From positions 948,550 to 1,012,549 of the forward strand of contig NZ_SSYA01000001.1 of assembly GCF_004917065.1 (NCBI RefSeq): a stretch of DNA of 64,000 bases, written 5' to 3'. The notes below the pieces were generated by a model, which saw nothing but the letters and a program-made list of their open reading frames with translations, did not search any database and was not told where the DNA came from. This document shows positions 1 through 64,000 of this stretch, piece by piece. A program made the position numbers and the translations under genes. Position 1 is the first letter of the stretch. Each line of letters begins with the position of its first letter. The DNA comes from Geomonas ferrireducens. GTDB taxonomy: Bacteria; Desulfobacterota; Desulfuromonadia; Geobacterales; Geobacteraceae.

Positions 1-143
1 AGGGCGTGCCATCCGGTACACACGACAAAGGCCTGAGGCTCGTTGCGTTGCGGTACGTTCTGAGCGTAGGCGTCGGCGCAAATGAAACCAGCCATCGCCA
101 GGAACGCGAGCGGTTTGAGCACTGCACGTTCAATCCTTTTCAT
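1..143 (-). CDS. Secreted protein, N-terminal fragment (runs off window)
   Basis: The frame opens with ATG at 143 and stays open to the window edge, giving 47 residues. An AGGAGG ribosome binding site lies at 151-156, seven bases before the start. The product begins MKRIERAVLK, followed by a hydrophobic stretch and an Ala-x-Ala type cleavage site (ADAYA before Gln), so it is a Sec signal peptide. The visible mature part ends in VVCTGWHA. It follows the 170-1489 gene by 26 bases on the same strand and is the last visible member of the long run of exported proteins. The family cannot be named from this fragment. Confidence 0.7.
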   Translation of the reverse strand, partial: MKRIERAVLKPLAFLAMAGFICADAYAQNVPQRNEPQAFVVCTGWHA

Positions 144-169
144 TGTTCCACCTCCTGCGAGACTCGCCG

Positions 170-1489
170 TTATCGCTCCTTCATGCAGGCTTGCCAGCCG
201 CCGTGCATAAAGGTCGCTTTATCGCACCAGACAGCGACCGGGTAGTAATCGCCCATCGCGTCCTGGGAGCATGGCCCCTTTTCATCCAGAACGCTTCGAT
301 CAGGAAGGCTCTTGAAATCCAAATCGAACGCGCAGTTAGCCCATGCCTCCTTGACCGCATAGGGGAAATAGTCCGATACCAGCGTGTGGCGCAAAACCAG
401 GAACTTGGGATACCGCTCGTCACCATACGGCAGCCAGTTTATGTTGGGACTCAACCAATCGGGGCGCTGCCGATCGTCCGATATGACGATCGTGTAATAG
501 CCCCCTTCGAGACGTGTCGTCAGATCGGTTGCGCAACCAATGAGCGAAAGCGGCACGGCGAAGTCCTGCTCGCACAGGGCCCAGTAGCGCATGTCGACGC
601 TCCGGAAGCCCCGTGACGGCTCCCAGATCGGTGCACCATTGAACGTGTCGGGAACCCCAGGTGCCTTGCCGCGTATGACGATGATCCGCCCCGGTTGGTA
701 ATCGTCCCCCGGCCACATCATCATGTATTTGCCGTCCGGATTGGGCCACAGGATCGACGGCGGGTTGGCCGGTGAAGCAAACCAGAGCCGATCGGTGGCC
801 GGCGTGCCTTCAATGACCTTCGGGTCGAAGTTCAGCGGGAAGAGCAGTTGGGCCAGGGCACTGATCTCGCCCCACTTGTTGACTGTCGGGCAGGTGTCCA
901 GCTGCTTGCCGGCCCCGGTTCCGTCCGTCAGCGTTATGGTGGGAAGGGGCACCCCGCCCATCAGGGCTTTGCCGGTTAAGGACGGATCTGCGTTCGGTAC
1001 GTACATGCGCAGGACCACCCAAACAAGGTCCGAGGAAACCTTGATGGTATTCGCCGAGCTGGAGTCGGAGCGCGAGATCACGACCGTATAGGTGCCGCTG
1101 CGACCGCCCGGCGGGACGAACGGGTTGCTGCTGCCCGGATCGGGGGCGATCTGGGCATCGTACAGATGCTGCTCTACGAGATGAAATCCCTGGTTGGTGT
1201 TGTGTTCAGCGTCGTAACCGAGAGTCTCGTAAGCAGTGATGGCAAAATAACGGATTTTGGGATAGGTGCCCTTGATGGTCATCTTTTCGTACCGCGTGTC
1301 GAAGGGCATGATCCAGTAACGGGCAGCACCGTCGGGGCCCTGCACGTTGCCGGAGCCTTCGGGCGAGAATACGAGCGGCCACCCACATCCTCGAGCATTG
1401 AACTCCGCGGCGCGTGCGTCACCGGGATGCATCAGAAACGCGAGGGCTATGAAGCAGCCCAACATAGCGATCCAGGTAGATACTTTCAT
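170..1489 (-). CDS. Secreted protein of unknown function
   Basis: The product has 439 residues. It has a clear signal peptide (MKVSTWIAML, hydrophobic core, AGDARA-like site near residue 27) and a good GGAGG site just before the ATG. Two stretches with similar wording, RYFAITAYE followed by YTVVISRSD and later YYTIVISDD, suggest two related beta-rich domains of about 150-200 residues. The wording resembles the RYF-containing core of the four paralogues nearby, but the overall sequence is clearly different. There are several Cys in the C-terminal third, compatible with disulfides outside the cytoplasm. It sits 69 bases after the 1559-3004 gene and is probably cotranscribed. No function is recognised. 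Confidence 0.75.
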   Translation of the reverse strand: MKVSTWIAMLGCFIALAFLMHPGDARAAEFNARGCGWPLVFSPEGSGNVQGPDGAARYWIMPFDTRYEKMTIKGTYPKIRYFAITAYETLGYDAEHNTNQGFHLVEQHLYDAQIAPDPGSSNPFVPPGGRSGTYTVVISRSDSSSANTIKVSSDLVWVVLRMYVPNADPSLTGKALMGGVPLPTITLTDGTGAGKQLDTCPTVNKWGEISALAQLLFPLNFDPKVIEGTPATDRLWFASPANPPSILWPNPDGKYMMMWPGDDYQPGRIIVIRGKAPGVPDTFNGAPIWEPSRGFRSVDMRYWALCEQDFAVPLSLIGCATDLTTRLEGGYYTIVISDDRQRPDWLSPNINWLPYGDERYPKFLVLRHTLVSDYFPYAVKEAWANCAFDLDFKSLPDRSVLDEKGPCSQDAMGDYYPVAVWCDKATFMHGGWQACMKER

Positions 1490-1558
1490 CGTTTCCTCCC
1501 TTGCCGGCCGGAAGGCGAAACCGGCCCGGCTCCGGTCCGTTGTGAATGCTCAGTCGCT

Positions 1559-3004
1559 TTACGGACGCGGCGAAAACTTGATGATGCGGTCGTAAAGCAT
1601 CTCCTGCGTGGCGGCTCCCACCTTGGTCGCAGGTTCAAGGTACATGCGGAAGTACACCCCCAGGATCGTGTTTTCATCGAGTTTCACGCGCGCACAGGGG
1701 GCGGACAACGGCACGCAACCGGCTTCGTTGCCGCAGTTGCGCGATGCCTTGTACACGTACATCAGATGCGCATCGGGATCCCCGGCGGGGAGGTAGCTGT
1801 CGGCCGAGCCTACCGGCAGATCGTCGTCGAAAAATCCGCCTAAAAACGCATTCCATTTCTGATGCGGGCCGTCACCTTCCATGTATCCGGTCGCGTAAAA
1901 ATTGACGTTCATGTACGTCGTTTTCCGGGTGGCTACGTGATTGGCGCCATAAATCACGAGATACTCGTCGTCGGCCAGCGTGAGAACGTCATTGAGATTG
2001 GATTGCGGCATCATCCAACCAGCATCCAGAACAAATCCATCCCGGGTGCCGCCATCCGCCCATGTTTTGCGTTGCAGGTTGTCATAATCCTCGTAGCAGG
2101 CTACCGCGGAGAGAAACTCGGTTGCATACATGCCGGGATTGGCGGCGATGACGCCCGCGCGGAGCTCCGCCAGCTTGTTCATCAGGTACATCTCGCTTTC
2201 TCCCGTTCCGCGGACACGCAGCGGGGGCATCGGGAAGGGTTTGGCGGTTGCCGACGCGCCTGGCGTCACCCGGAAGAGATGGAGGTTCACCGGCGAGCCC
2301 TCGATGTAACGCTTGCCGGCCGCCGGATCTTCAAACCTCGCCGTGCGCAGCGTGATCTGGAAGTCATCGGCGGTGTCGCCGTGCCCGAGCTTCAGCATCG
2401 AGGCGGGGAGCACGAGGGTATTGAAGATCGCCTCCGGGTAGCCGGCGCGCCTGAGCGCCGCACGAATGGCGGCATCGGTACCCTGGTCCGGGGTCAGAAT
2501 CAGCACAAAAGGAGTGTTGAAAGGGGTAGGTCCGGCGGTTTTGATGGTGGCGTTATTGACAGCGTCTCCCACGGTGCCGAAGATGTCCGTTTTTTTCAGT
2601 CCGCCATCCTTGTCGGGGTAGAACCTGCTGTAGATATGCGCGTAGAAGGCGAAGTATTTTGCCGGTGGCGGGGTCTTTCCGACCAGCACAATCGCTTCGT
2701 CAGGCCTGATTTTGAATTTTTGCGTCAGCACCGGCCCCTCGCCCGGTTTCGCTGCCTCTTTCGGGACGCTTGGTATGAGATAGAGACCGGAGTTCGCCAA
2801 AATGGCGTCCGGGAGGTTGCCGGCGCAAAATTCCCCCAGCGGGTTAAAGACCGTCGCAACGCCGGGGGTCACCGCAAAGCCATTTTGTTTGAGCGTTTCT
2901 TCGAAGGTAACCAGGGCGCGCTCCGGTGCCTCTTTCGACAATGCACAGGGCGCCGGCAGCAACAAAGCTGCCACAATCAAGGATAAGAATATTTTCCCTT
3001 TCAT
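1559..3004 (-). CDS. Secreted protein, paralogue A of the TPPP/YF family
   Basis: The product has 481 residues, with a signal peptide (MKGKIFLSLI, hydrophobic core, Cys20, mature part near KEAPERA). A GGAAGGAG site precedes the ATG. The conserved landmarks of the family, in order, are: LRPDEAxVLxGxTPPP with YFAF (about 101-120), GDAVNNATIKT, LTPDQGTDA, PLRVRGTGESE, DDEYLVIYGANH-ATRKTTYMN, a Cys pair near NCGNEAGC, and a C-terminal end YDRIIKFSPRP. The same landmarks occur in the products at 8522, 9970 and 11768. I recognise no characterised family and no catalytic motif. It follows the racemase-like gene by about 100 bases in the operon. Confidence 0.8.
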   Translation of the reverse strand: MKGKIFLSLIVAALLLPAPCALSKEAPERALVTFEETLKQNGFAVTPGVATVFNPLGEFCAGNLPDAILANSGLYLIPSVPKEAAKPGEGPVLTQKFKIRPDEAIVLVGKTPPPAKYFAFYAHIYSRFYPDKDGGLKKTDIFGTVGDAVNNATIKTAGPTPFNTPFVLILTPDQGTDAAIRAALRRAGYPEAIFNTLVLPASMLKLGHGDTADDFQITLRTARFEDPAAGKRYIEGSPVNLHLFRVTPGASATAKPFPMPPLRVRGTGESEMYLMNKLAELRAGVIAANPGMYATEFLSAVACYEDYDNLQRKTWADGGTRDGFVLDAGWMMPQSNLNDVLTLADDEYLVIYGANHVATRKTTYMNVNFYATGYMEGDGPHQKWNAFLGGFFDDDLPVGSADSYLPAGDPDAHLMYVYKASRNCGNEAGCVPLSAPCARVKLDENTILGVYFRMYLEPATKVGAATQEMLYDRIIKFSPRP

Positions 3005-3105
3005 ACCCGTTACTCCTTCCTTTGGTCACTGGATGTGTTTTCTCTCCTCTTTTTCGGAGTTCTGCGTTGATTTCACAGCGTTTTCCTGCGACATCTGACG
3101 ATCTG

Positions 3106-3963
3106 CTATTCACCATTCAGCGAATATTCGACCGCGGCCTCCGAATGTATTTGCGTCGTGTCGAAAACCGGTATGGAGACATCCTCCTGTTTGATGAGCA
3201 ACGGAATCTCCGTGCAGCCTAAAACGACCCCTTCCGCACCTTCTTCCTTCCGGAGGCGATCGATGATTTTCTTGAATCCCTCCCTGGATTCCCGTTGCAC
3301 CTTATTGGCGCACAGCTCGTCAAAAATCACGGCGTTGATGTAATCCCGCTCTTTCTTGCTGGGTATGACGACCTTGATCCCGTACTTCGCGAGACGATCT
3401 CGATAAAAGGGCTGTTCCATCGTGTACGTTGTGCCGAGTAGGGCGACGGTACGCACCCCTTTTTTGGCGACCGCTTTCCCCGTTGCGTCGGCGATATGGA
3501 GCACGGGCAGTCCGACTTGCTGTTCGACGGTGCCCGCAAGCGAGTTAAGCGTGTTGGAGGCGATGACGATGAAATCCGCGCCGCCTCGTTTCAGCCTCTG
3601 AGCGGCATCGACGATGGTTTTCGTCATCAGGGTCCAGTCGCCTTTATCGGCTAGTTTTTCCTGCTTGGAAAATTCACCGAACTCGATGGAGTACATCAGT
3701 AACTGCGCGGAACTCACCCCACCCAAGCGGTCGCGGACCTGTTCGTTCATGATGCGATAGTATTCTATCGATGACGCCCAACTGACTCCTCCTATGATGC
3801 CGATGGTTTTGATGGGACGTTTTTCCGAAGCGGTTGCAACGGGTGTATTTTGTTTTTCGCTTCCGTTTCTCAGCACATCCTGCGCGTAAGCTGCAGAAAA
3901 TCCGCTGACAATCATCATCAGAAGAACCAGGAAAGAGCAACAGCGCGTCAAGGTGATTTTCAT
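3106..3963 (-). CDS. Exported aspartate/glutamate racemase-like protein
   Basis: The product has 285 residues, counting from the ATG at 3963, which has GGAGG upstream. An upstream in-frame ATG at 3996 lacks a site and would put charged residues before the signal peptide. Residues 1-27 form a signal peptide (AAYA before Gln). The rest is the Asp/Glu racemase fold: KTIGIIGGVSW near residue 52, and the second catalytic cysteine in GCTEIP (Cys250). The first catalytic position, normally Cys in CNT, is Ser136 in ASNT. YgeA-type L-Asp/Glu racemases also have a non-Cys residue (Thr) here, so activity is possible but asymmetric. Export of such an enzyme is unusual, and its substrate would be extracytoplasmic. 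Confidence 0.82.
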   Translation of the reverse strand: MKITLTRCCSFLVLLMMIVSGFSAAYAQDVLRNGSEKQNTPVATASEKRPIKTIGIIGGVSWASSIEYYRIMNEQVRDRLGGVSSAQLLMYSIEFGEFSKQEKLADKGDWTLMTKTIVDAAQRLKRGGADFIVIASNTLNSLAGTVEQQVGLPVLHIADATGKAVAKKGVRTVALLGTTYTMEQPFYRDRLAKYGIKVVIPSKKERDYINAVIFDELCANKVQRESREGFKKIIDRLRKEEGAEGVVLGCTEIPLLIKQEDVSIPVFDTTQIHSEAAVEYSLNGE

Positions 3964-4042
3964 AGCTGCCTCCTTTTCCGGCCAATGCCGGGCCAACCAT
4001 CCTGTCCCTTTTCTCGATCATCTGCACAGCATCCCGGGCACC

Positions 4043-5728
4043 TCACTTCAGATAAAGCGGCATCAGCGTGAACTTACCGTCCAGGCTGTCGGGCACATCA
4101 CGCAAGGGTTGCCAGGCCCACGGCGATTCGCTCCAGATGAACGGCTTCCCCTGCACGTGGGGGGTACCGTAGAGCATCCAAAAACCGGTGCTCGTGGCTG
4201 AAGCATCGAGGACGCCGGCCAACGCCATAAAAGAACGCACCATTTCCGTCGATCCCACCTTGGCGTCGAGCGCCCCGTCAGGAATCTGCTTGGGATAGTC
4301 GGTCACCCCATACCCCAGATCCCAGCGCCCGAAAACGGAGAGGGGGTTGTTCGGATCGGTATAGGTGATGACGTTTCGTGCCGTCTGCAGATTCGTCACC
4401 CCGGGCAACCATTTGTTGAACTGCAAACGCCGCTCGGGGCGATTGTCGGTGGATTGGAGATCCTCCCGCACCTGCAGCGAGGCGGGGTAGTTGATCCCCA
4501 TCAGGTAGTCGGGGGTGACCATCTCCGCGTCGTAATCGGTCGAGCAAGCGCCGCCGTCCGTCGAGCGGCTCGTGACCTCGTAGGGGCCGCCGGTCGAGCG
4601 GTAGTACACGAAGCAGCGGTAGGACATCTCCACCAGCCCGGTCGCGCCGGTGTTGGCGTCCGCCAGCATGTAACCGTTCAGGTAGCTGCCGGTGTTGTCG
4701 AGGGAGATGGCGTCGAAGAACGCGGTGATGGAATCCGAAAACTGCTCCGCAAGGGCCGCCCGCCAGAAGATCCAGAGCCCCAAGGGCTTGACCTGGCTGT
4801 GGGACATCCGATGGGTTGTCTCGTTGAACATGAGCCCCTTGTTGTTATAGCCGAAATCGGTGGTCGAGCCGATCAGGCCGGGGGTCGCCGCGTTGAAGGT
4901 GATCATGTCGTTGTTGACGACGAGGGTCTGCGCCATCGACTGGGAAAGGAACCCCGACCAGGTGTTGTGGGTGAGGATGGTCTCGCCCCCCGCGCGTTTC
5001 AGGAAGGCGGAACATCGGTCGGGGAAAGCGCCCGTTCTCGTCCCACCTGGGGGGAGATCGAGGAAAGAGATCACGTCCATCAGGTCGCAGAAGGCGTTCA
5101 CGAAGTAGACGTCCATGAAGGTGGGGCCGGCGGTCTCATAGCCTAGGAGAAGCTCCGACGCCTGAAAGTAGTTGCCGTCGGGGAGCCAGTTGCCGGAAAA
5201 GTCGAGGCCGGCCGGCTCCTCGACAGTGGCGCCGTGGTAAATGCCGAGCATCCGGAAGAGAAGCCTCTTCAGCCGGTGGGCCGTCTCCGCCTCGGTCGCC
5301 GGGTCTTCGAGGTACCGCAAGAAGGCGGCGTAGTTGGCGTTCAATAGATCGCCAGCCTTGTCCAATTCCGCCTGCGCGGGACCGTGCTGCGTCGGAAACG
5401 TGTGGTCAGGGTTGATCAGGTAGGCGTTGTCCCAGCAGTTGTCCCGGGCCGACACGATCATCGCCCCCTGCAACTTCCCCTGGATGAATCCGGCCCGGTA
5501 CTCCGCCTTCAGGTCGTTCGCGTCCCTCGACACCACCGTGAGGTTGACGATGTTGTTGATGGTCCGGATCGCGCCCGAAGCGCTCGCGTCCAGCGCGTAG
5601 GTCGTGAGCGCGGGCGCTCTCCCCGGCGCCAGGTATGACTTGCCGGGGGTGAATTCCCCGGCGGCTGCCGTTGTGGAGACACCAAGGACAGCGGTCCATA
5701 GCAGAAGGATGTACCCTCCGACTTTCAT
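4043..5728 (-). CDS. Secreted phospholipase B-like (PLBD/laminin-A type) Ntn hydrolase
   Basis: The product has 561 residues from the ATG at 5728 (AGGAGG upstream), with a signal peptide ending near TAAA-GEF. The segment around Cys239-Ser240 (DRCSAF) followed by THNTW (253-257) matches the autocleavage/nucleophile region of eukaryotic phospholipase B-like proteins, which read CSALI then AHNTW. The C-terminal KPFIWSESPWAW also matches the PPFQWSTSPF end of that family. Members are Ntn hydrolases in which the Cys becomes the N-terminal nucleophile after self-cleavage, acting on lipid or amide bonds. Length (about 550-590) fits. The neighbouring Zn-PLC-like protein suggests joint attack on phospholipids. 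Family assignment is by remembered motifs, not a search. Confidence 0.72.
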   Translation of the reverse strand: MKVGGYILLLWTAVLGVSTTAAAGEFTPGKSYLAPGRAPALTTYALDASASGAIRTINNIVNLTVVSRDANDLKAEYRAGFIQGKLQGAMIVSARDNCWDNAYLINPDHTFPTQHGPAQAELDKAGDLLNANYAAFLRYLEDPATEAETAHRLKRLLFRMLGIYHGATVEEPAGLDFSGNWLPDGNYFQASELLLGYETAGPTFMDVYFVNAFCDLMDVISFLDLPPGGTRTGAFPDRCSAFLKRAGGETILTHNTWSGFLSQSMAQTLVVNNDMITFNAATPGLIGSTTDFGYNNKGLMFNETTHRMSHSQVKPLGLWIFWRAALAEQFSDSITAFFDAISLDNTGSYLNGYMLADANTGATGLVEMSYRCFVYYRSTGGPYEVTSRSTDGGACSTDYDAEMVTPDYLMGINYPASLQVREDLQSTDNRPERRLQFNKWLPGVTNLQTARNVITYTDPNNPLSVFGRWDLGYGVTDYPKQIPDGALDAKVGSTEMVRSFMALAGVLDASATSTGFWMLYGTPHVQGKPFIWSESPWAWQPLRDVPDSLDGKFTLMPLYLK

Positions 5729-5801
5729 GATGGTTCCTCCTTTCCGACCTCCGTTTTCAGGTCCGTCTTTTGACATCCGCTGCCGCGCTCGAAGACCCTA
5801 C

Positions 5802-7322
5802 CTACTTGATGAGCGCTTCCAGAGTTGCTATCGAGTTACCGATCAGCGGGTCTATCAGCGCCTGCGATGGACAGGTAATGATCCAGTCCGGTGTAAAACC
5901 CGATCCTTGCGTGTCGGGTGTGCCTCTGAGAGCGCATCCGTCTGTTTTGTCCAGTATCGAGTTGAGTTGATCCAAGGCGCTTTGATATTCAGCCGTCCTG
6001 CGCGCCGGCTTCGTGGACTCTTCCGCCGCCTTGATGCTTGCGATGACCGCATCAAACTTGTTCAGGAGGGCTTTTCTCCTGTTCTCCTCTACCTTGGTGT
6101 TGGCCCCATCCATGTCGCTTGTCGCCACCCGGACCGGATCCGCGACGATGCTCTGGATAATCTGAATCTGTTGTATTGCAGCAGCAGGTGTGGGCGGCGG
6201 CGGATTACCTGCACCGTAGCCGACCGTTGTCATGTAAATGTCCCAGTTGCCGTTCCTGGAGTCCATGTAAACGATGCGCCCGCCGGAACTTCTTGGAAAC
6301 TGTTGATCTCCGACAACATTTGTCACTCTGAACTCAGCGGGATAGAGCGTGTTGTAGAGGTAAATGTTCCAGTGGTAAGTGTCATATGTCCACCCTTGAT
6401 AAACGATGTAATAAACCCCGCTGTAGAGCTCGGAGATATGCGGCGATTGATGAGGCACATGGTCGGTCCAGTACACTGGGGCTGTCGTATTCCAGGTGGC
6501 ACCGGTTGCCACATCTTTCATGTAAACATCACGGTCATTGCCCCACATGAAGTCGTTAGGAGGAGACCACCGATAACTATTCAACACATCCCAGACGATA
6601 TGACTGCCGCTGATTGCTGGAAGCTGCGGATTTCGACTCCCCTTTTGACATCCAAGATCGGGATCGCAGGAGTATTGCCATATCTTGGTTTCGCTTCCAC
6701 CGGCGAGGTCAACATAGTACACGTTGCCATCCTTGATGTAGGCTATGCGGTTGCCGGAGATCGCCGGAGATGTATTCGCCCCTGATGTTGTCACCCGTGT
6801 TTCAGTGTTCGCCACGAGATCATAGAGGTAGATGTCCCAGTTGCCGTTCCTATTGTCCTGCCACACTATTTTGGTACCGTCTATTGCAGGAAATTCCTGA
6901 CTAGCCGCACTCGTGGTTATCTGGGTCTCCGTTTTTGTTGTCAGGTCATACAGGTAGATGTCCCAGTTGCCGTTCCTGTCATCCTGGTAAACGATTTTAT
7001 TGCCGGAAATTCTCGGACTGGTTTGATTACCCGTATTCGTGGTTATGCGATTTTCCGGATAACCGTATTTCATCAGGTAGATGTCCCAATTGCCGTTTCT
7101 ATTGTCCTGATACACTATGAGGTCACCGGAGATATCAGGATTCTCCTGGGATGCAGGGTCTGAGGTTAATTGCTCCTCCATGAACAAGATTTCGGCCATT
7201 GCAGGTCCGGATGAAAATGCACCGAGTCCAAGGAGAATAACGGCAGTCCTTGCCAACATGATCTTCAAGGAGCGCATGTTAAGTGCCTGCTTCTCCATTT
7301 TGCCGCCTCTGATTGTTTTCAT
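5802..7322 (-). CDS. Secreted TolB/WD40-like beta-propeller protein
   Basis: The product has 506 residues with an N-terminal export signal (hydrophobic 25-40, GPAMAEI). A GGGGAG site precedes the ATG at 7322; an in-frame ATG eight codons in is a weaker alternative. The body holds repeats of the form ISGxxIVYQDxRNGNWDIYLYD, at least four of them with the NGNWDIYL core, typical of TolB/DPP-IV style propeller blades. The last about 125 residues, after a proline run (PPPPTP), form a helical domain with three Cys. Propellers of this type bind proteins or glycans, and no catalytic residues were seen. It lies between the PLC-like and PLB-like genes in the operon. Confidence 0.82.
   Translation of the reverse strand: MKTIRGGKMEKQALNMRSLKIMLARTAVILLGLGAFSSGPAMAEILFMEEQLTSDPASQENPDISGDLIVYQDNRNGNWDIYLMKYGYPENRITTNTGNQTSPRISGNKIVYQDDRNGNWDIYLYDLTTKTETQITTSAASQEFPAIDGTKIVWQDNRNGNWDIYLYDLVANTETRVTTSGANTSPAISGNRIAYIKDGNVYYVDLAGGSETKIWQYSCDPDLGCQKGSRNPQLPAISGSHIVWDVLNSYRWSPPNDFMWGNDRDVYMKDVATGATWNTTAPVYWTDHVPHQSPHISELYSGVYYIVYQGWTYDTYHWNIYLYNTLYPAEFRVTNVVGDQQFPRSSGGRIVYMDSRNGNWDIYMTTVGYGAGNPPPPTPAAAIQQIQIIQSIVADPVRVATSDMDGANTKVEENRRKALLNKFDAVIASIKAAEESTKPARRTAEYQSALDQLNSILDKTDGCALRGTPDTQGSGFTPDWIITCPSQALIDPLIGNSIATLEALIK
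6233..7106 (-). repeat. Dispersed DNA repeats encoding the NGNWDIYL blade core
   Basis: Near-identical stretches of about 23-30 bases (core ATGTCCCAGTTGCCGTTCCT on the plus strand) occur near 6235, 6830, 6958 and 7081 within the propeller gene. They encode the same RNGNWDIY segment with very similar codons, which suggests recent internal blade duplication or gene conversion. Confidence 0.75.
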
Positions 7323-7415
7323 TTCGATCTCCCCTTTAGCCGCGTACCAGGCTTCCTATGCTTTTCATCCACCTCATGGGTGTCCCTGGTTTAAGGCCCG
7401 CCTCTTCCCGACTCC

Positions 7416-8411
7416 TTATTTCTTCTGTCGCCCCCCTTGGGGTAAAGATAGGGTAATCCCGTGATCCTTCAGGCTCTTGCCCACGTACAGGACGGCAGCC
7501 TCGATCTCTGCCTTGTAGTCGTCGCAGATCCCCATGGCGCTGAACATCGCCGCTTTGAGGATGTCGACGGGGGCGGAGAACCCGAGCTCGGAGAGCACCC
7601 CGGTAAGCTGCACGGCGAGCAGTTGCACCGCAACGGGTTCGGGCTGGGAGATGGCCTGTCCCAGGAAGATCATGTCCTTTCGGTGCCCTTTCTCGGCAGC
7701 GGTCAACGCAGCAGCTGCGGCCAAGGAGTCGCCGCCGAAGCAGTACGCCGCATAATCCGCTACAAAGGCCTTCACGAACAGGGGCTGGAACCCCTTCGTG
7801 TCGCTCCGGGCCGCTGCGGCCAAGCGCCGGCCGAGCAGAGGGGCCATTTCCTTCTCGATCCTTATGTCTATCGCTTCTTCCACGATCACGTGGGCGGTCA
7901 GGAGCGCCATGTCGGGGTCCATGCCGAGACCGGCGAATGCCTCGCCGAACGTCTGCTCCGGGTCGGCCGGGTTTACCGGAGCGTTCAGCAGTAGCCTCGC
8001 CTTCACGATGATGTACCCGTCGTTCTCCCCGCATGTCTGGCAGGAGGTATGGGCGACGTGATCGCCCCCCCATTGCTGGTTGTGACTGACGAACCCGAAA
8101 GCAAGGGCCTCTTCGGTGTTTGTCTCCGCTGCGTCCCAGACCTTCAGGAAGGTGTCGGCGTAAGTTCCCTGGGTCTGATCCCCTATCCAACCGGGGCACA
8201 AGTCCGGGTCGAACACGAAGTTGTACATGTCCGGCGCGACGCTCCCCCACATCTCTTTCAGGTCGTCATGCCCCGCGTGGCTACCCAGCTGGTCGACAAT
8301 GTAGGCATGGGTCGCCTGGTTCCAAGAAAACGCCACGGTGGGCATCATGAGGAACAGGCAGCACAACAATCCCAATGCCATGAGATGTTTCTTAGCACCC
8401 TTTCTTTTCAT
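7416..8411 (-). CDS. Secreted zinc-dependent phospholipase C-like protein
   Basis: The product has 331 residues. The signal peptide is predicted to end at AFS, leaving Trp30 as the first mature residue, as in bacterial zinc phospholipases C, where the N-terminal Trp ligates zinc. Further candidate ligands appear in order: His35 (ATHAY), Asp61 (APDM), His110 (GFVSH), Asp117-His118 and His121 (GGDHVAH), and a later HVIVE motif that gives the HxxxE pair. The mature length of about 300 residues is close to the Clostridium alpha-toxin catalytic domain, but no C2-like domain is seen. The predicted activity is hydrolysis of phospholipid head groups outside the cell. The assignment rests on metal-ligand order. 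Confidence 0.68.
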   Translation of the reverse strand: MKRKGAKKHLMALGLLCCLFLMMPTVAFSWNQATHAYIVDQLGSHAGHDDLKEMWGSVAPDMYNFVFDPDLCPGWIGDQTQGTYADTFLKVWDAAETNTEEALAFGFVSHNQQWGGDHVAHTSCQTCGENDGYIIVKARLLLNAPVNPADPEQTFGEAFAGLGMDPDMALLTAHVIVEEAIDIRIEKEMAPLLGRRLAAAARSDTKGFQPLFVKAFVADYAAYCFGGDSLAAAAALTAAEKGHRKDMIFLGQAISQPEPVAVQLLAVQLTGVLSELGFSAPVDILKAAMFSAMGICDDYKAEIEAAVLYVGKSLKDHGITLSLPQGGRQKK

Positions 8412-8521
8412 CTCGCTATTCCTCCGTGGTCATCTCCCCTCGGCCGATCAAGAGTGCGGCACCCGGCGGCGAAAACATCGGCTGACCGGCCGAGGGGATC
8501 TGCATGGACCAATGTCCTTGG

Positions 8522-9940
8522 CTATTTCTTGAAGTGGATCGCACGGTCCCACAAAATTTCGAACCAGTACGGCCCGACACCCGTCTCAGGTTCGACATAG
8601 GCACGAAAACCCAGGAACAGATCATCATCCAGGCTACCCCTTGGGCAACAATCCCCAAACGGGCAGTTTCCTACCGGAATCTGCTTGACCTCCAAGCAGT
8701 CCGTCGCAGGAAGACCACCACAATCGCGTGCCACTTTGAAGGCATAGAGTTGTTTGGACATCGCCTGATATTTGCCGAGGTCGTAACGATCAACAGTTCC
8801 GATGATTTCTCGGCTGTTTTTCCCTGCAAGGCCCAATTCCATGGCTGCATGGTACAGGGTGAAATTGGAGTAGGTCGCCTTTCCGGTAGCTTCATGATTC
8901 ACCCCGAATACCACCAGGAAATCTTCAGGGTTACTGCCAAGCTTGAAGTCGGCCGTTTTCAAGTACACGGTGTCCCTGCACTCGCCTATGAGGTTCGTCC
9001 CTCTTTGGAAACCGTCCAGCCATTCAAGCAGCCAAATACCGCTTTGGAGTTTCTCCGCCTGATAACCGGGGTTAGCCGTAACGATTTCCGACTCCAGACG
9101 GTCAAGGGCAGGCATAAGATCGGTTTCCGTTTTCCCTGTCCCCCGCACCAGCATTTGCGGTGTGGGGTAAGGGTCCAGCTTTGCGGGCTTCTCCGGATAG
9201 GTCACGTACAACACGCTGGCCCACTGGCTTGAGGTATCCATGTAGTTGTTGAGGTCGTCCTGGTTGGCAGGCAGATACATCCTTTCGACGAAAATGAGAG
9301 TGTCGGCCTTTTCATCCTTACCCAACTTCACGACGGACGAGGGAACCACCATGGTGTTCATGATCGATTGCGGAAACCCCGCTCGCATCGCCGCATTCAG
9401 AACGCTCGCGTTGGTGCCCTGGTCCGCGGTCATGACGATGATTACGTCCTTGTCGAAAGGATGTTTCTTATCAATCGTGTTGATTCGGGAGTGGTTTATG
9501 GTATCGCCGATACTTGAGAAAATTTGCTTTCTATCTTTGCCATCTCCGTTGTAACGACTGTACACAAAGCCCGTATAGCTGAAGTAAGCAACGGGCGGAG
9601 GCGTCTTTCCGATAAATATCACCGCATCATAAGGCTCAAGCTGCATTTCCCGCCCTACCCGCACCCCCTCATACGGCTCGCTTATCACCTGGTACGGCGC
9701 CGCGGCATTGTTGCCGAACGCCGTGTCGGTGAGTCCGTTGCATACCCAACAAGCGAGGTTAACGGGTCCGAAGGCATCTTCCCAGTGGGTCACTTTAAAT
9801 CCTTGCTGCTCCAATTGCTTCTGGAACACGACGACTCTTTTGTCCGTCACATGGAGTTTCCCATCTCCCTGAGCAAAGGCGGGATTTGCAGCCACCAATC
9901 CTGTAAGCAGTATTGTGAACAGCATTATTTTCGCCTTCAT
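8522..9940 (-). CDS. Secreted protein, paralogue B of the TPPP/YF family
   Basis: The product has 472 residues from the ATG at 9940, which is preceded by AGGAGA; the in-frame ATG at 9973 is upstream of the signal peptide and unlikely. The signal peptide ends NPAFA before Gln. It has the family landmarks: EPYDAVIFIGKTPPP with YFSY (113-122), GDTINHSRINT, TADQGTNASV, MLVRGTGKTE, FLVVFGVNHEATGKATYSN, a CGG-x-C cluster, YVEPETGVGPYWFEILWDRAIHF at the end. It ends 110 bases before the PLC-like gene. Function is unknown. Confidence 0.8.
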   Translation of the reverse strand: MKAKIMLFTILLTGLVAANPAFAQGDGKLHVTDKRVVVFQKQLEQQGFKVTHWEDAFGPVNLACWVCNGLTDTAFGNNAAAPYQVISEPYEGVRVGREMQLEPYDAVIFIGKTPPPVAYFSYTGFVYSRYNGDGKDRKQIFSSIGDTINHSRINTIDKKHPFDKDVIIVMTADQGTNASVLNAAMRAGFPQSIMNTMVVPSSVVKLGKDEKADTLIFVERMYLPANQDDLNNYMDTSSQWASVLYVTYPEKPAKLDPYPTPQMLVRGTGKTETDLMPALDRLESEIVTANPGYQAEKLQSGIWLLEWLDGFQRGTNLIGECRDTVYLKTADFKLGSNPEDFLVVFGVNHEATGKATYSNFTLYHAAMELGLAGKNSREIIGTVDRYDLGKYQAMSKQLYAFKVARDCGGLPATDCLEVKQIPVGNCPFGDCCPRGSLDDDLFLGFRAYVEPETGVGPYWFEILWDRAIHFKK

Positions 9941-9969
9941 GTCGGTTCTCCTGTTTTTCTGAGCGCCCC

Positions 9970-11619
9970 TCAAAGCGCCGGACGCATCCCCTTTGTGCCA
10001 TCGAACTGGATGGAAAACGGGGCGAGAACCTTCAACGGGTCCGGTCCGCGCGTTGAACCGGGGGTCATGTAGTTCCGCTGCAAGATTTTGATGGTGTCCC
10101 CGGCAGGAACGAGCTGCCTCGGGACTTCCTCACAGAAAGGATAGAGTCCGCTGCAGTCCCGCGCGTAATAGTACACGTAGAATTTTTTGTACAGCTGCGG
10201 ATCTGACAGTGCGCCCTTAAACCTCTCCGCACTCTCTTCGAGAACCGGGTCGTCACTGTTCAGGACGCCGACGAGCTGCGGGAACCAGTTGACCGCAAGG
10301 CTCGTGTAGGTGGCATTGCCGGTTTTGGTGCCCAGCGTCCCGACCACTGCGATCACCTGCCCCTCATCGAGCCGGTAGGTTCCGGCGCTGATCTGGGGCT
10401 CGTCATCCATGTTGTCGCCCAGGCAGTTCATCGGACCGCGCGGCAGCGTGATGTTTTCCGCCGGGTCCGTGGGGGGAGGACCGTCATACCCCAAACAGTG
10501 CTGGCCGACGAGGTCGACCCAGCCGGTAAGGCTCTTGAACTGGGCTGCCGGCGCGTCCGGCCGCTGACCGGCGCCGTCCTGGCGCCAGTAGCTCTTGACC
10601 GCCGCCACGAGGCTATTGAGATCGCCCTGCAAGGCCGACTCGTCGAAGTTCCAGCTCTTCGTCTCGTATTGCTGAATCTTGTAAGGCTTCTGAGCCTGGC
10701 CGCCGTTCGGGGCCCGGACCCGGAGTATCGTCAGTGGCAGCTCTTCGCGCCACTTCTCACCCAGAACAGTGTCGTTCGGCATCGAATAGCGAATGTACGT
10801 GATGAAATCGTCCGCCTCCGGGCCATATCCCAAACGAAGCAATTGCGGTTTGGCCGCGTTGTCCGGGTCAACGAAGCCTGCCGGCTCCGTGAAAACCAAG
10901 CTCTTGTCGACCCCCGCTTTCTCGAGCGCCCCGGTCATCGCCGTGGCCATCTGCTCATCGGCCGTGATCACGAAATAACGGGGCTCTCCCCAGACCCCGG
11001 CACTCTGGTTGTCGATCATGACGTTGTTGATGGTGTCGCCGAAGCTCGCGATCATCATCATGCGGGTGGGATCTGGCGACGCACCGAAGATGATGTACAG
11101 CAGATCCAGTGTTGAGGGTGTATCCAGCTTCGCATAGACCGGGTCACTCTTGTTGAGCTCGGTCTGCCGGGTAAAGACGTTCGTCCCCATGCCGAAGTAG
11201 CGAGCCGGCGGGGGCATCTGGGCAATAATCACCAAAGCTTCCCTTTCACCCAGCCGGTAGTTTGCGGCCATACCCCTTTGCCCTTGAACGAGCGCATGCT
11301 GCAGGCTCCGGTCGACGAATTCGTCCTTCCACGGGGGGACGACCGCGAGCACGTACGGAGCGGTCGGATTATTGCCGTAGCAGAAGCCGACCGACTGCAG
11401 CGGCAACTTGCAGTCATCGGCTCCCCACAGCCTCCAGTACCCCCGCGCCACCTCATACCCCTCCTGCAAGACCGCGCCCTGGAAACCCTGCACCGTCATC
11501 TCAAGGGATGCCGGCAACCGGTTCGCCTTGCTGAGCGGGTCCGTCGCAGCGCCTTGGCTGCCGGAGACGGTAATGAGCAGCGTGAAAATACATAGCCAAA
11601 ACAATTTCGATGCGCTCAT
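9970..11619 (-). CDS. Secreted protein, paralogue C of the TPPP/YF family (divergent)
   Basis: The product has 549 residues and starts at ATG 11619 with AGGAGG upstream. The signal peptide is residues 1-24 (SGSQGA). It is the most divergent and longest of the four paralogues: the TPPP box is MPPPARYFGMG (about 135), followed by GDTINNVMIDNQ, VITADEQMATAM, LRVRAPNGG instead of VRGTGxTE, and VIAVVGTLGTKTGNATYTS where the others have GVNHxATGKATY. The C-terminal CSGLYPFC and PFSIQFDGTKG replace the usual ends. It starts 149 bases after the 11768 gene and ends 29 bases before the 9940 start, so cotranscription is likely. Confidence 0.78.
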   Translation of the reverse strand: MSASKLFWLCIFTLLITVSGSQGAATDPLSKANRLPASLEMTVQGFQGAVLQEGYEVARGYWRLWGADDCKLPLQSVGFCYGNNPTAPYVLAVVPPWKDEFVDRSLQHALVQGQRGMAANYRLGEREALVIIAQMPPPARYFGMGTNVFTRQTELNKSDPVYAKLDTPSTLDLLYIIFGASPDPTRMMMIASFGDTINNVMIDNQSAGVWGEPRYFVITADEQMATAMTGALEKAGVDKSLVFTEPAGFVDPDNAAKPQLLRLGYGPEADDFITYIRYSMPNDTVLGEKWREELPLTILRVRAPNGGQAQKPYKIQQYETKSWNFDESALQGDLNSLVAAVKSYWRQDGAGQRPDAPAAQFKSLTGWVDLVGQHCLGYDGPPPTDPAENITLPRGPMNCLGDNMDDEPQISAGTYRLDEGQVIAVVGTLGTKTGNATYTSLAVNWFPQLVGVLNSDDPVLEESAERFKGALSDPQLYKKFYVYYYARDCSGLYPFCEEVPRQLVPAGDTIKILQRNYMTPGSTRGPDPLKVLAPFSIQFDGTKGMRPAL

Positions 11620-11767
11620 CGGTATCCTCCTTTGCCGCAGAGGCGCCCGCAGCCATTTTGGGACGCCCCTGCCCTTGAGAAGCGCGGCTGATCTCCAGCC
11701 CCAAGTGCTACCGTGTCTGTATCGTGGACCCGCCGATGCTGCGCTGCGGGTGTTGAAGCGGCGAAAT

Positions 11768-13273
11768 TCACGGCCGCGAAAACTTGATCATCCGGTGATA
11801 GACGACTTCGGTGAAGGCCGGGCCGATGCTCGTCCCCGGCTCGAGATAGGAACGGGTGCCGAAGGCCAACGGCGTGTTTGCCCGGTCGGCCGCGTGCTCG
11901 GGACCGTCGAGCTGTAATCTCGAGCAATCGCCGCTAGACATTTGCAGGCAGAAATCCTCGCCGCCGCACTGCCATGAGACCTTGTAGGCGAACATCGAAG
12001 AAGCTGCCGGATCGCCTGCGTCAAGATACGCATCAGCGCTGTGCACAAAGTCGGTATCGAAGACGCTGCCTATCGCCAGCTGCGACGGCTTCGCATAGGC
12101 ATTCAGGTTCATGTACGAGGCTTTGCCGGTGGCGGTGTGGTTGACACCGTACACGACCATGAATTCGTCGTCGGTCAACCTGATATCGTAGCGGTCGGGA
12201 AACGATTCGGCGCCGGCACCGACGTAGATCGTGTCGCGGCAATCGAGAAAGGCGCGCTTCATCTGCTGGATGAAATCGTAACCGTCGTAGCTGCCCGGCG
12301 CCGACGTGTATTCGGCGGCCACGACGTAACCCATTTCGGTGTATTTGCCGATCACGCTTTCGCGGATCTCGTCAAGTTTCCCCATCAGGCTCATTTCCGT
12401 TTTTCCGGTTCCGCGGACGCGCAGCTCCGGGGCAGGGAATGGATCGAGGTCTGCCGCCGAGAATGTCTTCGGGGTCACTCGGAAGACGGATATCGGCGAA
12501 TTTGCCGTGTTCAAACTGGCGAGATAAGCAAGCCCCGCGGCTTCGCCGGCCGCGCCGTTCAGCCACATCGCGTTTCGCCCAAGAAGCATGAGTACGTCGT
12601 GCCCTGGTCCGATTCCCAGGTTCGCCAACGAGACGGGGATGACGATGGTATTGAGGATTGACGCAGGGTAGCCGGCCTTCAGAAGCGCCGAGCGAACGCG
12701 CGCATCGGTGCCCTTATCGGGAGTGAAAATCAGCACCATCGGCGCGTTGTACGGCCCGGGGCCCAGCGTCTTGATGGTAGCGACGTTCACGGTATCCCCC
12801 AGGCTGGACCCCACGTCCAGACAGTGCGGATCTCCCCCGCATCCCTGGATCGGCGCGGTAAGGAGCTCGGCAGGCACGGGCTGGGCGTAAAACTTATTGG
12901 TAAGGAAAGGCTGGTAGGAGAAGTAGGTCTCGGGAGGAGGCGTTACGCCGATCAGGACCATCGCCTCATCGGGACGGAGTTGGAAAGCATACGGAATCAC
13001 CGTGGTATCGCCAGGAAGATGCGGAACCGCTGCTGTCAGATACGGCGCGCCCTTGTTGTTGTATTTGGCGCTGGAGGTCACTCCGTTACAGTACTGCTGC
13101 CACATGTCGAGGGACATGCTCTGGCCTGTCCGGACGTCGAATCCGTCTTGATCGAGCGCGTTTCGAAAGCTCGCCAGCGCACGGGAGTCGTGCCCGGCTT
13201 GTTGGGCGGACGCACATGGTAACAGCGACAACACCGCATACGAGATTGCGAGGAGCAGTAATTTTGCCTTCAT
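11768..13273 (-). CDS. Secreted protein, paralogue D of the TPPP/YF family; first gene after riboswitch
   Basis: The product has 501 residues from the ATG at 13273, with AAAGGAGA upstream; longer in-frame starts up to 13426 would run into the terminator part of the leader and lack a signal at the N-terminus. The signal peptide ends CASA before Gln24. Landmarks: LRPDEAMVLIGVTPPP with YFSY (101-120), GDTVNVATIKTLGP, FTPDKGTDARV, LRVRGTGKTEMSLM, DDEFMVVYGVNHTATGKASYMN, CGGEDFC, YLEPGTSIGPAFTEVVYHRMIKF. It is the promoter-proximal gene of the exported-protein run, about 150 bases downstream of a GEMM-type riboswitch terminator. Confidence 0.82.
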   Translation of the reverse strand: MKAKLLLLAISYAVLSLLPCASAQQAGHDSRALASFRNALDQDGFDVRTGQSMSLDMWQQYCNGVTSSAKYNNKGAPYLTAAVPHLPGDTTVIPYAFQLRPDEAMVLIGVTPPPETYFSYQPFLTNKFYAQPVPAELLTAPIQGCGGDPHCLDVGSSLGDTVNVATIKTLGPGPYNAPMVLIFTPDKGTDARVRSALLKAGYPASILNTIVIPVSLANLGIGPGHDVLMLLGRNAMWLNGAAGEAAGLAYLASLNTANSPISVFRVTPKTFSAADLDPFPAPELRVRGTGKTEMSLMGKLDEIRESVIGKYTEMGYVVAAEYTSAPGSYDGYDFIQQMKRAFLDCRDTIYVGAGAESFPDRYDIRLTDDEFMVVYGVNHTATGKASYMNLNAYAKPSQLAIGSVFDTDFVHSADAYLDAGDPAASSMFAYKVSWQCGGEDFCLQMSSGDCSRLQLDGPEHAADRANTPLAFGTRSYLEPGTSIGPAFTEVVYHRMIKFSRP

Positions 13274-13424
13274 AACCGTTTCTCCTTTTCTGTTTTCGGT
13301 CATTTCGCCTGGTTCTCCCGGGGGCTCGGGTGATCCGCCTCGTAGTGCGCCTTTCCTGTATGGCATCCTGACGCGCTGCCATGCCGGCAGCCCCTGCGTT
13401 GTCCATTGCCCTCCGTGCCGGCAC

Positions 13425-13473
13425 AAAAAAAGGCCGAGCGTGCTAGGGGGAAATTTCCCTTGGCAGCTCGGCC
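13425..13473 (-). terminator. Riboswitch expression platform: intrinsic terminator overlapping aptamer
   Basis: On the minus strand GGCCGAGC (13466-13473) pairs with GCTCGGCC (13432-13439), with an inner GGG/CCC extension, followed directly by seven T. The 5' arm is the same sequence that closes the aptamer. Aptamer folding and terminator folding are therefore mutually exclusive, so ligand binding should permit read-through into the 13273 gene. Confidence 0.85.
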
Positions 13474-13535
13474 ATCTTCGAACGAAGATCCGCCGCTTTC
13501 CGTCCCCTCCTCGCGAAGGGGTTGGCCTTTCAGGA
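13460..13535 (-). promoter_or_regulatory. GEMM-I cyclic dinucleotide riboswitch aptamer
   Basis: Read on the minus strand, the leader shows AAAGGCCAACC, then a 7-bp stem CCCCTTC/GGAGGGG closed by a GCGA (GNRA) tetraloop, then GGACGGAAAGC, then GGATCTTC-loop-GAAGATGGCC, and finally GGCCGAGCTGCC. This is the order and spacing of the GEMM-I aptamer: P2 with docking tetraloop, the (G)GGACG-x-AAAGC linker, the P3 receptor stem, and the closing 3' strand. The base before GGCCAACC is A, as I remember for the GEMM-Ib (3',3'-cGAMP) class common in Geobacter, where c-di-GMP switches have G. The class is recognised from memory; ligand choice is inference. Confidence 0.8.
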
Positions 13536-13562
13536 TGAAGTTATTTTTTGGTATTTTCCCCT

Positions 13563-13598
13563 GGCCGTCCCGTGTAAGGGCGGCCAGGGTTTGCTTAA
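13563..13598 (-). other. GC-rich hairpin just upstream of the riboswitch
   Basis: A hairpin of the form CCCTGGCC-G-CCC / GGG-A-CGGCCAGGG lies directly 5' of the aptamer on the minus strand. It has no T tract on that strand and only a weak TTTGCTT on the plus strand. It could insulate the riboswitch transcript or stabilise its 5' end. No function can be assigned. Confidence 0.45.
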
Positions 13599-13629
13599 CT
13601 CTGGGCCTCGCTCACTCATTGACCTGATT

Positions 13630-13930
13630 AGTGTGCTTCACTTTCGGTCCATTTTTTTGTGGCTGAGTCTTTGGAAGACTAATGATAAAGGGTATCCCGC
13701 GCTCTTAATTTTTCAAGATGATACACAGTTTTCCCAGCACGACTCGAGGTGGGGCAGAAAGTCTCCGCAGGAGCGGTTCTCGCCACACCCCGACACGATT
13801 TCGAAGCAAATAGGAGCCAAAACTCGAGGCGGTTGAAGATAAACTCTTCGGAAAAGAATTTCCGCATCGCTCCGAAGAGTTTTCGAAAAAAACGGAGCAA
13901 CAACGCGAACCGCCTCTTACAAAAGTGGAC
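13630..13930. other. Gene-free stretch with nested inverted repeats
   Basis: This stretch has no convincing gene. Between about 13826 and 13917 an outer inverted repeat GAGGCGGTT/AACCGCCTC encloses an inner one, AACTCTTCGG (13842-13851) with CCGAAGAGTT (13872-13881), so a folded RNA of about 90 nt is possible on either strand. Short open frames cross it, but they run through the neighbouring terminator and have no ribosome binding site. The promoter of the riboswitch transcript may lie nearby. Confidence 0.5.
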
Positions 13931-13931
13931 A

Positions 13932-13966
13932 AGAAAGGCCCTTGGAAAATCCAAGGGCCTTTCTTT
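13932..13966 (-). terminator. Terminator after the YaiI-family gene (bidirectional)
   Basis: A 13-bp hairpin AAAGGCCCTTGGA/TCCAAGGGCCTTT is followed by CTT on the minus strand and by CTTTA on the plus strand. It lies 36 bases past the stop of the 14002-14481 gene. Confidence 0.8.
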
Positions 13967-14001
13967 ACAGTGGAGATCCGTCCCAAATGCCGCCCCCTCA
14001 C

Positions 14002-14481
14002 TCAAACCGGGCGCTTTCCCTTGTGCATCTGGGTCAGCAGACGATCGAGCGATGAGGCGAAACGCTGACGATCGGTGAGGCTGAACTGGGCCGGTCCTCC
14101 CTGTACGAGCCCCCCATCCCTCAACTCCATCATGAAGTCCCTCATGGCGAGACGCTCGCCTACGTTCTCCTCGGTGAGCAGCTCGCCCCGTGGATCAATG
14201 GCGACGGCACCCTTGGCGACAACCCTCGCAGCCAACGGTATGTCCGCGGTGATGACCACGTCGTCGGGACCCACGTGTTCCGCGATATAGTCGTCGGCAA
14301 CGTCGAACCCTTTGCCGACCACGACTGATCTCACCAGCTTGGTTTCATGCTTGGAGAGACTTTGATTGGCCACCAGGTAGACCGGCATCTGTAGGCGCTC
14401 CGAAGCTCTGAAGACAATTTCCTTTATCACACGAGGACACGCATCCGCGTCGATCCATATCGTTACCTTGCTTTCCGCCAA
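14002..14481 (-). CDS. yaiI: UPF0178 (YaiI/YqxD, DUF188) family protein
   Basis: The product has 159 residues, the usual length for the family. It begins with the hallmark [14 protein letters not shown] (about 8-22) and contains [37 protein letters not shown] and [26 protein letters not shown], all standard blocks of UPF0178. The acidic residues suggest a PIN/NYN-like nuclease fold, but the biochemical role is unknown. AAAGGAGA precedes the ATG, a sigma-70-like promoter lies at 14520-14548, and a strong terminator follows, so it appears to be a single-gene unit. Confidence 0.92.
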
Positions 14482-14519
14482 GAGTCTTCTCCTTTAACGC
14501 CAACACTCAAATGATGCGG

Positions 14520-14548
14520 ATTATACGCAACAGGTGTTAATCCTCCAA
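14520..14548 (-). promoter_or_regulatory. Sigma-70-type promoter of the YaiI-family gene
   Basis: On the minus strand TTGGAG and a perfect TATAAT are separated by 17 bases, and the -10 box lies about 39 bases before the start codon. Confidence 0.6.
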
Positions 14549-14590
14549 GACATTCCGGGCCGAAGAACCGGCTTCCAACAGAGCGCGACG

Positions 14591-14626
14591 AAAAAAGGCC
14601 TCACCACAGGCAAGGCCTTTTCTCTT
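14591..14626 (-). terminator. Terminator after norZ
   Basis: The hairpin AAAAGGCCTT/AGGCCTTTT with a 10-nt loop is followed by TT on the minus strand, 25 bases past the stop of the nitric oxide reductase gene. Confidence 0.8.
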
Positions 14627-14650
14627 TTAGCTTCTGGTTCGAAGTAACAA

Positions 14651-16906
14651 CTACAGGACGCGCGGCCGGTTCCTATTCATGAACATGCGCACGGCAAGAT
14701 AGACCACCGGCAGGATCCCTATGATGAAAAGGGTGTCACCCGGCAGGCGCATCCACTCGAACAGGCGCACCATGGGATCGGTGAAGAATTCCGGCTGCCG
14801 CCCCTCCCAGTAGGAGGTGGCGAGGATCTTTCTCAACTGGAGCAGCCCCACCGGGAATAGGTTCAGAAAGAGCATACAGGCGAGCCCGAGGTTGGTGCAC
14901 CAGAAGGCGATGGCCATGGCGCGGTTGCTCGCGCGGTCAAGTGGAACGAAGTAGCGTGCCACGAACATGAAAAAGCCGAGGGAGAGCATGCCGTACACCC
15001 CCATCATGGCGCCGTGGCCGTGGTTTGCGGTCCACTGGGTGCCGATCTCGTAGTAGCTCACGATGGGGAGGTTGATCAGGAAGCCGAAGACACCCGCGCC
15101 CAGGAAGTTCCAGAAGCCGACCGCGATCAGGAACATCACGGCCCACTTGTGCGGGAACATGTCAGCCGCGGTACTGAGCATGGAACTGCCGGCCGGAGCA
15201 CCAAGCCCCATGAACTTCCACGCCTCGTAGGTCAAAAGCAGCAGGGGTATGACCTCCATGGCGGAGAAGAACGCGCCGAACGCCATGTGCACTTCGGGCT
15301 GCCCGCTGAAGTAGAGATGATGCATGGTGCCGAGCACCCCGCCTATGGAATAGAGGATGATGTCCAGATAGATGATGGTGGTCGCTACCCGCACGCGCAC
15401 CACCCCCATGAGCATGAAGACGTAGGCCACCATAATGGTGGTAAAGAGCTCCAGGAAGTCCTCCACCCACAGGTGCACCACCCAGAAGCGCCAGAACTCG
15501 ATCTGGTTGAAGTGGGTCGTCTTGCCGTACAGCATGCCGGCCGCATAGAAAAGGGGAATGGAGACGGCGCTGTAGACGAAAAGCCACGGCATGTTGCCCG
15601 GGTGTTCCCCACGCAGCCTCTCCCTCATGCCGCGCACCAGTATCACCAGCCAGATCAGCATCCCGACCGTCAGCAGTATCTGCCACAACCGACCGAGATC
15701 GAGGTACTCCCATCCCTGGGATCCCACGTAGAACCAGGGGCCGCCGGTGGAAAGGATTCCTTTCAAGCTCATCGCTTCCCCGGTGAGGCTCCCCACCACC
15801 ACGACCACTAGCGCCCCCAGAAGGACGAGCGCCAGTTTCTCCTGATGCGGCGGCTCTTTTCCCGCGATCATGGGGGTCAAAAAGATCCCCATCGCTAGAA
15901 AGCTCGAGGCCACGAAGAAGAGTGCGAGCTGCACGTGCCACATGCGGGAAAGGTTGTACGGCAGGATGTCACCGAGCGACCAGCCGTAGAACCCCGCTGG
16001 CTCAACGTGGTAGTGGGCGTTCACCCCGCCCAGAAGCCCCTGCAGGAGGAATAGCCCGGAAACCACCAGGAAGTACCAGGCCACCGTGCGTTGCGACGGG
16101 GTGAGCTGCACCTTTTCCGGTGCCTCCATCTTCGCCGAATATTCGTCCGCCGCATGCCACCCCAGGAACTCGTAGCGACCAAAGACGAAGAGTGTGGCGC
16201 CGGTGCCGCAGAGCAGGGCGATCAGGCTCAGTACGCTCCAAAGCAGTGCCCCCGAGGTGGGGCGGTTGCCCGCAAGATTATCCGGCGGCCAGTTGTTGGT
16301 GTAGGAGTGTTCGGTGCCGGGGCGCTGTGCGGTGCTTGTCCAGGCGGCCCAGGAGAAATAGGCGGTGAGTTTCCTGATCTCCTCAGGGTCGCTGAGATAT
16401 GGCCGTTTCAACCCCTGCTGCGTCTCAAGCGGTCCGAACCAGCCGCGGTAGTAGTCGATGAGCTCCGCGTGCGCGCGTGCCCGGGCGGGGGAAAAGGTGA
16501 GCTGACCGCTCTCCGGCACGTAGCTGTTTTCCCTGAGTTCGGTGCTCACCTTGGCTGCCGCATCCGCGGCGGAAAGTCCTTGACCCGCATAGTACCCCGT
16601 CTGCTTTTCGCCGCTTAAGTGCAGGTATTGGGCGGTAAAGTCCGGGCCGAGGTAAGCGCCGTGGCCGAAAATGGTCCCGTACTGCATGAGCCCCAGCTTC
16701 TGGAAGATCTGCTGTCCGGCAATGACGTCGTCGCCTGTGTAAAGCACCGTGCCGTCCGTCACCCGCACCTCCCGCGGGACCGGCGGCCCCTCGTAGGCGT
16801 TGCGGTAGGCGAGGTAGCCCATCACGGAAAATCCGAGCAGGAAAGTGACCACTGCAGTCACCAGCCACCGGGGCGAGAGAACCAAGTTTTTATCGCGCAC
16901 GTTCAT
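14651..16906 (-). CDS. norZ: Quinol-dependent nitric oxide reductase (qNor)
   Basis: The product has 751 residues, typical for single-subunit qNor. It reduces two NO to N2O at the cytoplasmic membrane with electrons from quinol. The N-terminal extension after the first membrane helix (VLYTGDDVIAGQQIFQKLG, GHGAYLGPDFT) is the fused NorC-like domain characteristic of qNor. About a dozen further membrane helices follow, with WRFWVVHLWVEDFLELF and the HGHGAMMGVYGM block of the haem-copper oxidase superfamily. The start is the ATG at 16906, because the upstream ATG at 16918 overlaps the GGAGG site itself. It stands alone between terminators. In an anaerobe without other denitrification genes nearby it is most likely for NO detoxification. 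Confidence 0.95.
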   Translation of the reverse strand: MNVRDKNLVLSPRWLVTAVVTFLLGFSVMGYLAYRNAYEGPPVPREVRVTDGTVLYTGDDVIAGQQIFQKLGLMQYGTIFGHGAYLGPDFTAQYLHLSGEKQTGYYAGQGLSAADAAAKVSTELRENSYVPESGQLTFSPARARAHAELIDYYRGWFGPLETQQGLKRPYLSDPEEIRKLTAYFSWAAWTSTAQRPGTEHSYTNNWPPDNLAGNRPTSGALLWSVLSLIALLCGTGATLFVFGRYEFLGWHAADEYSAKMEAPEKVQLTPSQRTVAWYFLVVSGLFLLQGLLGGVNAHYHVEPAGFYGWSLGDILPYNLSRMWHVQLALFFVASSFLAMGIFLTPMIAGKEPPHQEKLALVLLGALVVVVVGSLTGEAMSLKGILSTGGPWFYVGSQGWEYLDLGRLWQILLTVGMLIWLVILVRGMRERLRGEHPGNMPWLFVYSAVSIPLFYAAGMLYGKTTHFNQIEFWRFWVVHLWVEDFLELFTTIMVAYVFMLMGVVRVRVATTIIYLDIILYSIGGVLGTMHHLYFSGQPEVHMAFGAFFSAMEVIPLLLLTYEAWKFMGLGAPAGSSMLSTAADMFPHKWAVMFLIAVGFWNFLGAGVFGFLINLPIVSYYEIGTQWTANHGHGAMMGVYGMLSLGFFMFVARYFVPLDRASNRAMAIAFWCTNLGLACMLFLNLFPVGLLQLRKILATSYWEGRQPEFFTDPMVRLFEWMRLPGDTLFIIGILPVVYLAVRMFMNRNRPRVL

Positions 16907-17150
16907 GGAAACCTCCATTACTAGGTTTTGACGACAACCGGTTCAACACTTCATGACTCTGCACGAGGCTTTACTATTGGAAGATTCGGAGGAGGGATTT
17001 TCGAATTGCCACAAGTGAAGAATGTAACAGCCTCTCTTCGTGTGTCAAACATGGCGGGAGGAAGTGCCCATTACCCGGAACCATTATCCACGATCATGGC
17101 ATTGGGTGAGCGTGGCGCGTGGTGCCGGGCATGGGCACTCACCTGCATGA

Positions 17151-18620
17151 TCAGTAGGCATTTACGCTCGAGATAAGCTCCTGCTGTCCCATGTGCTCAA
17201 TGCCGCTCCAGTAGATGGGCCAATTTTTATCAGTGATCGGGTTGATGAGCGTATCACTCACTGAAGCGGGCGCATTGTGGCCCGAGTAGTAGTGCCCCCG
17301 GTAAAGCGCCTGGTCGGCACTGTTAGTCACCAAGGCCGGAGTGAGTCTTGCCAGAGAAGCGTCCAGATCGCCGGTCAGAGAGTACGCACCGGAGAAGGTG
17401 TAATAGCGCGAGAAGGTCAAAGAAGCGGTGGCAAGGTCGTAGTTGAACGAACTGTAATCGATCGGTTTAAGGCTGCGACCGGAAATGGTGAAGACCTTGA
17501 ATGCCGGGTTGTTCCCGAAATACGGCGCTATGGCCGGCGTTATCTCCACCGTGTCCGAAGAGGGGAGCACCCGATATTCATCCATGTGGGTATGCCCGGC
17601 AAGGGTGAGCGAGATCACTCCGGGGTAGTTGGCGAGTATCTGCAGAAACCTTGTCTGATACTGAGGCACCCACATCATGGTGGCGGTGGAAATATGGCCG
17701 TCGGCGTCCAGATTGGCAGGCTGCGCCGTCGTACCGAGATCGGCGCCGGGAGGAGCGTGCATCAGCAGCCATACTTTTTTGCCCGCAACCGTAGCGGCGG
17801 CAAGCCTTGAGTCGAGCCAGTCCAGTTGCTCCGCCACCGCACCGTCATTCGCGCCGGGAGTCGGCGCTACCAGCGGAGAAAAAATGATGGTGTTCATCCC
17901 GATCACCATCAGGTCCGTTCCGGGCGGTTCAACGGAGTAATATCCGCCGGATGTGAAGGTCCGCTCGAATGCCTGACGGTCGCCTATGCCGGTAAGAAAC
18001 GTCGTGTGGAAGAGTTCCTTCGTATTGGAAAGAAAGGTGGCGTCCGGCCCGTATCCGGTATAGGAGTCGCCGTTGCCCAGCGCGAAAAAGACCGGGAGTT
18101 TTCCGACGGCCGCGCGCACCTTTTCCATGAAAAAGGTGACCGCCTTATCGGTAAAGGCCTGCATCGCCGCAGTGTCCGACGCATCGCGGGGATTCGTGGT
18201 CCCGTTCAGATGGTAATAAAACATCTGCGGCAGACCGTGCCCGAGAATGTCCCCTGTGAAAATCACGTAAGGGCTCGCCCCGAGCGCCGCCTTCAGGCTT
18301 TCCAAGGCGACCTCGAGCAAGGGATGGTTGGAATCCTTGCCCCAGGCCGATGGGGATGTGATTGTCGATGTCTTGAAGACCGCATCCCATCCGCCCGCAT
18401 CCGCCGCGACGAGGGCCTGGAAAAGCGTTCCGTCATAGAGCGGGTTGAAGTGCACGTCGGAGAAGACGACTACCGGGAAATCGCTGTTGCGGGTCGAGCT
18501 GCCGCAGGCCGCGGTTAATGTACCGAGGTACAGGCACGCGACGGTCCCCGCCGAGTATTTCACGAAGTCCCGTCTGCTGATGCCGTACCTCGCCGAACTA
18601 TTGCCCCCATTTTCTGCCAT
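17151..18620 (-). CDS. Tat-exported calcineurin-like metallophosphoesterase
   Basis: The product has 489 residues. Residues 15-21 (SRRDFVK) followed by a hydrophobic stretch ending in TAACG form a twin-arginine signal, possibly with lipobox-like Cys. The metal-binding blocks are FSDVHFNP, GDILGHG, LGNGDSY, LLMHAPPG and AGHTHMDEY, the order of the acid sphingomyelinase-like phosphodiesterase branch. The third block reads GNGD rather than GNHD, so the usual catalytic His is absent; endopolyphosphatase-type relatives have GNND. It may hydrolyse phosphodiesters or polyphosphate outside the cell. It is 77 bases downstream of the 18698-21625 phosphoesterase on the same strand, so a two-gene phosphorus-scavenging unit is plausible. 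Confidence 0.85.
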   Translation of the reverse strand: MAENGGNSSARYGISRRDFVKYSAGTVACLYLGTLTAACGSSTRNSDFPVVVFSDVHFNPLYDGTLFQALVAADAGGWDAVFKTSTITSPSAWGKDSNHPLLEVALESLKAALGASPYVIFTGDILGHGLPQMFYYHLNGTTNPRDASDTAAMQAFTDKAVTFFMEKVRAAVGKLPVFFALGNGDSYTGYGPDATFLSNTKELFHTTFLTGIGDRQAFERTFTSGGYYSVEPPGTDLMVIGMNTIIFSPLVAPTPGANDGAVAEQLDWLDSRLAAATVAGKKVWLLMHAPPGADLGTTAQPANLDADGHISTATMMWVPQYQTRFLQILANYPGVISLTLAGHTHMDEYRVLPSSDTVEITPAIAPYFGNNPAFKVFTISGRSLKPIDYSSFNYDLATASLTFSRYYTFSGAYSLTGDLDASLARLTPALVTNSADQALYRGHYYSGHNAPASVSDTLINPITDKNWPIYWSGIEHMGQQELISSVNAY

Positions 18621-18697
18621 GCCATCCTCCAGGATGATTGAATTGTAAAGCCGTACCTCCGGCCGGCGTTGCGACCGGCGCGCATTCCCACCCCGTG

Positions 18698-21625
18698 CTA
18701 GTTGAGCGCCACGGTGTAGCGGGACAGCAGTTCCTTGCGGTGGTGCCGCAGGTCTTTTCCCGTGGGCTTCGAAGGATAGGGGCGCTCTCCCATCAACCCC
18801 TTCCAGAGGATGCGGTTGTACCGGGCGAAGTTGAACTTGTCTTCCGAGGAGAAATCCATTCCCTTAGTCACCTTTGCCCAGTATTTGGCGTCGTGCGTCG
18901 GTTTCGGCACCTTTGCCGTCTTGCTAAGCGGTGTAAGACCTGCGAAAGGCGGCAAGGTGGTGCCGTAGAGGATCGGGGCGGGCTTGGCGGTAAAGCTCCA
19001 TGGAGCCGGGGTCGTGGTGAAGATGTCGGTCATCGGCCGGGCAAGTGCGTCGTTCAGGTTCATCGGCCGGAGCCCCAGGACCTCCTCTATGGTGCGCAGG
19101 AAATTTACCGTGTTGTAGTGTGAGGAGACGAGCGCACCACGTTTCACGTAGGCACCCGCCACAAACGCGATGCTGCGGTGGGAATCGACGTGGTCCCCGC
19201 CGTCCTGTGAGTCGTCCTCGATGACGAAGATGAGCGTGTTGTCCTTGTACCTCGGGCTTTTCGAGATCTTCTCCAGAAGGAGCCCGACGGCATAGTCGTT
19301 GTCGGCCTGCTGTATCTCGGGGGTGTTCACCCCGTCGATCGCCGTGTTGAAGTTGCCGGTGTGGTCGTGCATGAGCCGGACGAGGCTCAGCGCCGGGAGG
19401 TTGCCGTCCGCCTCGTAGGCGTCGAATTCCCGCTCCCATTCCTTGAACCGGTAATAGTCAGGGAACGAATTGTCGAAGCCGCGGAAGTAGATGTCGGTGC
19501 ACGGGGCAAGCGCCGCACTGGATGGGTACGCCACTTGGACGCCGACGGAGGCAGGGTCCTTCAACAGGGCGATGCCGCCTGCGACCATGGGAACGTTGTA
19601 GCGCGTCGTGTCCAGGAAGAAACCGTAGTTTCTGACCGATAGTCCCTTGCGCAGTGCCGCGTCCCAGAGGTATCCCTTGTTCACTTCGTTGCCGGGTCCG
19701 TCCGGCGCGGCCACGTCGGTCTGTCCCGGGAGCAGGTCGTCATCGTCCGGGGTGAGCGGGTTGGCCGCCCTGCGTTCGGCAAGGGTCGGGTAAGCCACGT
19801 TCACGCTTCGGTTGGTCCCCTCCGTATCCAGACTGAGCCCTCTACCCGCGTATGCGACGGCATACTGGCGCTCGACCACGTCCGGCGCACGCCCCGACGT
19901 GGTCCACGCCCAGCCGTCGTTACTCACCTCGGCAGTATCGTAGAAGTTGTCGAGCGTTACGAAGGTCCGAGCCACCGCATGCTGGTTCGGCGTGTAGCGC
20001 TCGCCGAACTCCGCCAGTGCGGGATCGCCGTTACCCACCTCCAGGTCGCCCAGGATCTGGTCGTAGGTCCTGTTCTCCTTGATGATGAAGATGACGTGCT
20101 TCACGTTGGCCTGCAGAACACCCATGACCTCCCGATCCTTCGCGCCATCCGCATAGGAGAAGCGGTTGTTGGAGATCACCTGCGCCGTCAAAGGCGGCAA
20201 TTGGGCAGCGGCGGGAAGCGGGAAGCTCTGCAGCCCGGCCTTGGTCAACTGCGGGTTGTAGTGGTTCGTAAGAAAACCGTTCGGGCGGGAAGGAGGTCCG
20301 TAACTGTAGCGGAAATCAGGATTCGGCCCCGTCGCAGATTTCCCGTTGATCACGTACAGCCAATTGCCGTCCGCACTGGTACTGACCGAGTTGGGATACC
20401 ACCCGGTGGGAATGAGCCCGACCACCTCACCGCTTGCACGGGTGTCGCTCAGGTCCACCACCGCAACGCTATTCAGGTTGCCGTTCGTCACGAAGAGCCT
20501 TTTCTCGTCAGGCGACAAGGTCACGCTGTTGGGGTTTGCGCCCCTGAGGTCCGCCAGCGAAGCGGGCAGTACCGACGCCGGTGCGATGACCGGTATGGTG
20601 CCGACAATCGCGTTGTCGGCGGTGCGGATCACGTCTACCGTGTCCGACTGGTCTTCGACCACGTAAAGCAGTGACTGGTCCTTGTTCAGCGTCATTTTGT
20701 TGGGCTGGCCAACGACCTTGATCCGCCCCGTCACGGCCGGCGCGCCGTTCAACCTGACGACGACGATTTCCCTGTCACGGATGCTCGACACGTAGGCCGT
20801 CGCGGTCCCGTCCGACTCGCTCCCCTTCACTGTCACCCAGAACGGGTACTCGCCGCCCGGGACGCCAGTTGCCCCGCCGCTTTTGCCCGGACGCAGATCC
20901 AGTTCCGCTGCCGGCGCCCAGTTGTTCAGCCCTCCCCTGAAAACGGTTATGGAGTCGTTGTAGTAGTTCGCGACCACGAGTGTCTTGCCGTCGCCGGAAA
21001 TGGCCACCCCGGCGGCGCAAGGTTTCACTCCGATCTGGAGGTTTATCGAGCCGTTGCCGAAGTTTGCGTTCCAGGGAAGGCCGTTCCCGGTATTGTTGTG
21101 TCCCAGGGCAAGCGGTGTGTTCACCTCTCCCCAGGCCCCGTCCGCGATCCGGGTAAAGACATGCACGTTGTCGCTCACCCCGCCGCTCACATAGAAGGCC
21201 TTGCCCGACGGGTCGAAGGCGATCCCGTTGTAGCTGTTGGGAATCTGCACCACCTGCTTTTTCACCGGCGTACCGGTTGAGATGTCGTAGATGAACACGT
21301 ACTCGTTGGAGTCCGGCGTGTACCAAGGGTAGGGAGTACTCGGGGTGGCAGTATAGACGCGATTGTAGCCGCTGGTCAGCACCAGAAGGGTTTTGCCGTC
21401 GGGACTTTTAACCGCCGTCACCGCTTGTCCTGCCAGCCACTCCGGCTTATCCGCCAAGCCCGGGTTCAGCGGTTCGAATCGGGAACCCGATGGAGCGAGC
21501 GGCGTAATGTACTGGTTCATATTGGGAAGAAATTGGGCATCACCGACGCTGCTGCTGCCGTTGCATCCCGCGAGCAAAGAGAGTGCTGCAGCCAGAACAA
21601 CGGTGAACCATAAGCCGGGTTTCAT
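18698..21625 (-). CDS. Lipoprotein: YVTN-type beta-propeller fused to phosphoesterase (PF04185-like)
   Basis: The product has 975 residues. The lipobox LLAGC puts the lipidated Cys at residue 20. Roughly residues 60-450 form a YVTN/NHL-like propeller with repeated motifs such as ISGDGKTLVVANYYNDSITV, LSPDEKRLFVTNGNLNSVAVVD and TSADGNWLYVINGKS. Residues from about 510 carry the phosphoesterase domain: KHVIFIIKENRTYDQILGD, then the metal-site segments DGWAWTTSGRAPD and VIEDDSQDGGDHVDSHRS. Such domains resemble phospholipase C/acid phosphatase of the alkaline phosphatase superfamily. Acting at the cell surface is inferred from the lipid anchor. It precedes the Tat-exported metallophosphoesterase. 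Confidence 0.88.
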   Translation of the reverse strand: MKPGLWFTVVLAAALSLLAGCNGSSSVGDAQFLPNMNQYITPLAPSGSRFEPLNPGLADKPEWLAGQAVTAVKSPDGKTLLVLTSGYNRVYTATPSTPYPWYTPDSNEYVFIYDISTGTPVKKQVVQIPNSYNGIAFDPSGKAFYVSGGVSDNVHVFTRIADGAWGEVNTPLALGHNNTGNGLPWNANFGNGSINLQIGVKPCAAGVAISGDGKTLVVANYYNDSITVFRGGLNNWAPAAELDLRPGKSGGATGVPGGEYPFWVTVKGSESDGTATAYVSSIRDREIVVVRLNGAPAVTGRIKVVGQPNKMTLNKDQSLLYVVEDQSDTVDVIRTADNAIVGTIPVIAPASVLPASLADLRGANPNSVTLSPDEKRLFVTNGNLNSVAVVDLSDTRASGEVVGLIPTGWYPNSVSTSADGNWLYVINGKSATGPNPDFRYSYGPPSRPNGFLTNHYNPQLTKAGLQSFPLPAAAQLPPLTAQVISNNRFSYADGAKDREVMGVLQANVKHVIFIIKENRTYDQILGDLEVGNGDPALAEFGERYTPNQHAVARTFVTLDNFYDTAEVSNDGWAWTTSGRAPDVVERQYAVAYAGRGLSLDTEGTNRSVNVAYPTLAERRAANPLTPDDDDLLPGQTDVAAPDGPGNEVNKGYLWDAALRKGLSVRNYGFFLDTTRYNVPMVAGGIALLKDPASVGVQVAYPSSAALAPCTDIYFRGFDNSFPDYYRFKEWEREFDAYEADGNLPALSLVRLMHDHTGNFNTAIDGVNTPEIQQADNDYAVGLLLEKISKSPRYKDNTLIFVIEDDSQDGGDHVDSHRSIAFVAGAYVKRGALVSSHYNTVNFLRTIEEVLGLRPMNLNDALARPMTDIFTTTPAPWSFTAKPAPILYGTTLPPFAGLTPLSKTAKVPKPTHDAKYWAKVTKGMDFSSEDKFNFARYNRILWKGLMGERPYPSKPTGKDLRHHRKELLSRYTVALN

Positions 21626-21982
21626 AAAAACCTCCTATTGTCAAATAGCTCCACAATCCAGTCCGGATAGCAACAGTCGAGACAACAGTTCTCCAAGTCG
21701 GTCAGCATATGAATTTCTTTAAAATTATTTTCTATTTTAGGGCTTCCGAAACTGGTAACACGTCCTCACCCGAGGCCACAATCTGCCCCTGCAAACAGAT
21801 TTAAAACTGCACCTGTACGAGGAGCGAGTCCCGGCTTAATCTAGCGATCAACCGGCCGGCCGTGTAGCAAGAAGAGTGGCATGGCTCCCGCTTGAGTCCC
21901 AGTCGCGGAAGCCATAAAGTGATGCGTTCAACGGGAAGAGTCTGCAGAATGTTTTGTTCCAAATGAAGAAAAGGAGAATCCA
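21626..21982. other. Divergent intergenic region, no gene
   Basis: These 357 bases separate the minus-strand phosphoesterase from the plus-strand cytochrome. An AT-rich block (about 21705-21740) could be a promoter or UP element. A CTGTTG pair on the minus strand (near 21670-21690) faintly recalls a Pho box, but the period is wrong. I see no further structure. Confidence 0.4.
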
Positions 21983-23125
21983 GTGCTTGATCGATTGAAA
22001 TTAACCTTGGCGGCTTTGTCCTCGTTTACCGTGCTCATTTCTGTCAGCCCTGTCGCTTTTGCGGAAGACCTTACCTTTCCGCTCGGGACGGCAACTCCCT
22101 CTGAAACGTGCGGTGCATGCCATAGCGCCATCTACCGGGAATACACCCTCGGCACCGGTAGCGATAACCGTAGTGCCCATGCACAGACGAAACACGGCAA
22201 CATCGCCATGCCCGCAAAAGTCAGCTCCTCGGCGACGGCTCATGCGACCGCACTTTCCGAGTCGCGCGGCCAGGACAAGAAGGACTTTCACTGCGACAGC
22301 TGCCACTTCCCCGACGCCTTCAACATCACCGACAAAGGTGCGGACGGCAAAGTAAAGCCCAAAACCGCCGCGGCGACCAATGGCGGACTCACCTGTGCAA
22401 GCTGCCATCTGACCCCCGACGGCAACGTCCGTGCGTCACACAGTACGAGCGGCGCGCCGCATAAAACGGTAGTCGAACCGGCACTGCAGAGTTCCATCAT
22501 GTGCGGCCACTGCCACGGCTACCAGTCACCCGACAAACGGGTCCCGGGGAAGATGTTCCAGACCTTCCTCGAATGGCAGGAGGATTACTACAAGCCGGGC
22601 CTTGGAAAAGACCAGTGCCAGGACTGCCACATGCCCCGGACGCTTCGCAAGACTGCCGAGGACTTCGACGTCCCCCCCCGCAGCGTCGGGCGGCACACCT
22701 GGACGGGCTCGCATTCAAGGCAGCGTCATCTGAGCTCCCTGAGTGTCACCATCGTTCAGCCGTATGAAAACAAGCAGTCGCTCGACTTCGCGGTCGTGAA
22801 CATCGGCGCGGGACACTCCGTGCCGACCGGCGAACCGTCGCGCGCAGTCTACCTTCAGGTTGAGGTGTCGGATAAAAAGGGAGTAAGCACGAGCCGGAAG
22901 GAATGGATGTTCGCCCCGACCACGGACGGGCAGACCACCGACGTCATGGGACCGCACGAGGCTTCCATTCGCGCCGGTGAGGAACGGACGCTTCACTGGG
23001 ACCCGGCTCTGGCGCCGGGCGAGTACACCGTGAAGGCGAAACTGCTCTATTGCACGGACCGTTTCCAGACCAAGCCGGTGAAGGAAGAAGTGACCAGCGC
23101 CGCCCTCGTCATAACGGCAAAATAG
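21983..23125 (+). CDS. Pentahaem c-type cytochrome, exported
   Basis: The product has 380 residues, begins with GTG at 21983 and has AAGGAGA just upstream. The signal peptide ends VAFA before Glu. Five CxxCH haem sites are visible: CGACH (43), CDSCH, CASCH, CGHCH and CQDCH, all in the N-terminal 215 residues. The C-terminal 150 residues are haem-free and beta-rich (VVNIGAGHSVPTGEPSRAVYLQV), a layout found in cytochrome c554-like proteins of Geobacter. It probably moves electrons in the periplasm or outer surface, with no redox partner nearby. A hairpin terminator follows about 190 bases later. Confidence 0.9.
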   Translation: MLDRLKLTLAALSSFTVLISVSPVAFAEDLTFPLGTATPSETCGACHSAIYREYTLGTGSDNRSAHAQTKHGNIAMPAKVSSSATAHATALSESRGQDKKDFHCDSCHFPDAFNITDKGADGKVKPKTAAATNGGLTCASCHLTPDGNVRASHSTSGAPHKTVVEPALQSSIMCGHCHGYQSPDKRVPGKMFQTFLEWQEDYYKPGLGKDQCQDCHMPRTLRKTAEDFDVPPRSVGRHTWTGSHSRQRHLSSLSVTIVQPYENKQSLDFAVVNIGAGHSVPTGEPSRAVYLQVEVSDKKGVSTSRKEWMFAPTTDGQTTDVMGPHEASIRAGEERTLHWDPALAPGEYTVKAKLLYCTDRFQTKPVKEEVTSAALVITAK

Positions 23126-23192
23126 AAGGTCCTCAGGGAATTTAGCGGAAACGCGCGTGCCTTAAGCCGGGAAAAAAGGCAAATCCCCCCTG

Positions 23193-23212
23193 CCCCCCTT
23201 CGCAAAGGGGGG
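23193..23212. repeat. C-rich palindrome (extragenic hairpin)
   Basis: CCCCCCTT-CGC-AAAGGGGGG forms a small perfect hairpin in the 3' region of the cytochrome gene. Similar C/G-run palindromes occur at 42081-42109, 57361-57409 and near 63590-63620, always between genes. Confidence 0.55.
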
Positions 23213-23317
23213 AACGTCAGGGCGCATGCAGCGCTTCGTAGGCAACTGCACTTCACGTTCCCCCGGAATTCCCGGAAGAACCCAAATAAAGGCGAGCTAC
23301 ACTCGAGCAGTTGTTTC

Positions 23318-23352
23318 GGCCCCTGGCGAAAGCCAGGGGCCTCATTGTTTTC
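23318..23352 (+). terminator. Terminator downstream of the pentahaem cytochrome
   Basis: The hairpin GGCCCCTGGC-GAAA-GCCAGGGGCC is followed by a T-rich tail (TCATTGTTTT) on the plus strand. Confidence 0.65.
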
Positions 23353-23391
23353 AGCTCTTTCCGCCCGTTGCCCGGAAAAGCGCCCCCCAGG

Positions 23392-24324
23392 TTAGCAGCC
23401 CTCTTTTTTTCGCACCCTCAGCGCCCCCTGCAGATACAGCAACAGCAAAGACGCTATCAACAGGGCAACACCCAGAAATCCCATCGGAGAGAAGCGCTCC
23501 CCGAAGAGGAACCAGGCCAGCAGAGTCGCGACCAGCGGCTCAAGAAGCGTGCTGATACTCGCCGCAGTCGCCGAGGTGGAACGCATCCCTTTCAAGAAGA
23601 GCACATAGGCGAGTGCCGTCGGTACCGCGCCTAGGTAGACAAGTACCGTCCAGGCAAGGGGAGGATAGGTCACGACCATGCCTTGGGAACGTGCGACACC
23701 GAACAGTATGGCAGCCCCGATGGCGAAACTGATCGCAAGAGACTGAAACGGGTCGTATCGCGCTGCGAGCCGTTGCGAGGCGATGGTCATCATCCCGTAG
23801 CTGAAGGCCGAGACAAAGGCCAGCGCAATGCCGCTTGCGTCCGCTCCGGAAAGCTTTGACTGTTCCTGGGACAGAACCAGCAGGCCGGTTCCCGTAAGGG
23901 CGCCTAACAGGGCCAAAAGCGTCATCCTCGAAGGCCCCTTCTTCGTCAACGCGGCGGAAGCGACGGCGACCATGACCGGCGCCGTGCAGAGCGTTATCAC
24001 CGTTGCCACCGCGACCCCGGTACGGGCGATGGCTCCGAAGTAGCATGCCTGGTACAAAGCGGTCAGCAAACCGACGAGCATCATCAGCCCGAGATCGGTG
24101 CGGGAAACCTGGAACATCTTTCTTCCGAGCCTTGCCCAGCAGACCGAGAACAAGACGGGGAGAGAGAACGCAAGACGAAAGAAACCGATGGAAAGCGGAT
24201 TGGTGGCGGTGATTTGATAAATGGTCTTGGTGGAAATGCCGACGGTACCCCAAAGTACCGCGGCGAGCATGATCAGTAAAAGCCCGCGGCGCGACGCTGC
24301 GCGGGAAGTGTGCGGTGACTGCAT
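23392..24324 (-). CDS. DMT-superfamily (EamA) metabolite exporter
   Basis: The product has 310 residues, with ten predicted membrane helices arranged as two EamA repeats. The first repeat opens with LLLIMLAAVLWGTVGISTK and the second with ASGIALAFVSAFSYGMM; the PTALAYVLF and LEPLVATLLAW blocks are typical of RhaT/EamA transporters. It ends in a short basic tail (RVRKKEGC). AAGGAGA precedes the ATG. Members export amino acids or other small metabolites, but the substrate cannot be read from sequence. It is not obviously part of an operon. Confidence 0.9.
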   Translation of the reverse strand: MQSPHTSRAASRRGLLLIMLAAVLWGTVGISTKTIYQITATNPLSIGFFRLAFSLPVLFSVCWARLGRKMFQVSRTDLGLMMLVGLLTALYQACYFGAIARTGVAVATVITLCTAPVMVAVASAALTKKGPSRMTLLALLGALTGTGLLVLSQEQSKLSGADASGIALAFVSAFSYGMMTIASQRLAARYDPFQSLAISFAIGAAILFGVARSQGMVVTYPPLAWTVLVYLGAVPTALAYVLFLKGMRSTSATAASISTLLEPLVATLLAWFLFGERFSPMGFLGVALLIASLLLLYLQGALRVRKKEGC

Positions 24325-24542
24325 ATGAAGTCTCCTTGAAGCTCAGAGGAAAAAGGAACACTCAGAGATCAAGGCAGAAAGGCGCAACTGTAGTGCGAAC
24401 GCGGGGTGCGAACTGAAGGGGTAGCCGCCAGACTGCCTTGCTAGGCGAGAATGGCTGCGGGAGGGGGTAATATGCTGGAGAAGGGATAATACATGCGGAA
24501 CCTATATCAGCTGCCGTAACGCCTTGTCAAACCGATTATTGA

Positions 24543-25448
24543 TCAGCCAAGGCCGGAAGAGGCACCAAGCGAGATACCGAGGCGCGTCATGAGGTCAAGC
24601 AGGCGATCGGACACGGCCGCGTCCAACCGCTCAAACACGTCTCTCCGCGAGCTGTGGAAAGCGACGAGGTTGCAGCCGATGAGTGGTAACTGAGAGAACT
24701 CTGCGGAGGTAAGCGACAAGAGCCCGTAGTTCGTTGCGTAAGCTCGGGATCCTTCCGGGACCCAGGCACTGATGAGGTAGTCGATGTCGACAACACAGAT
24801 GCGATACCCGATCGATTCGAGCCATGCTACATGGGACGGCACCGCTTCACCAAAGGAGAAGGCTCCTAGTCCTGTATCGTATCCGAAGACCCCCTCGAAA
24901 ACGATGGTAGGAAAGGACGACTCGATGACGCGGCGCGCCCCCTCAAGCACTAGGCGCTCGGCACCCTCGGTGTCGATTTTGATGAAGTCGGGAACTCGGC
25001 CGATCGAGCGCGAAAAATCATCCACCGTGTCGGTCTCCACCAAGCAGCGGCGCACTCCCGCTCCGAGCCGGGCCTCGGTTCCCAGCTCGGGTAGGATACT
25101 GGAGGATTGCGCAGTCTCCTCCGGCGCAAGGTAAAGCACCTGATGACCGGCGATGGCCGAAATGGCCCGGCAATAAGGGAATACGTTGGCGCAGGCCTCT
25201 TCGCAGGCGCGCATCGACAGCGCAAGGAAGTGCTCGGGGTGAGGCTCGAATGAGTACACGCGCCCTGCTTGTCCCGTCAAAGCCGCAAAGAAAAGCGAGA
25301 GTTCCCCCTGAAAGGCGCCGATGTCGAAAACGGTGGCGCCAGGCGGAATCGCCAGCTTGAAAAGATCCTTTAACAACATCCCGCACCTCGCTGCAAAGTC
25401 GTGCCGCACCGGGCGGGCATATGAAGCCCTCCGGAAGCCGCGAGGCAT
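24543..25448 (-). CDS. FkbM-family methyltransferase
   Basis: The product has about 301 residues. The SAM-binding motif I is ATVFDIGAFQGELSLFFA, followed by VYSFEPHPEHF, DFIKIDTEGAERLVLEGA and IVFEG, the FkbM pattern. FkbM enzymes O-methylate sugars or lipids, but no glycan cluster is nearby. The start is uncertain: ATG at 25448 has a distant GGAGG, ATG at 25379 (MLLKDLF) is closer to the domain, and GTG at 25475 has no site. No partner genes are adjacent. Confidence 0.78.
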   Translation of the reverse strand: MPRGFRRASYARPVRHDFAARCGMLLKDLFKLAIPPGATVFDIGAFQGELSLFFAALTGQAGRVYSFEPHPEHFLALSMRACEEACANVFPYCRAISAIAGHQVLYLAPEETAQSSSILPELGTEARLGAGVRRCLVETDTVDDFSRSIGRVPDFIKIDTEGAERLVLEGARRVIESSFPTIVFEGVFGYDTGLGAFSFGEAVPSHVAWLESIGYRICVVDIDYLISAWVPEGSRAYATNYGLLSLTSAEFSQLPLIGCNLVAFHSSRRDVFERLDAAVSDRLLDLMTRLGISLGASSGLG

Positions 25449-25697
25449 CCGACAAGCTGCTCCTCCGCGCCGCACGCGACAGGCCGTTTGCCGGCCACAT
25501 CATTCCCTATCGGCTGAACGAGGCTTCACCTTAAGACAGAACGCCTTTTCCTCGACTCGAGACAGGCACCTCTGCGACTTTGCAGACCAGCTACTCTGGA
25601 TCAGCGCCATCTTTCTTCTCCAGGCGCTCCAGGCATCCCGGACGTGGGCCGCGAGACCGCACGGGAGGAGAGTGAAGTTGCCGACCCCGCACAGGCC

Positions 25698-27995
25698 TCA
25701 CCTTGAGGCGGCAAGCACCTCGGCGACCTTGCGGGCGAAATCGTTCAGCGCGAAGGGCTTCGCGATGTAGTGCGTGCCTTCGTCCAGCACTCCCTGGTGC
25801 ACGATGGCGTTGCTCGTGTAACCGGACATGTACAGTACCTTCAGTCCGGCATCGTGCTGGAGGAGCTTTCTGTGCAGCTGCGGGCCGGACATGTGCGGGA
25901 GCACCACGTCGGTAACGAGCAGATCCACGCGGCGACCCTCGGAAAGTTTCAGCGCTTCCTTCGGATCTCCGGCTATCAGCATCTCGAACCCCGCCTGCGC
26001 CAGAAGCTCGGCCACAAGCAGGCGCACCATCTCGTTGTCCTCGACGAGAAGGATGGTCCGCCTTGCTCCCTCCAGGGCGACCTTGCCGCCGGCATCGGCG
26101 CGCTCGGCAACCGCCGCCCCCTCCGCGAGCGGGAAGTAACACTTGAAGACGGTCCCCTTGCTCGGTTCGCTGTACACCCAGATGTTGCCGCCGTGCTGTC
26201 GCACGATGCCGTAGACGGTGGCAAGGCCAAGCCCGGTCCCCTTGCCGATCCCCTTGGTAGTGAAGAAAGGCTCGAAGACGCGCTGCCGCGTTTCCTGGTC
26301 CATGCCGCAACCGTCGTCGGCCACGGCTAGCATGAGGTACCGCCCGGGGATGACGTCCTTGTGCAGGCGGGCGTACTCGTCATCCAGAAGCACCGGCGCC
26401 GTCTCGATGGTGACCACGCCATGCTCCCTGATCGCGTCCTGCGCATTCACCACGAGGTTCATCACCACCTGCTCGATCTGGTTTTTGTCCGCCCTTACCG
26501 GATAGCGTCCTTCCGCAAGCGACATATTGAGATCGATGCTCTCGCGGATGGTGCGACGCAAGATGCTCCGGAAGTCGGCAACCGCCTGGTTCAGGTCGAT
26601 CACCTTCATCTCGAGGACCTGTTTCCTGCTGAAACTAAGCAGTTGCTGCACCAGTTCCTTCGCCCCTCCGGCGGCTTTCAGCATGTTCCCGCAACGCTCC
26701 TGAACCAGCGTGTTTTCCGGCAGGTCGAGCCGCAGCAGCTCGCAGTACCCCATGATGGGGGTCAAGAGGTTGTTGAAGTCGTGGGCGATACCTCCTGCGA
26801 GCCTGCCGATCGACTCCATCTTCTGCGCCTGGATCAGTTGGTCCTCGAGCAGCTTGCGCTGCGTCACGTCGATGAAGGTGACCACCGCGCCGCAAATCCT
26901 CCCGTCGTCCACGACCGGGTGCGCCCACAATTCGGTCTCCAGCGCCGTCCCGTCCGCGCGCCAGAGCACCTCGGCCGGGAGATGGGCGCCGGCCCCGGTT
27001 CGAAACGTGTTGCACACCGGACAGTCCTCGCTGGCGACCTCGTCACCGTCCCCCCCCGGAGGATGGATGAGGTCGTGGATCCGCTTACCCAGCAGATCTT
27101 CCTCCTGCTGGTAGCCGAGCAGTTGCAGGCAGGAACGGTTGCAGAAGGTGCAGACGCCCTCCGCGTCCACCCCGAAGATCCCTTCCTCCGTGCAGTCGAG
27201 CAGATTGTGTATCCGTTCGTCCTTGCCCCTAAGCTCTTCCTGTATCCTCGTCCGCTCCGCCAGCTCCTGTAGCAAGGTCTCCGTCTGTTCCGTAAGGCGC
27301 TGGAAGGCGTCGTTGACAACGTTCCCGACGATGTCGAATTCCGTGACGCCGGTCGGCTCCACCTTTCTGGATGAACTTACCGCCGCAACCATGCTCTCCA
27401 CCGGGCGCTGCAGGTTCTTTCTGAGCACCAGGAATATGCCGAAAACCATGACCAGGCACCCGGTGGCTACCAGCGGCGCCAGCATGGCAACCTTGCCGTC
27501 CTGCAGCCAAGTGTTACGGGCCTTGCTCACCGTCACCACGTTCCATCCCCACATGGGGAAGCGCTGACCGAAGGCCGCCACTTCATCGCCACCGACCTTT
27601 ATGGCACGGTACCCTTCCGCAGCCTGGGCTGCCACCGCCCGGGTAACCGGGAGGGGGAGCGTGGTGCAAAGCACGACTCCGCTCGAGTCGATGACGACAC
27701 CGCCGTGGCTGGTTCCAGACCAGAGCAGCCTCAGTGTCTCCATTACGCTTTTCTGTTTCGCCTCGGTGACTTCTTCGTTTCCGGTAAGCAGGGCGGCGGT
27801 GAGGTCGTTAGCGGCGGTGGTGAGGACCTTGCGCACTTCGCCGTTGGCAGAGGCCAGGGTAAAGCGGACGTAGTCGTCGTGGACCCGGACGGTGATTGAC
27901 TTGATGAGGAAAAGCAGAGCGAAGAAGACAACGGCGATAACAACGAGGCTGGGAGCTATGAGCTTGAAGCCTAGGCTTTTTCTATCGAATGCCAT
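25698..27995 (-). CDS. Hybrid sensor histidine kinase (membrane sensor, PAS, HisKA, HATPase, REC)
   Basis: The product has 765 residues from ATG 27995 (AAGGA upstream), overlapping the end of the binding-protein gene by 14 bases. Domains: helix at about 10-30, periplasmic region to about 175, second helix near 180-200, a HAMP-like stretch, PAS with CTFCNRSCLQLLGY, the H-box IAHDFNNLLTPIMGY, an N-box NLVVNAQDAI, G-boxes DDGCGM and GKGTGLGLATVYG, then a C-terminal receiver (ILLVEDNEMVR, LVTDVVLP, KPF). The receiver makes it a self-contained relay or a feedback sink, and no separate regulator gene is adjacent. The overlap suggests the PhnD-like protein is its sensory partner. Confidence 0.92.
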   Translation of the reverse strand: MAFDRKSLGFKLIAPSLVVIAVVFFALLFLIKSITVRVHDDYVRFTLASANGEVRKVLTTAANDLTAALLTGNEEVTEAKQKSVMETLRLLWSGTSHGGVVIDSSGVVLCTTLPLPVTRAVAAQAAEGYRAIKVGGDEVAAFGQRFPMWGWNVVTVSKARNTWLQDGKVAMLAPLVATGCLVMVFGIFLVLRKNLQRPVESMVAAVSSSRKVEPTGVTEFDIVGNVVNDAFQRLTEQTETLLQELAERTRIQEELRGKDERIHNLLDCTEEGIFGVDAEGVCTFCNRSCLQLLGYQQEEDLLGKRIHDLIHPPGGDGDEVASEDCPVCNTFRTGAGAHLPAEVLWRADGTALETELWAHPVVDDGRICGAVVTFIDVTQRKLLEDQLIQAQKMESIGRLAGGIAHDFNNLLTPIMGYCELLRLDLPENTLVQERCGNMLKAAGGAKELVQQLLSFSRKQVLEMKVIDLNQAVADFRSILRRTIRESIDLNMSLAEGRYPVRADKNQIEQVVMNLVVNAQDAIREHGVVTIETAPVLLDDEYARLHKDVIPGRYLMLAVADDGCGMDQETRQRVFEPFFTTKGIGKGTGLGLATVYGIVRQHGGNIWVYSEPSKGTVFKCYFPLAEGAAVAERADAGGKVALEGARRTILLVEDNEMVRLLVAELLAQAGFEMLIAGDPKEALKLSEGRRVDLLVTDVVLPHMSGPQLHRKLLQHDAGLKVLYMSGYTSNAIVHQGVLDEGTHYIAKPFALNDFARKVAEVLAASR

Positions 27996-28842
27996 TACCT
28001 GCGTCCTTGAACATGTCACGGATTCGGAAGACGCCGACGAGGAAGTCCCGGTCAGGGGTGACGAAACCGTGCTTCACTTCGTCGTCCCAGTGGCTGACAA
28101 ACACCTTGTCCCGTGCATTGGTCAAGGGTTTGAGTTTCAGTAAGGATGAAACGAGCCGGTCTCGGGCCTTTGCAGGGAAAGTGGGGAGGGCGCAGACGGC
28201 GAAATTTGGAAGGGCCTCGGAACGGGAGAGGACATGCAACTTTTCACGGGAGACCTTCTCGTACAGGCTCTCCTTTATCCCGGCCGCGGCTATGTCGCCG
28301 GTCAGCATCGCGGATACGAGCTTGTCCTGGCTGCCAAGAAACACGGGCGAGATGTCCGCCATGTAGACCCCGGCATCCTTGAGCATCCTCACCGGAACCA
28401 CGTGTGCAGCCGTGGAGCCCTTGAAAAAGCCTACCCGCTTCCCTTTCAGGTCGCGCAGGTTCCGGATCGCTTGATCGCTCGAGACGAAGACGGAGTGGTA
28501 AACCGGCTTGCCGTTTGGAGCGAGGGCGACCAGCAAGGGTCTGGCGCCGCACGCCTCATAGGCACGGGCGAGCGGAACCGGACCGGTGAAGGCAGCAGAG
28601 ATCTTTCCGTTGCAGATGTCGTTGAGAAATTCGGCGTGATTCGGGTAGAGCTGGAGCTGCCATTTGTCACCGGTGGTCTTGCTGAGGTAATTCACCACCG
28701 GTGTGAAAAGCGTCCAGATCTTCTCGGGACTGTAATAGGGAACAACGGCGAAGGTATACGTACCCTGTGAAGCTGCACAGGCAACGTGCGCCGTCAGTAA
28801 CAGGTTAAGGAAGAGACAGCAGCATGCGGCAAGTCGTTTCAT
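27982..28842 (-). CDS. PhnD-like periplasmic binding protein paired with the kinase
   Basis: The product has 286 residues, with a signal peptide ending VACA before Ala-Ser. It contains the PhnD-type blocks FAVVPYYSPEKIW, ICNGKISAAFTGPVPLARAYE, LRDLKGKRVGFFKGSTAAH and AMLTGDIAAAGIKE. PhnD relatives bind phosphonate or phosphate-like oxyanions, but no permease or ATPase gene is present. Because the stop overlaps the kinase start, it probably works as a ligand-sensing partner of that kinase. The bound ligand is unknown. Confidence 0.88.
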   Translation of the reverse strand: MKRLAACCCLFLNLLLTAHVACAASQGTYTFAVVPYYSPEKIWTLFTPVVNYLSKTTGDKWQLQLYPNHAEFLNDICNGKISAAFTGPVPLARAYEACGARPLLVALAPNGKPVYHSVFVSSDQAIRNLRDLKGKRVGFFKGSTAAHVVPVRMLKDAGVYMADISPVFLGSQDKLVSAMLTGDIAAAGIKESLYEKVSREKLHVLSRSEALPNFAVCALPTFPAKARDRLVSSLLKLKPLTNARDKVFVSHWDDEVKHGFVTPDRDFLVGVFRIRDMFKDAGNGIR

Positions 28843-29228
28843 CGAAACACCTCGTGTTCCTGATTAGGTATAACACACCGGCATCCGCCTACTCATAGGT
28901 GATTTCGAATCCGCCCTTTACCGAATATATGATGTCTGTCCCTAAGTCTTGTTCATATCGTCTCCAGAACAAGCCACCCCAGTTCCTACAGCCCTGCCTT
29001 CGCCATCAAGTGGAGGAGCGGGCACCTAAAGTATGCCGCAGCGCGTCTCTCTCTTAAGCTCGCATGGGGCAGGGCTGCAGCAGGTATACCCAAAAGTATA
29101 GACGTGTAATCCCAAGGTTATAGAGAAAATATACCCTGCCACATATTAATAAATTCCTTCCACCAATGTATTCTTACACCATCTTGCTCCAGCATCCTAC
29201 ACACTCTTACAACCTGCGTCGTCATACT
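28843..29228. other. AT-rich intergenic region with short inverted repeats
   Basis: These 386 bases between divergent genes are more AT-rich than the neighbours. They contain GGTATACCCAAAAGTATAG and a later AATATACC, a loose palindromic arrangement near 29080-29145. A minus-strand TTATAC near 28870 could be the -10 box of the PhnD-like gene. No gene was found. Confidence 0.35.
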
Positions 29229-29528
29229 ATGAGCATGTACAGTCGCGACAACAGAAAATCGAGCCGCTTCTACGGTGAAATACCCATCGAATTCAAGAAC
29301 GGCGTCGGTACCACCCGCGATTACAGCGCCGATGGCGTCTTCTTCACGACGGACCAGCCCGTGGCGCTTGGAGAGCAGATCGAATTCTTCATGGTGCTGA
29401 GGTACCTGGGGACCCAGCAGCCGGTTCGTGTGCAGTGCGAGGCGCAGGTGGTAAGAATCGAACCCGGAGCATCATGGACGGGGGCCGCCGCAGTCATCAA
29501 CAGGCACTCGATAGAGATGGCCGCATAG
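29229..29528 (+). CDS. Single-domain PilZ protein
   Basis: The product has 99 residues from the ATG at 29229; other in-frame starts (29166, 29235) are possible, and none has a strong ribosome binding site. Both c-di-GMP binding motifs are intact: RKSSR (RxxxR) near the N-terminus and DYSADG (DxSxxG) about 20 residues later. The rest is the PilZ barrel (ALGEQIEFFMVL, VQCEAQVVRIEPG). It should act as a small c-di-GMP effector. The secreted-protein gene about 100 bases downstream may be cotranscribed. Confidence 0.85.
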   Translation: MSMYSRDNRKSSRFYGEIPIEFKNGVGTTRDYSADGVFFTTDQPVALGEQIEFFMVLRYLGTQQPVRVQCEAQVVRIEPGASWTGAAAVINRHSIEMAA

Positions 29529-29631
29529 ATGACGGCGCTTCAGCGCTGCCGACAACCGGCATTAGCGATCATAAACGACACCTTGTGCAATGAGATAGGC
29601 AGTTAATTCAATCATCGAAAAGGAGAAAGAA

Positions 29632-30327
29632 ATGAAAAAGACAGTATTGACGGCCATGGTGGCGGCAGCGTGTTTCGCGATGAGCTGTGTGGCGGCTTTT
29701 GCCGATGTCACCGGGGATTTCAAGGTAACCGGGTACGGCTACACAAACGATGCCGCCTCCGTTAACGGAACGGTTAACCATGGCGCCATCCAGAGCAAGA
29801 AAAACGTCGTCGTAGACATCACCTACGACTACTCCTTCGTCGCCGAGAAGACCGAGACCGTAGCGGGTGAAACCTCCACCGTAACCATTTTCGTCCCCGG
29901 CAAATGCACCCTCGTCACCAGGGAGACCGCCGACGTCACCACGAAGGACGCCTGCTGGGACAAGAACGGCAATCCGAAAGCGACCAACGGCGCCATCTGG
30001 ACCGGCACCTATGAGACCTCGACCGTGACCACCCCCCCCTCGACCAAGACCTACACCTTCAACGGCAGCGCCGGCATGACCGCCATCACCGAGCCGACCA
30101 TCGAGAAGGGACGCCTCAACCCGAAGGGGAAAATCACCGGCTACAACTGGGGCGCCACCCTTTCCGTGGTCCCCAATGCTGACCTGGTAGACCCCGCCCT
30201 CGTACCCGCCGGTTACAGCATCGTGTCGGTAACCATCAACGACATTTCCTACACCGCGTACCTCGTCGACCAGTACGGCGTGCAGATCGCCGACACGGTG
30301 ATGACCGGTTCCATTCCGGTGCAGTAG
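29632..30327 (+). CDS. Secreted protein of unknown function
   Basis: The product has 231 residues. The ATG is preceded by AAAGGAGAA. The signal peptide ends VAAFA before Asp. The mature part is rich in Thr, Val and Gly with alternating patterns (VVVDITYDYSFVAEKTETV, TVTTPPSTKTYTFNG), so a beta-sandwich is likely. Two Cys (GKCTLV, DACWDK) may form a disulfide. No family is recognised. A clean terminator follows at 30379. Confidence 0.78.
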   Translation: MKKTVLTAMVAAACFAMSCVAAFADVTGDFKVTGYGYTNDAASVNGTVNHGAIQSKKNVVVDITYDYSFVAEKTETVAGETSTVTIFVPGKCTLVTRETADVTTKDACWDKNGNPKATNGAIWTGTYETSTVTTPPSTKTYTFNGSAGMTAITEPTIEKGRLNPKGKITGYNWGATLSVVPNADLVDPALVPAGYSIVSVTINDISYTAYLVDQYGVQIADTVMTGSIPVQ

Positions 30328-30378
30328 AGACGATCTCGACCTCACCTGAAACAGATTCACAGGCCTGACCGAAGTTTC

Positions 30379-30412
30379 GAGGCCCCCGGTTGTCCGGGGG
30401 CCTCTTTATTTG
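30379..30412 (+). terminator. Terminator after the 29632 gene
   Basis: The hairpin GAGGCCCCCGG-TTGT-CCGGGGGCCTC is followed by TTTATTTG. Confidence 0.85.
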
Positions 30413-30520
30413 TGTCAAGCCACCGCGCGCGGCTATATTTCCCGCGCTTTTTGTTGCGTTTTCATCAGGCGTGTTCTAACATCCCCGCCCGACAAAAGAA
30501 GGACAAGATAGAAGAAGGGC

Positions 30521-31039
30521 ATGATCCAGAACACCCATTTCACCTACCGCCCCATCGGCACGCTTAGATCCCCCTATGCACGTCGCATCGATGCGCCGCA
30601 TCAGGGTACCGTGGTGTCGGGAACACAGACCGGAGAACCTGCGTCGGCCACACTTGAACTCGAGGAATGGCTGGACGAGAAGGCGATACAGGACCTGAAA
30701 GGTTTCGAAAGGCTCTGGCTCATCTTCGCCTTTCATTTGAGCGAAGGGTGGCGCAGCAGCGTCAAACCGCCGCGGGGCGGTCCGAAACGCGGCGTCCTCG
30801 CCACACGGTCGCCGCACCGCCCCAACTCCATCGGCCTGTCGGCGGTGAAACTGGTCGGGATCGAAGGGAAGACACTGCACCTGCGCGGCGTGGACCTTCT
30901 CGACGGGACCCCGGTCCTGGACATCAAGCCGTACGTACCTTACGCCGACGCCTTTCCAAGCGCGAAGGCGGGTTGGATCGACGAGCTTGATGCCACGCTC
31001 GGACGCGGCTTTGCGCCGGGTCCCAGAAGGCCGAGGTAG
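30521..31039 (+). CDS. trmO: tRNA (N6-threonylcarbamoyladenosine(37)-N6)-methyltransferase TrmO
   Basis: The product has 172 residues. It shows the TrmO/YaeB blocks: YRPIGTLRSPYA, DLKGFERLWLIFAFHL, RGGPKRGVLATRSPHRPNSIGLS and LDIKPYVPYADAF. The enzyme methylates t6A37 in some ANN-decoding tRNAs using SAM. It matches the short form without the C-terminal domain of the about 235-residue E. coli protein. An AGAAGAAGG stretch precedes the ATG. No partner genes adjoin. Confidence 0.93.
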   Translation: MIQNTHFTYRPIGTLRSPYARRIDAPHQGTVVSGTQTGEPASATLELEEWLDEKAIQDLKGFERLWLIFAFHLSEGWRSSVKPPRGGPKRGVLATRSPHRPNSIGLSAVKLVGIEGKTLHLRGVDLLDGTPVLDIKPYVPYADAFPSAKAGWIDELDATLGRGFAPGPRRPR

Positions 31040-31403
31040 GCGGCTGCATCCGGCCGCCACAGCGAAGATGGTGCCGCGCGCCCCGGGCGACCGCGCTGTT
31101 CACCACACAACCGTCCACATGACTAGAGCAAATTCGGCCGGAGACCACACCACGTCCTGACTCCGGCTCCCCCTGATTTCCGCCGCATCCGCCGTTCATC
31201 GGTGTCCCCGAAGTACCCACACCGTCCCCAACCGGGACACCCATTTCACCGGCTCCCCCCCGCCAAACTCCCGGCCCACCGCACCTTCGGCTGATGGCAC
31301 GCTCCCTGCTCTACCCCTTGTCGATACATCGGGCACGCCCTTTTCTGTCTTCGTGCGGGACAACGGGTGCAGCCGTACTTCCACTTGGGATGGAGAAAAA
31401 GAC
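31040..31403. other. C-rich intergenic region
   Basis: These 364 bases between trmO and the CheX-like gene hold no convincing gene. The plus strand is markedly C-rich. The only signal I see is a sigma-54-like element at 31295-31310. Confidence 0.4.
31295..31310 (+). promoter_or_regulatory. Candidate sigma-54 promoter of the CheX-like gene
   Basis: TGGCACG-CTCC-CTGCT has GG and GC exactly ten bases apart and a perfect -24 half, 93 bases before the start at 31404. Only one base of TTGC differs. Confidence 0.5.
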
Positions 31404-31904
31404 ATGTTCTCGGATCATTTGCTTGCAAGAATCGGCTGCGCCGGACCGGCTCTGGAAAAATCGCTCGTCCAGGAAACGAGAAAGATCTTCTCGACCCTCC
31501 TCGGCATGGACCACCTGCTGCACCTGCCTCTCTCGGTCGATCCCGCCTCCAACTTCGCCGACTGCATCAGCGGCCTGGTCGGCCTTGCCGGTGCATACAA
31601 CGGCCTGGTGAGCCTGCACGTCTCGACACGGCTGGCGCATCGCATGGCCTGCCAGATGCTCGACATCGATGAACCCAGCGACGAGGAGGTGGAGGACGCC
31701 CTGGGCGAGGTGGCCAACGTCCTCGCCGGCGCCTTCAAGCGCTACCTTTCCGAGGAGTCCCTCGCCATACGGCTTTCCACCCCTTCCATCGTCTCTGGAA
31801 AGCAGTACGTGATCCACGTGGCCAAGAAGCCGGAGGTGATGACGCTGCTATTCGATTTGGAGGACGAGTGGTTCATCGCGGCGCTCGCCGTGGAACGGGA
31901 TTGA
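31404..31904 (+). CDS. CheX/CheC-like chemotaxis phosphatase-fold protein
   Basis: The product has 166 residues from ATG 31404 (GGAG nearby). It has the CheX layout: two-layer sheet, YNGLVSLHVSTRLAHRMACQML, then the helix DEEVEDALGEVANVLAGAFKRYL, which carries the ExxN pair (E in LGE, N in VAN) that attacks CheY-P in CheC/CheX/FliY. It would dephosphorylate a response regulator, but no che operon is adjacent. A sigma-54-like promoter is upstream, which would fit motility or pilus regulons. Confidence 0.8.
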   Translation: MFSDHLLARIGCAGPALEKSLVQETRKIFSTLLGMDHLLHLPLSVDPASNFADCISGLVGLAGAYNGLVSLHVSTRLAHRMACQMLDIDEPSDEEVEDALGEVANVLAGAFKRYLSEESLAIRLSTPSIVSGKQYVIHVAKKPEVMTLLFDLEDEWFIAALAVERD

Positions 31905-32035
31905 TATCAGAACCTGAACACCCCTTCCGTCGCGATTGTGCAGAGGCTGAACACCCGGTACGAAATGGATTTTCAAGATTCAAGCTAAACACCAGTAATT
32001 AGAAGGGTTATTAGTCTGATCTTTTTACGGCAGGA

Positions 32036-32051
32036 TGGCATCCTCCTTGTA
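32036..32051 (+). promoter_or_regulatory. Weak sigma-54-like element
   Basis: TGGCATCCTCCTTGTA fits the -24/-12 spacing, with GC replaced by GT at -12, 37 bases before the start at 32088. Confidence 0.3.
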
Positions 32052-32087
32052 ACTGTGCGGTTAACACGCACCGCACAGGAGGAAGCC

Positions 32088-32414
32088 ATGAGAACCCTGA
32101 CCAGATTTCAAGCAAAGCTTTTCACCATACTGGCACTCACCATCGCCGCCGTTGCACTGGAGGGGCTCAACACGGCAGCCCATGCCGACGAGACCCCAGC
32201 GGCAACCGCATCCACCAAGGGGATCTGCCCTTACTCCCTGATGCTGCAAAAGTCGGTCGAGGCGCAAAAGGCGTACTTGGCCAAGGTGGAAAAGGCGAAG
32301 ATGAACAGCAGGATCGACGACCGGGAGGAGACTGCCGACGCGGACGAAGTCGAGACCTCGGGAGAGCGCTCCTTCGCCCTGGTGAGCTTCTCATGGGGTT
32401 CCAGAACGAGGTAG
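32088..32414 (+). CDS. Small exported protein of unknown function
   Basis: The product has 108 residues from ATG 32088 with CAGGAGG upstream. The N-terminus is a signal peptide (LFTILALTIAAVAL, AAHA before Asp). The mature part is charged and probably helical (KSVEAQKAYLAKVEKAKMNSRIDDREE), with a single Cys in KGICPYSLML. No family is recognised. It lies about 100 bases ahead of the trihaem cytochrome on the same strand. Confidence 0.65.
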   Translation: MRTLTRFQAKLFTILALTIAAVALEGLNTAAHADETPAATASTKGICPYSLMLQKSVEAQKAYLAKVEKAKMNSRIDDREETADADEVETSGERSFALVSFSWGSRTR

Positions 32415-32510
32415 GCCGGAAAAGGCTTCTTCCCCTAAAGTCCCGCCGGAGTGCCGCCGAAGAGATCGGACAGCACGCATTTTATGAACCGGCCTGACAA
32501 GGGGGCAAAC

Positions 32511-32927
32511 ATGCCATGGAGCAATAGAAAAAGCGCACTGATCGCAGCAGCGGCGGCGCTTCTCATAGCTAACGCGGGTCCGGCACCGGCCGACGCACCG
32601 CCGGAGATCGACCCGCTGTCGAGGGAATGCATCGGCTGCCACGACGGCGCGGCAGGGCCGGACGTCCGGGTGAACCTGCGCAACAACGCGTCCAACAAGA
32701 CGATGCATGTGCACTCCTTCGACGGGGAGCACCCCATCGGGATGATCTATCAAAGCTACGTGAGCAAGCAGGGGTACAAACCGATCTCGCCCCAGGAACG
32801 CAACATGATCATGGTGAACGGCGCCGTGGGGTGCCTCACCTGTCATGATCCCTTGAACCCCGCCAAGGGGCACCTGATCAAGAGCGACAAGAACAGCGCG
32901 CTCTGCATCACCTGCCACGACAAATAG
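32511..32927 (+). CDS. Small trihaem c-type cytochrome
   Basis: The product has 138 residues from ATG 32511 (AAGGGGG upstream), with a signal peptide ending near PAPADA. There are three CxxCH sites: CIGCH, CLTCH and CITCH. His residues between them (HVHSF, EHP, KGH) could be distal ligands. It is a periplasmic electron carrier by inference, and short cytochromes of this kind are frequent in Geobacter. A terminator follows directly. Confidence 0.88.
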   Translation: MPWSNRKSALIAAAAALLIANAGPAPADAPPEIDPLSRECIGCHDGAAGPDVRVNLRNNASNKTMHVHSFDGEHPIGMIYQSYVSKQGYKPISPQERNMIMVNGAVGCLTCHDPLNPAKGHLIKSDKNSALCITCHDK

Positions 32928-32940
32928 TCCCCATCAAGGC

Positions 32941-32974
32941 AAGGCCCGGAGTCTCCCCCGGGCCTTCGTTTTTT
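32941..32974 (+). terminator. Terminator after the trihaem cytochrome
   Basis: AAGGCCCGG/CCGGGCCTT forms a hairpin (two alternative registers) followed by CGTTTTTT. Confidence 0.85.
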
Positions 32975-33063
32975 CCCGAGCCGCTTTTTCCCTTGCAAAA
33001 TGAAGCCGTCGGCTCTAAGTTGCCGGCATCGCTTGTCAAACCCCGGTGCCACGGAGGACTCAA

Positions 33064-33651
33064 ATGCAGCCCCTGAACGATTACTTCGCACTGCTCAACA
33101 CGATGGAGTCCGGCGCGGGAGAGGTCGCCATAGACCGCAGCCACAACATGTTCATCATCGGCACGCTCCTGGCGCAAAAGCCGGACGACGTGCTCGAACT
33201 CGGCATCGGCACCGGCTATCTCACCGTGAGCCTCGTTCACGCGCTGCGCTACAACGGGAAAGGGAAGCTCACCTGCGTCGACAACTGGGGTGACGCGCGC
33301 GGCGGCGACATGGAGGACGTTGCGGGCAACCTGCGCATGGCCGGGGTGAACGTGGTCGCCCCGATGGAAGAGCGCACCTTCCTCGCGAACTCCCCCGACA
33401 ACGCCTACGATTTCCTCATTTCGGACGCCGACCACGTGAACAGCGGCACCTGGGTGGACGAGCACCTGCGCGTGGTGCGCCCGGGCGGCATCCTCTTCTT
33501 CCACGACACCAACAACACCGTCGACTACCCGAACATGGCGCTCATCACGCAGCGGGTGCGGGAACTGGACCTCCCCCATTACCACTTCACGAAGAGCAGC
33601 AGGCCCGACGAGCGCTGCGAACGCGGCCTCCTCTTCGTCGTCAAACGCTGA
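33064..33651 (+). CDS. Class I SAM-dependent methyltransferase
   Basis: The product has 195 residues from ATG 33064 with ACGGAGG upstream. Motif I is VLELGIGTGYLTVSLVHAL, followed by LTCVDNWGD, FLISDADH and VVRPGGILFFHDTNN, matching Methyltransf_24/O-methyltransferase-like enzymes. The substrate is unknown. It ends 19 bases before the LysE-type exporter gene, so the pair probably forms an operon. Confidence 0.85.
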   Translation: MQPLNDYFALLNTMESGAGEVAIDRSHNMFIIGTLLAQKPDDVLELGIGTGYLTVSLVHALRYNGKGKLTCVDNWGDARGGDMEDVAGNLRMAGVNVVAPMEERTFLANSPDNAYDFLISDADHVNSGTWVDEHLRVVRPGGILFFHDTNNTVDYPNMALITQRVRELDLPHYHFTKSSRPDERCERGLLFVVKR

Positions 33652-33670
33652 CAAGGGATCTCCCCGCGCC

Positions 33671-34294
33671 ATGACCCAGCTCCTTTCCCCTCTACTGAGC
33701 GGCTTCGGCCTCGGTGCCGGCCTCATCATCGCCATCGGGAGCCAGAACGCCTTCGTGCTGCGCCAGGGGCTCAAGCGGCAGTACGTCTTCACCGTCTGCA
33801 CCATCTGCTTTCTCTGCGATTCCCTGCTCATCTCGCTCGGTGCGGGAGGCTTCAGCACCGTGGTTGCCGCCTCCCCGCTTTTCATGAAGCTGACGCTCTG
33901 GGGAGGGGTCCTGTTTCTCTTCGCCTACGGCCTGCGCGCCTTCGCCGCCGCCTTCAAGCCCGGCACGCTGGAGTCGGAAGACGGCACAGCTTCCGAAGTG
34001 CCGCTCAGGCAGGTGGTGCTCATGACCGTCTCCTTCAGCCTTTTGAACCCGCACGCCTTCCTGGACACGGTGCTTCTTTTGGGAAGCCTCGCCGGGCAGT
34101 ACCCGGGGCTCTCACGTCTCGCCTTCGCTCTCGGGGCCATGGCCGCCTCCCTCACCTGGTTCTACGGCATCGGCTACGGCGCACGCCTCATCGCCCCCTT
34201 TTTCCGCAAGCCGCAGGCCTGGCGGATGCTCGACATCATGGTCGGCTGCACCATGTGGCTCATCGCCTTCAGGCTCGCCTTTCCCGCGCGCTAG
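33671..34294 (+). CDS. LysE/ArgO-family amino acid exporter
   Basis: The product has 207 residues with six predicted membrane helices. The hallmark GAGLIIAIGSQNAFVLRQGLKRQYV near the N-terminus and SFSLLNPHAFLDTVLLLG in the middle are specific to the LysE/ArgO branch. It should export basic amino acids across the inner membrane. It lies directly after the methyltransferase gene; no regulator (ArgP/LysG) is adjacent. Confidence 0.93.
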   Translation: MTQLLSPLLSGFGLGAGLIIAIGSQNAFVLRQGLKRQYVFTVCTICFLCDSLLISLGAGGFSTVVAASPLFMKLTLWGGVLFLFAYGLRAFAAAFKPGTLESEDGTASEVPLRQVVLMTVSFSLLNPHAFLDTVLLLGSLAGQYPGLSRLAFALGAMAASLTWFYGIGYGARLIAPFFRKPQAWRMLDIMVGCTMWLIAFRLAFPAR

Positions 34295-34316
34295 CCCCCC
34301 TCCCGTTCGCCCTTTT

Positions 34317-34330
34317 TTGACCTGCGTCAA
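34317..34330 (+). promoter_or_regulatory. FNR/DNR-type palindrome TTGAC-N4-GTCAA
   Basis: The perfect inverted repeat TTGACCTGCGTCAA lies 67 bases before the start of the octahaem cytochrome. It matches the half-site order and N4 spacing of CRP/FNR-family operators, especially the nitrogen-oxide-sensing DNR/NNR type. The regulator is not in the window. Confidence 0.65.
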
Positions 34331-34396
34331 GGAAAAGACCGTTTTCATGTGGTTTACATGTCCCCTGTTTTTTTATCCATAAAGGGGAGGTATTTC

Positions 34397-35620
34397 ATGA
34401 TCGATTGCTGTAAGAAGCTGGGAGGGGCGCTGGCGCTGGTACTCATGCTCGCCGGGGCGGCCTTCGCCGGGAAGAGCAACTGCATCACCTGTCACGAGAA
34501 GGTGACGCCCAACATCGTAAAGGATTTCCTGGAAGGGGAAATGGGCAAGAGCGGCAGCGTGGACTGCTCCAGCTGTCACGGCAAGGCGCACCAGAGCGCC
34601 GCCGACGTCGCCAAGGTGAGCATGCCGACCGAGAAGACCTGCAAGGAGTGCCACACCAAGCAGCACGACCAGTACGCTTCCGGCAAACATGCCGCCGCCT
34701 GGGTGGCCATGGACGCCATGCCGACCAACAAGCTCCAGCCCCACGCCTACATCCAGGGGATGAAGGGGTGCGGCGGCTGCCACAAGGTCGGTATCCGCGA
34801 CGAGAAATCGCGCGCCGAAGGGCAGTACGGCTCCCCCTGCAACTCCTGCCATACCCGTCACAAATTCAGCAAGGCCGAGGCGAAGAAGCCGGAAGCCTGC
34901 CGTACCTGCCACATGGGCTTCGACCACCCGCAATGGGAGATGTGGTCCAACTCCAAACACGGCTCCATCTACCAGATGGAAGGTGACACCGGCCGCGCGC
35001 CCACCTGCCAGACCTGCCACATGAGCGACGGCGACCACAACGTGATGACCTCCTGGGGCTTCCTGGCGCTGCGCCTCCCCGAGGAGGACGCCGAGTGGAT
35101 GGGCTACCGCGTCACCATCTTGAAAGGTCTCGGTGTGCTCGACCCGGCCGGCAAACCGACCGCGCGTCTCGACCTCGTGAAAGCCGGTAAGGTCGCCCGT
35201 CTCTCCAAGGAGGAGTGGCAGGCGTCCCGCGACAAGATGGTCGGTATCTGCAGCAAGTGCCACAGTGCCACCTACGCGAAGACCCAGCTCGGCAACGCCG
35301 ACCAGATGATCAAGGAAGCCGACAAGCTGATGGCCGAGGCGATCACCATCGTCGCCGGTCTCTACGAGAAGGGGGTCATCAAGCCGCAGAAGGGGCAGCC
35401 CGCCTATCCGGACCTCCTCACCTTCTACGACACGAGGACGCCGATCGAGCAGACCCTCTACGTGATGTTCCTGGAGCACCGCATGCGTGCCTTCCAGGGG
35501 GCGTTCCACATGAACCCCGACTACGTCACCTGGTACGGCCTGGCCGAGCTGCAGAAGGACCTGGTGGAGATCAGGACCGAGGCCGCGGCGATGACCCGTG
35601 AGGCGGAACACAAGAAGTAG
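34397..35620 (+). CDS. Octahaem cytochrome, hydroxylamine oxidoreductase (HAO)-like
   Basis: The product has 407 residues from ATG 34397 with GGGGAGG upstream. A signal peptide (LVLMLAGAAFA) precedes eight CxxCH sites: CITCH, CSSCH, CKECH, CGGCH, CNSCH, CRTCH, CQTCH and CSKCH. The C-terminal helices (TRTPIEQTLYVMFLEHRMRAFQGAFHMNPDY is their core region, split here only in description) have the wording of HAO family members. It is shorter than nitrifier HAO (about 500-550), as in anaerobe homologues that reduce nitrite or hydroxylamine. The FNR/DNR-type site upstream supports a nitrogen-oxide role. Reaction direction is inference. Confidence 0.85.
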   Translation: MIDCCKKLGGALALVLMLAGAAFAGKSNCITCHEKVTPNIVKDFLEGEMGKSGSVDCSSCHGKAHQSAADVAKVSMPTEKTCKECHTKQHDQYASGKHAAAWVAMDAMPTNKLQPHAYIQGMKGCGGCHKVGIRDEKSRAEGQYGSPCNSCHTRHKFSKAEAKKPEACRTCHMGFDHPQWEMWSNSKHGSIYQMEGDTGRAPTCQTCHMSDGDHNVMTSWGFLALRLPEEDAEWMGYRVTILKGLGVLDPAGKPTARLDLVKAGKVARLSKEEWQASRDKMVGICSKCHSATYAKTQLGNADQMIKEADKLMAEAITIVAGLYEKGVIKPQKGQPAYPDLLTFYDTRTPIEQTLYVMFLEHRMRAFQGAFHMNPDYVTWYGLAELQKDLVEIRTEAAAMTREAEHKK

Positions 35621-35640
35621 CCTTAAACGGATCAAGTAAG

Positions 35641-35673
35641 AGGCGGGGCGTCGCAAGGCGCCCCGCCTTTTTG
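35641..35673 (+). terminator. Terminator after the octahaem cytochrome
   Basis: AGGCGGGGCG/CGCCCCGCCT forms a strong hairpin followed by TTTTG. Confidence 0.9.
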
Positions 35674-35808
35674 TTGCGCGCGACATGGGAGTTACCATAA
35701 CTACAACGCCCAAAATACCAGAGTTGCTCACCGTTATATTCGCGTTACACTCAAAGAGTTTCAAAGGGCTCTTTGAGAAGCGCCCCATCAATAAGACGGA
35801 GGTGACTT

Positions 35809-36228
35809 ATGCTGAAAAGATTGGCTTTGACAGTGACGATGCTTTCCATGATCACCGCCTGTGCGTCCACTCGCTCGAAACAGGACGCGAACCCCGCCTA
35901 TGCCTCCCACCAGTTCAGCAACCATGAAGTTGCCATCGCATGGAAGGCGCAGGAAACCGACAAAGGGGTCAGGATCGACGGCACGGTTCAAAACGTGCGT
36001 CAGGACATCCCCTACACCTCGCTCCAGCTCACCGCGAAGCTCATTGACGCCAAAGGCAAGGTCATGGCCAAAGAGACCAAGACCTTCAGCGGACGCTTCG
36101 CCGGCACGGAACCCTTCACCATCGAGATCCCGGTGGAAAACAAGCAGTGCCTAGACGAGCTGGACTTCTCCTACTCGTACGGGCGCGATGAGGACTTCTA
36201 CAAAGGCGGCTTCAAAAGCGTGCCGTAA
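35809..36228 (+). CDS. YcfL-like lipoprotein
   Basis: The product has 139 residues with a lipobox MITAC, so lipidated Cys18. The mature domain (GVRIDGTVQNVRQDIPYTSLQLTAKLIDAKG is its core, best summarised as a DUF1425/FxLYD-like beta-sandwich) fits envelope lipoproteins that assemble on other complexes. ACGGAGGTG precedes the ATG. It is a single gene with its own terminator. Function is unknown. Confidence 0.75.
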   Translation: MLKRLALTVTMLSMITACASTRSKQDANPAYASHQFSNHEVAIAWKAQETDKGVRIDGTVQNVRQDIPYTSLQLTAKLIDAKGKVMAKETKTFSGRFAGTEPFTIEIPVENKQCLDELDFSYSYGRDEDFYKGGFKSVP

Positions 36229-36260
36229 CCACTTATCGCGCTTTCCGAAAAACGAAAAGG

Positions 36261-36299
36261 AAAAGGCCCTGGCTTGTAATGAGCCGAGGGCCTTTTTTT
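36261..36299. terminator. Bidirectional terminator
   Basis: AAAAGGCCCTGGCT/AGCCGAGGGCCTTTT with flanking T runs on both strands serves the plus-strand lipoprotein and the minus-strand small gene. Confidence 0.85.
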
Positions 36300-36329
36300 A
36301 TCTCCAGCGATCATGCGCTTTGGCTTTGC

Positions 36330-36497
36330 CTAGTGCGGGCCGTGGTGCCGCAACCCTTTCCAGTGGCCCCAGTGACCGTGCTCACCATGGCGGAAGGCCT
36401 TGATTGAACCTGCCACCACACCGGCGGGAATCAGCACGAGCCAAGCGGTCAGGATGATCGCTACGATCGCCAGAAGCACGAGCAGTAACGTTTTCAT
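36330..36497 (-). CDS. Small membrane protein with His-rich tail (55 residues)
   Basis: The start ATG at 36497 is preceded by AAAGGAGG at ideal spacing. The product begins MKTLLLVLLAIVAIILTAW and continues hydrophobic to about residue 30, so it has one membrane helix. The last 22 residues hold eight His with Gly and Trp (HGEHGHWGHWKGLRHHGPH), a likely cytoplasmic or periplasmic metal-binding tail. Stop at 36330 is followed by a terminator. No family is recognised; ribosome binding site, hydrophobic profile and terminator support it as a real gene. Confidence 0.72.
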   Translation of the reverse strand: MKTLLLVLLAIVAIILTAWLVLIPAGVVAGSIKAFRHGEHGHWGHWKGLRHHGPH

Positions 36498-36660
36498 GGT
36501 ACGCCTCCTTTCCCCCTCTTAATAAGAAGTGTAGCACACGCGCTCTCACATGAACAAGCCGCCCCGGGGTTTGCAGGGGGCCAATCTCGGGTATCATTCA
36601 TCACGGTCCGCATCTCACCGGCATGGTGCCTGCGGGAGCGAGGATCAAAGGGGGTGTGCC

Positions 36661-39399
36661 ATGACGTCCCAGGACGCAACCGGCAGAGAGGACAAACTGC
36701 AGCGCGACCTCGACTACCTTATGGAGTGTCTCGCGGAGATGTTCCACGGCCTGGGCGAGTCCCGGCTCGCCTCCTGCCTTCCCAAGAACGGCTCGGTTGC
36801 CCCCTCCGAGGACTGCAAGTTCGTGAGGGCGTGGTCGGTCGCCTTCCAGTTGCTCGGTATGGCGGAGGAAAACGTCTCGGTCCAGACGAGACGGGCCCTG
36901 GAAACGAGCCAGGGGCTGGTAGCCGAGCCGGGGCTTTGGGGGAGGGTCCTGGAGAAGCTCTCGCGAAGCGGGGTGCCCGAGGAGGAGATCGCGGCCATGC
37001 TCGGGGAGATCCGCGTGGAACCGGTGCTCACCGCCCACCCGACCGAGGCGAAGCGGGCGTCGGTGCTCCGGCACCTGCGCGAACTCTACCTGCTCCTCGT
37101 GAAGAGGGAGAACACGGTCTGGACCCCCGCGGAGCGCGACGAGATCCGGGAGGAGATCGTGGCGATGCTTGAGCGGCTCTGGCGCACCGGCGAGGTGCAC
37201 CTGGAAAAGCCGAAGGTGCTGAACGAGCTCGCCGCCATCATCTATCACCTGCGCGACATCTTCCCGCAGGTGGTCCCGATCCTCGACCGCAGGATCTGCC
37301 GGGCCTGGCGCGAGGCGGGGCTCAAGGGAGAACTATCGCTTTTGACCGAGCGCCTCCCACGCGTCTCCTTCAGCACCTGGGTGGGAGGGGACCGGGACGG
37401 GCACCCGCTGGTAACCGCGGAGGTGACCGAGGCGACCCTGAGGGAGCTCAGGTTGAACGCGCTCATGCTGGTGCACGGGCAGCTCACCACGCTTGGCAGT
37501 CGGCTCAGCATATCGCGCCGCCTCCTCGCGCCTCCCCCGGAGCTCACCAGGCGCCTTGAGGAGCTGCGAACAAGGACCGGTGCGCCGGGGGAGGAGGCGC
37601 TCAGGCGCAACCCCGAAGAGCCGTGGCGCCAGATGGTGAACATGATGCGGGCAAGGCTCCCGGTGGAGGTGACCGGCGACGGCGAGGTCCTCTGCGGCGC
37701 CGAGGGCTCCCGCTATTGCCGGGCCGCCGAACTCGAGGACGACCTGCGCCTTTTGCGGGACAGCCTGGTTGCGCGCGGCGCCGCCCGCCTGGCCGCGGCC
37801 GACGTGGTGCCGGTTTTGCGCAGCGTCGAGGTGTTCGGCTTCCACCTGGCTTCCCTGGACGTAAGGCAAAACAGCGCCTTCCACGACGCCGCGCTGGAGC
37901 AGCTCATGACCGCCGCGACCGGGGAGAGCGGTTTTTCACGGTGGAGCGAGGAGGAGCGCATCGCCTTTTTGGACCGCGAGCTCGCCTCGTCGCGCCCCTT
38001 CCTGCTCCCGGGAACGAAACCGGGACGCGAGGCCGAGAGCGTCCTCAGCTGCTACCGCGTGCTCGCCGCCCATCTCGCCTCCTTCGGCGGCGCAGGGCTT
38101 GGCTCCCTCATCGTCAGCATGACGCGCGGGGTCTCCGATCTCCTCGTGGTCTACCTGCTCGCGCGCGAGGCGGGGCTCGCCGTCCGGGGGGCGCAGGGGT
38201 TTGTCTGCCGCCTCCCGGTAGTCCCCCTTTTCGAGACCATCGACGACCTGGAGGGAAGCGCCTCCATCCTGGAGCGGTTCCTGGGCCACCCGGTCACCAG
38301 GCGCACCCTCGCAGAGCTCCATGGCGAGCGTCCGGTGCAGCAGGTGATGATAGGCTACAGCGACAGCAACAAGGACGGCGGCATCATGGCGAGCCTGTGG
38401 GGGCTGTACCGGGCCCAGGAGGCGATGCTCGAGGTGGGGCGGCGCCTAGACGTGCGTCTGCGCTTTTTCCACGGCCGGGGCGGAACCATCAGCCGCGGGG
38501 CGGGGCCGACGAGCCGCTTCCTGCGCGGTCTCCCGGAAGGGTCCGCCGGCGGTGACCTGCGCCTGACCGAACAGGGAGAGGTGATCTCGCAAAAGTACTC
38601 GAACCCGTTGAACGCCGCCTACCACCTGGAGCTTCTGCTCGCCGGCACCGCCGGGGTGAGCATCCCCGAGCGCCGCGAACCGGGTGCCGGGCACCCGCTG
38701 GAACCGGTGATGGACCGTCTGGCGCACCGCAGCCGGTGCGAGTACGAAAAACTCCTCGCCAGCGAGGGATTTGTCACCTTCTTCCGCCAGGCCACCCCCA
38801 TCGACGTCATCGAGTCGAGCAGCATCGGCTCCCGGCCGGCCCGGCGCACCGACCACACCACTTTGGCCGACCTGCGCGCCATCCCGTGGGTCTTCAGCTG
38901 GAGCCAGGCGCGCTACTTCCTCTCCGGCTGGTACGGCATCGGCTCGGCACTCGAGGAGCTGATGCTCGAGGACGCCCCCCTCTTCGCGCAGTTCGTCCGT
39001 TCGACCCAGAGCTGGACCGCGCTGCACTACATAATCAGCAACGCCGCCACCAGCATCGCCAGCGCCGACCCTGCCATCATGGAGGCGTACGCGGGGCTCG
39101 TGCACGAAGAAGGTCTCAGAAAGCCGATCCTCTCCGCCATCCATGCCGAATACCGGCGCACCGTGCGGGTCTTGGAAGAGATCTACGGCGGCCCCCTGGC
39201 GGAGCGCCGCCCCGCGGTCCACGTCCCGCTCGCCCGCCGCGCGGACGCCCTGCGCGTGCTGCACGAGCGCCAGATCGCCCTCCTGCGCCAGTGGCGCCAG
39301 GAGGGGATGCGTCAGAACCGGGAGATGTCGGAAGAGCTCCTTTTCCGGCTCCTGGAAACGGTGCACGCCATCGCCGCCGGCCTCGGCACCACCGGTTGA
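36661..39399 (+). CDS. ppc: Phosphoenolpyruvate carboxylase
   Basis: The product has 912 residues, the usual length for bacterial PEPC. It makes oxaloacetate from PEP and bicarbonate. Conserved blocks: VLTAHPTEAKR (catalytic His, about 120), GGDRDGHPLVT, LASLDVRQNS, GYSDSNKDGG and FFHGRGGTISRGAGP (glycine-rich loop), and the C-terminal end is RQNREMSEELLFRLLETVHAIAAGL, whereas canonical enzymes end in QNTG; here the end is LGTTG. The ATG at 36661 (GGGGGTG upstream) is preferred over one 37 codons earlier. It stands alone. Confidence 0.95.
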   Translation: MTSQDATGREDKLQRDLDYLMECLAEMFHGLGESRLASCLPKNGSVAPSEDCKFVRAWSVAFQLLGMAEENVSVQTRRALETSQGLVAEPGLWGRVLEKLSRSGVPEEEIAAMLGEIRVEPVLTAHPTEAKRASVLRHLRELYLLLVKRENTVWTPAERDEIREEIVAMLERLWRTGEVHLEKPKVLNELAAIIYHLRDIFPQVVPILDRRICRAWREAGLKGELSLLTERLPRVSFSTWVGGDRDGHPLVTAEVTEATLRELRLNALMLVHGQLTTLGSRLSISRRLLAPPPELTRRLEELRTRTGAPGEEALRRNPEEPWRQMVNMMRARLPVEVTGDGEVLCGAEGSRYCRAAELEDDLRLLRDSLVARGAARLAAADVVPVLRSVEVFGFHLASLDVRQNSAFHDAALEQLMTAATGESGFSRWSEEERIAFLDRELASSRPFLLPGTKPGREAESVLSCYRVLAAHLASFGGAGLGSLIVSMTRGVSDLLVVYLLAREAGLAVRGAQGFVCRLPVVPLFETIDDLEGSASILERFLGHPVTRRTLAELHGERPVQQVMIGYSDSNKDGGIMASLWGLYRAQEAMLEVGRRLDVRLRFFHGRGGTISRGAGPTSRFLRGLPEGSAGGDLRLTEQGEVISQKYSNPLNAAYHLELLLAGTAGVSIPERREPGAGHPLEPVMDRLAHRSRCEYEKLLASEGFVTFFRQATPIDVIESSSIGSRPARRTDHTTLADLRAIPWVFSWSQARYFLSGWYGIGSALEELMLEDAPLFAQFVRSTQSWTALHYIISNAATSIASADPAIMEAYAGLVHEEGLRKPILSAIHAEYRRTVRVLEEIYGGPLAERRPAVHVPLARRADALRVLHERQIALLRQWRQEGMRQNREMSEELLFRLLETVHAIAAGLGTTG

Positions 39400-39558
39400 C
39401 CCACTCCCCGTAGGGGAATCCGCACCACCCCCTCCTTAATTCCCCATTAGAGAAGGCGCGCTTTGCTCTTAAGAAAAGGGGCGTTACGCCGAAAAGTCCC
39501 ACAGAATACGGGGAAATATCCCGTCCGGGACAGCCGCCCCCGAGCAAGGAGCATTGTG

Positions 39559-41979
39559 ATGACCATCAAGGCAAAGCTGATGTTGAACGCCACCATCGTG
39601 GTGGTAGCCGTTGCGGCGGTCTCCGTCGCAAGCTTTCTGAGCATGAACTCCATCAGGGGGAAACTCTCGTACCTCACCGAGAAAAGCACGCCGTACCAGG
39701 TCCGCACCCTGGAGTTCCAGCGCGCCCTGCAGGGGGCGACCGCCGACCTCGTCAAGGTGGAAGCGGCCCGCAGCCAGACGGACTTTGCCGCCGCAAAGAC
39801 AGAGGCGGAGAAATCGCTCGCCGAAGTTAGGTCCTCACAGGAAAAGCTGGAGGCGGTCTCGGGTGAGAAACTCGAGGCGTCCACCGAGTTCAGCAGCATC
39901 GCCCAGGAGCTCTTCGCCACCATGACGGCCCGGCTCGCCTCGGAGCGGGACTCGACCCAGGCCCATGCCCTCATCCTGCAGAAGAGCAAGGAGGCAAGCA
40001 GCCGACTGCAGGAGCTGGAGGTGAAGGTAAGGACCCTGCAACAGTCGAGTTCCGCCGCCTATACCAAGGCAAACGACGAGACTGACAAGAGTTCGAGAAG
40101 CATCGCCAGCATAGAGACCCTGAAGGTTTCACTGAAGGACATGAGGTACCTCCTCTACGACATACAGCGCTCCCCGGAGAAGAGGCGCGTAACCCAGTAC
40201 CAGGGAGGGCTGAAAAGGATCCAGCAAAACGGCAACATAAGGCAGAACAAGCAGATAGGCGGCCTATTCGCCACTTTCACCTCCAAGGCGGACCAGTTCG
40301 TCAAACTGGCCACCGAGGGGGGGGACGCGAACCGCGCCGATGCCGTATTGAAGGAGGCCCTCGCCACGCTTTCCGAGGTCGAGGACCGCATCGAGGACGA
40401 GGTCGACCGGGCCCAGGTCCAGGTCGGGAAGATGTCGGACAAGCTCCCGGGGTACCTCTCCCGCGCCAACACCGCGGTGAACGTCCTCTCCTACAACACC
40501 GAGCTCGTCTCCCTCGGCAAGTCACTCGAGGGCCTTTCCGGCCGGCTCTTCTTCGCCAACACGCCGAAGGAGCTGGACGCCGTCGCCGCCGAGTTCGCCC
40601 GGGACTACGCCCGCCTCACCGTGGTGGAAAAGTCGGTCGCCCAGCTTTTGAAGGCGGCGGGCGCCGAGCGCGAGTTGCGCAACCTGAACGGCGTGGCCGC
40701 TTCGCTTGCCGGGGTGCGCGACACCGTCTTCGCCCAGGACGGCATCGTGGCCAAGCTGCACCAGAAGATGCAGCTCCAGGAAAAGGCGGCACAGGGAGGT
40801 GCCCGGCTGCGCGAGGTGGTGGCGAAGCAGGCGGAAAAAGGGAAACAGACCGTGACGGTAGCCCAGGAGGGGCAGGAGCAGGCGATCGGGACGGTGAACC
40901 GCACCGTGCGCTACAGCATGACCCTCATCGTGGTGATAGCACTCGTCTCCGCCGTCGTCGGCAACCTGGTCGGCATGTGGATCTTCCGCACCATCTCCCG
41001 CCCGATAGGCGAGCTGATCGCCATGGCGGAGCAGGCGGCCGAAGGGAACCTGGCCGTCGAGATCGCGGCGACGAGCGCGGACGAGGTGGGGAGGGTACAG
41101 GGGGCGATGGCCCGCATGCTGGGAAGCCTCAGAAACGTGGTGGGCAGGATCGGCGAGGCGACCAGCACCCTTGCCGCGAGCTCCGAGCAGATGGCGGCCA
41201 CCGCAGGGGTCCTGGAGGACGGTGCAGCGCGTCAGGCGCAGCGCGTCGAAGGTTCTGCCACCGCCATCTCCGAGATGACCACAACCACCATGGACATGGC
41301 CAGAAACACGGCGGACACCGCGAACGCGGCCGACACCATGATGGAGATCGCCAAGGAGGGGAAGGAGGCGATGCAGTTGACCGCGGAAGAACTCCAGCAC
41401 TTCGCCGGAAGCTTCGCGGAAACCGCCCTCATGGTGGAGCAGTTGAGCGACCAGTCCGCACAGATCAGCGAGATCGGCGTCCTGATCAGGGACATCGCCG
41501 ACCAGACGAACCTTCTGGCCCTGAACGCCGCCATCGAGGCGGCCCGGGCCGGCGAGCAGGGACGAGGCTTCGCCGTCGTCGCCGACAGCGTACGCCAGCT
41601 TGCCGAGCGCACCGCGGTGGCCACAGCCGACATCAACCATACCGTCAAGGCGATGCAGGAGAGCGTGAACCGCTCGGTGACCAAGATGGGTGACGAGAGG
41701 AAGTGCGTGGACACCATCGTCGAGCGCGTGCAGGGGACCGGGGAGGCGATCGACCGCATCGCGACCTACGTGGAGCAGGTGAACGAGATGGTGCGGCGCA
41801 TCGCCGTCGCCACCGAGGAGCAGTCGGCATCGAGCAGCGAGGTCTCCCACAACGTGGACGAGATCGCGGGCCTGACGCGTGAGCTGCGCACCGCCTGCAG
41901 CGGCATCCGGGAGTCCTCCGCCGGTCTGTCGCACCTGGCCGGCGATCTGAAGGGGATGGTGGAATGGTTCAGGGTGTGA
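39559..41979 (+). CDS. Methyl-accepting chemotaxis protein
   Basis: The product has 806 residues from ATG 39559 (AAGGAG upstream). A helix at about 9-30 and another near 460-485 flank a very long, mainly helical periplasmic region of about 430 residues. HAMP follows (FRTISRPIGELIAMAEQAAEGNL), then the signalling domain with the hinge region IADQTNLLALNAAIEAARAG, GRGFAVVADSVRQLAERT. The usual DEVR is DSVR here. No C-terminal CheR-binding pentapeptide is seen. A terminator follows. The ligand is unknown. Confidence 0.93.
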   Translation: MTIKAKLMLNATIVVVAVAAVSVASFLSMNSIRGKLSYLTEKSTPYQVRTLEFQRALQGATADLVKVEAARSQTDFAAAKTEAEKSLAEVRSSQEKLEAVSGEKLEASTEFSSIAQELFATMTARLASERDSTQAHALILQKSKEASSRLQELEVKVRTLQQSSSAAYTKANDETDKSSRSIASIETLKVSLKDMRYLLYDIQRSPEKRRVTQYQGGLKRIQQNGNIRQNKQIGGLFATFTSKADQFVKLATEGGDANRADAVLKEALATLSEVEDRIEDEVDRAQVQVGKMSDKLPGYLSRANTAVNVLSYNTELVSLGKSLEGLSGRLFFANTPKELDAVAAEFARDYARLTVVEKSVAQLLKAAGAERELRNLNGVAASLAGVRDTVFAQDGIVAKLHQKMQLQEKAAQGGARLREVVAKQAEKGKQTVTVAQEGQEQAIGTVNRTVRYSMTLIVVIALVSAVVGNLVGMWIFRTISRPIGELIAMAEQAAEGNLAVEIAATSADEVGRVQGAMARMLGSLRNVVGRIGEATSTLAASSEQMAATAGVLEDGAARQAQRVEGSATAISEMTTTTMDMARNTADTANAADTMMEIAKEGKEAMQLTAEELQHFAGSFAETALMVEQLSDQSAQISEIGVLIRDIADQTNLLALNAAIEAARAGEQGRGFAVVADSVRQLAERTAVATADINHTVKAMQESVNRSVTKMGDERKCVDTIVERVQGTGEAIDRIATYVEQVNEMVRRIAVATEEQSASSSEVSHNVDEIAGLTRELRTACSGIRESSAGLSHLAGDLKGMVEWFRV

Positions 41980-42007
41980 CCCTCCCCTCCCCCACGTCCG
42001 AAACAAG

Positions 42008-42040
42008 AAGGCCCCCTGGCACATGCCGGGGGCCTTTTCA
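42008..42040 (+). terminator. Terminator after the chemoreceptor gene
   Basis: AAGGCCCCCTGGCA/TGCCGGGGGCCTT hairpin followed by TTCA. Confidence 0.8.
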
Positions 42041-42080
42041 TTGGTTAATCCGGGAATTCCGGGGAAAACTTGCACTCGGG

Positions 42081-42109
42081 CCTCCCCCTCCCGCAAGGGG
42101 AGGGGGAGG
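42081..42109. repeat. C/G-run palindrome
   Basis: CCTCCCCCTCCC-GCAAG-GGGAGGGGGAGG is a near-perfect hairpin between convergent genes. It is similar in composition to the palindromes at 23193 and 57361. Confidence 0.6.
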
Positions 42110-42191
42110 ACTGAAGCATCTTAGCCGAAAAGGGGGGCAAGGCGGGATTTGCCTTTGGCCGACCATTTCATGGCGGGGTGCCGGTTTGACC

Positions 42192-45002
42192 TCATGGTGT
42201 GACTCCCGAGAGGACCGACCTCACCTTGGCGGCGAGGCTCCTGACATCGAACGGTTTCTGCAGGAAATTGACGCTGTCGTGCACCACGCCGTGGTCGGCG
42301 ATGATGTCGGCGGTGTAACCGGACATGAAGAGGCACTTGAGTCCCGGCCTTAACTCCTGGAGCCGCTGGGCAAGGTCGCGGCCGTTCATCCCCGGCATCA
42401 CCACGTCGGTCAAGAGGAGATCGACCGCCTCCTCAGCGTCCCCCACAAGGCGCAGCGCCTCCTCGGGGTCCCTGGCCACCATGAGGCGATAACCGAGGTT
42501 CTCGAGGATGGTGCGGCTCATCTCGATGACCGACGGCTCGTCCTCCACGAGGAGGATGGTCTCGTCCCCCCCCTGGATCGGTTCGACGGCCTTCTCCTCC
42601 TGCCCCTCGGCTACCCCGGCCTCGACCGCCGGGAGGAAGATGTCGAAGGTGGTCCCCACCCCCTTGCGGCTCTCCACCCGGATACCCCCCTGGTTCTGCT
42701 TCACGATGCCGAACACGGTGGCGAGGCCGAGCCCGGTCCCCTTCCCCATCTCCTTCGTGGTGAAGAAGGGTTCGAAGATGTGCTCGAGGAGCGGCTCGTC
42801 GATCCCTTCCCCGGTGTCGGTGACCGACAGAAGCACGTAGGCGCCTGGTGAGAGGTCACCCTTGACGCGGCACTCCGCGTCGCTCAGGACGACATTTTCC
42901 GTTCTGATGGTGAGCCTGCCGATCCCGGCGATGGCGTCGCGGGCGTTGACGCAGAGGTTCGCGAGCATCTGGTCCACCTGGGCGGGGTCGATCCTCACCC
43001 GGCAAGGTCCTGCGCCCGGGATCCAGACAAGCTCGATCCCCTCCCCGATCAGGCGCTCCAGCATACGGAGCATGCCGGCCACCGTCCCGTTCAGGTCGAG
43101 GACCTTCGGCTCGGCGATCTGGCGCCGCGCGAAGGCCAGGAGCTGCTTGGTGATCTCGGCGGAGCGCGCGCCGGCGTCGCGGATCGCCTCCAGGTGCCGG
43201 CGCTGCATCGGCGAGTGCTCCGGGTCCATGAGGCAAAGCTCGGCGTGCCCCAGGATCACGCTCAGCATGTTGTTGAAATCGTGGGCGACGCCGCCTGCGA
43301 GCCTCCCCACCGACTCCATCTTCTGCGCCTGGTAGAACTGTTCTTCCACCTTCCGGTACTGGGTGATGTCCATGACGATGGAGAGGAGCGCCTTGTGTCC
43401 CGCGAGGGTGATCACCTCGCCCCAGCGCCGGCAGAGGAGGGGTTGCCCGCTTCTCGTGCGGCAGGTGATCTCCAGGTCCTGGATCCGACCCTCGCGGTCG
43501 AGCTTCTCGCGAATGGCGACGGCGTCCTCGGGGCGGATCCAGCCGATTTCCACCGCCGTCTTCCCTACCGCCTCCTCCCGGATGAACCCGGAGGTGGTGC
43601 AGAACTTGTTGTTCACGTCGAGAAAGCGCCAGTCGTCGAGCGAGGTGAGCGAGATCATCACGGGGGCGCTGTCCCAGGCGGCGGCGAACTTCTCGTTGCT
43701 CTCCCGCAGGCGCTCCTCCACCCTCGCCCGCCCGGTTATCTCCTGCTGCAACTCGCGGTTCAGCGCCTCAAGCTGCAGGGTACGCTCGACCACGCGCTGT
43801 TCGAGCCCCTCTTGCGACTGCTTCAGCCGGTCCACCATGGCGTTGAAGGAATAGGCGAGCTCGATGGTTTCCCTGGTCCCCTCCAGGGGGACCCTGAGGG
43901 TCAGGTCGCCCCCCTCTATCTCCGCCGCAGTCCGGGCGATCCGCTCCAGGGGGCGCCCCAGCAACCGGGCCACCACGAGGGCGCAGCAAAGGGTGACCAC
44001 GATCCCGAGCGCACTGAAGACGAGGGCGCGCTGCAGCTGCTGGCGCACCGGCGCCATCGCCTCCGCCTCGTCGATCTTCACCACCATCCCCCAGGAGACC
44101 TCCGGGTTGAGCGGGATGTGCCTGAACGCGGCGAGGACCGGTACTCCGCGGTAGTCGAGCGTCCTGATCGCCCCTTCGCTCCCCTCCGTCGCGAGGCGCG
44201 TCGCCTTGCCGCCGTCGACGGTGACGAGCGGGACCACGGGGGTTCCCCCCGGCATCGGGTGCCTCGTGGTCATGAGGAAGCGACGTTTGCCGTCGACCAT
44301 GACCACCTCCCCGGAGCGCCCGAGGACCCCGGCGATGGAACCTTCCAGAAGCGGCTTCATGACCTGGTCCAGGTCCACGGAGCAGTCAAGGAGCAGGACC
44401 GGCCGCTCGTCCGGGGTCAGGTCCTGGCCGATCTGTCTGATGAGGTGCAGCCGTGCGCTGCGCCCGGGACCGCCAGGGAGAAAGCTCACGGTTTCGTCGT
44501 TACCCGGGCGGGAGGCTTCCCCGAGCAGCGCCGGGGCGAGCGGCGGATCGGGGAGGTCATCGGCACTCCCCGCCACCAGCGCACCGCTTTGGGGGTCGAC
44601 GATGTGGACCCCCTCGTAGCGGTATGCGGAGCGCACCACCTCCAGCCACTCGCCAAGCGCCCGGTCCGCGGGCTGCCTGCCGGCGCCGACCCGTTGCACG
44701 GCCAGAGACCTGACGACGGGGGCACTGGCGACGGAGAGGGTGTCGGAGTGGCGCTCTTCGAGCCAGGAGGTGATCAGCTTCTTGTTGCCGTCCGCTATGG
44801 AGGAAAGGACGGTGAGTTCCTTGGCGGTGCTGTCGGCGACCCTTCCCTTGGTCACACCGAAGGGAAGGCCGTAGAGCTCGCTCAGTTCCACCGCCATGAG
44901 GACCAATAAGGACAGGGTGCAGAAGGTGATGACGACCCGTCCGCCGATCCCGGAGTGCCAGGGCATGCGCGGCCTGGGATGTGCGGGCGTTTCCTCAGTC
45001 AT
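42192..45002 (-). CDS. Hybrid sensor histidine kinase (dCache-like sensor, HAMP, PAS, HisKA, HATPase, REC)
   Basis: The product has 936 residues. A helix at about 25-45 and another near 330 flank a large periplasmic dCache-like sensor; HAMP (RLLGRPLERIARTAAEIEGG) follows, then PAS, the H-box VAHDFNNMLSVILGH, N-box NLCVNARDAI, G-boxes DTGEGID and GKGTGLGLATVFG, and a receiver (ILLVEDEPSV, LLTDVVMPG, KPF). The start overlaps the preceding binding-protein gene by eight bases (ATGACTGA), so translation is coupled. The pair of binding proteins upstream are likely sensory partners. Confidence 0.93.
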   Translation of the reverse strand: MTEETPAHPRPRMPWHSGIGGRVVITFCTLSLLVLMAVELSELYGLPFGVTKGRVADSTAKELTVLSSIADGNKKLITSWLEERHSDTLSVASAPVVRSLAVQRVGAGRQPADRALGEWLEVVRSAYRYEGVHIVDPQSGALVAGSADDLPDPPLAPALLGEASRPGNDETVSFLPGGPGRSARLHLIRQIGQDLTPDERPVLLLDCSVDLDQVMKPLLEGSIAGVLGRSGEVVMVDGKRRFLMTTRHPMPGGTPVVPLVTVDGGKATRLATEGSEGAIRTLDYRGVPVLAAFRHIPLNPEVSWGMVVKIDEAEAMAPVRQQLQRALVFSALGIVVTLCCALVVARLLGRPLERIARTAAEIEGGDLTLRVPLEGTRETIELAYSFNAMVDRLKQSQEGLEQRVVERTLQLEALNRELQQEITGRARVEERLRESNEKFAAAWDSAPVMISLTSLDDWRFLDVNNKFCTTSGFIREEAVGKTAVEIGWIRPEDAVAIREKLDREGRIQDLEITCRTRSGQPLLCRRWGEVITLAGHKALLSIVMDITQYRKVEEQFYQAQKMESVGRLAGGVAHDFNNMLSVILGHAELCLMDPEHSPMQRRHLEAIRDAGARSAEITKQLLAFARRQIAEPKVLDLNGTVAGMLRMLERLIGEGIELVWIPGAGPCRVRIDPAQVDQMLANLCVNARDAIAGIGRLTIRTENVVLSDAECRVKGDLSPGAYVLLSVTDTGEGIDEPLLEHIFEPFFTTKEMGKGTGLGLATVFGIVKQNQGGIRVESRKGVGTTFDIFLPAVEAGVAEGQEEKAVEPIQGGDETILLVEDEPSVIEMSRTILENLGYRLMVARDPEEALRLVGDAEEAVDLLLTDVVMPGMNGRDLAQRLQELRPGLKCLFMSGYTADIIADHGVVHDSVNFLQKPFDVRSLAAKVRSVLSGVTP

Positions 45003-46083
45003 AGTCGAACCTGGTGATGCGGTACTGTTTCGGGTTTTTCATCACCTGGTCGAGGTACTCGAACCTGAAGCTGCCCTTCAGCGTGGACCACTGTACCGAA
45101 GCGGGCACCTTGCCGAGCTTTTTCAGGAAGAGGAACTCGTCGCAAAGGCTCGAACCGTCCGCCTCGATCCCCCTCGGGATGCGGGGTATCCTGCCGACCG
45201 CCTTCAAATCCGAGCGCAGGTCCTGGACCAGGCGCGCCTGGGCTCCCTGCGGCAGCGGTTTGCCGTTCAAGGCGGCGATGTCGGCCGCGTTCCAGCGCGC
45301 CATCTTCTCCAGGGCGCCCCGGTCCCGTCCCCCCCACATGAGCGCCCGCGTGAGCGCCGCCGCGACCAGCCTGGAGACCTCCGGGTGGAGGTCGGCAACC
45401 TTAGCGCTCATGGCAAGGAAGGCGATGCTTTTTTGCTTGCCGATGGCGGTGAAGCGGTCCGGATAGCGTGCGAGGGTGAGTTCCGGGGTGGGGGCCCAGG
45501 CAGCGTAGGCGTCGATGCTACCATTCAAGAGGGCATCCTCCATCTCGTTCACCTCCATCGGGACCAGCACCGCATCCGCTTCGCTAAGCCCGCTCCCCGC
45601 CAGGGTCTTCATGAGTGCGAAATGCCCGGTCGTCCCGAAGGCGTTGCCGATCCGCTTTCCTTTCAGATCGGAGGCCATCATCCCCCTGGGGCCGATCACG
45701 GAGACGTAGTTCTGCTTGAGCAGCGCCACCGCGCAAAGCGGCATCCCGGAGGCGACGGCCTTTATGAAGGGCATGTCACCCATGGTGGCGAGCGCCGAGC
45801 GCCCCTGGGATAGTTGCGTGATCGCCTCCCCCCCGTCCCGCACCGGGAGCATGGTCAGCTGAAAGCCTTGGCGGGCAAGGGCCTCGCGCAGGATGCGGTC
45901 GCGCTGCAGCGCCGCGGCGAGAGCACCGCCCGGAGAAGCGAGCGGCTGATAGCTCAAGGCAAGCGGCACAATCTTCGCCGGTACCGCGGCGGGAACGAGA
46001 ATGAGCAGCACGACGAGCGCAAGATGCAGAAGCCTAAGGCTGAGAAGGGCGCGGCACGCCCTGCGGGGGGGGCTGACTGACAT
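44995..46083 (-). CDS. Periplasmic binding protein (NMT1/SsuA-like), second of a tandem pair
   Basis: The product has 362 residues with GGAGG before ATG 46083. A signal anchor/peptide lies at about 15-37. The blocks SALATMGDMPFIKAV, DLKGKRIGNAFGTTGHFALM and MEVNEMEDALLNGSIDAYAAWAPTPELTL are those of TauA/SsuA/NMT1-type binding proteins for sulfonate- or nitrate-like ligands. The C-terminus FRITRFDYD-like ending (YRITRFDYD) resembles the FRLTTFDYAP end of the 46101 product, so they are paralogues. No permease or ATPase gene adjoins; the kinase follows with an 8-base overlap. Confidence 0.88.
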   Translation of the reverse strand: MSVSPPRRACRALLSLRLLHLALVVLLILVPAAVPAKIVPLALSYQPLASPGGALAAALQRDRILREALARQGFQLTMLPVRDGGEAITQLSQGRSALATMGDMPFIKAVASGMPLCAVALLKQNYVSVIGPRGMMASDLKGKRIGNAFGTTGHFALMKTLAGSGLSEADAVLVPMEVNEMEDALLNGSIDAYAAWAPTPELTLARYPDRFTAIGKQKSIAFLAMSAKVADLHPEVSRLVAAALTRALMWGGRDRGALEKMARWNAADIAALNGKPLPQGAQARLVQDLRSDLKAVGRIPRIPRGIEADGSSLCDEFLFLKKLGKVPASVQWSTLKGSFRFEYLDQVMKNPKQYRITRFDYD

Positions 46084-46100
46084 ACGTTATCCTCCGGCGC

Positions 46101-47201
46101 TCACGGCGCATAATCAAAGGTGGTCAGGCGAAACCGCGAGCGCCTGCCGAGGACGGACTCGAGAAGATCGGAACGGATGCTGGAGCGGAAACGCTCGCGC
46201 GAGGCGTTGGCGGGGACCCTGCCGATGCTCTTCAGGAAGTCGAACTCGCGCAGCAGGTTCGAGTTCGCCTCCCGGTCCGCGGCGGAGATGAGCGGTGCCG
46301 CGGGCACGTCGAGGAGGTCGCTGCGGGTGATCGCCGCGATGTCGGCCGCGCTGACCTCCGCGTTCCTGCCGCTGAAGGCCGTCATTCCATGGACCGCCCA
46401 CTGGCTCGCCGTGTTCAGGTTGTTTCCCTTTTTGAGCCAGCGCACCCCCCTGATGATACCCGCGCAGAGCGCGTCCGCCGCGGGGCGGTTGACCCGCAGC
46501 AGCTCTCCGGAAAGGGCGAAGAAGGAAAGACTCACCTGCCGGTAAATGACGCAGAACTGTCCCGGGTACTTCTTCATGGTGATGGTCGGCGTCGGCTCCC
46601 AGGCCGCGAAGGCGTCGATGCGCCCCTGCGCGAGCGCCTCCGGCATCTTTTGCAGCTCCATGGAGACCAGGTTCACCTCGCGCTCGGTGAGGCGGACCGA
46701 GGCGAGCGCCTGCAACAGCGCGTAGTGGGAGGTGGAGCCAGGAACGTTCCCAACCTTTTTCCCGGCCAGTTGTTCCAGCACCACGTTGCTGCGCGCGAGC
46801 ACCGAGGAATAGCTTCGCTTCACCGTCCCCGCGATGACGAGGTCGCCGCAGCTTGCCGCCTCGATGGCGGGCATGTCGGAGAACATCACCGCGTCGACCT
46901 GGCGGCTGCGCACAAGCGGGACCGCATCGGCTCCCTTGGCCAGGGTCCGAAACGCGATGCGGCAGCCGGCGCGCTCAAGCTCCCGCTTGAGCAAACGGTC
47001 CCTTTTCAAGGTTTCCCCGAGGACGGCGACGGGGACCGCCATCGGGAAATAGACGAAGGTGATCACCGTCGGCTCCGCGGCGGGCTTTTTTACCTTTGAA
47101 GCCGAGGGCGCACCGACAGCCGCAGTGGCAAAGAGCAGCAAAAGGAGCATCACCCAGATGACTTTGACTGCATAACGGATTGAAATAGGAGGTTGGTTCA
47201 T
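46101..47201 (-). CDS. Periplasmic binding protein (NMT1/SsuA-like), first of a tandem pair
   Basis: The product has 366 residues from ATG 47201; longer in-frame starts extend into the promoter region and are unlikely, although the ribosome binding site here is weak. A hydrophobic signal (WVMLLLLLFATAAVGA) is followed by blocks such as VDAVMFSDMPAIEAA, LAGKKVGNVPGSTSHYALLQ and QGRIDAFAAWEPTPTITMKKYP. It is paralogous to the next gene, which begins 17 bases after its stop. Together with the kinase at 42192 they look like a three-gene sensory operon without transporter subunits. Confidence 0.85.
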   Translation of the reverse strand: MNQPPISIRYAVKVIWVMLLLLLFATAAVGAPSASKVKKPAAEPTVITFVYFPMAVPVAVLGETLKRDRLLKRELERAGCRIAFRTLAKGADAVPLVRSRQVDAVMFSDMPAIEAASCGDLVIAGTVKRSYSSVLARSNVVLEQLAGKKVGNVPGSTSHYALLQALASVRLTEREVNLVSMELQKMPEALAQGRIDAFAAWEPTPTITMKKYPGQFCVIYRQVSLSFFALSGELLRVNRPAADALCAGIIRGVRWLKKGNNLNTASQWAVHGMTAFSGRNAEVSAADIAAITRSDLLDVPAAPLISAADREANSNLLREFDFLKSIGRVPANASRERFRSSIRSDLLESVLGRRSRFRLTTFDYAP

Positions 47202-47475
47202 CAGTCGCCTGTATTGAACACAATCAATAATAGTTGAAGTTGCTTTACTGATCGGCGATGAACAGAGATAGCTTGAGCGTTTTCCACACAGATTGTGCGG
47301 GTTTGACAGTATAAGATGACACAAGGGAAATGGACAAGGAAATAGGTGATTGCGCACCGCTTTGGAAAGTGTGGAGAAAGGTTGACTTGAAGGTAAAATG
47401 CTGTATCTGAACAGCTTGTGCCGCAGCGCCCATCCAAACCGGGGCCTCAAGCATCGCCCCAGAAGGAGGATAGCG

Positions 47476-48315
47476 ATGAGTTTCATCACCGTAGGGAAGG
47501 AGAACTCCTGCAGCATCGACCTGTATTACGAGGACATGGGACAAGGGCAGCCGGTGGTTTTGATCCACGGCTGGCCGCTCAGCAGCCGGTCATGGGAGAA
47601 ACAGGTACCGGCCCTTCTCAAGGCGGGGTACCGGGTGGTCGCATACGACCGGCGCGGGTTCGGGGCGTCGGGCAGGCCGTCCACCGGGTACGACTACGAT
47701 ACGCTCGCCGCCGATCTTAACATGCTGATGAATGCGCTCGACCTGCGCGACGCGGTGCTGGTGGGTTTCTCGATGGGAGGGGGCGAGGTGGCGCGCTATC
47801 TCGGCCGCTACGGATCGGAGCGGGTGCAGAAGGCGGTCTTCATGGGGGCGGTGACCCCGTTTCTCCTGAAGACGCCGGAAAACCCCGCAGGGCTCGACGG
47901 GAGCATCTTCGAGGGGATCCGGCAGGGGATCGAGCGCGACAGGCTCTCTTTTCTGACGAGCTTTCTGGGCAATTTTTACAACGTGCATGCCCTGGGGAGG
48001 AGGCAGGTAAGCGAGGAGGCGCTGCGTCTTAGCTGGAACGTCGCGGCGGGGGCGTCCCCCATCGGGACCCTCGCCTGCGTCACCTCCTGGCTCACCGACT
48101 TCAGGGACGACCTTTTGAGCATCAAGATCCCCACCCTGGTGATCCACGGCGATGACGACCGGATCCTCCCCTTCGCCGCGACCGGGAGCCGCACGCACGA
48201 GGCGGTGGAGGGAAGCCGGCTCGTCGTGGTCGCCGGCGCACCGCACGGCCTCAACTGGACCCACGCCGAAGAGGTGAACGACGGGCTGATCGACTTTCTG
48301 CAGGAAGCGCTGTAA
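47476..48315 (+). CDS. Alpha/beta hydrolase (non-haem chloroperoxidase/esterase type)
   Basis: The product has 279 residues from ATG 47476 with AAGGAGG upstream. It has the oxyanion block VLIHGWPLSSRSWE, the nucleophile elbow GFSMGGG (Ser about 103), the acid IHGDDDRILPF and the His in GAPHGLNWTH. This is the layout of cofactor-free haloperoxidase/arylesterase enzymes. The physiological substrate is unknown; the haloperoxidase label in this family is usually a side activity. It is divergent from the binding-protein operon and convergent with the aminotransferase. Confidence 0.9.
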   Translation: MSFITVGKENSCSIDLYYEDMGQGQPVVLIHGWPLSSRSWEKQVPALLKAGYRVVAYDRRGFGASGRPSTGYDYDTLAADLNMLMNALDLRDAVLVGFSMGGGEVARYLGRYGSERVQKAVFMGAVTPFLLKTPENPAGLDGSIFEGIRQGIERDRLSFLTSFLGNFYNVHALGRRQVSEEALRLSWNVAAGASPIGTLACVTSWLTDFRDDLLSIKIPTLVIHGDDDRILPFAATGSRTHEAVEGSRLVVVAGAPHGLNWTHAEEVNDGLIDFLQEAL

Positions 48316-48326
48316 GAAGCGCAGCG

Positions 48327-49502
48327 CTAGGACGACACCTCGAACTCCCTGAACCTGCGCACCGCCTCGGGAATGGCATCCTCGGTGACGTTCCCGAAGG
48401 CGAGGCGCAGGTACCCTTCAAGACCTGGGCCGAACACCTCGCCCGGCAAAAGCAGCATCCCCGCCTCCTCTACCAGCCGCTTCACGACCTGGCGGCCGGT
48501 CCTCCCGCTGCACGGGTGCGCCACCCAGCCGAAGAACGGCCCGCTCGCCACCAGGCGAAACGGGTTGCCCGCCTTCTGCATCTCGGCACGGAACACCTCG
48601 TGGCGCCGCTCCATCATGACCCGGTTGCGCGTGACCCATTCCGAGAGGTGCTCGAAGCCGTACTGGACCGCGTGCTGGGTCACCCGCGGCTGGCAGACCG
48701 CCATGGTGTCCTGCACCTTCAAAGCGTGGCCGATGAACTCCTTCGAGGCGGCGAGCATCCCGGCACGGTAGCCGGTGAGGGCGAAGGTCTTGCCGAAGGA
48801 GGCGATGTGGACGAAGTGGTCCCCCCAGTCGGGGTCCTCGAAGAGCCGGTGCGGGCGCACGCCGCCGGTGATGAAGCTGTTGTAGGTCTCGTCCAGAACG
48901 AGCGCCAGGTTGCGGCGGCAGGCAAGCTCGTAAAGCTCGCGCACCGTGTCCGGCGGGGTCACCGCACCGGTCGGGTTGCTCGGCGTGACGATGAGGATGG
49001 CGCGCGTTTTGTCGGTGATGAGCGCCTCTATGGTAGAGAGATCCGGGAGACCGCCCGTTTTTTCGTCGAAGGGGGCGAAGACGCAGCGGATGCCCAAGGA
49101 GGCGAGCGCCATGGGGTGGTCGAAGTAGGCCGGGAGCTGCACGATCACCTCGTCCCCCGCGCGGCACAGGGTCACCATGGCGAGCCACAGCGCCTGGCTC
49201 GCGCCGATGGTGAGGCAGCTCTGGGCAGGGTCGATGCAGGCGCCGTAGAGCTCGCGGTAGCCGCGGCAGACCGCCTCGCGCACCTCGGGGAGCCCCTCGT
49301 CGATGCTGTAGCGCGAGGTGAGCGGGTCGCGCATCACCGTTTCCAGGTGGTCGATCAGCTCGGGGGGGGGCGGGTAGTCGGGGATCGCCTGGCAGAGGTC
49401 GATGAGGGGGAGTTCGGGGCTCGCTGCGGCGAGCCACCCCTTCACCTCGGAGATGGGGGGCGGGTGCACTCCGCGCACCAGTGGGGAAACCGGGAACTTC
49501 AT
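48327..49502 (-). CDS. Pyridoxal-phosphate aminotransferase, class I/II
   Basis: The product has 391 residues from ATG 49502 (AGGAG upstream). Fold-type I blocks: YSIDEGLPEVREAV, IGASQALWLAM, TPSNPTGAVT, LVLDETYNSF and the PLP lysine in ASFGKTFALTGYRAG, plus the C-terminal Arg in GYLRLAFG. Activity is transamination of an amino acid or a related beta-elimination, and specificity cannot be read. An open frame extends upstream to 49586 but crosses a tandem repeat and lacks a site. Confidence 0.9.
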   Translation of the reverse strand: MKFPVSPLVRGVHPPPISEVKGWLAAASPELPLIDLCQAIPDYPPPPELIDHLETVMRDPLTSRYSIDEGLPEVREAVCRGYRELYGACIDPAQSCLTIGASQALWLAMVTLCRAGDEVIVQLPAYFDHPMALASLGIRCVFAPFDEKTGGLPDLSTIEALITDKTRAILIVTPSNPTGAVTPPDTVRELYELACRRNLALVLDETYNSFITGGVRPHRLFEDPDWGDHFVHIASFGKTFALTGYRAGMLAASKEFIGHALKVQDTMAVCQPRVTQHAVQYGFEHLSEWVTRNRVMMERRHEVFRAEMQKAGNPFRLVASGPFFGWVAHPCSGRTGRQVVKRLVEEAGMLLLPGEVFGPGLEGYLRLAFGNVTEDAIPEAVRRFREFEVSS

Positions 49503-49526
49503 GAGGCAGCTCCTGCAAAAGGCATA

Positions 49527-49584
49527 GTCGGACGTCTGACCGGTCGGACCAGTCAGACTAGTCAGACAGGTCCGACTGTCCGAC
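49527..49584. repeat. Short degenerate tandem/inverted repeats of GTC(A/C/G)GAC
   Basis: Seven 7-base units (GTCGGAC, GTCTGAC, GTCGGAC, GTCAGAC, GTCAGAC, GTCCGAC, GTCCGAC), mostly spaced 8-9 bases apart, lie between the aminotransferase start and the pilT terminator. Confidence 0.75.
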
Positions 49585-49614
49585 AAAAACGGCCCCTCCG
49601 TTACCGGGGGGCCG
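49585..49614 (-). terminator. Terminator after pilT
   Basis: CGGCCCCCCGG/TCCGGAGGGGCCG-type hairpin (49590-49614) followed on the minus strand by TTTTTG, 12 bases past the pilT stop. Confidence 0.85.
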
Positions 49615-49625
49615 TCCGCAAAAGG

Positions 49626-50696
49626 CTAATGCTCCGGCGGAGTGGTGAGGTACTGCTCGAACTGCCGCTTGTCCTGGCAGCAGCGGTACGCCTCTTCCGG
49701 GCTCACCCGCTTGGTCTTCAACAGATCCAGGATGTGCTGGTCCATGAGCTGCATCCCGTCCTTCCGACCGGTCTGCATGATCGAGGGGATCTGGAAGGTC
49801 TTCCCTTCCCGGATCAGGTTGCCGACCGCGGGGTTCCAGACCATGATCTCCTGGGCGGCCGCCCTCCCCTTCCCGTCGGCGGTCTTCAAAAGCTGCTGGC
49901 AGACGACCCCCTTCAGCGACTCGGAAAGAATGGCGCGCACCTGCTCCTGGGCGTCCTTCGGAAAGACGTCGATGATACGGTCCACCGTCTTCGCGGCGGA
50001 GCTCGTGTGCAGGGTGCCGAAAACGAGGTGACCGGTCTCGGCGGCGCTCATGGCGAGGCTGATGGTCTCCAGGTCGCGCATCTCCCCAACCAGGATCACG
50101 TCCGGGTCTTCCCTCAACGCCGCCCGCAGCGCACTGGCGAAACTCTCGGAGTGCTCGCCGATCTGACGCTGGTTGAAAAGCGACATCTTGTTCTCGTGGA
50201 TGAATTCGAGCGGGTCTTCGAGGGTCAGGATGTGCTCGCGCCGCGTGCTGTTGATCAGGTCGATCATCGCGGCAAGGGTTGTGGACTTGCCGCTCCCGGT
50301 CGGACCGGTGACGAGCACGAGCCCCTTCCTGAGCTTGGTCATGTTCCGGATCCCGTCCGGAAGACCGAGGTCATCGGCCGAGAGGATCTTGCTCGGGATG
50401 ATCCTGAACACGGCGGCGATGCCGCGGTGCTGCAACATGTAGTTGCCGCGGAAGCGCGCAAGCCCCGGCACCGAGTAGGCGAAGTCGAGGTCGTGCTTCT
50501 CCTCGAAGGTCTCGCGCTGCTTCGGCGTCAGGATCTCGAAGAGGATCGCCTTCAGCTCCTCGTGGGAAAGCGACTTGAAGTTCTGACGCTCCATTTCGCC
50601 GCGCAAACGGAAAATCGGGGGAGAGCCCGCGGAGAGGTGCAAATCGGAAGCCCCGGCATCGTGCAACAGCTTGAACAGCGCATCAATTCTTGCCAT
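49626..50696 (-). CDS. pilT: Type IV pilus retraction ATPase PilT
   Basis: The product has 356 residues, the normal PilT length. It has GASDLHLSAG near the N-terminus, Walker A GPTGSGKST (131-139), the Asp box LTLEDPLEF, Walker B ILVGEMRDLET and the His box GTLHTSSA, and the AIRNLIRE-like stretch is AVGNLIREGK. It powers pilus disassembly at the inner-membrane platform. It starts 12 bases after the degenerate PilB-like gene, so the two are cotranscribed. Other pil genes are not in the window. Confidence 0.95.
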   Translation of the reverse strand: MARIDALFKLLHDAGASDLHLSAGSPPIFRLRGEMERQNFKSLSHEELKAILFEILTPKQRETFEEKHDLDFAYSVPGLARFRGNYMLQHRGIAAVFRIIPSKILSADDLGLPDGIRNMTKLRKGLVLVTGPTGSGKSTTLAAMIDLINSTRREHILTLEDPLEFIHENKMSLFNQRQIGEHSESFASALRAALREDPDVILVGEMRDLETISLAMSAAETGHLVFGTLHTSSAAKTVDRIIDVFPKDAQEQVRAILSESLKGVVCQQLLKTADGKGRAAAQEIMVWNPAVGNLIREGKTFQIPSIMQTGRKDGMQLMDQHILDLLKTKRVSPEEAYRCCQDKRQFEQYLTTPPEH

Positions 50697-50708
50697 TTTT
50701 CATCTCCG

Positions 50709-52367
50709 TCACAGTAGTATCGAGGCGACGTATTCGCCCGGGGAGATCTCCCCGCGTTCGAGGAGCTCGAGCCCCTCTTCGGCCACGCCACGGAAGCCGG
50801 ACTCCCTCAGGTAGCGGAGCATCTCGTCGCTGTTGCGGATCATCTCCAGCGCCTCCAGGAGCTCGCCGTCGAAACGGAGCACCTCGAGGAGATATTTACG
50901 GTCTTGGTAACCGGTCTGGTCACAGGTGGGACAGCCGACGGGGCGGAATGAGGGGCGCTCGCTCGCCGGAAGCCTGAGTGCTGCCAACTCCTCCGGTGCG
51001 GGTACGTAGCGCTCCTTGCAGTCGGGGCAAAGGAGGAAAACGCTGCGGCAGCCGACCACCCCTTTCAGATGGGTCGGGATCAGGAAGTTCTTCTGGATCA
51101 GGTAGAGCAGCTGTTTCAGCACCTCCCCCTTGCTCCCGTGCGAGACCCCGGCCAGCACGAGTTTGCCGCGCATCACCGCCTTGCTCGCCGCGATGAAGGC
51201 GGGGAGCTCGGTTATGTCCTCGATGACGAGGGTGTCGGGATCGTGGTCCATGGCCCGGGCCGTCACCGCGGCGGTGTCGTCGGCTAAGCAGCGCGCCAAG
51301 GGGAGGCGGGGGAAGCGCACCTTGCCGCGCCCGAGCCGCTCACCCACGATCATCACGTTGCGGTCGGTGTGGTCGCACGAGTCGAGGAAGAGGTCGATGA
51401 GCCTGCCGCGCGTCTCCGGCTCCCTGCCGGAGAAGAGGATGAGACCGTCGCGGACGCCGGCCAGGGCGTCGATGTCGGCGCGCTGTTGCGGGGCGAGCCC
51501 CAGGTCGTCGAGACCGCTCAGCTGCGGCGCGCTCACGTGCAGCCTGAGCGTCACGTATTCACCGCCATCACCCGCCATGAGGAGCGCCTGGAAGGGGATC
51601 TTCTTTCCCTGCAACAAGAACCTGAGCACACCGTTCGACGCACCCTGGGTGGCAGCGGGGAGCGAGCAGAGGCGCCGGATGCGCTCGGTGAGAAGGGCGT
51701 AGTGGGTGATGGCGAGGCTGCCGAGCTCGGTGGTCTTTCTCCCGGCACGGGCGAGGAAGCGCACCCGGTCCCCCAGGGGCTGCAGGGCGAGGCTGTCGAA
51801 CTTCTGCTGCACCACGCGCAACAGGAGGTGGTTCAAAAGGGTCGCACAGGTGAGGTCCGTGTTGATGGCGGAGAGAACGGTCGCGCTGAAAAGCCCCGAG
51901 GAAAAACCGAGCTCCGGCTGGGTGACGTCGGGCCCGTAGAGGATCTCGTGCATCTCGCGGATCTCGCGGATGAGACCGACGGAGATGTTGACGTGGCACC
52001 CGGTGATGCGGGAGAGTTCCTCGATGGCGCCCTTGTCGAGCGGGTCGGCCATGGCTACCGAAAGCTCGGTGCCGGTCAAGACCACCGGGCAGAGGCTGTA
52101 GCGCCGCGCCAACTCACCCGGGACCTTCTCCACGGCGGCCGGGTCGATGTTCTCCTTCTTGAGGCGTACGTAAGGGATGTTCAACTGATTGGCGAGGGCC
52201 CAGTCGATGTCCTCCTGGGTGACCACCCCCATGCGGACCAGCGCTTCGCCGACCCGGCATCCCGAGACCTTCTGTGCCTCGAGGGCGGCCCTCAACTCAT
52301 GCTCGGTGATGATCTGCGATTTGAAAAGGACCTCACCGATGGACCCTTCCTTGACAAGCCCGTTCAT
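50709..52367 (-). CDS. PilB/GspE-like protein with degenerate ATPase domain
   Basis: The product has 552 residues from ATG 52367 (GGAGG upstream). Residues 1-140 form a MshEN/GspE N-terminal domain (IGEVLFKSQIITEHELRAAL, VRMGVVTQEDIDWALA). The rest follows the GspE plan, including a Cys4 zinc site (CPDC 447-450, CPTC 479-482). However, where the Walker A loop should be (about 311-320) it reads LFSGREPETR, with no GxxxxGK; Walker B reads VIEDITE, and the His box is AGVSHGSKG. ATP hydrolysis is therefore unlikely. It could be a structural or c-di-GMP-sensing partner for pilus ATPases, because MshEN domains can bind c-di-GMP. Confidence 0.85.
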   Translation of the reverse strand: MNGLVKEGSIGEVLFKSQIITEHELRAALEAQKVSGCRVGEALVRMGVVTQEDIDWALANQLNIPYVRLKKENIDPAAVEKVPGELARRYSLCPVVLTGTELSVAMADPLDKGAIEELSRITGCHVNISVGLIREIREMHEILYGPDVTQPELGFSSGLFSATVLSAINTDLTCATLLNHLLLRVVQQKFDSLALQPLGDRVRFLARAGRKTTELGSLAITHYALLTERIRRLCSLPAATQGASNGVLRFLLQGKKIPFQALLMAGDGGEYVTLRLHVSAPQLSGLDDLGLAPQQRADIDALAGVRDGLILFSGREPETRGRLIDLFLDSCDHTDRNVMIVGERLGRGKVRFPRLPLARCLADDTAAVTARAMDHDPDTLVIEDITELPAFIAASKAVMRGKLVLAGVSHGSKGEVLKQLLYLIQKNFLIPTHLKGVVGCRSVFLLCPDCKERYVPAPEELAALRLPASERPSFRPVGCPTCDQTGYQDRKYLLEVLRFDGELLEALEMIRNSDEMLRYLRESGFRGVAEEGLELLERGEISPGEYVASILL

Positions 52368-52667
52368 TGCATTACCTCCGGGTTCCTGCAGATGGCGGTG
52401 CCACGGAAATGTAACCGAAAACGCATCGAATGACAATTGACAATGCCAAGCCACAAATCAATTGACAATTGACAGTGGACAATTGACAATGCCACGTTTG
52501 ATGCAGGCATAGGAGCCGATGCCCCGTACCTCTACAAGCAGAACCTCAACGCAGATCCCCTTCCTGACTATCCGTAAGTCGCGTTGCAAGTCACTGCCAT
52601 CATTACTGAATAAGACAACACGTTGTCAATTGCCAATTCTCAATTGTCAATTGAATAAGGAGTTTGC
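52368..52667. repeat. Intergenic region with CAATTGACAAT repeats and a possible gene remnant
   Basis: These 300 bases contain at least three copies of ACAATTGACAAT-like sequence at 52432-52490 and an inverse-oriented set (TTGTCAATTG, CAATTGTCAATTG) at 52624-52654. Between them a short frame with protein-like wording ends at TAA 52577 (GADAPYLYKQNLNADPLPDYP is the tail, about 28 codons from GCC ACG), with no start codon of its own. This arrangement suggests a repeat-flanked insertion or decayed gene. Confidence 0.5.
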
Positions 52668-53672
52668 ATGCAGAGAAAAGCCATCGCCCTGCTTTCGGGC
52701 GGACTTGATTCCACCCTCGCCGTGAAGGTGCTCCTCGAACAGGGGATCGCAGTAGAGGCGCTCAACTTCACCTCACCCTTTTGCACCTGCACCGGAAAGA
52801 ACGCCGGCTGCAAGTCTGAGGCGGTTCGCGTGGCGGAGGAGTTCAAGATCCCCATCAAGGTGATGCACAAGGGAACCGACTACCTTGAGATCATCAGGAA
52901 CCCGAAGCACGGCTACGGCAAGGGGATGAACCCCTGCATCGACTGCCGCATCTTCCTTTTGCAGAAGGCGAAACAGTACATGGAGGAGTCGGGCGCCGAC
53001 TTCGTCATCACCGGCGAGGTGCTAGGCCAGCGCCCCATGAGCCAGCGCCGCGACACGCTGCGCGTGATCGAGCGCGAGAGCGGCCTCGAGGGGCTCCTCT
53101 TGCGCCCCCTCTCGGCCAAGCACTTCAACCCGACCATCCCGGAACAGGAGGGGTGGGTGGACCGCGAGAAGCTCCTCTCCATCTCCGGGCGTTCCAGGAA
53201 GGAGCAGTTCGAGCTCGCCGAAGAGCTCGACGTGAAAAACTACCCCTGCCCGGCCGGCGGCTGCCTTTTGACCGAGCTCTCCTTCGTCGGCAAGATCCGC
53301 GACGTCTTCGACCACTCCGACGAACTGAACATGAGGGACTTCAGACTCCTGAAACTCGGGCGCCACTTCAGGATCGGACGTCGCACCAAGGTGATCGTAG
53401 GGAGAAACGAGGCGGAGAACGATCTCGTCGAGCGCAACATCCAGGCGGGTGAGGCGGCGCTGCGCTGGAAGGACGGCAAAAGCCCCCTCGCGGCACTCAT
53501 GGGGGAAAGCTCTCCCGAACTCCTCGAGCGCGCAGCGCAGATCCTATTGCGCTACACCAAGGCGGAGCCGGGTGAAACCGCCACCATCGCGGTAACCTGC
53601 GACGGCGTCGAGAGCGAGTTCGTCACCACCAACGCACTGGACGAGGCCGCGGTGGAAAGCCTCAGGGTATAA
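52668..53672 (+). CDS. PP-loop tRNA-thiolation-like enzyme with NFACT-R/DUF814 C-terminus
   Basis: The product has 334 residues. The PP-loop ATP pyrophosphatase motif ALLSGGLDSTLAV is near the N-terminus. Cys-rich segments follow: FCTCTGKNAGC, NPCIDCRIF (compare NPC-x-x-CN in MnmA) and YPCPAGGCLLT. The region DFRLLKLGRHFRIGRRTKVIVGRNEAEND resembles the NFACT-R RNA-binding domain. Thiolation or another adenylation-dependent RNA modification is the best guess, and the exact base is unknown. AAGGAG precedes the ATG. It overlaps the convergent diguanylate cyclase gene by 11 bases. Confidence 0.82.
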   Translation: MQRKAIALLSGGLDSTLAVKVLLEQGIAVEALNFTSPFCTCTGKNAGCKSEAVRVAEEFKIPIKVMHKGTDYLEIIRNPKHGYGKGMNPCIDCRIFLLQKAKQYMEESGADFVITGEVLGQRPMSQRRDTLRVIERESGLEGLLLRPLSAKHFNPTIPEQEGWVDREKLLSISGRSRKEQFELAEELDVKNYPCPAGGCLLTELSFVGKIRDVFDHSDELNMRDFRLLKLGRHFRIGRRTKVIVGRNEAENDLVERNIQAGEAALRWKDGKSPLAALMGESSPELLERAAQILLRYTKAEPGETATIAVTCDGVESEFVTTNALDEAAVESLRV

Positions 53673-56103
53673 ACTCCCCTTCCATTCGTAGCGGCGGCTC
53701 GCAGTAACGGTAGACGTTCTTGCCGTCCTGTTTGGCGCGATACATGGCGCCGTCGGCGCAACGCACCATGCCATCCATATCGGTATCGTTAACGGGGTAG
53801 ATGCAGATGCCTATGCTCACCCCGACCGACGCCTCCTCCCCTTCCAACTGGAAGGGGAGCGAGAACGCCGCGATGATCCGCTCCGCAACCACCGTCGCGT
53901 CCTGCGGCTCCGCCATCTTGCTCAGGATGATGGTGAATTCATCCCCTCCCATGCGCGCCACCATGTCGCAGGCCCGCACGCAATCTTTCAGCCGGCGCCC
54001 CGCCTCCAACAGCACCACGTCCCCCGCGGCATGGCCGAAGCGGTCGTTCACCTCCTTGAAGCAGTCGAGATCCAGGTACATGAGCGCCATCGGGTGATGG
54101 TAGCGCTTCGCCTCCGAGACCACGTGGTTCAACCGGTCGAAGAAAAGCACCCGGTTAGGCAAAGAGGTGAGCGAGTCGTAGTGGGCCAGCGTTTCCAGGC
54201 GCGCCTTGGCGAGTTTTCGCTCGGTGATGTCCCGGAAGATGACCTGCAGCGCCTTCTGCCCACGGTACACGAAGGGCCCCACCCCGAGCTCCACCTCGAT
54301 GGCGGTGCGGTCGCTGCGTAAAAGCCTCTCCTCGACCCACGGCGCGGTGGTATCGCTCGACTCCGCGTAGCTCATCTGCTCCAGGAAGACCTCCTCCGAC
54401 TCCCTCTGGATGAACTCGCGCATCTCACGCCCCATAAGCTCATCGGGGACCTGGCACCCGAGCATCTCGCACCCCGCCGGGTTCACGAAGACGAAGCAGC
54501 GGTCCACGAGGATCGCGATGCCGTCGAGGGATAGCTCGACCAGGCGGCGGAAGCGCTCCTCGCTCTCGCCGATCGCCTCAACCATGTTCCTCAACTGCTC
54601 TTCGGTGTTGGCGCGCGTGGTCACGTCCTGCAGTGTCTGGATCGCCGCCAGGAGGTTCCCCTCGGTGTCCCGGATCGGGGCGGCGTCGAAGCAGAGGTAG
54701 CGCTGTTTTCCCTTGAGCCGGTACCACCCCTCCGCCCGGAGCCCCTCCGGGATGAGGGCCGAGTCCGCGTAGCAGGGGTAGAGATCCGCCATCTCCTGCA
54801 GCGCTCCGTCCACCACCACATCGGCCAGCACCCGGCGCGGCTCCTCGTAGAAGGCGCGCCACGGCTCGGCCCCGCCGACCTGACGCGACGCCTCGACGCC
54901 GGTCAACTCCTCCATCGCCCTGTTCCAGATGATGACCCGATGCCCGGCGTCGATGACGAAGCAGGGAACGGCGGAATGCTGCAAAAGCTCTTCCGCGAAG
55001 CTCTTCTCCCGCTCCAGGAGACGCCGCTGGCTGGCCAGCTCCTGCATCATCGCGTTGAAGGCCTGCACCAGCTCGCCGATCTCGTCCCCGCTTTGCAGCG
55101 GGATCGGTGTGAAGGGGGTCTCGTCGCGCCCGGACTCGCGCACCCGGCCGGCGAACATCAGAAGTGGAGCGGTGAGGTGGCCGACGAAGAGCCAGATGGT
55201 GATGAGCGCCAGCGGCAGCAGAGCGCAGAGGCTGTAGAGGACGAGCCGTTCGGCACGGGCGATCGGTTCGTAGGCGCTGGCGAGCGGGCGCTCCGCCGCC
55301 AGGATCCACCCCGTCGTTTTCAACCGCTTGAAGGAGTAGATGCCGGCCACCCCGGAGGGGCTCAACATCTCCCAGCTCCCCTCGTACCCGGCGATGACCC
55401 GGTCAAGGAGCTCCTGCTTCCCCTTGTGCCCCATGGGAAGGCCGACCTTGTCCCGGTCCGGGTGCGCGATCATCTGGCGGTTGTCGTTGAAGAGGAAGAA
55501 GTTGCCGCCGTCCCCCACGTGCATGCGGGACACCCGGCTCAGGAAATTCTCCTCCTTGAGCTCCACCTTTCCGCCCAGTACGCCGATTACGCTGCCGTCG
55601 CCGCCCATGACCGGCGCGGTGAACATCACCACCTGATGCCCCTCCCCCTTGGCCGAGGTGAAAGGCGCGGAGATGTGCGGCCTGCCCGAGGCGAGCGTGC
55701 GTACGAAGTACTCGCGCATGGCGAAATTATTTCCGATGAGGGGGGTCTCCCCCGGGGCGTAGGCGAGGAGGGTGCCGGCAGGTGAGAAGAAGGCGGTGCC
55801 GTCGCTGAACACCTGATGCAGGTCGAGGCGGGTGTCGAGGAAGTGCTGCAGTTTACCGGCGTCACCGGCCATGGAGGTGGGGATACTGAGGGCCACCGCG
55901 GTCAGTTCCCGCTGTGCCGCCGTAATCCGGTCGTCGAGTTCTCCGGCCATGGCGCTCACGACGGAGAACTGCCGGCTCGCGGTGCTGGCCTTGAACTCCT
56001 GTATGAAGAACAGAAGTCCCAGCCCGGCAACCCCGGTGCTCACGGTGCCGACCAGGATGAAGACCACCGCAGCCAGCTTTATTTTCAGGCTGAACCTCGA
56101 CAT
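53662..56103 (-). CDS. Membrane diguanylate cyclase (dCache, HAMP, two PAS, GGDEF)
   Basis: The product has 813 residues. Two helices (about 8-35 and 285-308) flank a dCache periplasmic sensor; HAMP, PAS (FVIDAGHRVIIWNRAMEELTG) and a second PAS (ILVDRCFVFVNPAGCEMLG) precede the GGDEF domain. The active-site motif is GGDEF, the guanine/nucleotide residues read DLDCFKEVND and GHAAGD, and an RxxD inhibitory site (RACD) sits five residues upstream. The Asp in GHAAGD is that of ordinary c-di-GMP synthases; cGAMP-making Hypr enzymes carry Ser here. It ends before the HD-GYP gene start by 18 bases in the same direction. Confidence 0.93.
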   Translation of the reverse strand: MSRFSLKIKLAAVVFILVGTVSTGVAGLGLLFFIQEFKASTASRQFSVVSAMAGELDDRITAAQRELTAVALSIPTSMAGDAGKLQHFLDTRLDLHQVFSDGTAFFSPAGTLLAYAPGETPLIGNNFAMREYFVRTLASGRPHISAPFTSAKGEGHQVVMFTAPVMGGDGSVIGVLGGKVELKEENFLSRVSRMHVGDGGNFFLFNDNRQMIAHPDRDKVGLPMGHKGKQELLDRVIAGYEGSWEMLSPSGVAGIYSFKRLKTTGWILAAERPLASAYEPIARAERLVLYSLCALLPLALITIWLFVGHLTAPLLMFAGRVRESGRDETPFTPIPLQSGDEIGELVQAFNAMMQELASQRRLLEREKSFAEELLQHSAVPCFVIDAGHRVIIWNRAMEELTGVEASRQVGGAEPWRAFYEEPRRVLADVVVDGALQEMADLYPCYADSALIPEGLRAEGWYRLKGKQRYLCFDAAPIRDTEGNLLAAIQTLQDVTTRANTEEQLRNMVEAIGESEERFRRLVELSLDGIAILVDRCFVFVNPAGCEMLGCQVPDELMGREMREFIQRESEEVFLEQMSYAESSDTTAPWVEERLLRSDRTAIEVELGVGPFVYRGQKALQVIFRDITERKLAKARLETLAHYDSLTSLPNRVLFFDRLNHVVSEAKRYHHPMALMYLDLDCFKEVNDRFGHAAGDVVLLEAGRRLKDCVRACDMVARMGGDEFTIILSKMAEPQDATVVAERIIAAFSLPFQLEGEEASVGVSIGICIYPVNDTDMDGMVRCADGAMYRAKQDGKNVYRYCEPPLRMEGEFIP

Positions 56104-56121
56104 GGATGTCGTCTGCTTCGT

Positions 56122-57195
56122 TTAGTCGGTGTGGGTGGCGAAAATCTGCTCGAAGTCTCCCGCCGCCCCGGCGAAGGCCTCCAGGACCTCCGGATCGAAA
56201 TGGTGCGGCATGGTCCTGCCATCCCCCTTGGTGATGATCTCCACGGTCCTGTCGTGGTCGAGTGCGGGCTTGTAGACCCGCTTGCTCCTGAGCGCGTCGT
56301 ACTGGTCGACCAGCATAACGATGCGCCCCTCCATGGGGGTCACCGCGCCGACAAGGCCTGCGGGATAGCCGCTGCCGTCCCATCGCTCATGATGGGTGTT
56401 GGCGATGGAGGCCGCCATCTGCAGCACCATGTGGTTCGACCCGGCGAGGATCTTGCCGCCGATGGTGGTGTGCCCCTTCATGATCTCGAACTCCTCACCG
56501 TTGAGCGGCCCGGCCTTGAGCAGGATGGCGTCCGGGATGCCGATCTTGCCGACGTCGTGCATAGGCGCCGACATGGCGATGGCGTCGGTGAAGTCGCGCG
56601 GCATGGCGAGCTGCTCGGCCAGCCGCTTCGCGTACAAGCCGATGCGGGCGATGTGTTTGCCCGTGTCCTCGTCCCTAAGCTCCGCCGCCGCGGTGAGCCT
56701 CTCGATGGTTTCCCGGCTCATGGCGCGCATCTGCACCAGAGCTTCCCCAAGCTCGCGGGTCCGGTCGAGAACCTGGCGCTCAAGCTCGGCCTTGTAGTTC
56801 TTCTCGACCAGGACCAGGCGCTGGTAGTTGATCCCCTTCTCGACGGCGTAGATGAGGTAGGGGGTCTTGAAGGGCTTGATGATGAAGTCGAAGGCCCCCT
56901 TTTTGATCGCCGAGACCGCCATCTCCAGTTCCGCATAGGCAGTCATCAGGATCACCGGGATGTCCTTGTCGAACTTGTGCACCTGTTCCAGGAGGTCGAT
57001 CCCGGTCATCTGGGGCATGTTGACGTCGGTCAGCACCACGTCCGGCGGCGACTGGCGCAAAAGTTCCAGTGCCTCCATGCCGTTCGAGAAGGGGTGCACC
57101 TCGAAGCCGCTCACCGACAGGAGCAGGGCCACACTCTCCAGGACGTAAGGGTCGTCGTCAACCAGGATGACGCGACCGGACACAGTTGTTTCCAT
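56122..57195 (-). CDS. Response regulator with HD-GYP domain (c-di-GMP phosphodiesterase)
   Basis: The product has 357 residues. The receiver (1-120) has DDD, the phospho-acceptor Asp57 in LTDVNMP, and KPF. A coiled-coil linker (120-160) leads to [22 protein letters not shown] (catalytic HD), LKAGPL and [14 protein letters not shown] (GYP). It should cleave c-di-GMP when phosphorylated. It lies directly upstream of the diguanylate cyclase gene (18-base gap), so synthesis and breakdown are coexpressed. No kinase is adjacent, although orphan hybrid kinases are present in the window. Confidence 0.93.
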
Positions 57196-57360
57196 AGCTT
57201 CTCCGGATGTTTGGGCGATGACTGCTCCCTTACGTAATGTCGGCAGATTTAATGGGAACTTGAGGGGGAGTTTTCTAAGGAAAGGCTAAGTGGTGCGAAC
57301 CGGAAGGGGAAAGAAAGGGGCTTTGGTGGTGATATGGGGGACGTTCTCCCCCCTCCCGGC

Positions 57361-57409
57361 CTCCCCGTCCCCAACCCTCCCCCAAAGGTGGAAGGTTGGG
57401 GACGGGGAG
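57361..57409. terminator. Long perfect hairpin, probable terminator/repeat after mtgA
   Basis: CTCCCCGTCCCCAACC pairs over 16 bases with GGTTGGGGACGGGGAG around a 17-base loop. It lies 14 bases past the mtgA stop. It lacks a T tract on the minus strand, so it may be a REP-like element rather than a terminator. Confidence 0.55.
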
Positions 57410-57423
57410 CTGCATCCACCGGA

Positions 57424-58398
57424 CTACTGCTTCTCCTGCGCCGGCGCTTCCTCCTTCGCGGGAGGAGCTCCCGCGTCCGGGGCTTTTTCCGGCGCGGGCT
57501 CGCCTGTGGCAGGCTGCTCGGTGGCCGCGCCTCCCGAGGTTTCGGCGCCCCCCTTGCCAGGCTCCTCGGACAAACCCTGCGGCACGGTGGCGCTGGTGTG
57601 GTTCGCCATGACCTCGACCTGCTTGATACTCTCGTCAACCTTTCTCTGCAGGCGTCCGATGTTGGGCATCTCGGCCAGTGCCGCCTGGTATTCGCCGGAG
57701 GAGAGCACACCCTTGTTGGCCAAAAGCCGCAGGATCATGTTGGAGCGCTTGAGCACCTTGTCCAGGTTCTTGTACGGGTTGTAGGCGACGCGGGGGCCGG
57801 GGAGCATGGCGGCCAGGAAGGCGCACTCGCGCGGGGTGAGTGCCGCCGCGGGTTTGCCGAAGTAGTAGCGTGCGCCGTGCCCGATGCCGTGCACCATGGG
57901 CCCGAGCTCGATCACGTTCAGGTAGAGCTCGATGATGCGCCCCTTGCTGAGTTCCTGCTCCATCCGCTTAGCCAGGTAAAGCTCCTTCGCCTTCCTTGTC
58001 AGTGTCTTTTCCCGGGAGAGGAAGAGGTTCTTGGCCACCTGCTGCGTAATGGTGGAGGCGCCACGGGCGAAGCTCTGCTTCTCCAGGTCGTACTTGATCG
58101 CCTCCTTGATCGCCTTCACGTCGACCCCCTCGTGCTTATAGAACGAAGCGTCCTCGGCGAGGATCACCGCCCACTTCATCTCGGGAGGGATCTGGGCAAG
58201 CGGGGTCCAGTACTTGTTCTTCGGCCCCACCACCAGGGGGTGGTAGTTACCCTGCCAGTCCTTCACCTGGATGGTCATGTTGGTCTTTTTGTTCTTGAGG
58301 TCGGTTACCGGCGGGAGGAAGAACAAGGAGACGACGACGTAGACGACATAGAGGGCCAGGAGACCGACGCCCCAGCGGAGGTATTTCTTCAGATTCAT
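57424..58398 (-). CDS. mtgA: Monofunctional peptidoglycan glycosyltransferase MtgA
   Basis: The product has 324 residues. One N-terminal helix (GVGLLALYVVYVVVSLFFLP) anchors a GT51 domain with the catalytic EDASFYKHEGVD (first Glu), RGASTITQQVAKNLFLS, RIIELYLNVIELG and YFGKPAAALTPRECAFLAAMLP, the standard five-motif order. It polymerises lipid II glycan chains. The last about 55 residues are a Pro/Ala/Glu-rich low-complexity tail not found in typical MtgA (about 240 residues). It follows pdxA by about 29 bases. Confidence 0.93.
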   Translation of the reverse strand: MNLKKYLRWGVGLLALYVVYVVVSLFFLPPVTDLKNKKTNMTIQVKDWQGNYHPLVVGPKNKYWTPLAQIPPEMKWAVILAEDASFYKHEGVDVKAIKEAIKYDLEKQSFARGASTITQQVAKNLFLSREKTLTRKAKELYLAKRMEQELSKGRIIELYLNVIELGPMVHGIGHGARYYFGKPAAALTPRECAFLAAMLPGPRVAYNPYKNLDKVLKRSNMILRLLANKGVLSSGEYQAALAEMPNIGRLQRKVDESIKQVEVMANHTSATVPQGLSEEPGKGGAETSGGAATEQPATGEPAPEKAPDAGAPPAKEEAPAQEKQ

Positions 58399-58427
58399 GC
58401 GATGCGATTCCTTTCTAAGTCTAAGCC

Positions 58428-59432
58428 TCAGATTTCCCGGACCGTCTGCGCCATCCCAGCCGCCATGGTGAGGGCGGCCTTCATGCTGGCGGCGCTCGCG
58501 CGGCCGGTCCCGGCCAGGTCGTAGGCGGTGCCGTGGTCCACCGAGGTGCGGATGATGGGAAGCCCCAGGGTGACGTTCACCCCGTCATCGAAGTGGAGCA
58601 GCTTGAGCGGGATGAGCCCCTGGTCGTGGTACATGCAGACCACTGCGTCGTACCCTCCCTGCGCGGCGAAGTGGAAAAGGGTGTCGGCGGAGAGCGGTCC
58701 GGTCGCGTCGATCCCTTCCGCCCTGGCCTGCGCGATGGCTGGAGCGATGATGCGGCTTTCCTCGTCGCCGAACATCCCCCCCTCGCCGCAGTGCGGGTTG
58801 AGCGCAAGGACGGCGAGGCGCGGCGTCCTGCAGAACCAGCGGGAGAGCGAAGCGTTGGTGATCCTGATGGTGGAGAGGATGCGCTCGAAGGTGACGAGCT
58901 CCGGGACGCGGGAGAGCGCCTCGTGGATGGTGACCAGGGTGACGCGCAGGCGTTCGCCGGCGAGCATCATCACCACCTCGTGCCCGCCGGTCAACTCGGC
59001 GAGAAGCTCGGTGTGACCGGGGAAGTGGTGCCCCGCGCTGTTCAGCGACTCCTTGTTGATGGGGGCGGTCGCCATGGCCGCCGCGGTCCCTTCCATGCAA
59101 AGGCGCGCCGCCTCGCAGATGTAGCGGTAGCAGGCGTCTCCCCCGGCAGGGGTGGGACGGCCGTACTCCATCTGGTCCGCTTTGAGGGCGGAAAGCTCGC
59201 GCAGGTAGAGCGTCCCCGGTGCCGCTGCCGCGGGAGGGATGAGGTCCGGGGCGGAGACGATAGCTAAGTCGACGCCGGCGACGGCGATGCCGCGCGCCAT
59301 GGCGCCACGGTCACCCAGAACCAGCGGGCGGCAGAGCGCGTTGACGGAGGGGTCGGCAAGCGTGGCGGCGATGATCTCAGGCCCGATGCCGCTCGGGTCC
59401 CCCATCGTTACGGCGATGATTGGTTTTTCCAA
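58428..59432 (-). CDS. pdxA: 4-hydroxythreonine-4-phosphate dehydrogenase PdxA
   Basis: The product has 334 residues if read from TTG at 59432 (MEKPIIAVTMGDPSG), which has AAAGGAG at good spacing; a GTG at 59456 contains that site and is less likely. Conserved blocks: TMGDPSGIGPEI, ATAPINKESL, GHTELLAELT, ALNPHCGEGGMFGDEE and MYHDQGLIPLKLL (zinc ligands His). It oxidises 4-phosphohydroxy-L-threonine in vitamin B6 synthesis. It is followed closely by mtgA, probably in one transcript. Confidence 0.95.
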   Translation of the reverse strand: MEKPIIAVTMGDPSGIGPEIIAATLADPSVNALCRPLVLGDRGAMARGIAVAGVDLAIVSAPDLIPPAAAAPGTLYLRELSALKADQMEYGRPTPAGGDACYRYICEAARLCMEGTAAAMATAPINKESLNSAGHHFPGHTELLAELTGGHEVVMMLAGERLRVTLVTIHEALSRVPELVTFERILSTIRITNASLSRWFCRTPRLAVLALNPHCGEGGMFGDEESRIIAPAIAQARAEGIDATGPLSADTLFHFAAQGGYDAVVCMYHDQGLIPLKLLHFDDGVNVTLGLPIIRTSVDHGTAYDLAGTGRASAASMKAALTMAAGMAQTVREI

Positions 59433-59460
59433 AGGGTTCTCCTTTAAAGCCCGCACAAAC

Positions 59461-59486
59461 GAATAGGGGCCTTTGAGCCCCTATTC
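59461..59486 (-). terminator. Terminator after the glycine-zipper lipoprotein gene
   Basis: GAATAGGGGC-TCAAAG-GCCCCTATTC hairpin followed by GTTTGT on the minus strand, between the lipoprotein stop and the pdxA start. Confidence 0.65.
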
Positions 59487-59511
59487 GCGCTTCAAGCTGC
59501 GAGCTTCGCGC

Positions 59512-60246
59512 CTACTTGCGCACGTTGAGCGGCAGGATCAGCTTCTGCACTTGCCCGGTCTCACGCTCGCGCCACTGCAGCCTCAACTCCTTCGCGCTCG
59601 GGGCCTCCCCCGGGAAGAAGATGAAGCCGTTGGAAAGGCTGTCTGCGGGTATGGGCCGCCCCTCCAGCCCCTTGCTCCTCAGGTCGTCCGAGATCCGGTT
59701 CTCACGCTCGTTGGAGGTCCCCTCCTGGGTGCCGCCGATGACGGCGCCGCCCGCCGCACCGATTGCGGCACCCTTGCCGAGGCTCCCCGCCACGCTCTTG
59801 CCGGAGACGATGCCGAGTGCGGCACCAAGCACGGTACCCGCGGCGGCGCCGAGGAGGGCGCCCTTTCCGGCACCCTTGCCGAAGAAGGAGGCGAACTGGG
59901 TCGAGCTTTCCAGCCGGTCGAAGGCAACCTTGTTGGTGACCATGGGCCAGTAGTTCCCCCCCTCGTCCACCAGGAAGGTCTGCCCTGCCATGAGCTCCAG
60001 AGTCTTGCCGCTTTTGTTGTCCATGACGAGCATGACCGGCAAAAGCCCCGCACCCTTGATGTCGAAACCGAAGGCCTGCTCTGCGGAGTCCGCGGTCGCG
60101 TACGCCTCGCCTCCGAGGGAGACGCCGCTCTGCTCCATGTGGTTCACGTACGCCTCGGGGGGACGGAAGGAGACGTACTGGCTCTTGTAATGGGTGCATC
60201 CGGAAAAGAGCATCATCGCGATCATCATGGCGGCTACTTTTCTCAT
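59512..60246 (-). CDS. Lipoprotein with glycine-zipper segment
   Basis: The product has 244 residues with a lipobox MLFSGC (Cys17). Residues about 120-165 are an Ala/Gly-rich zipper (GKGALLGAAAGTVLGAALGI), a pattern that inserts in or spans membranes in Rcs/SlyB-like lipoproteins. The flanking N-terminal domain (DNKSGKTLELMAGQTF) and the C-terminal strand LILPLNVRK are globular. GGAGG precedes the ATG. It is an outer-membrane-associated protein by inference, function unknown. Confidence 0.75.
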   Translation of the reverse strand: MRKVAAMMIAMMLFSGCTHYKSQYVSFRPPEAYVNHMEQSGVSLGGEAYATADSAEQAFGFDIKGAGLLPVMLVMDNKSGKTLELMAGQTFLVDEGGNYWPMVTNKVAFDRLESSTQFASFFGKGAGKGALLGAAAGTVLGAALGIVSGKSVAGSLGKGAAIGAAGGAVIGGTQEGTSNERENRISDDLRSKGLEGRPIPADSLSNGFIFFPGEAPSAKELRLQWRERETGQVQKLILPLNVRK

Positions 60247-60300
60247 GGCTGGCCTCCTTGCATTCTCATTAGTATCACCGCAGTAACTATATACCCGTTT

Positions 60301-62508
60301 TCAGGCTCGCTCAAGCCCGGCGAAGCGCACGAGGAGCTTCTTCGGCCCGCCGAGCGAGTTGAACCAGACGATCACCTTCTGGTTGTCCCCTTCCCCCTCG
60401 ATCTTCCGGATGGTGCCCGGACCGAACTGGGCGTGGCGCACCTTCATCCCGACCCAGATGCCGTCCTCCCCGTCTTCCGGGACCATGCGCACCTCGTTGT
60501 CCGCCACCTCCGGCTCCATCTCGTCCTCGAAGAGGGAGGCCAGGTTGTGCGAGGAGGAAGTGAAGTCGCGCGAGGGCTCGGAACGCTGCCAGAGGTCGCC
60601 CCCGTCCAGGAGCTCCTTCGGGATGTCCGCGATGAAGCGGGCCGGCGCGTTCATCTGCTCCTGGCCGAAGATGTGGCGCCGGCGCACGTTCAGAAGGAAC
60701 AGGCGCTTTTTCGCCCGGGTCATCCCGACGTAGCAGAGCCTTCTCTCCTCCTCCATCTGCTCCGGATTCTCAAGGGCGCGCGCGTGGGGGAAGAGCTTCT
60801 CCTCCATGCCGATCATGAAGACGAGCTGGAACTCGAGCCCCTTGGCCGAGTGCAGCGTCATGAGCGTAGCCGATGCCTTCTTGCCGTCCCCCTCGTGCTC
60901 GAGGTCGCTGACCAACGCCACCTGCTCCAGGAAGTCGGCGAGCCCCTTCTCCCCCGGCCCGGTCTCGTAGACCTGCATGGCGGTCACGAGCTCCTGCAGG
61001 TTCTCGATGCGGTCCTGCCCCTCGTCGCGGGGAAGGCTCTTCAGGCGCGCGTAGTATCCGGAATCGTTGATGACGGCGGCGGTGAGCTCGGAGAGCGGGA
61101 GCTTCTCGGAGTGGGCCTTGTAACCCTCCATCTCGTTCACGAAAGCGGCGACCTTCCCCTTGGCAGCGGCCGGCAGCAGCGGCCCGTAGGCCCCCTCCAG
61201 CATGGCGTCGTGGAACGGTATCCCCTTTTCGTTGGCGAAGTCGGCGATTCTTTGCACCGTGGTGTTGCCGATGCCGCGCGGCGGGGTGTTGATGATGCGC
61301 TTCAACGAGACGTCGTCGGCGGGGTTGTCGAGCACCTTCAGGTAGGCAAGGATGTCCTTCACCTCGAGGCGCGCGTAGAAACGGACGCCGCCGACCATGT
61401 GGTAGGGGACGCTCGCCGCCACCATGGCGTCCTCGATGACGCGGGACTGGGCGTTGGTGCGGTAGAAGACGGCGACCTCGGAGAGATCTCCACCTTCGGA
61501 GAGGAAGCGCTCGATCTCGCGGCAGACGAGGCGCGCCTCTTCCCACTCGTTCGGGAGGGTGCGGTAGACGATCGACTCCCCTTCCGGGTTGTCGGTCCAA
61601 AGCCTTTTGGGCTTTCTGCCCCGGTTCTTCTGCACCACGTGCCAGGCGCCGTCCAGGATGTTCTTCGTGGAACGGTAGTTCTGCTCCAGCTTCACCACCT
61701 TGACGTTCGGGAAATCCTTCTCGAACTCGAGGATGTTGCGGATGTCGGCGCCGCGCCAGCCGTAGATGGACTGATCGTCATCCCCGACGACGCAGAGGTT
61801 CTGCCTCTCCCCGGCAAGGAGCTGCACCAGGCGGTACTGCACCGGGTTCGTATCCTGGTACTCGTCCACCATGATCCAGCGGTAGCGCTTCAGGTACTTT
61901 TCCAGCACCTCCGGGTGCTCCTCGAAAAGCTGCACGGTAAGGAGCAGCAGGTCGCCGAAGTCGACCGCGTTGCAGCGCTTCAGGCGCTCCTGGTAGCAGC
62001 GGTACACCCGGGCGAGCGTCGCCTGGTAGGGGGAATCGGCCGGAACGTCGAAGGGGGACATCCCCTGGTTCTTGAACTCGTCGATGGAGCTTCCCAGAAG
62101 CTTCACCGGATAGCGCTTCTCGTCCAGGTTCAGTTCGGCCGCGCAGTCCTTAAGGAGGCGCTCGCAGTCCTTGTCGTCGTAGATGGCGAAGTTCGGGTCG
62201 TAGCCGAGACTTTTGATGTCGTTTCTGAGAAACCGGGCGCAGGTGGAATGGAAGGTGGAGACGAGCGGCGTCTCGCCGTCGCCCAGCATGTGCCGGATGC
62301 GCTCGCGCATCTCGCCTGCGGCCTTGTTGGTGAAGGTGACGGCCAGGATCTGCCAGGGGGGAACGCCCCGCTCGTGGATCAGGTAGGCGATGCGGTGCAC
62401 GATGACGCGGGTCTTGCCGGAGCCCGCGCCCGCAAGGACCAGGAGCGGTCCCTCGCCGTGCTGCACGGCCTCCTTCTGCGGAGGGTTCAGATTGTGGAGC
62501 AGTTTCAT
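60301..62508 (-). CDS. pcrA: UvrD/PcrA-family DNA helicase
   Basis: The product has 735 residues, the usual PcrA/UvrD length. It opens with LNPPQKEAVQHGEGPLLVLAGAGSGKTRV (Q motif and Walker A), then the helicase motifs TFTNKAAGEMR, VDEYQDTN, VVGDDDQSIYGWRGA, LEQNYRST, and the C-terminal STLMTLHSAKGLEF-like block and YVGMTRAKKRL. The C-terminal about 60 residues end in the PcrA-type VRHAQFGPGTIRKIEGEG segment. It unwinds DNA 3'-5' in repair and replication restart. Confidence 0.95.
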   Translation of the reverse strand: MKLLHNLNPPQKEAVQHGEGPLLVLAGAGSGKTRVIVHRIAYLIHERGVPPWQILAVTFTNKAAGEMRERIRHMLGDGETPLVSTFHSTCARFLRNDIKSLGYDPNFAIYDDKDCERLLKDCAAELNLDEKRYPVKLLGSSIDEFKNQGMSPFDVPADSPYQATLARVYRCYQERLKRCNAVDFGDLLLLTVQLFEEHPEVLEKYLKRYRWIMVDEYQDTNPVQYRLVQLLAGERQNLCVVGDDDQSIYGWRGADIRNILEFEKDFPNVKVVKLEQNYRSTKNILDGAWHVVQKNRGRKPKRLWTDNPEGESIVYRTLPNEWEEARLVCREIERFLSEGGDLSEVAVFYRTNAQSRVIEDAMVAASVPYHMVGGVRFYARLEVKDILAYLKVLDNPADDVSLKRIINTPPRGIGNTTVQRIADFANEKGIPFHDAMLEGAYGPLLPAAAKGKVAAFVNEMEGYKAHSEKLPLSELTAAVINDSGYYARLKSLPRDEGQDRIENLQELVTAMQVYETGPGEKGLADFLEQVALVSDLEHEGDGKKASATLMTLHSAKGLEFQLVFMIGMEEKLFPHARALENPEQMEEERRLCYVGMTRAKKRLFLLNVRRRHIFGQEQMNAPARFIADIPKELLDGGDLWQRSEPSRDFTSSSHNLASLFEDEMEPEVADNEVRMVPEDGEDGIWVGMKVRHAQFGPGTIRKIEGEGDNQKVIVWFNSLGGPKKLLVRFAGLERA

Positions 62509-62601
62509 GGTTTTCCTTAAGGCCCGCCGGGGCTTAGGCGCCCCGGGAGGAAGCGCCTCTTTATACCACCTAAGCCCCGTTCAGGTCAAAAGGGAATCTG
62601 C

Positions 62602-63285
62602 CTACAGCTTCTCCAGGGCCCGGGCCAGCGCCACGCGCAGCGGTTTCGGGAGCAGCGCGAACCTGACGCCGATCCCCCTCGGGCGGGTCTTTCCGCTCTC
62701 GTCGATCCAGACTACTTTGCAGGGGGTATCTACTGCGGTGCCGTCGGGAAGGGTGAAGGAGAGATGGATGACATTTCCCGAATTGGCGACGAGATCGGTA
62801 GCCAGGTAGGCACCCTCCACCCCCAGGTCATGCAGCGTGCAGGGTGCAAAGACCCCGTTGCAGGAAAGGGTGGCCGGAAGGCTGCAGGGGACGCGCTTTT
62901 CGCGGCGGTCGATGTCCGGGATGAACTCGCGGGCGATCTCCAGGAAACGGTCACGGCCGGCGGGCTTGGTGAGGAAGTAATTGCAGCCGGCGGCAAGGCT
63001 CTCTTCCCGGTCCGACTCAGATGAACTGGAGGAGACGATCACGACGGGGGTGTTGCCGTGCGACGGGGTGGCACGGATCGCCTTGCAGCAGCTCGCGCCG
63101 TCCATGTTGGGCATCTGCAGGTCCATGAAAACGACGCGGGGGCTATGGGATTGCACCGCTTCCAGCGCCTCGACGCCGTCGCGTGCGGTGACGATCTTTA
63201 CATCGGCGTGCCGGAAAAAATCTCTCTCGATTTCGAGGAACATCTGCAGATCGTCAACGAGCAGAATGGTGGGTTGCAATGGCAT
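62602..63285 (-). CDS. Response regulator: receiver plus PilZ domain
   Basis: The product has 227 residues. The receiver (1-120) has ILLVDDLQ, phospho-acceptor Asp55 in FMDLQMPN, and KPAGR. The PilZ domain (from about 127) has the RREKR arginine motif, but the second motif reads DLGVEG, with Gly in place of the usual Ser of DxSxxG, so c-di-GMP affinity may be altered. It couples a phosphorelay to c-di-GMP sensing. It is a single gene without adjacent kinase. Confidence 0.9.
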   Translation of the reverse strand: MPLQPTILLVDDLQMFLEIERDFFRHADVKIVTARDGVEALEAVQSHSPRVVFMDLQMPNMDGASCCKAIRATPSHGNTPVVIVSSSSSESDREESLAAGCNYFLTKPAGRDRFLEIAREFIPDIDRREKRVPCSLPATLSCNGVFAPCTLHDLGVEGAYLATDLVANSGNVIHLSFTLPDGTAVDTPCKVVWIDESGKTRPRGIGVRFALLPKPLRVALARALEKL

Positions 63286-63714
63286 CTTCTCCCTGTGAGG
63301 GTAGGTTTTTGAATATAGAATTTTTCAAATAAAATACGACTTACCGTGCGCCAAGTCAAGGTACAGCAGTCCACAGAGCCGCTTCTATCCGCGCATGCGC
63401 CTTGCAAGGCAGCTCGATCCCCTCTTTAAACCGCACAAGCTGCCGGACTTTCGACTTTTCCGCGCGTGAGAGCGCCGTAAGGCCAAGTAAGACAAACTCC
63501 GACATTAAAATGGGCCCGCAACTTATATATGGCGTGAGCAATTATTGTTATCTTTCAATGGCTTTCCTGAACCAACCCTTAAAGCACCCCTCCCCCGGAA
63601 GTGGAGGTTGGAAGGGGGAAAGCTGGCCGTCAAGGGGACGGAGCGAGCCCCCCACGATCATCCTCTAATCAGGATCCCCTTTACCGCCGCCCGGTGTATG
63701 GAGCAGCCGCTTTT
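63286..63714. other. Intergenic region, no gene seen
   Basis: These 429 bases between divergent genes include an AT-rich part (63300-63345 and 63525-63560) likely to hold promoters, and a C/G-run imperfect hairpin near 63588-63621 of the same style as the extragenic palindromes elsewhere. Short open frames here have no ribosome binding site. Confidence 0.4.
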
Positions 63715-64000
63715 ATGACAGCAAACAGCCTGACCCGCATCCCCATCGTCGCCCTGGCCTACGCCGTTCTCGGCGCCCTCGGCCTCGCCCTGGCCATTCC
63801 CCCTGGCTATGCGAGCCCGGTGTTTCCCGCCGCCGGCCTCGCGGTCGCCGCGGCGCTCAACTTCGGCAACCGCATCCTCCCCGGCATCTGGCTCGGTTCC
63901 CTCTTCATCAACCTTGCCACCCCCTGGCACCACGGCACCCTCCATCCGGATGCGGCGGTGGTGGCTGTGCTTCTCGCCACCGGGGCGACGCTGCAGGCCT
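63715..64000 (+). CDS. MASE1-domain sensor, N-terminal fragment (runs off window)
   Basis: ATG at 63715 opens a frame that continues to the window end, 95 residues. It begins MTANSLTRIPIVALAYAVLG and holds three or more hydrophobic segments, with PGYASPVFPAAGLAVAAAL and FGNRILPGIWLGSLFINL matching the MASE1 integral membrane sensor domain found at the N-terminus of histidine kinases and GGDEF/EAL proteins. The output domain lies outside the window. Confidence 0.75.
   Translation, partial: MTANSLTRIPIVALAYAVLGALGLALAIPPGYASPVFPAAGLAVAAALNFGNRILPGIWLGSLFINLATPWHHGTLHPDAAVVAVLLATGATLQA

Follow-up and report, generated by a model that had tools for sequence, protein, structure and literature searches.

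A GEMM-I aptamer precedes a run of exported-protein genes

The window, a stretch of 64,000 nt from Geomonas ferrireducens, carries on its minus strand a GEMM-I (c-di-GMP-I) aptamer and, 3' of it, about ten successive genes in the same orientation, nine of them inside the window and the tenth leaving it. The aptamer and the genes are listed below in the direction of transcription; signal-like N-termini were judged by eye, and identities are to the first protein.

13459-13536, minus strand: GEMM-I (c-di-GMP-I) aptamer, RF01051
11768-13273, minus strand: first gene, 501-aa exported paralog (ORF and start; no Pfam or NCBIfam match; AlphaFold pLDDT 90.7)
9970-11619, minus strand: exported paralog, 549 aa (28% identity)
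8522-9940, minus strand: exported paralog, 472 aa (34% identity)
7416-8411, minus strand: exported protein, 331 aa, resembling a zinc phospholipase C by eye only (L032 and L033 have relatives)
5802-7322, minus strand: beta-propeller repeat protein (TIGR04275 and PD40)
4043-5776, minus strand: phospholipase-B-like protein (PF04916, E 2.3e-10)
3106-3963, minus strand: Asp/Glu racemase, N-terminus signal-like by eye (PF01177, TIGR00035)
1559-3004, minus strand: exported paralog, 481 aa (45% identity)
170-1489, minus strand: exported protein, 439 aa (ORF; no Pfam match)
from about 143 and out of the window, minus strand: 241-aa gene (ORF, in L027)

A cmscan search of the whole window returned the RF01051 aptamer at 13536-13459 on the minus strand (54.8 bits, E 5.8e-8, against a gathering cut-off of 35 bits) as the sole Rfam match at or above the gathering score, and the match is complete, covering positions 1-87 of the 87 in the model. 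Read from 5' to 3', the strand consists of GGCCAACC, a 7-bp stem with a GCGA loop, GGACGGAAAGC, a second stem, GGCCGAGCTGCC, and GCTCGGCC followed by T7. The 121-nt strand has a minimum free energy of -49.8 kcal/mol compared with a shuffle mean of -38.8 kcal/mol (sd 3.8; z -2.9), and 2 of 200 shuffles folded equally well. The aptamer is identical at 78/78 positions in Geomonas edaphica (L028) and G. propionica (L029), whereas the sequence upstream of it (14000-13537) agrees in alignment at 86.8% and 63.4%, respectively. The Geomonas riboswitch is a genuine GEMM-I; its class is already known, and there is no new riboswitch mechanism here. An earlier note on this DNA had proposed GEMM-I membership, the named aptamer elements in this order and a place in front of a series of genes for exported proteins, and the covariance search, the letters and fold of the strand, and the gene map agree with it on all of these. 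The plus strand just upstream of the aptamer also contains a GC-rich hairpin of 12 bp (13559-13589), which has a short T tail and may be a terminator serving the opposite strand.

The same note described the genes as encoding phospholipase-like proteins. This description fits the gene at 4043-5776, which matches Phospholip_B (PF04916) at 40.2 bits against a cut-off of 27, but is too wide for the run, since this is one of nine in-window genes, all of them compared with Pfam, and the four paralogs have no Pfam match. The 331-aa protein (7416-8411) gave no Pfam, NCBIfam or PDB-sequence match, and its assignment as a zinc phospholipase C, made by eye, was not retained; the AlphaFold model, built from three sequences, was too poor to use (pLDDT 47). 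Our searches of the open-licence literature turned up no account of these genes as the regulon of a riboswitch.

The binding pocket carries the c-di-GMP contact set

To read the ligand pocket, we placed four bases of the aptamer in the numbering of published structures.

13526, minus strand: G at the selectivity base, Vc2 position 20 (Rfam alignment, anchored by published contact lists)
13528, minus strand: A used in the earlier note, equivalent to Vc2 A18 and 4YAZ A12, two bases 5' of the selectivity position
13499, minus strand: pocket base A47, within GACGGAAAGC (Rfam alignment, published contacts)
13463, minus strand: pocket base C92 (base-paired when the terminator folds)

In the Rfam alignment, G13526 is the unpaired base immediately 5' of two pairs that we take to be C21-G46 and C22-G45 of the Vc2 structure. 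Alignment and published contacts together identify the pocket as G20, A47 and C92, which are the c-di-GMP contacts of Vc2 (PMC4744006). For the Geobacter cGAMP structure 4YAZ, the listed contacts include G8, A11, A12, U13, A14 and C15 (PMC7288161), and the cGAMP-type aptamers of the genome read GAYAATAC at this contact region (GATAAGAC in L009); the selectivity base therefore lies immediately 5' of C15. The pocket letters suggest that the ligand is most likely c-di-GMP.

The earlier note had instead arrived at cGAMP from the A before GGCCAACC. That A, at 13528, is the equivalent of Vc2 A18 and is an A in cGAMP-type and c-di-GMP-type aptamers alike, and the base at position 20, which is A in GEMM-Ib (cGAMP) switches, is G at 13526. 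A cGAMP-selective GEMM-Ib ON switch would fit the GEMM-Ib-like scaffold (C21-G46, GCGA loop, GACGGAAAGC and an overlapping terminator), the ten such A20 switches in the genome, and the presence of one GGDEF protein with a Ser at the motif (L163), a residue that we take to be a signature of cGAMP makers. However, position 20 argues against it: an A20G change in the Gmet_0970 switch, on a Geobacter scaffold, moved selectivity from cGAMP to c-di-GMP, and the A20G reporter was c-di-GMP selective by gel shift (PMC6456294). We rejected cGAMP as the ligand on the G at position 20, and consider a cGAMP-selective switch very improbable.

A switch of low discrimination, answering both c-di-GMP and cGAMP, is a second alternative. 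A response to both nucleotides has been reported for one Geobacter switch (PMC6456294), and position 20 has been described as a selectivity factor and not as a hard filter (PMC9262584); these two statements, together with the much weaker c-di-GMP binding of Vc1, which has the same three pocket bases as Vc2 (PMC4744006), weigh against the c-di-GMP reading. On the other side, G20 is kept in 6/6 related leaders and the published A20G variant is selective (PMC6456294), and we regard a dual response as unlikely.

The third alternative is the orphan variant class c-di-GMP-I-GGC (RF03167), which would have another ligand. RF03167 gives the best score for two related leaders (66.0 bits for L135 and 61.7 bits for L136) and scores 56.6 bits in the window. 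The family consensus has G47, however, and the name GGC, in our own reading of that consensus, stands for G20, G47 and C92, whereas the window, L135 and L136 all have A47. With G47 and at least 59 bits taken as the mark of the class, the window falls short on both counts. Furthermore, since three ordinary G20/C46 aptamers of the genome also exceed the RF03167 cut-off, RF03167 scores alone do not separate pocket types, and since L135 and L136 carry A47, their RF03167 label reflects the overall score only. The c-di-GMP-I-GGC class was rejected on position 47, and we see hardly any chance that the switch belongs to it.

The aptamer shares its 3' strand with a terminator

Two further features complete the riboswitch; the refined coordinates are 13536-13459 for the aptamer and 13473-13425 for the terminator.

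13425-13473, minus strand: terminator, hairpin 13473-13432 and U7 tail 13431-13425 (MFE folds; overlap in six leaders)
13459-13473, minus strand: strand common to aptamer and terminator, the switch (Rfam alignment and folds)

As the earlier note had claimed, the 3' strand of the aptamer (13473-13459) is, in the predicted fold, also the 5' arm of the U7-tailed terminator; ligand binding should therefore block termination, making the riboswitch an ON switch. C92 is captured by the predicted terminator fold, as in the pilM riboswitch, an ON switch whose terminator captures the ligand-pairing C75 (PMC9262584). The ON logic of the earlier note thus agrees with what the predicted, pilM-like overlap implies, and the direction of the switch is most likely transcriptional ON. 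The full strand folds at -49.8 kcal/mol versus -36.8 kcal/mol with the 3' arm of the terminator blocked, a difference of 13 kcal/mol in favour of the terminator fold, and switching must therefore be kinetic; in folds of the growing chain, the terminator appears only once its 3' arm is being made. The terminator is absent from the output of a simple terminator scan, which allows only short loops; its hairpin contains a bulge as well as an inner hairpin.

We aligned six leaders (the window, L028, L029, L135, L136 and L142), and G20, C21-G46, A47, C92 and the overlapping terminator are present in 6/6. By eye, a paired change can be read inside the shared strand, CUGCC/GGCAG in L135 versus CUACC/GGUAG in L136. 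Among the 19 aptamer pairs, three fail in one or two of the six rows. Among the 15 terminator pairs, taken in the window's register, three form in only three of the six rows, one in four and two in five, and the three that form in half of the rows weigh against our best explanation. The weak P1 helix (3-4 bp, at some chain lengths only), the 13 kcal/mol advantage of the terminator fold and the result of a promoter scan, which found no sigma-70-like promoter ahead of the riboswitch, also count against it.

A proposed c-di-GMP ON switch

Taken together, we propose a c-di-GMP-sensing GEMM-I riboswitch that acts as a transcriptional ON switch, with a probability of about 0.8. What the sequence itself shows is the aptamer with its pocket letters, the overlapping terminator with its conservation and the gene order; from these we infer the ligand, the switching direction and the co-transcription of the cluster. 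Without ligand, the aptamer 3' strand including C92 would pair with the downstream GCTCGGCC arm to form the terminator, and RNA polymerase would stop about 150 nt before the first gene. With c-di-GMP bound via G20, A47 and C92, the aptamer would retain its 3' strand, no terminator would form, and about ten exported-protein genes would be transcribed.

The riboswitch could also be real but control only the first one or two genes, the others having promoters of their own. Some of the gaps exceed 100 nt (for example, 148 nt between 11768 and 11619), and in L136 the riboswitch is separated from the first family gene by two others, of 1165 and 213 aa. All genes of the run nevertheless lie on one strand with short gaps, and terminator-like sites are without clear excess (19 versus 14.3 in shuffles, sd 4.1; both strands); we consider such partial control a serious possibility, although on the unlikely side.

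The proposed c-di-GMP ON switch combines features of three known systems. With the Vc2 type of RF01051 it shares the complete covariance match and G20, A47 and C92, but the RF01051 consensus has G21-C46 where the window has C21-G46, with a transcriptional terminator platform. With the cGAMP-responsive Geobacter GEMM-Ib switches (pilM and pgcA type) it shares the C21-G46 scaffold and the capture of the ligand-pairing C by the terminator, but those have A20 and the window has G20. The engineered Gmet_0970 A20G switch (PMC6456294) likewise has G20 on the Geobacter scaffold, so that the window's RNA would be its natural counterpart, a likeness that we draw at G20 and the scaffold and not over the full sequence. 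With the ligand call corrected, the exported-protein cluster should sit on the c-di-GMP side and not on the cGAMP side.

Fold of the exported paralogs

Four of the cluster genes are paralogs of no known Pfam family, with 45, 34 and 28% identity to the first protein. None of 24 family members had a Pfam match (0/24), and the paralogs gave no NCBIfam match. When profiles of the paralogs were searched against PDB sequences, only two matches came back, with E about 0.3. Comparison of the model of the first protein with known structures retrieved 6ans (Z 15.1, 4.5 Å over 258 aligned residues), VPA0106 (3u07; Z 11.3, 4.6 Å, 257 residues) and VPA0735 (3vb9; Z 10.6, 4.8 Å, 270 residues), the next unrelated structures having Z of 6.4 and below. 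The predicted fold of the paralogs resembles that of these three proteins, at 9-13% sequence identity. We know of no function for the paralogs or for VPA0106, VPA0735 or 6ans. DUF1254/DUF1214 is presumably the label of the VPA0735 fold; the two names were not found together in the literature searched, and for the paralogs the label is unsupported by any Pfam match among the 24 members.

Spread of the family and of its riboswitch

Relatives of the first protein were found in 13 of 141 genomes of the order, its own genome included, and in 3 of 19 Geomonas genomes; the G. edaphica counterpart is 98% identical. Seven clusters have several family genes and at least 0.8 kb of upstream sequence, and GEMM-I leads five of them (the window, L028, L029, L135 and L136), all with G20 and the same terminator design. 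In the two others, G078:C189 (L030/L140) and G094:C216 (L031/L139), the contig starts 0.83 and 1.03 kb upstream, so a switch further up is possible. Gene order within the clusters varies between species; in L135, for instance, phospholipase-B-like and racemase genes precede the first family gene. A single distant family gene (L142) is also led by GEMM-I, and no GEMM-I was found near four other lone or distant homologs (G033, G125, G133 and G044:C133, the last with 1.5 kb of upstream sequence). Thus GEMM-I leads 6 of the 12 family places with upstream sequence; the places at G043, G066, G044:C50 and G094:C6 are cut by contig ends.

A wider search for relatives of the first protein gave 29 loci. 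In a scan of 17 of these (L028-L042, L052 and L053, leaving out L043-L051 and L054-L056), GEMM-I was found in four, L028, L029, L033 and L053; L033 lies on the same contig as L136, L053 on that of L142, and L032 on that of L135. Outside the order, relatives of the first protein occur in genomes labelled Methanosaeta, Bipolaricaulis, Chloroflexi, Streptomyces and Firmicutes. The paralog family is present without GEMM-I at L035, L037, L038, L040 and L041, in genomes labelled Bipolaricaulis, Methanosaeta, Acetothermia, Desulfobulbaceae and Ardenticatenia, and at L040 a family gene lies near a gene that by eye resembles the one at 170-1489. The proposed switch would tie an uncharacterised exported family with relatives from archaea to Firmicutes to cyclic-dinucleotide control in Geobacterales.

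GEMM-I switches and GGDEF proteins in the genome and the order

The genome itself contains 15 GEMM-I aptamers, of which, as read from the sequences, ten have A20 (L005-L013 and L015) and five have G20 (L001-L004 and L014). Tail folds were made for 13 of the 15, L003 and L009 having no T-run in range. C92 pairs downstream in all 13, and 11 show the overlapping terminator design, L001 and L002 having a separate U-tailed hairpin.

Across the 141 genomes of the order, we counted exact patterns with reversed-pattern controls. A20 on the C21-G46 scaffold occurs in 121 genomes (control: one match, in G125), G20 on the same scaffold in 41 (control 0) and G20 with G21-C46 in 44 (control 0), both G20 lists including chance matches without a stem. 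The rest of the aptamer was present in 21 of 30 fetched G20/C21-G46 loci, and 17 of these 21 have five or more consecutive T within 70 nt; many of the first genes at the G20/C21-G46 loci look exported by eye.

There are 27 GGDEF-domain matches in the genome. At the substrate motif, 20 have Asp (two of these being pieces of one frame), one has Ser and six are unreadable, and the number of matches with Asp weighs for the c-di-GMP reading. The Ser-for-Asp in GHxxGD, the only one among the 21 readable matches, is in L163 (G000:C2:36748-37221), which through the signature mentioned above is a candidate cGAMP cyclase. The window has a GGDEF domain as well, in an 819-aa frame (L153; 53716-54186, minus strand).

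In a wider and tentative picture, possible but short of probable, Geobacterales would have two opposed sets of GEMM-I ON switches on one scaffold, with A20 for one exported set turned on by cGAMP and G20 for another turned on by c-di-GMP, the window's cluster being a patchy accessory secretome usually accompanied by a G20 switch. Since c-di-GMP is reported to inhibit cGAMP synthesis in G. sulfurreducens (PMC6456294), the A20 and G20 sets would be reciprocally expressed.

Side observations concern three aptamer loci of the genome. At L016 (G000:C1:922912-923267), 271 nt separate two near-identical G20 aptamers, and exported repeat-like proteins are encoded after them. L017 (G000:C1:1775500-1786000) has an A20 aptamer, a 144-aa ORF that by eye is hemerythrin-like, a G20 aptamer and a 2876-aa exported ORF, the aptamers being at G000:C1:1776041 and 1776796; two signals may act here in series on one locus. 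At L018 (G000:C2:173681-175696), a GGDEF-domain protein of 591 aa (L162) is encoded downstream of an A20 (cGAMP-type) aptamer, an arrangement through which cGAMP might be linked to the synthesis of c-di-GMP.
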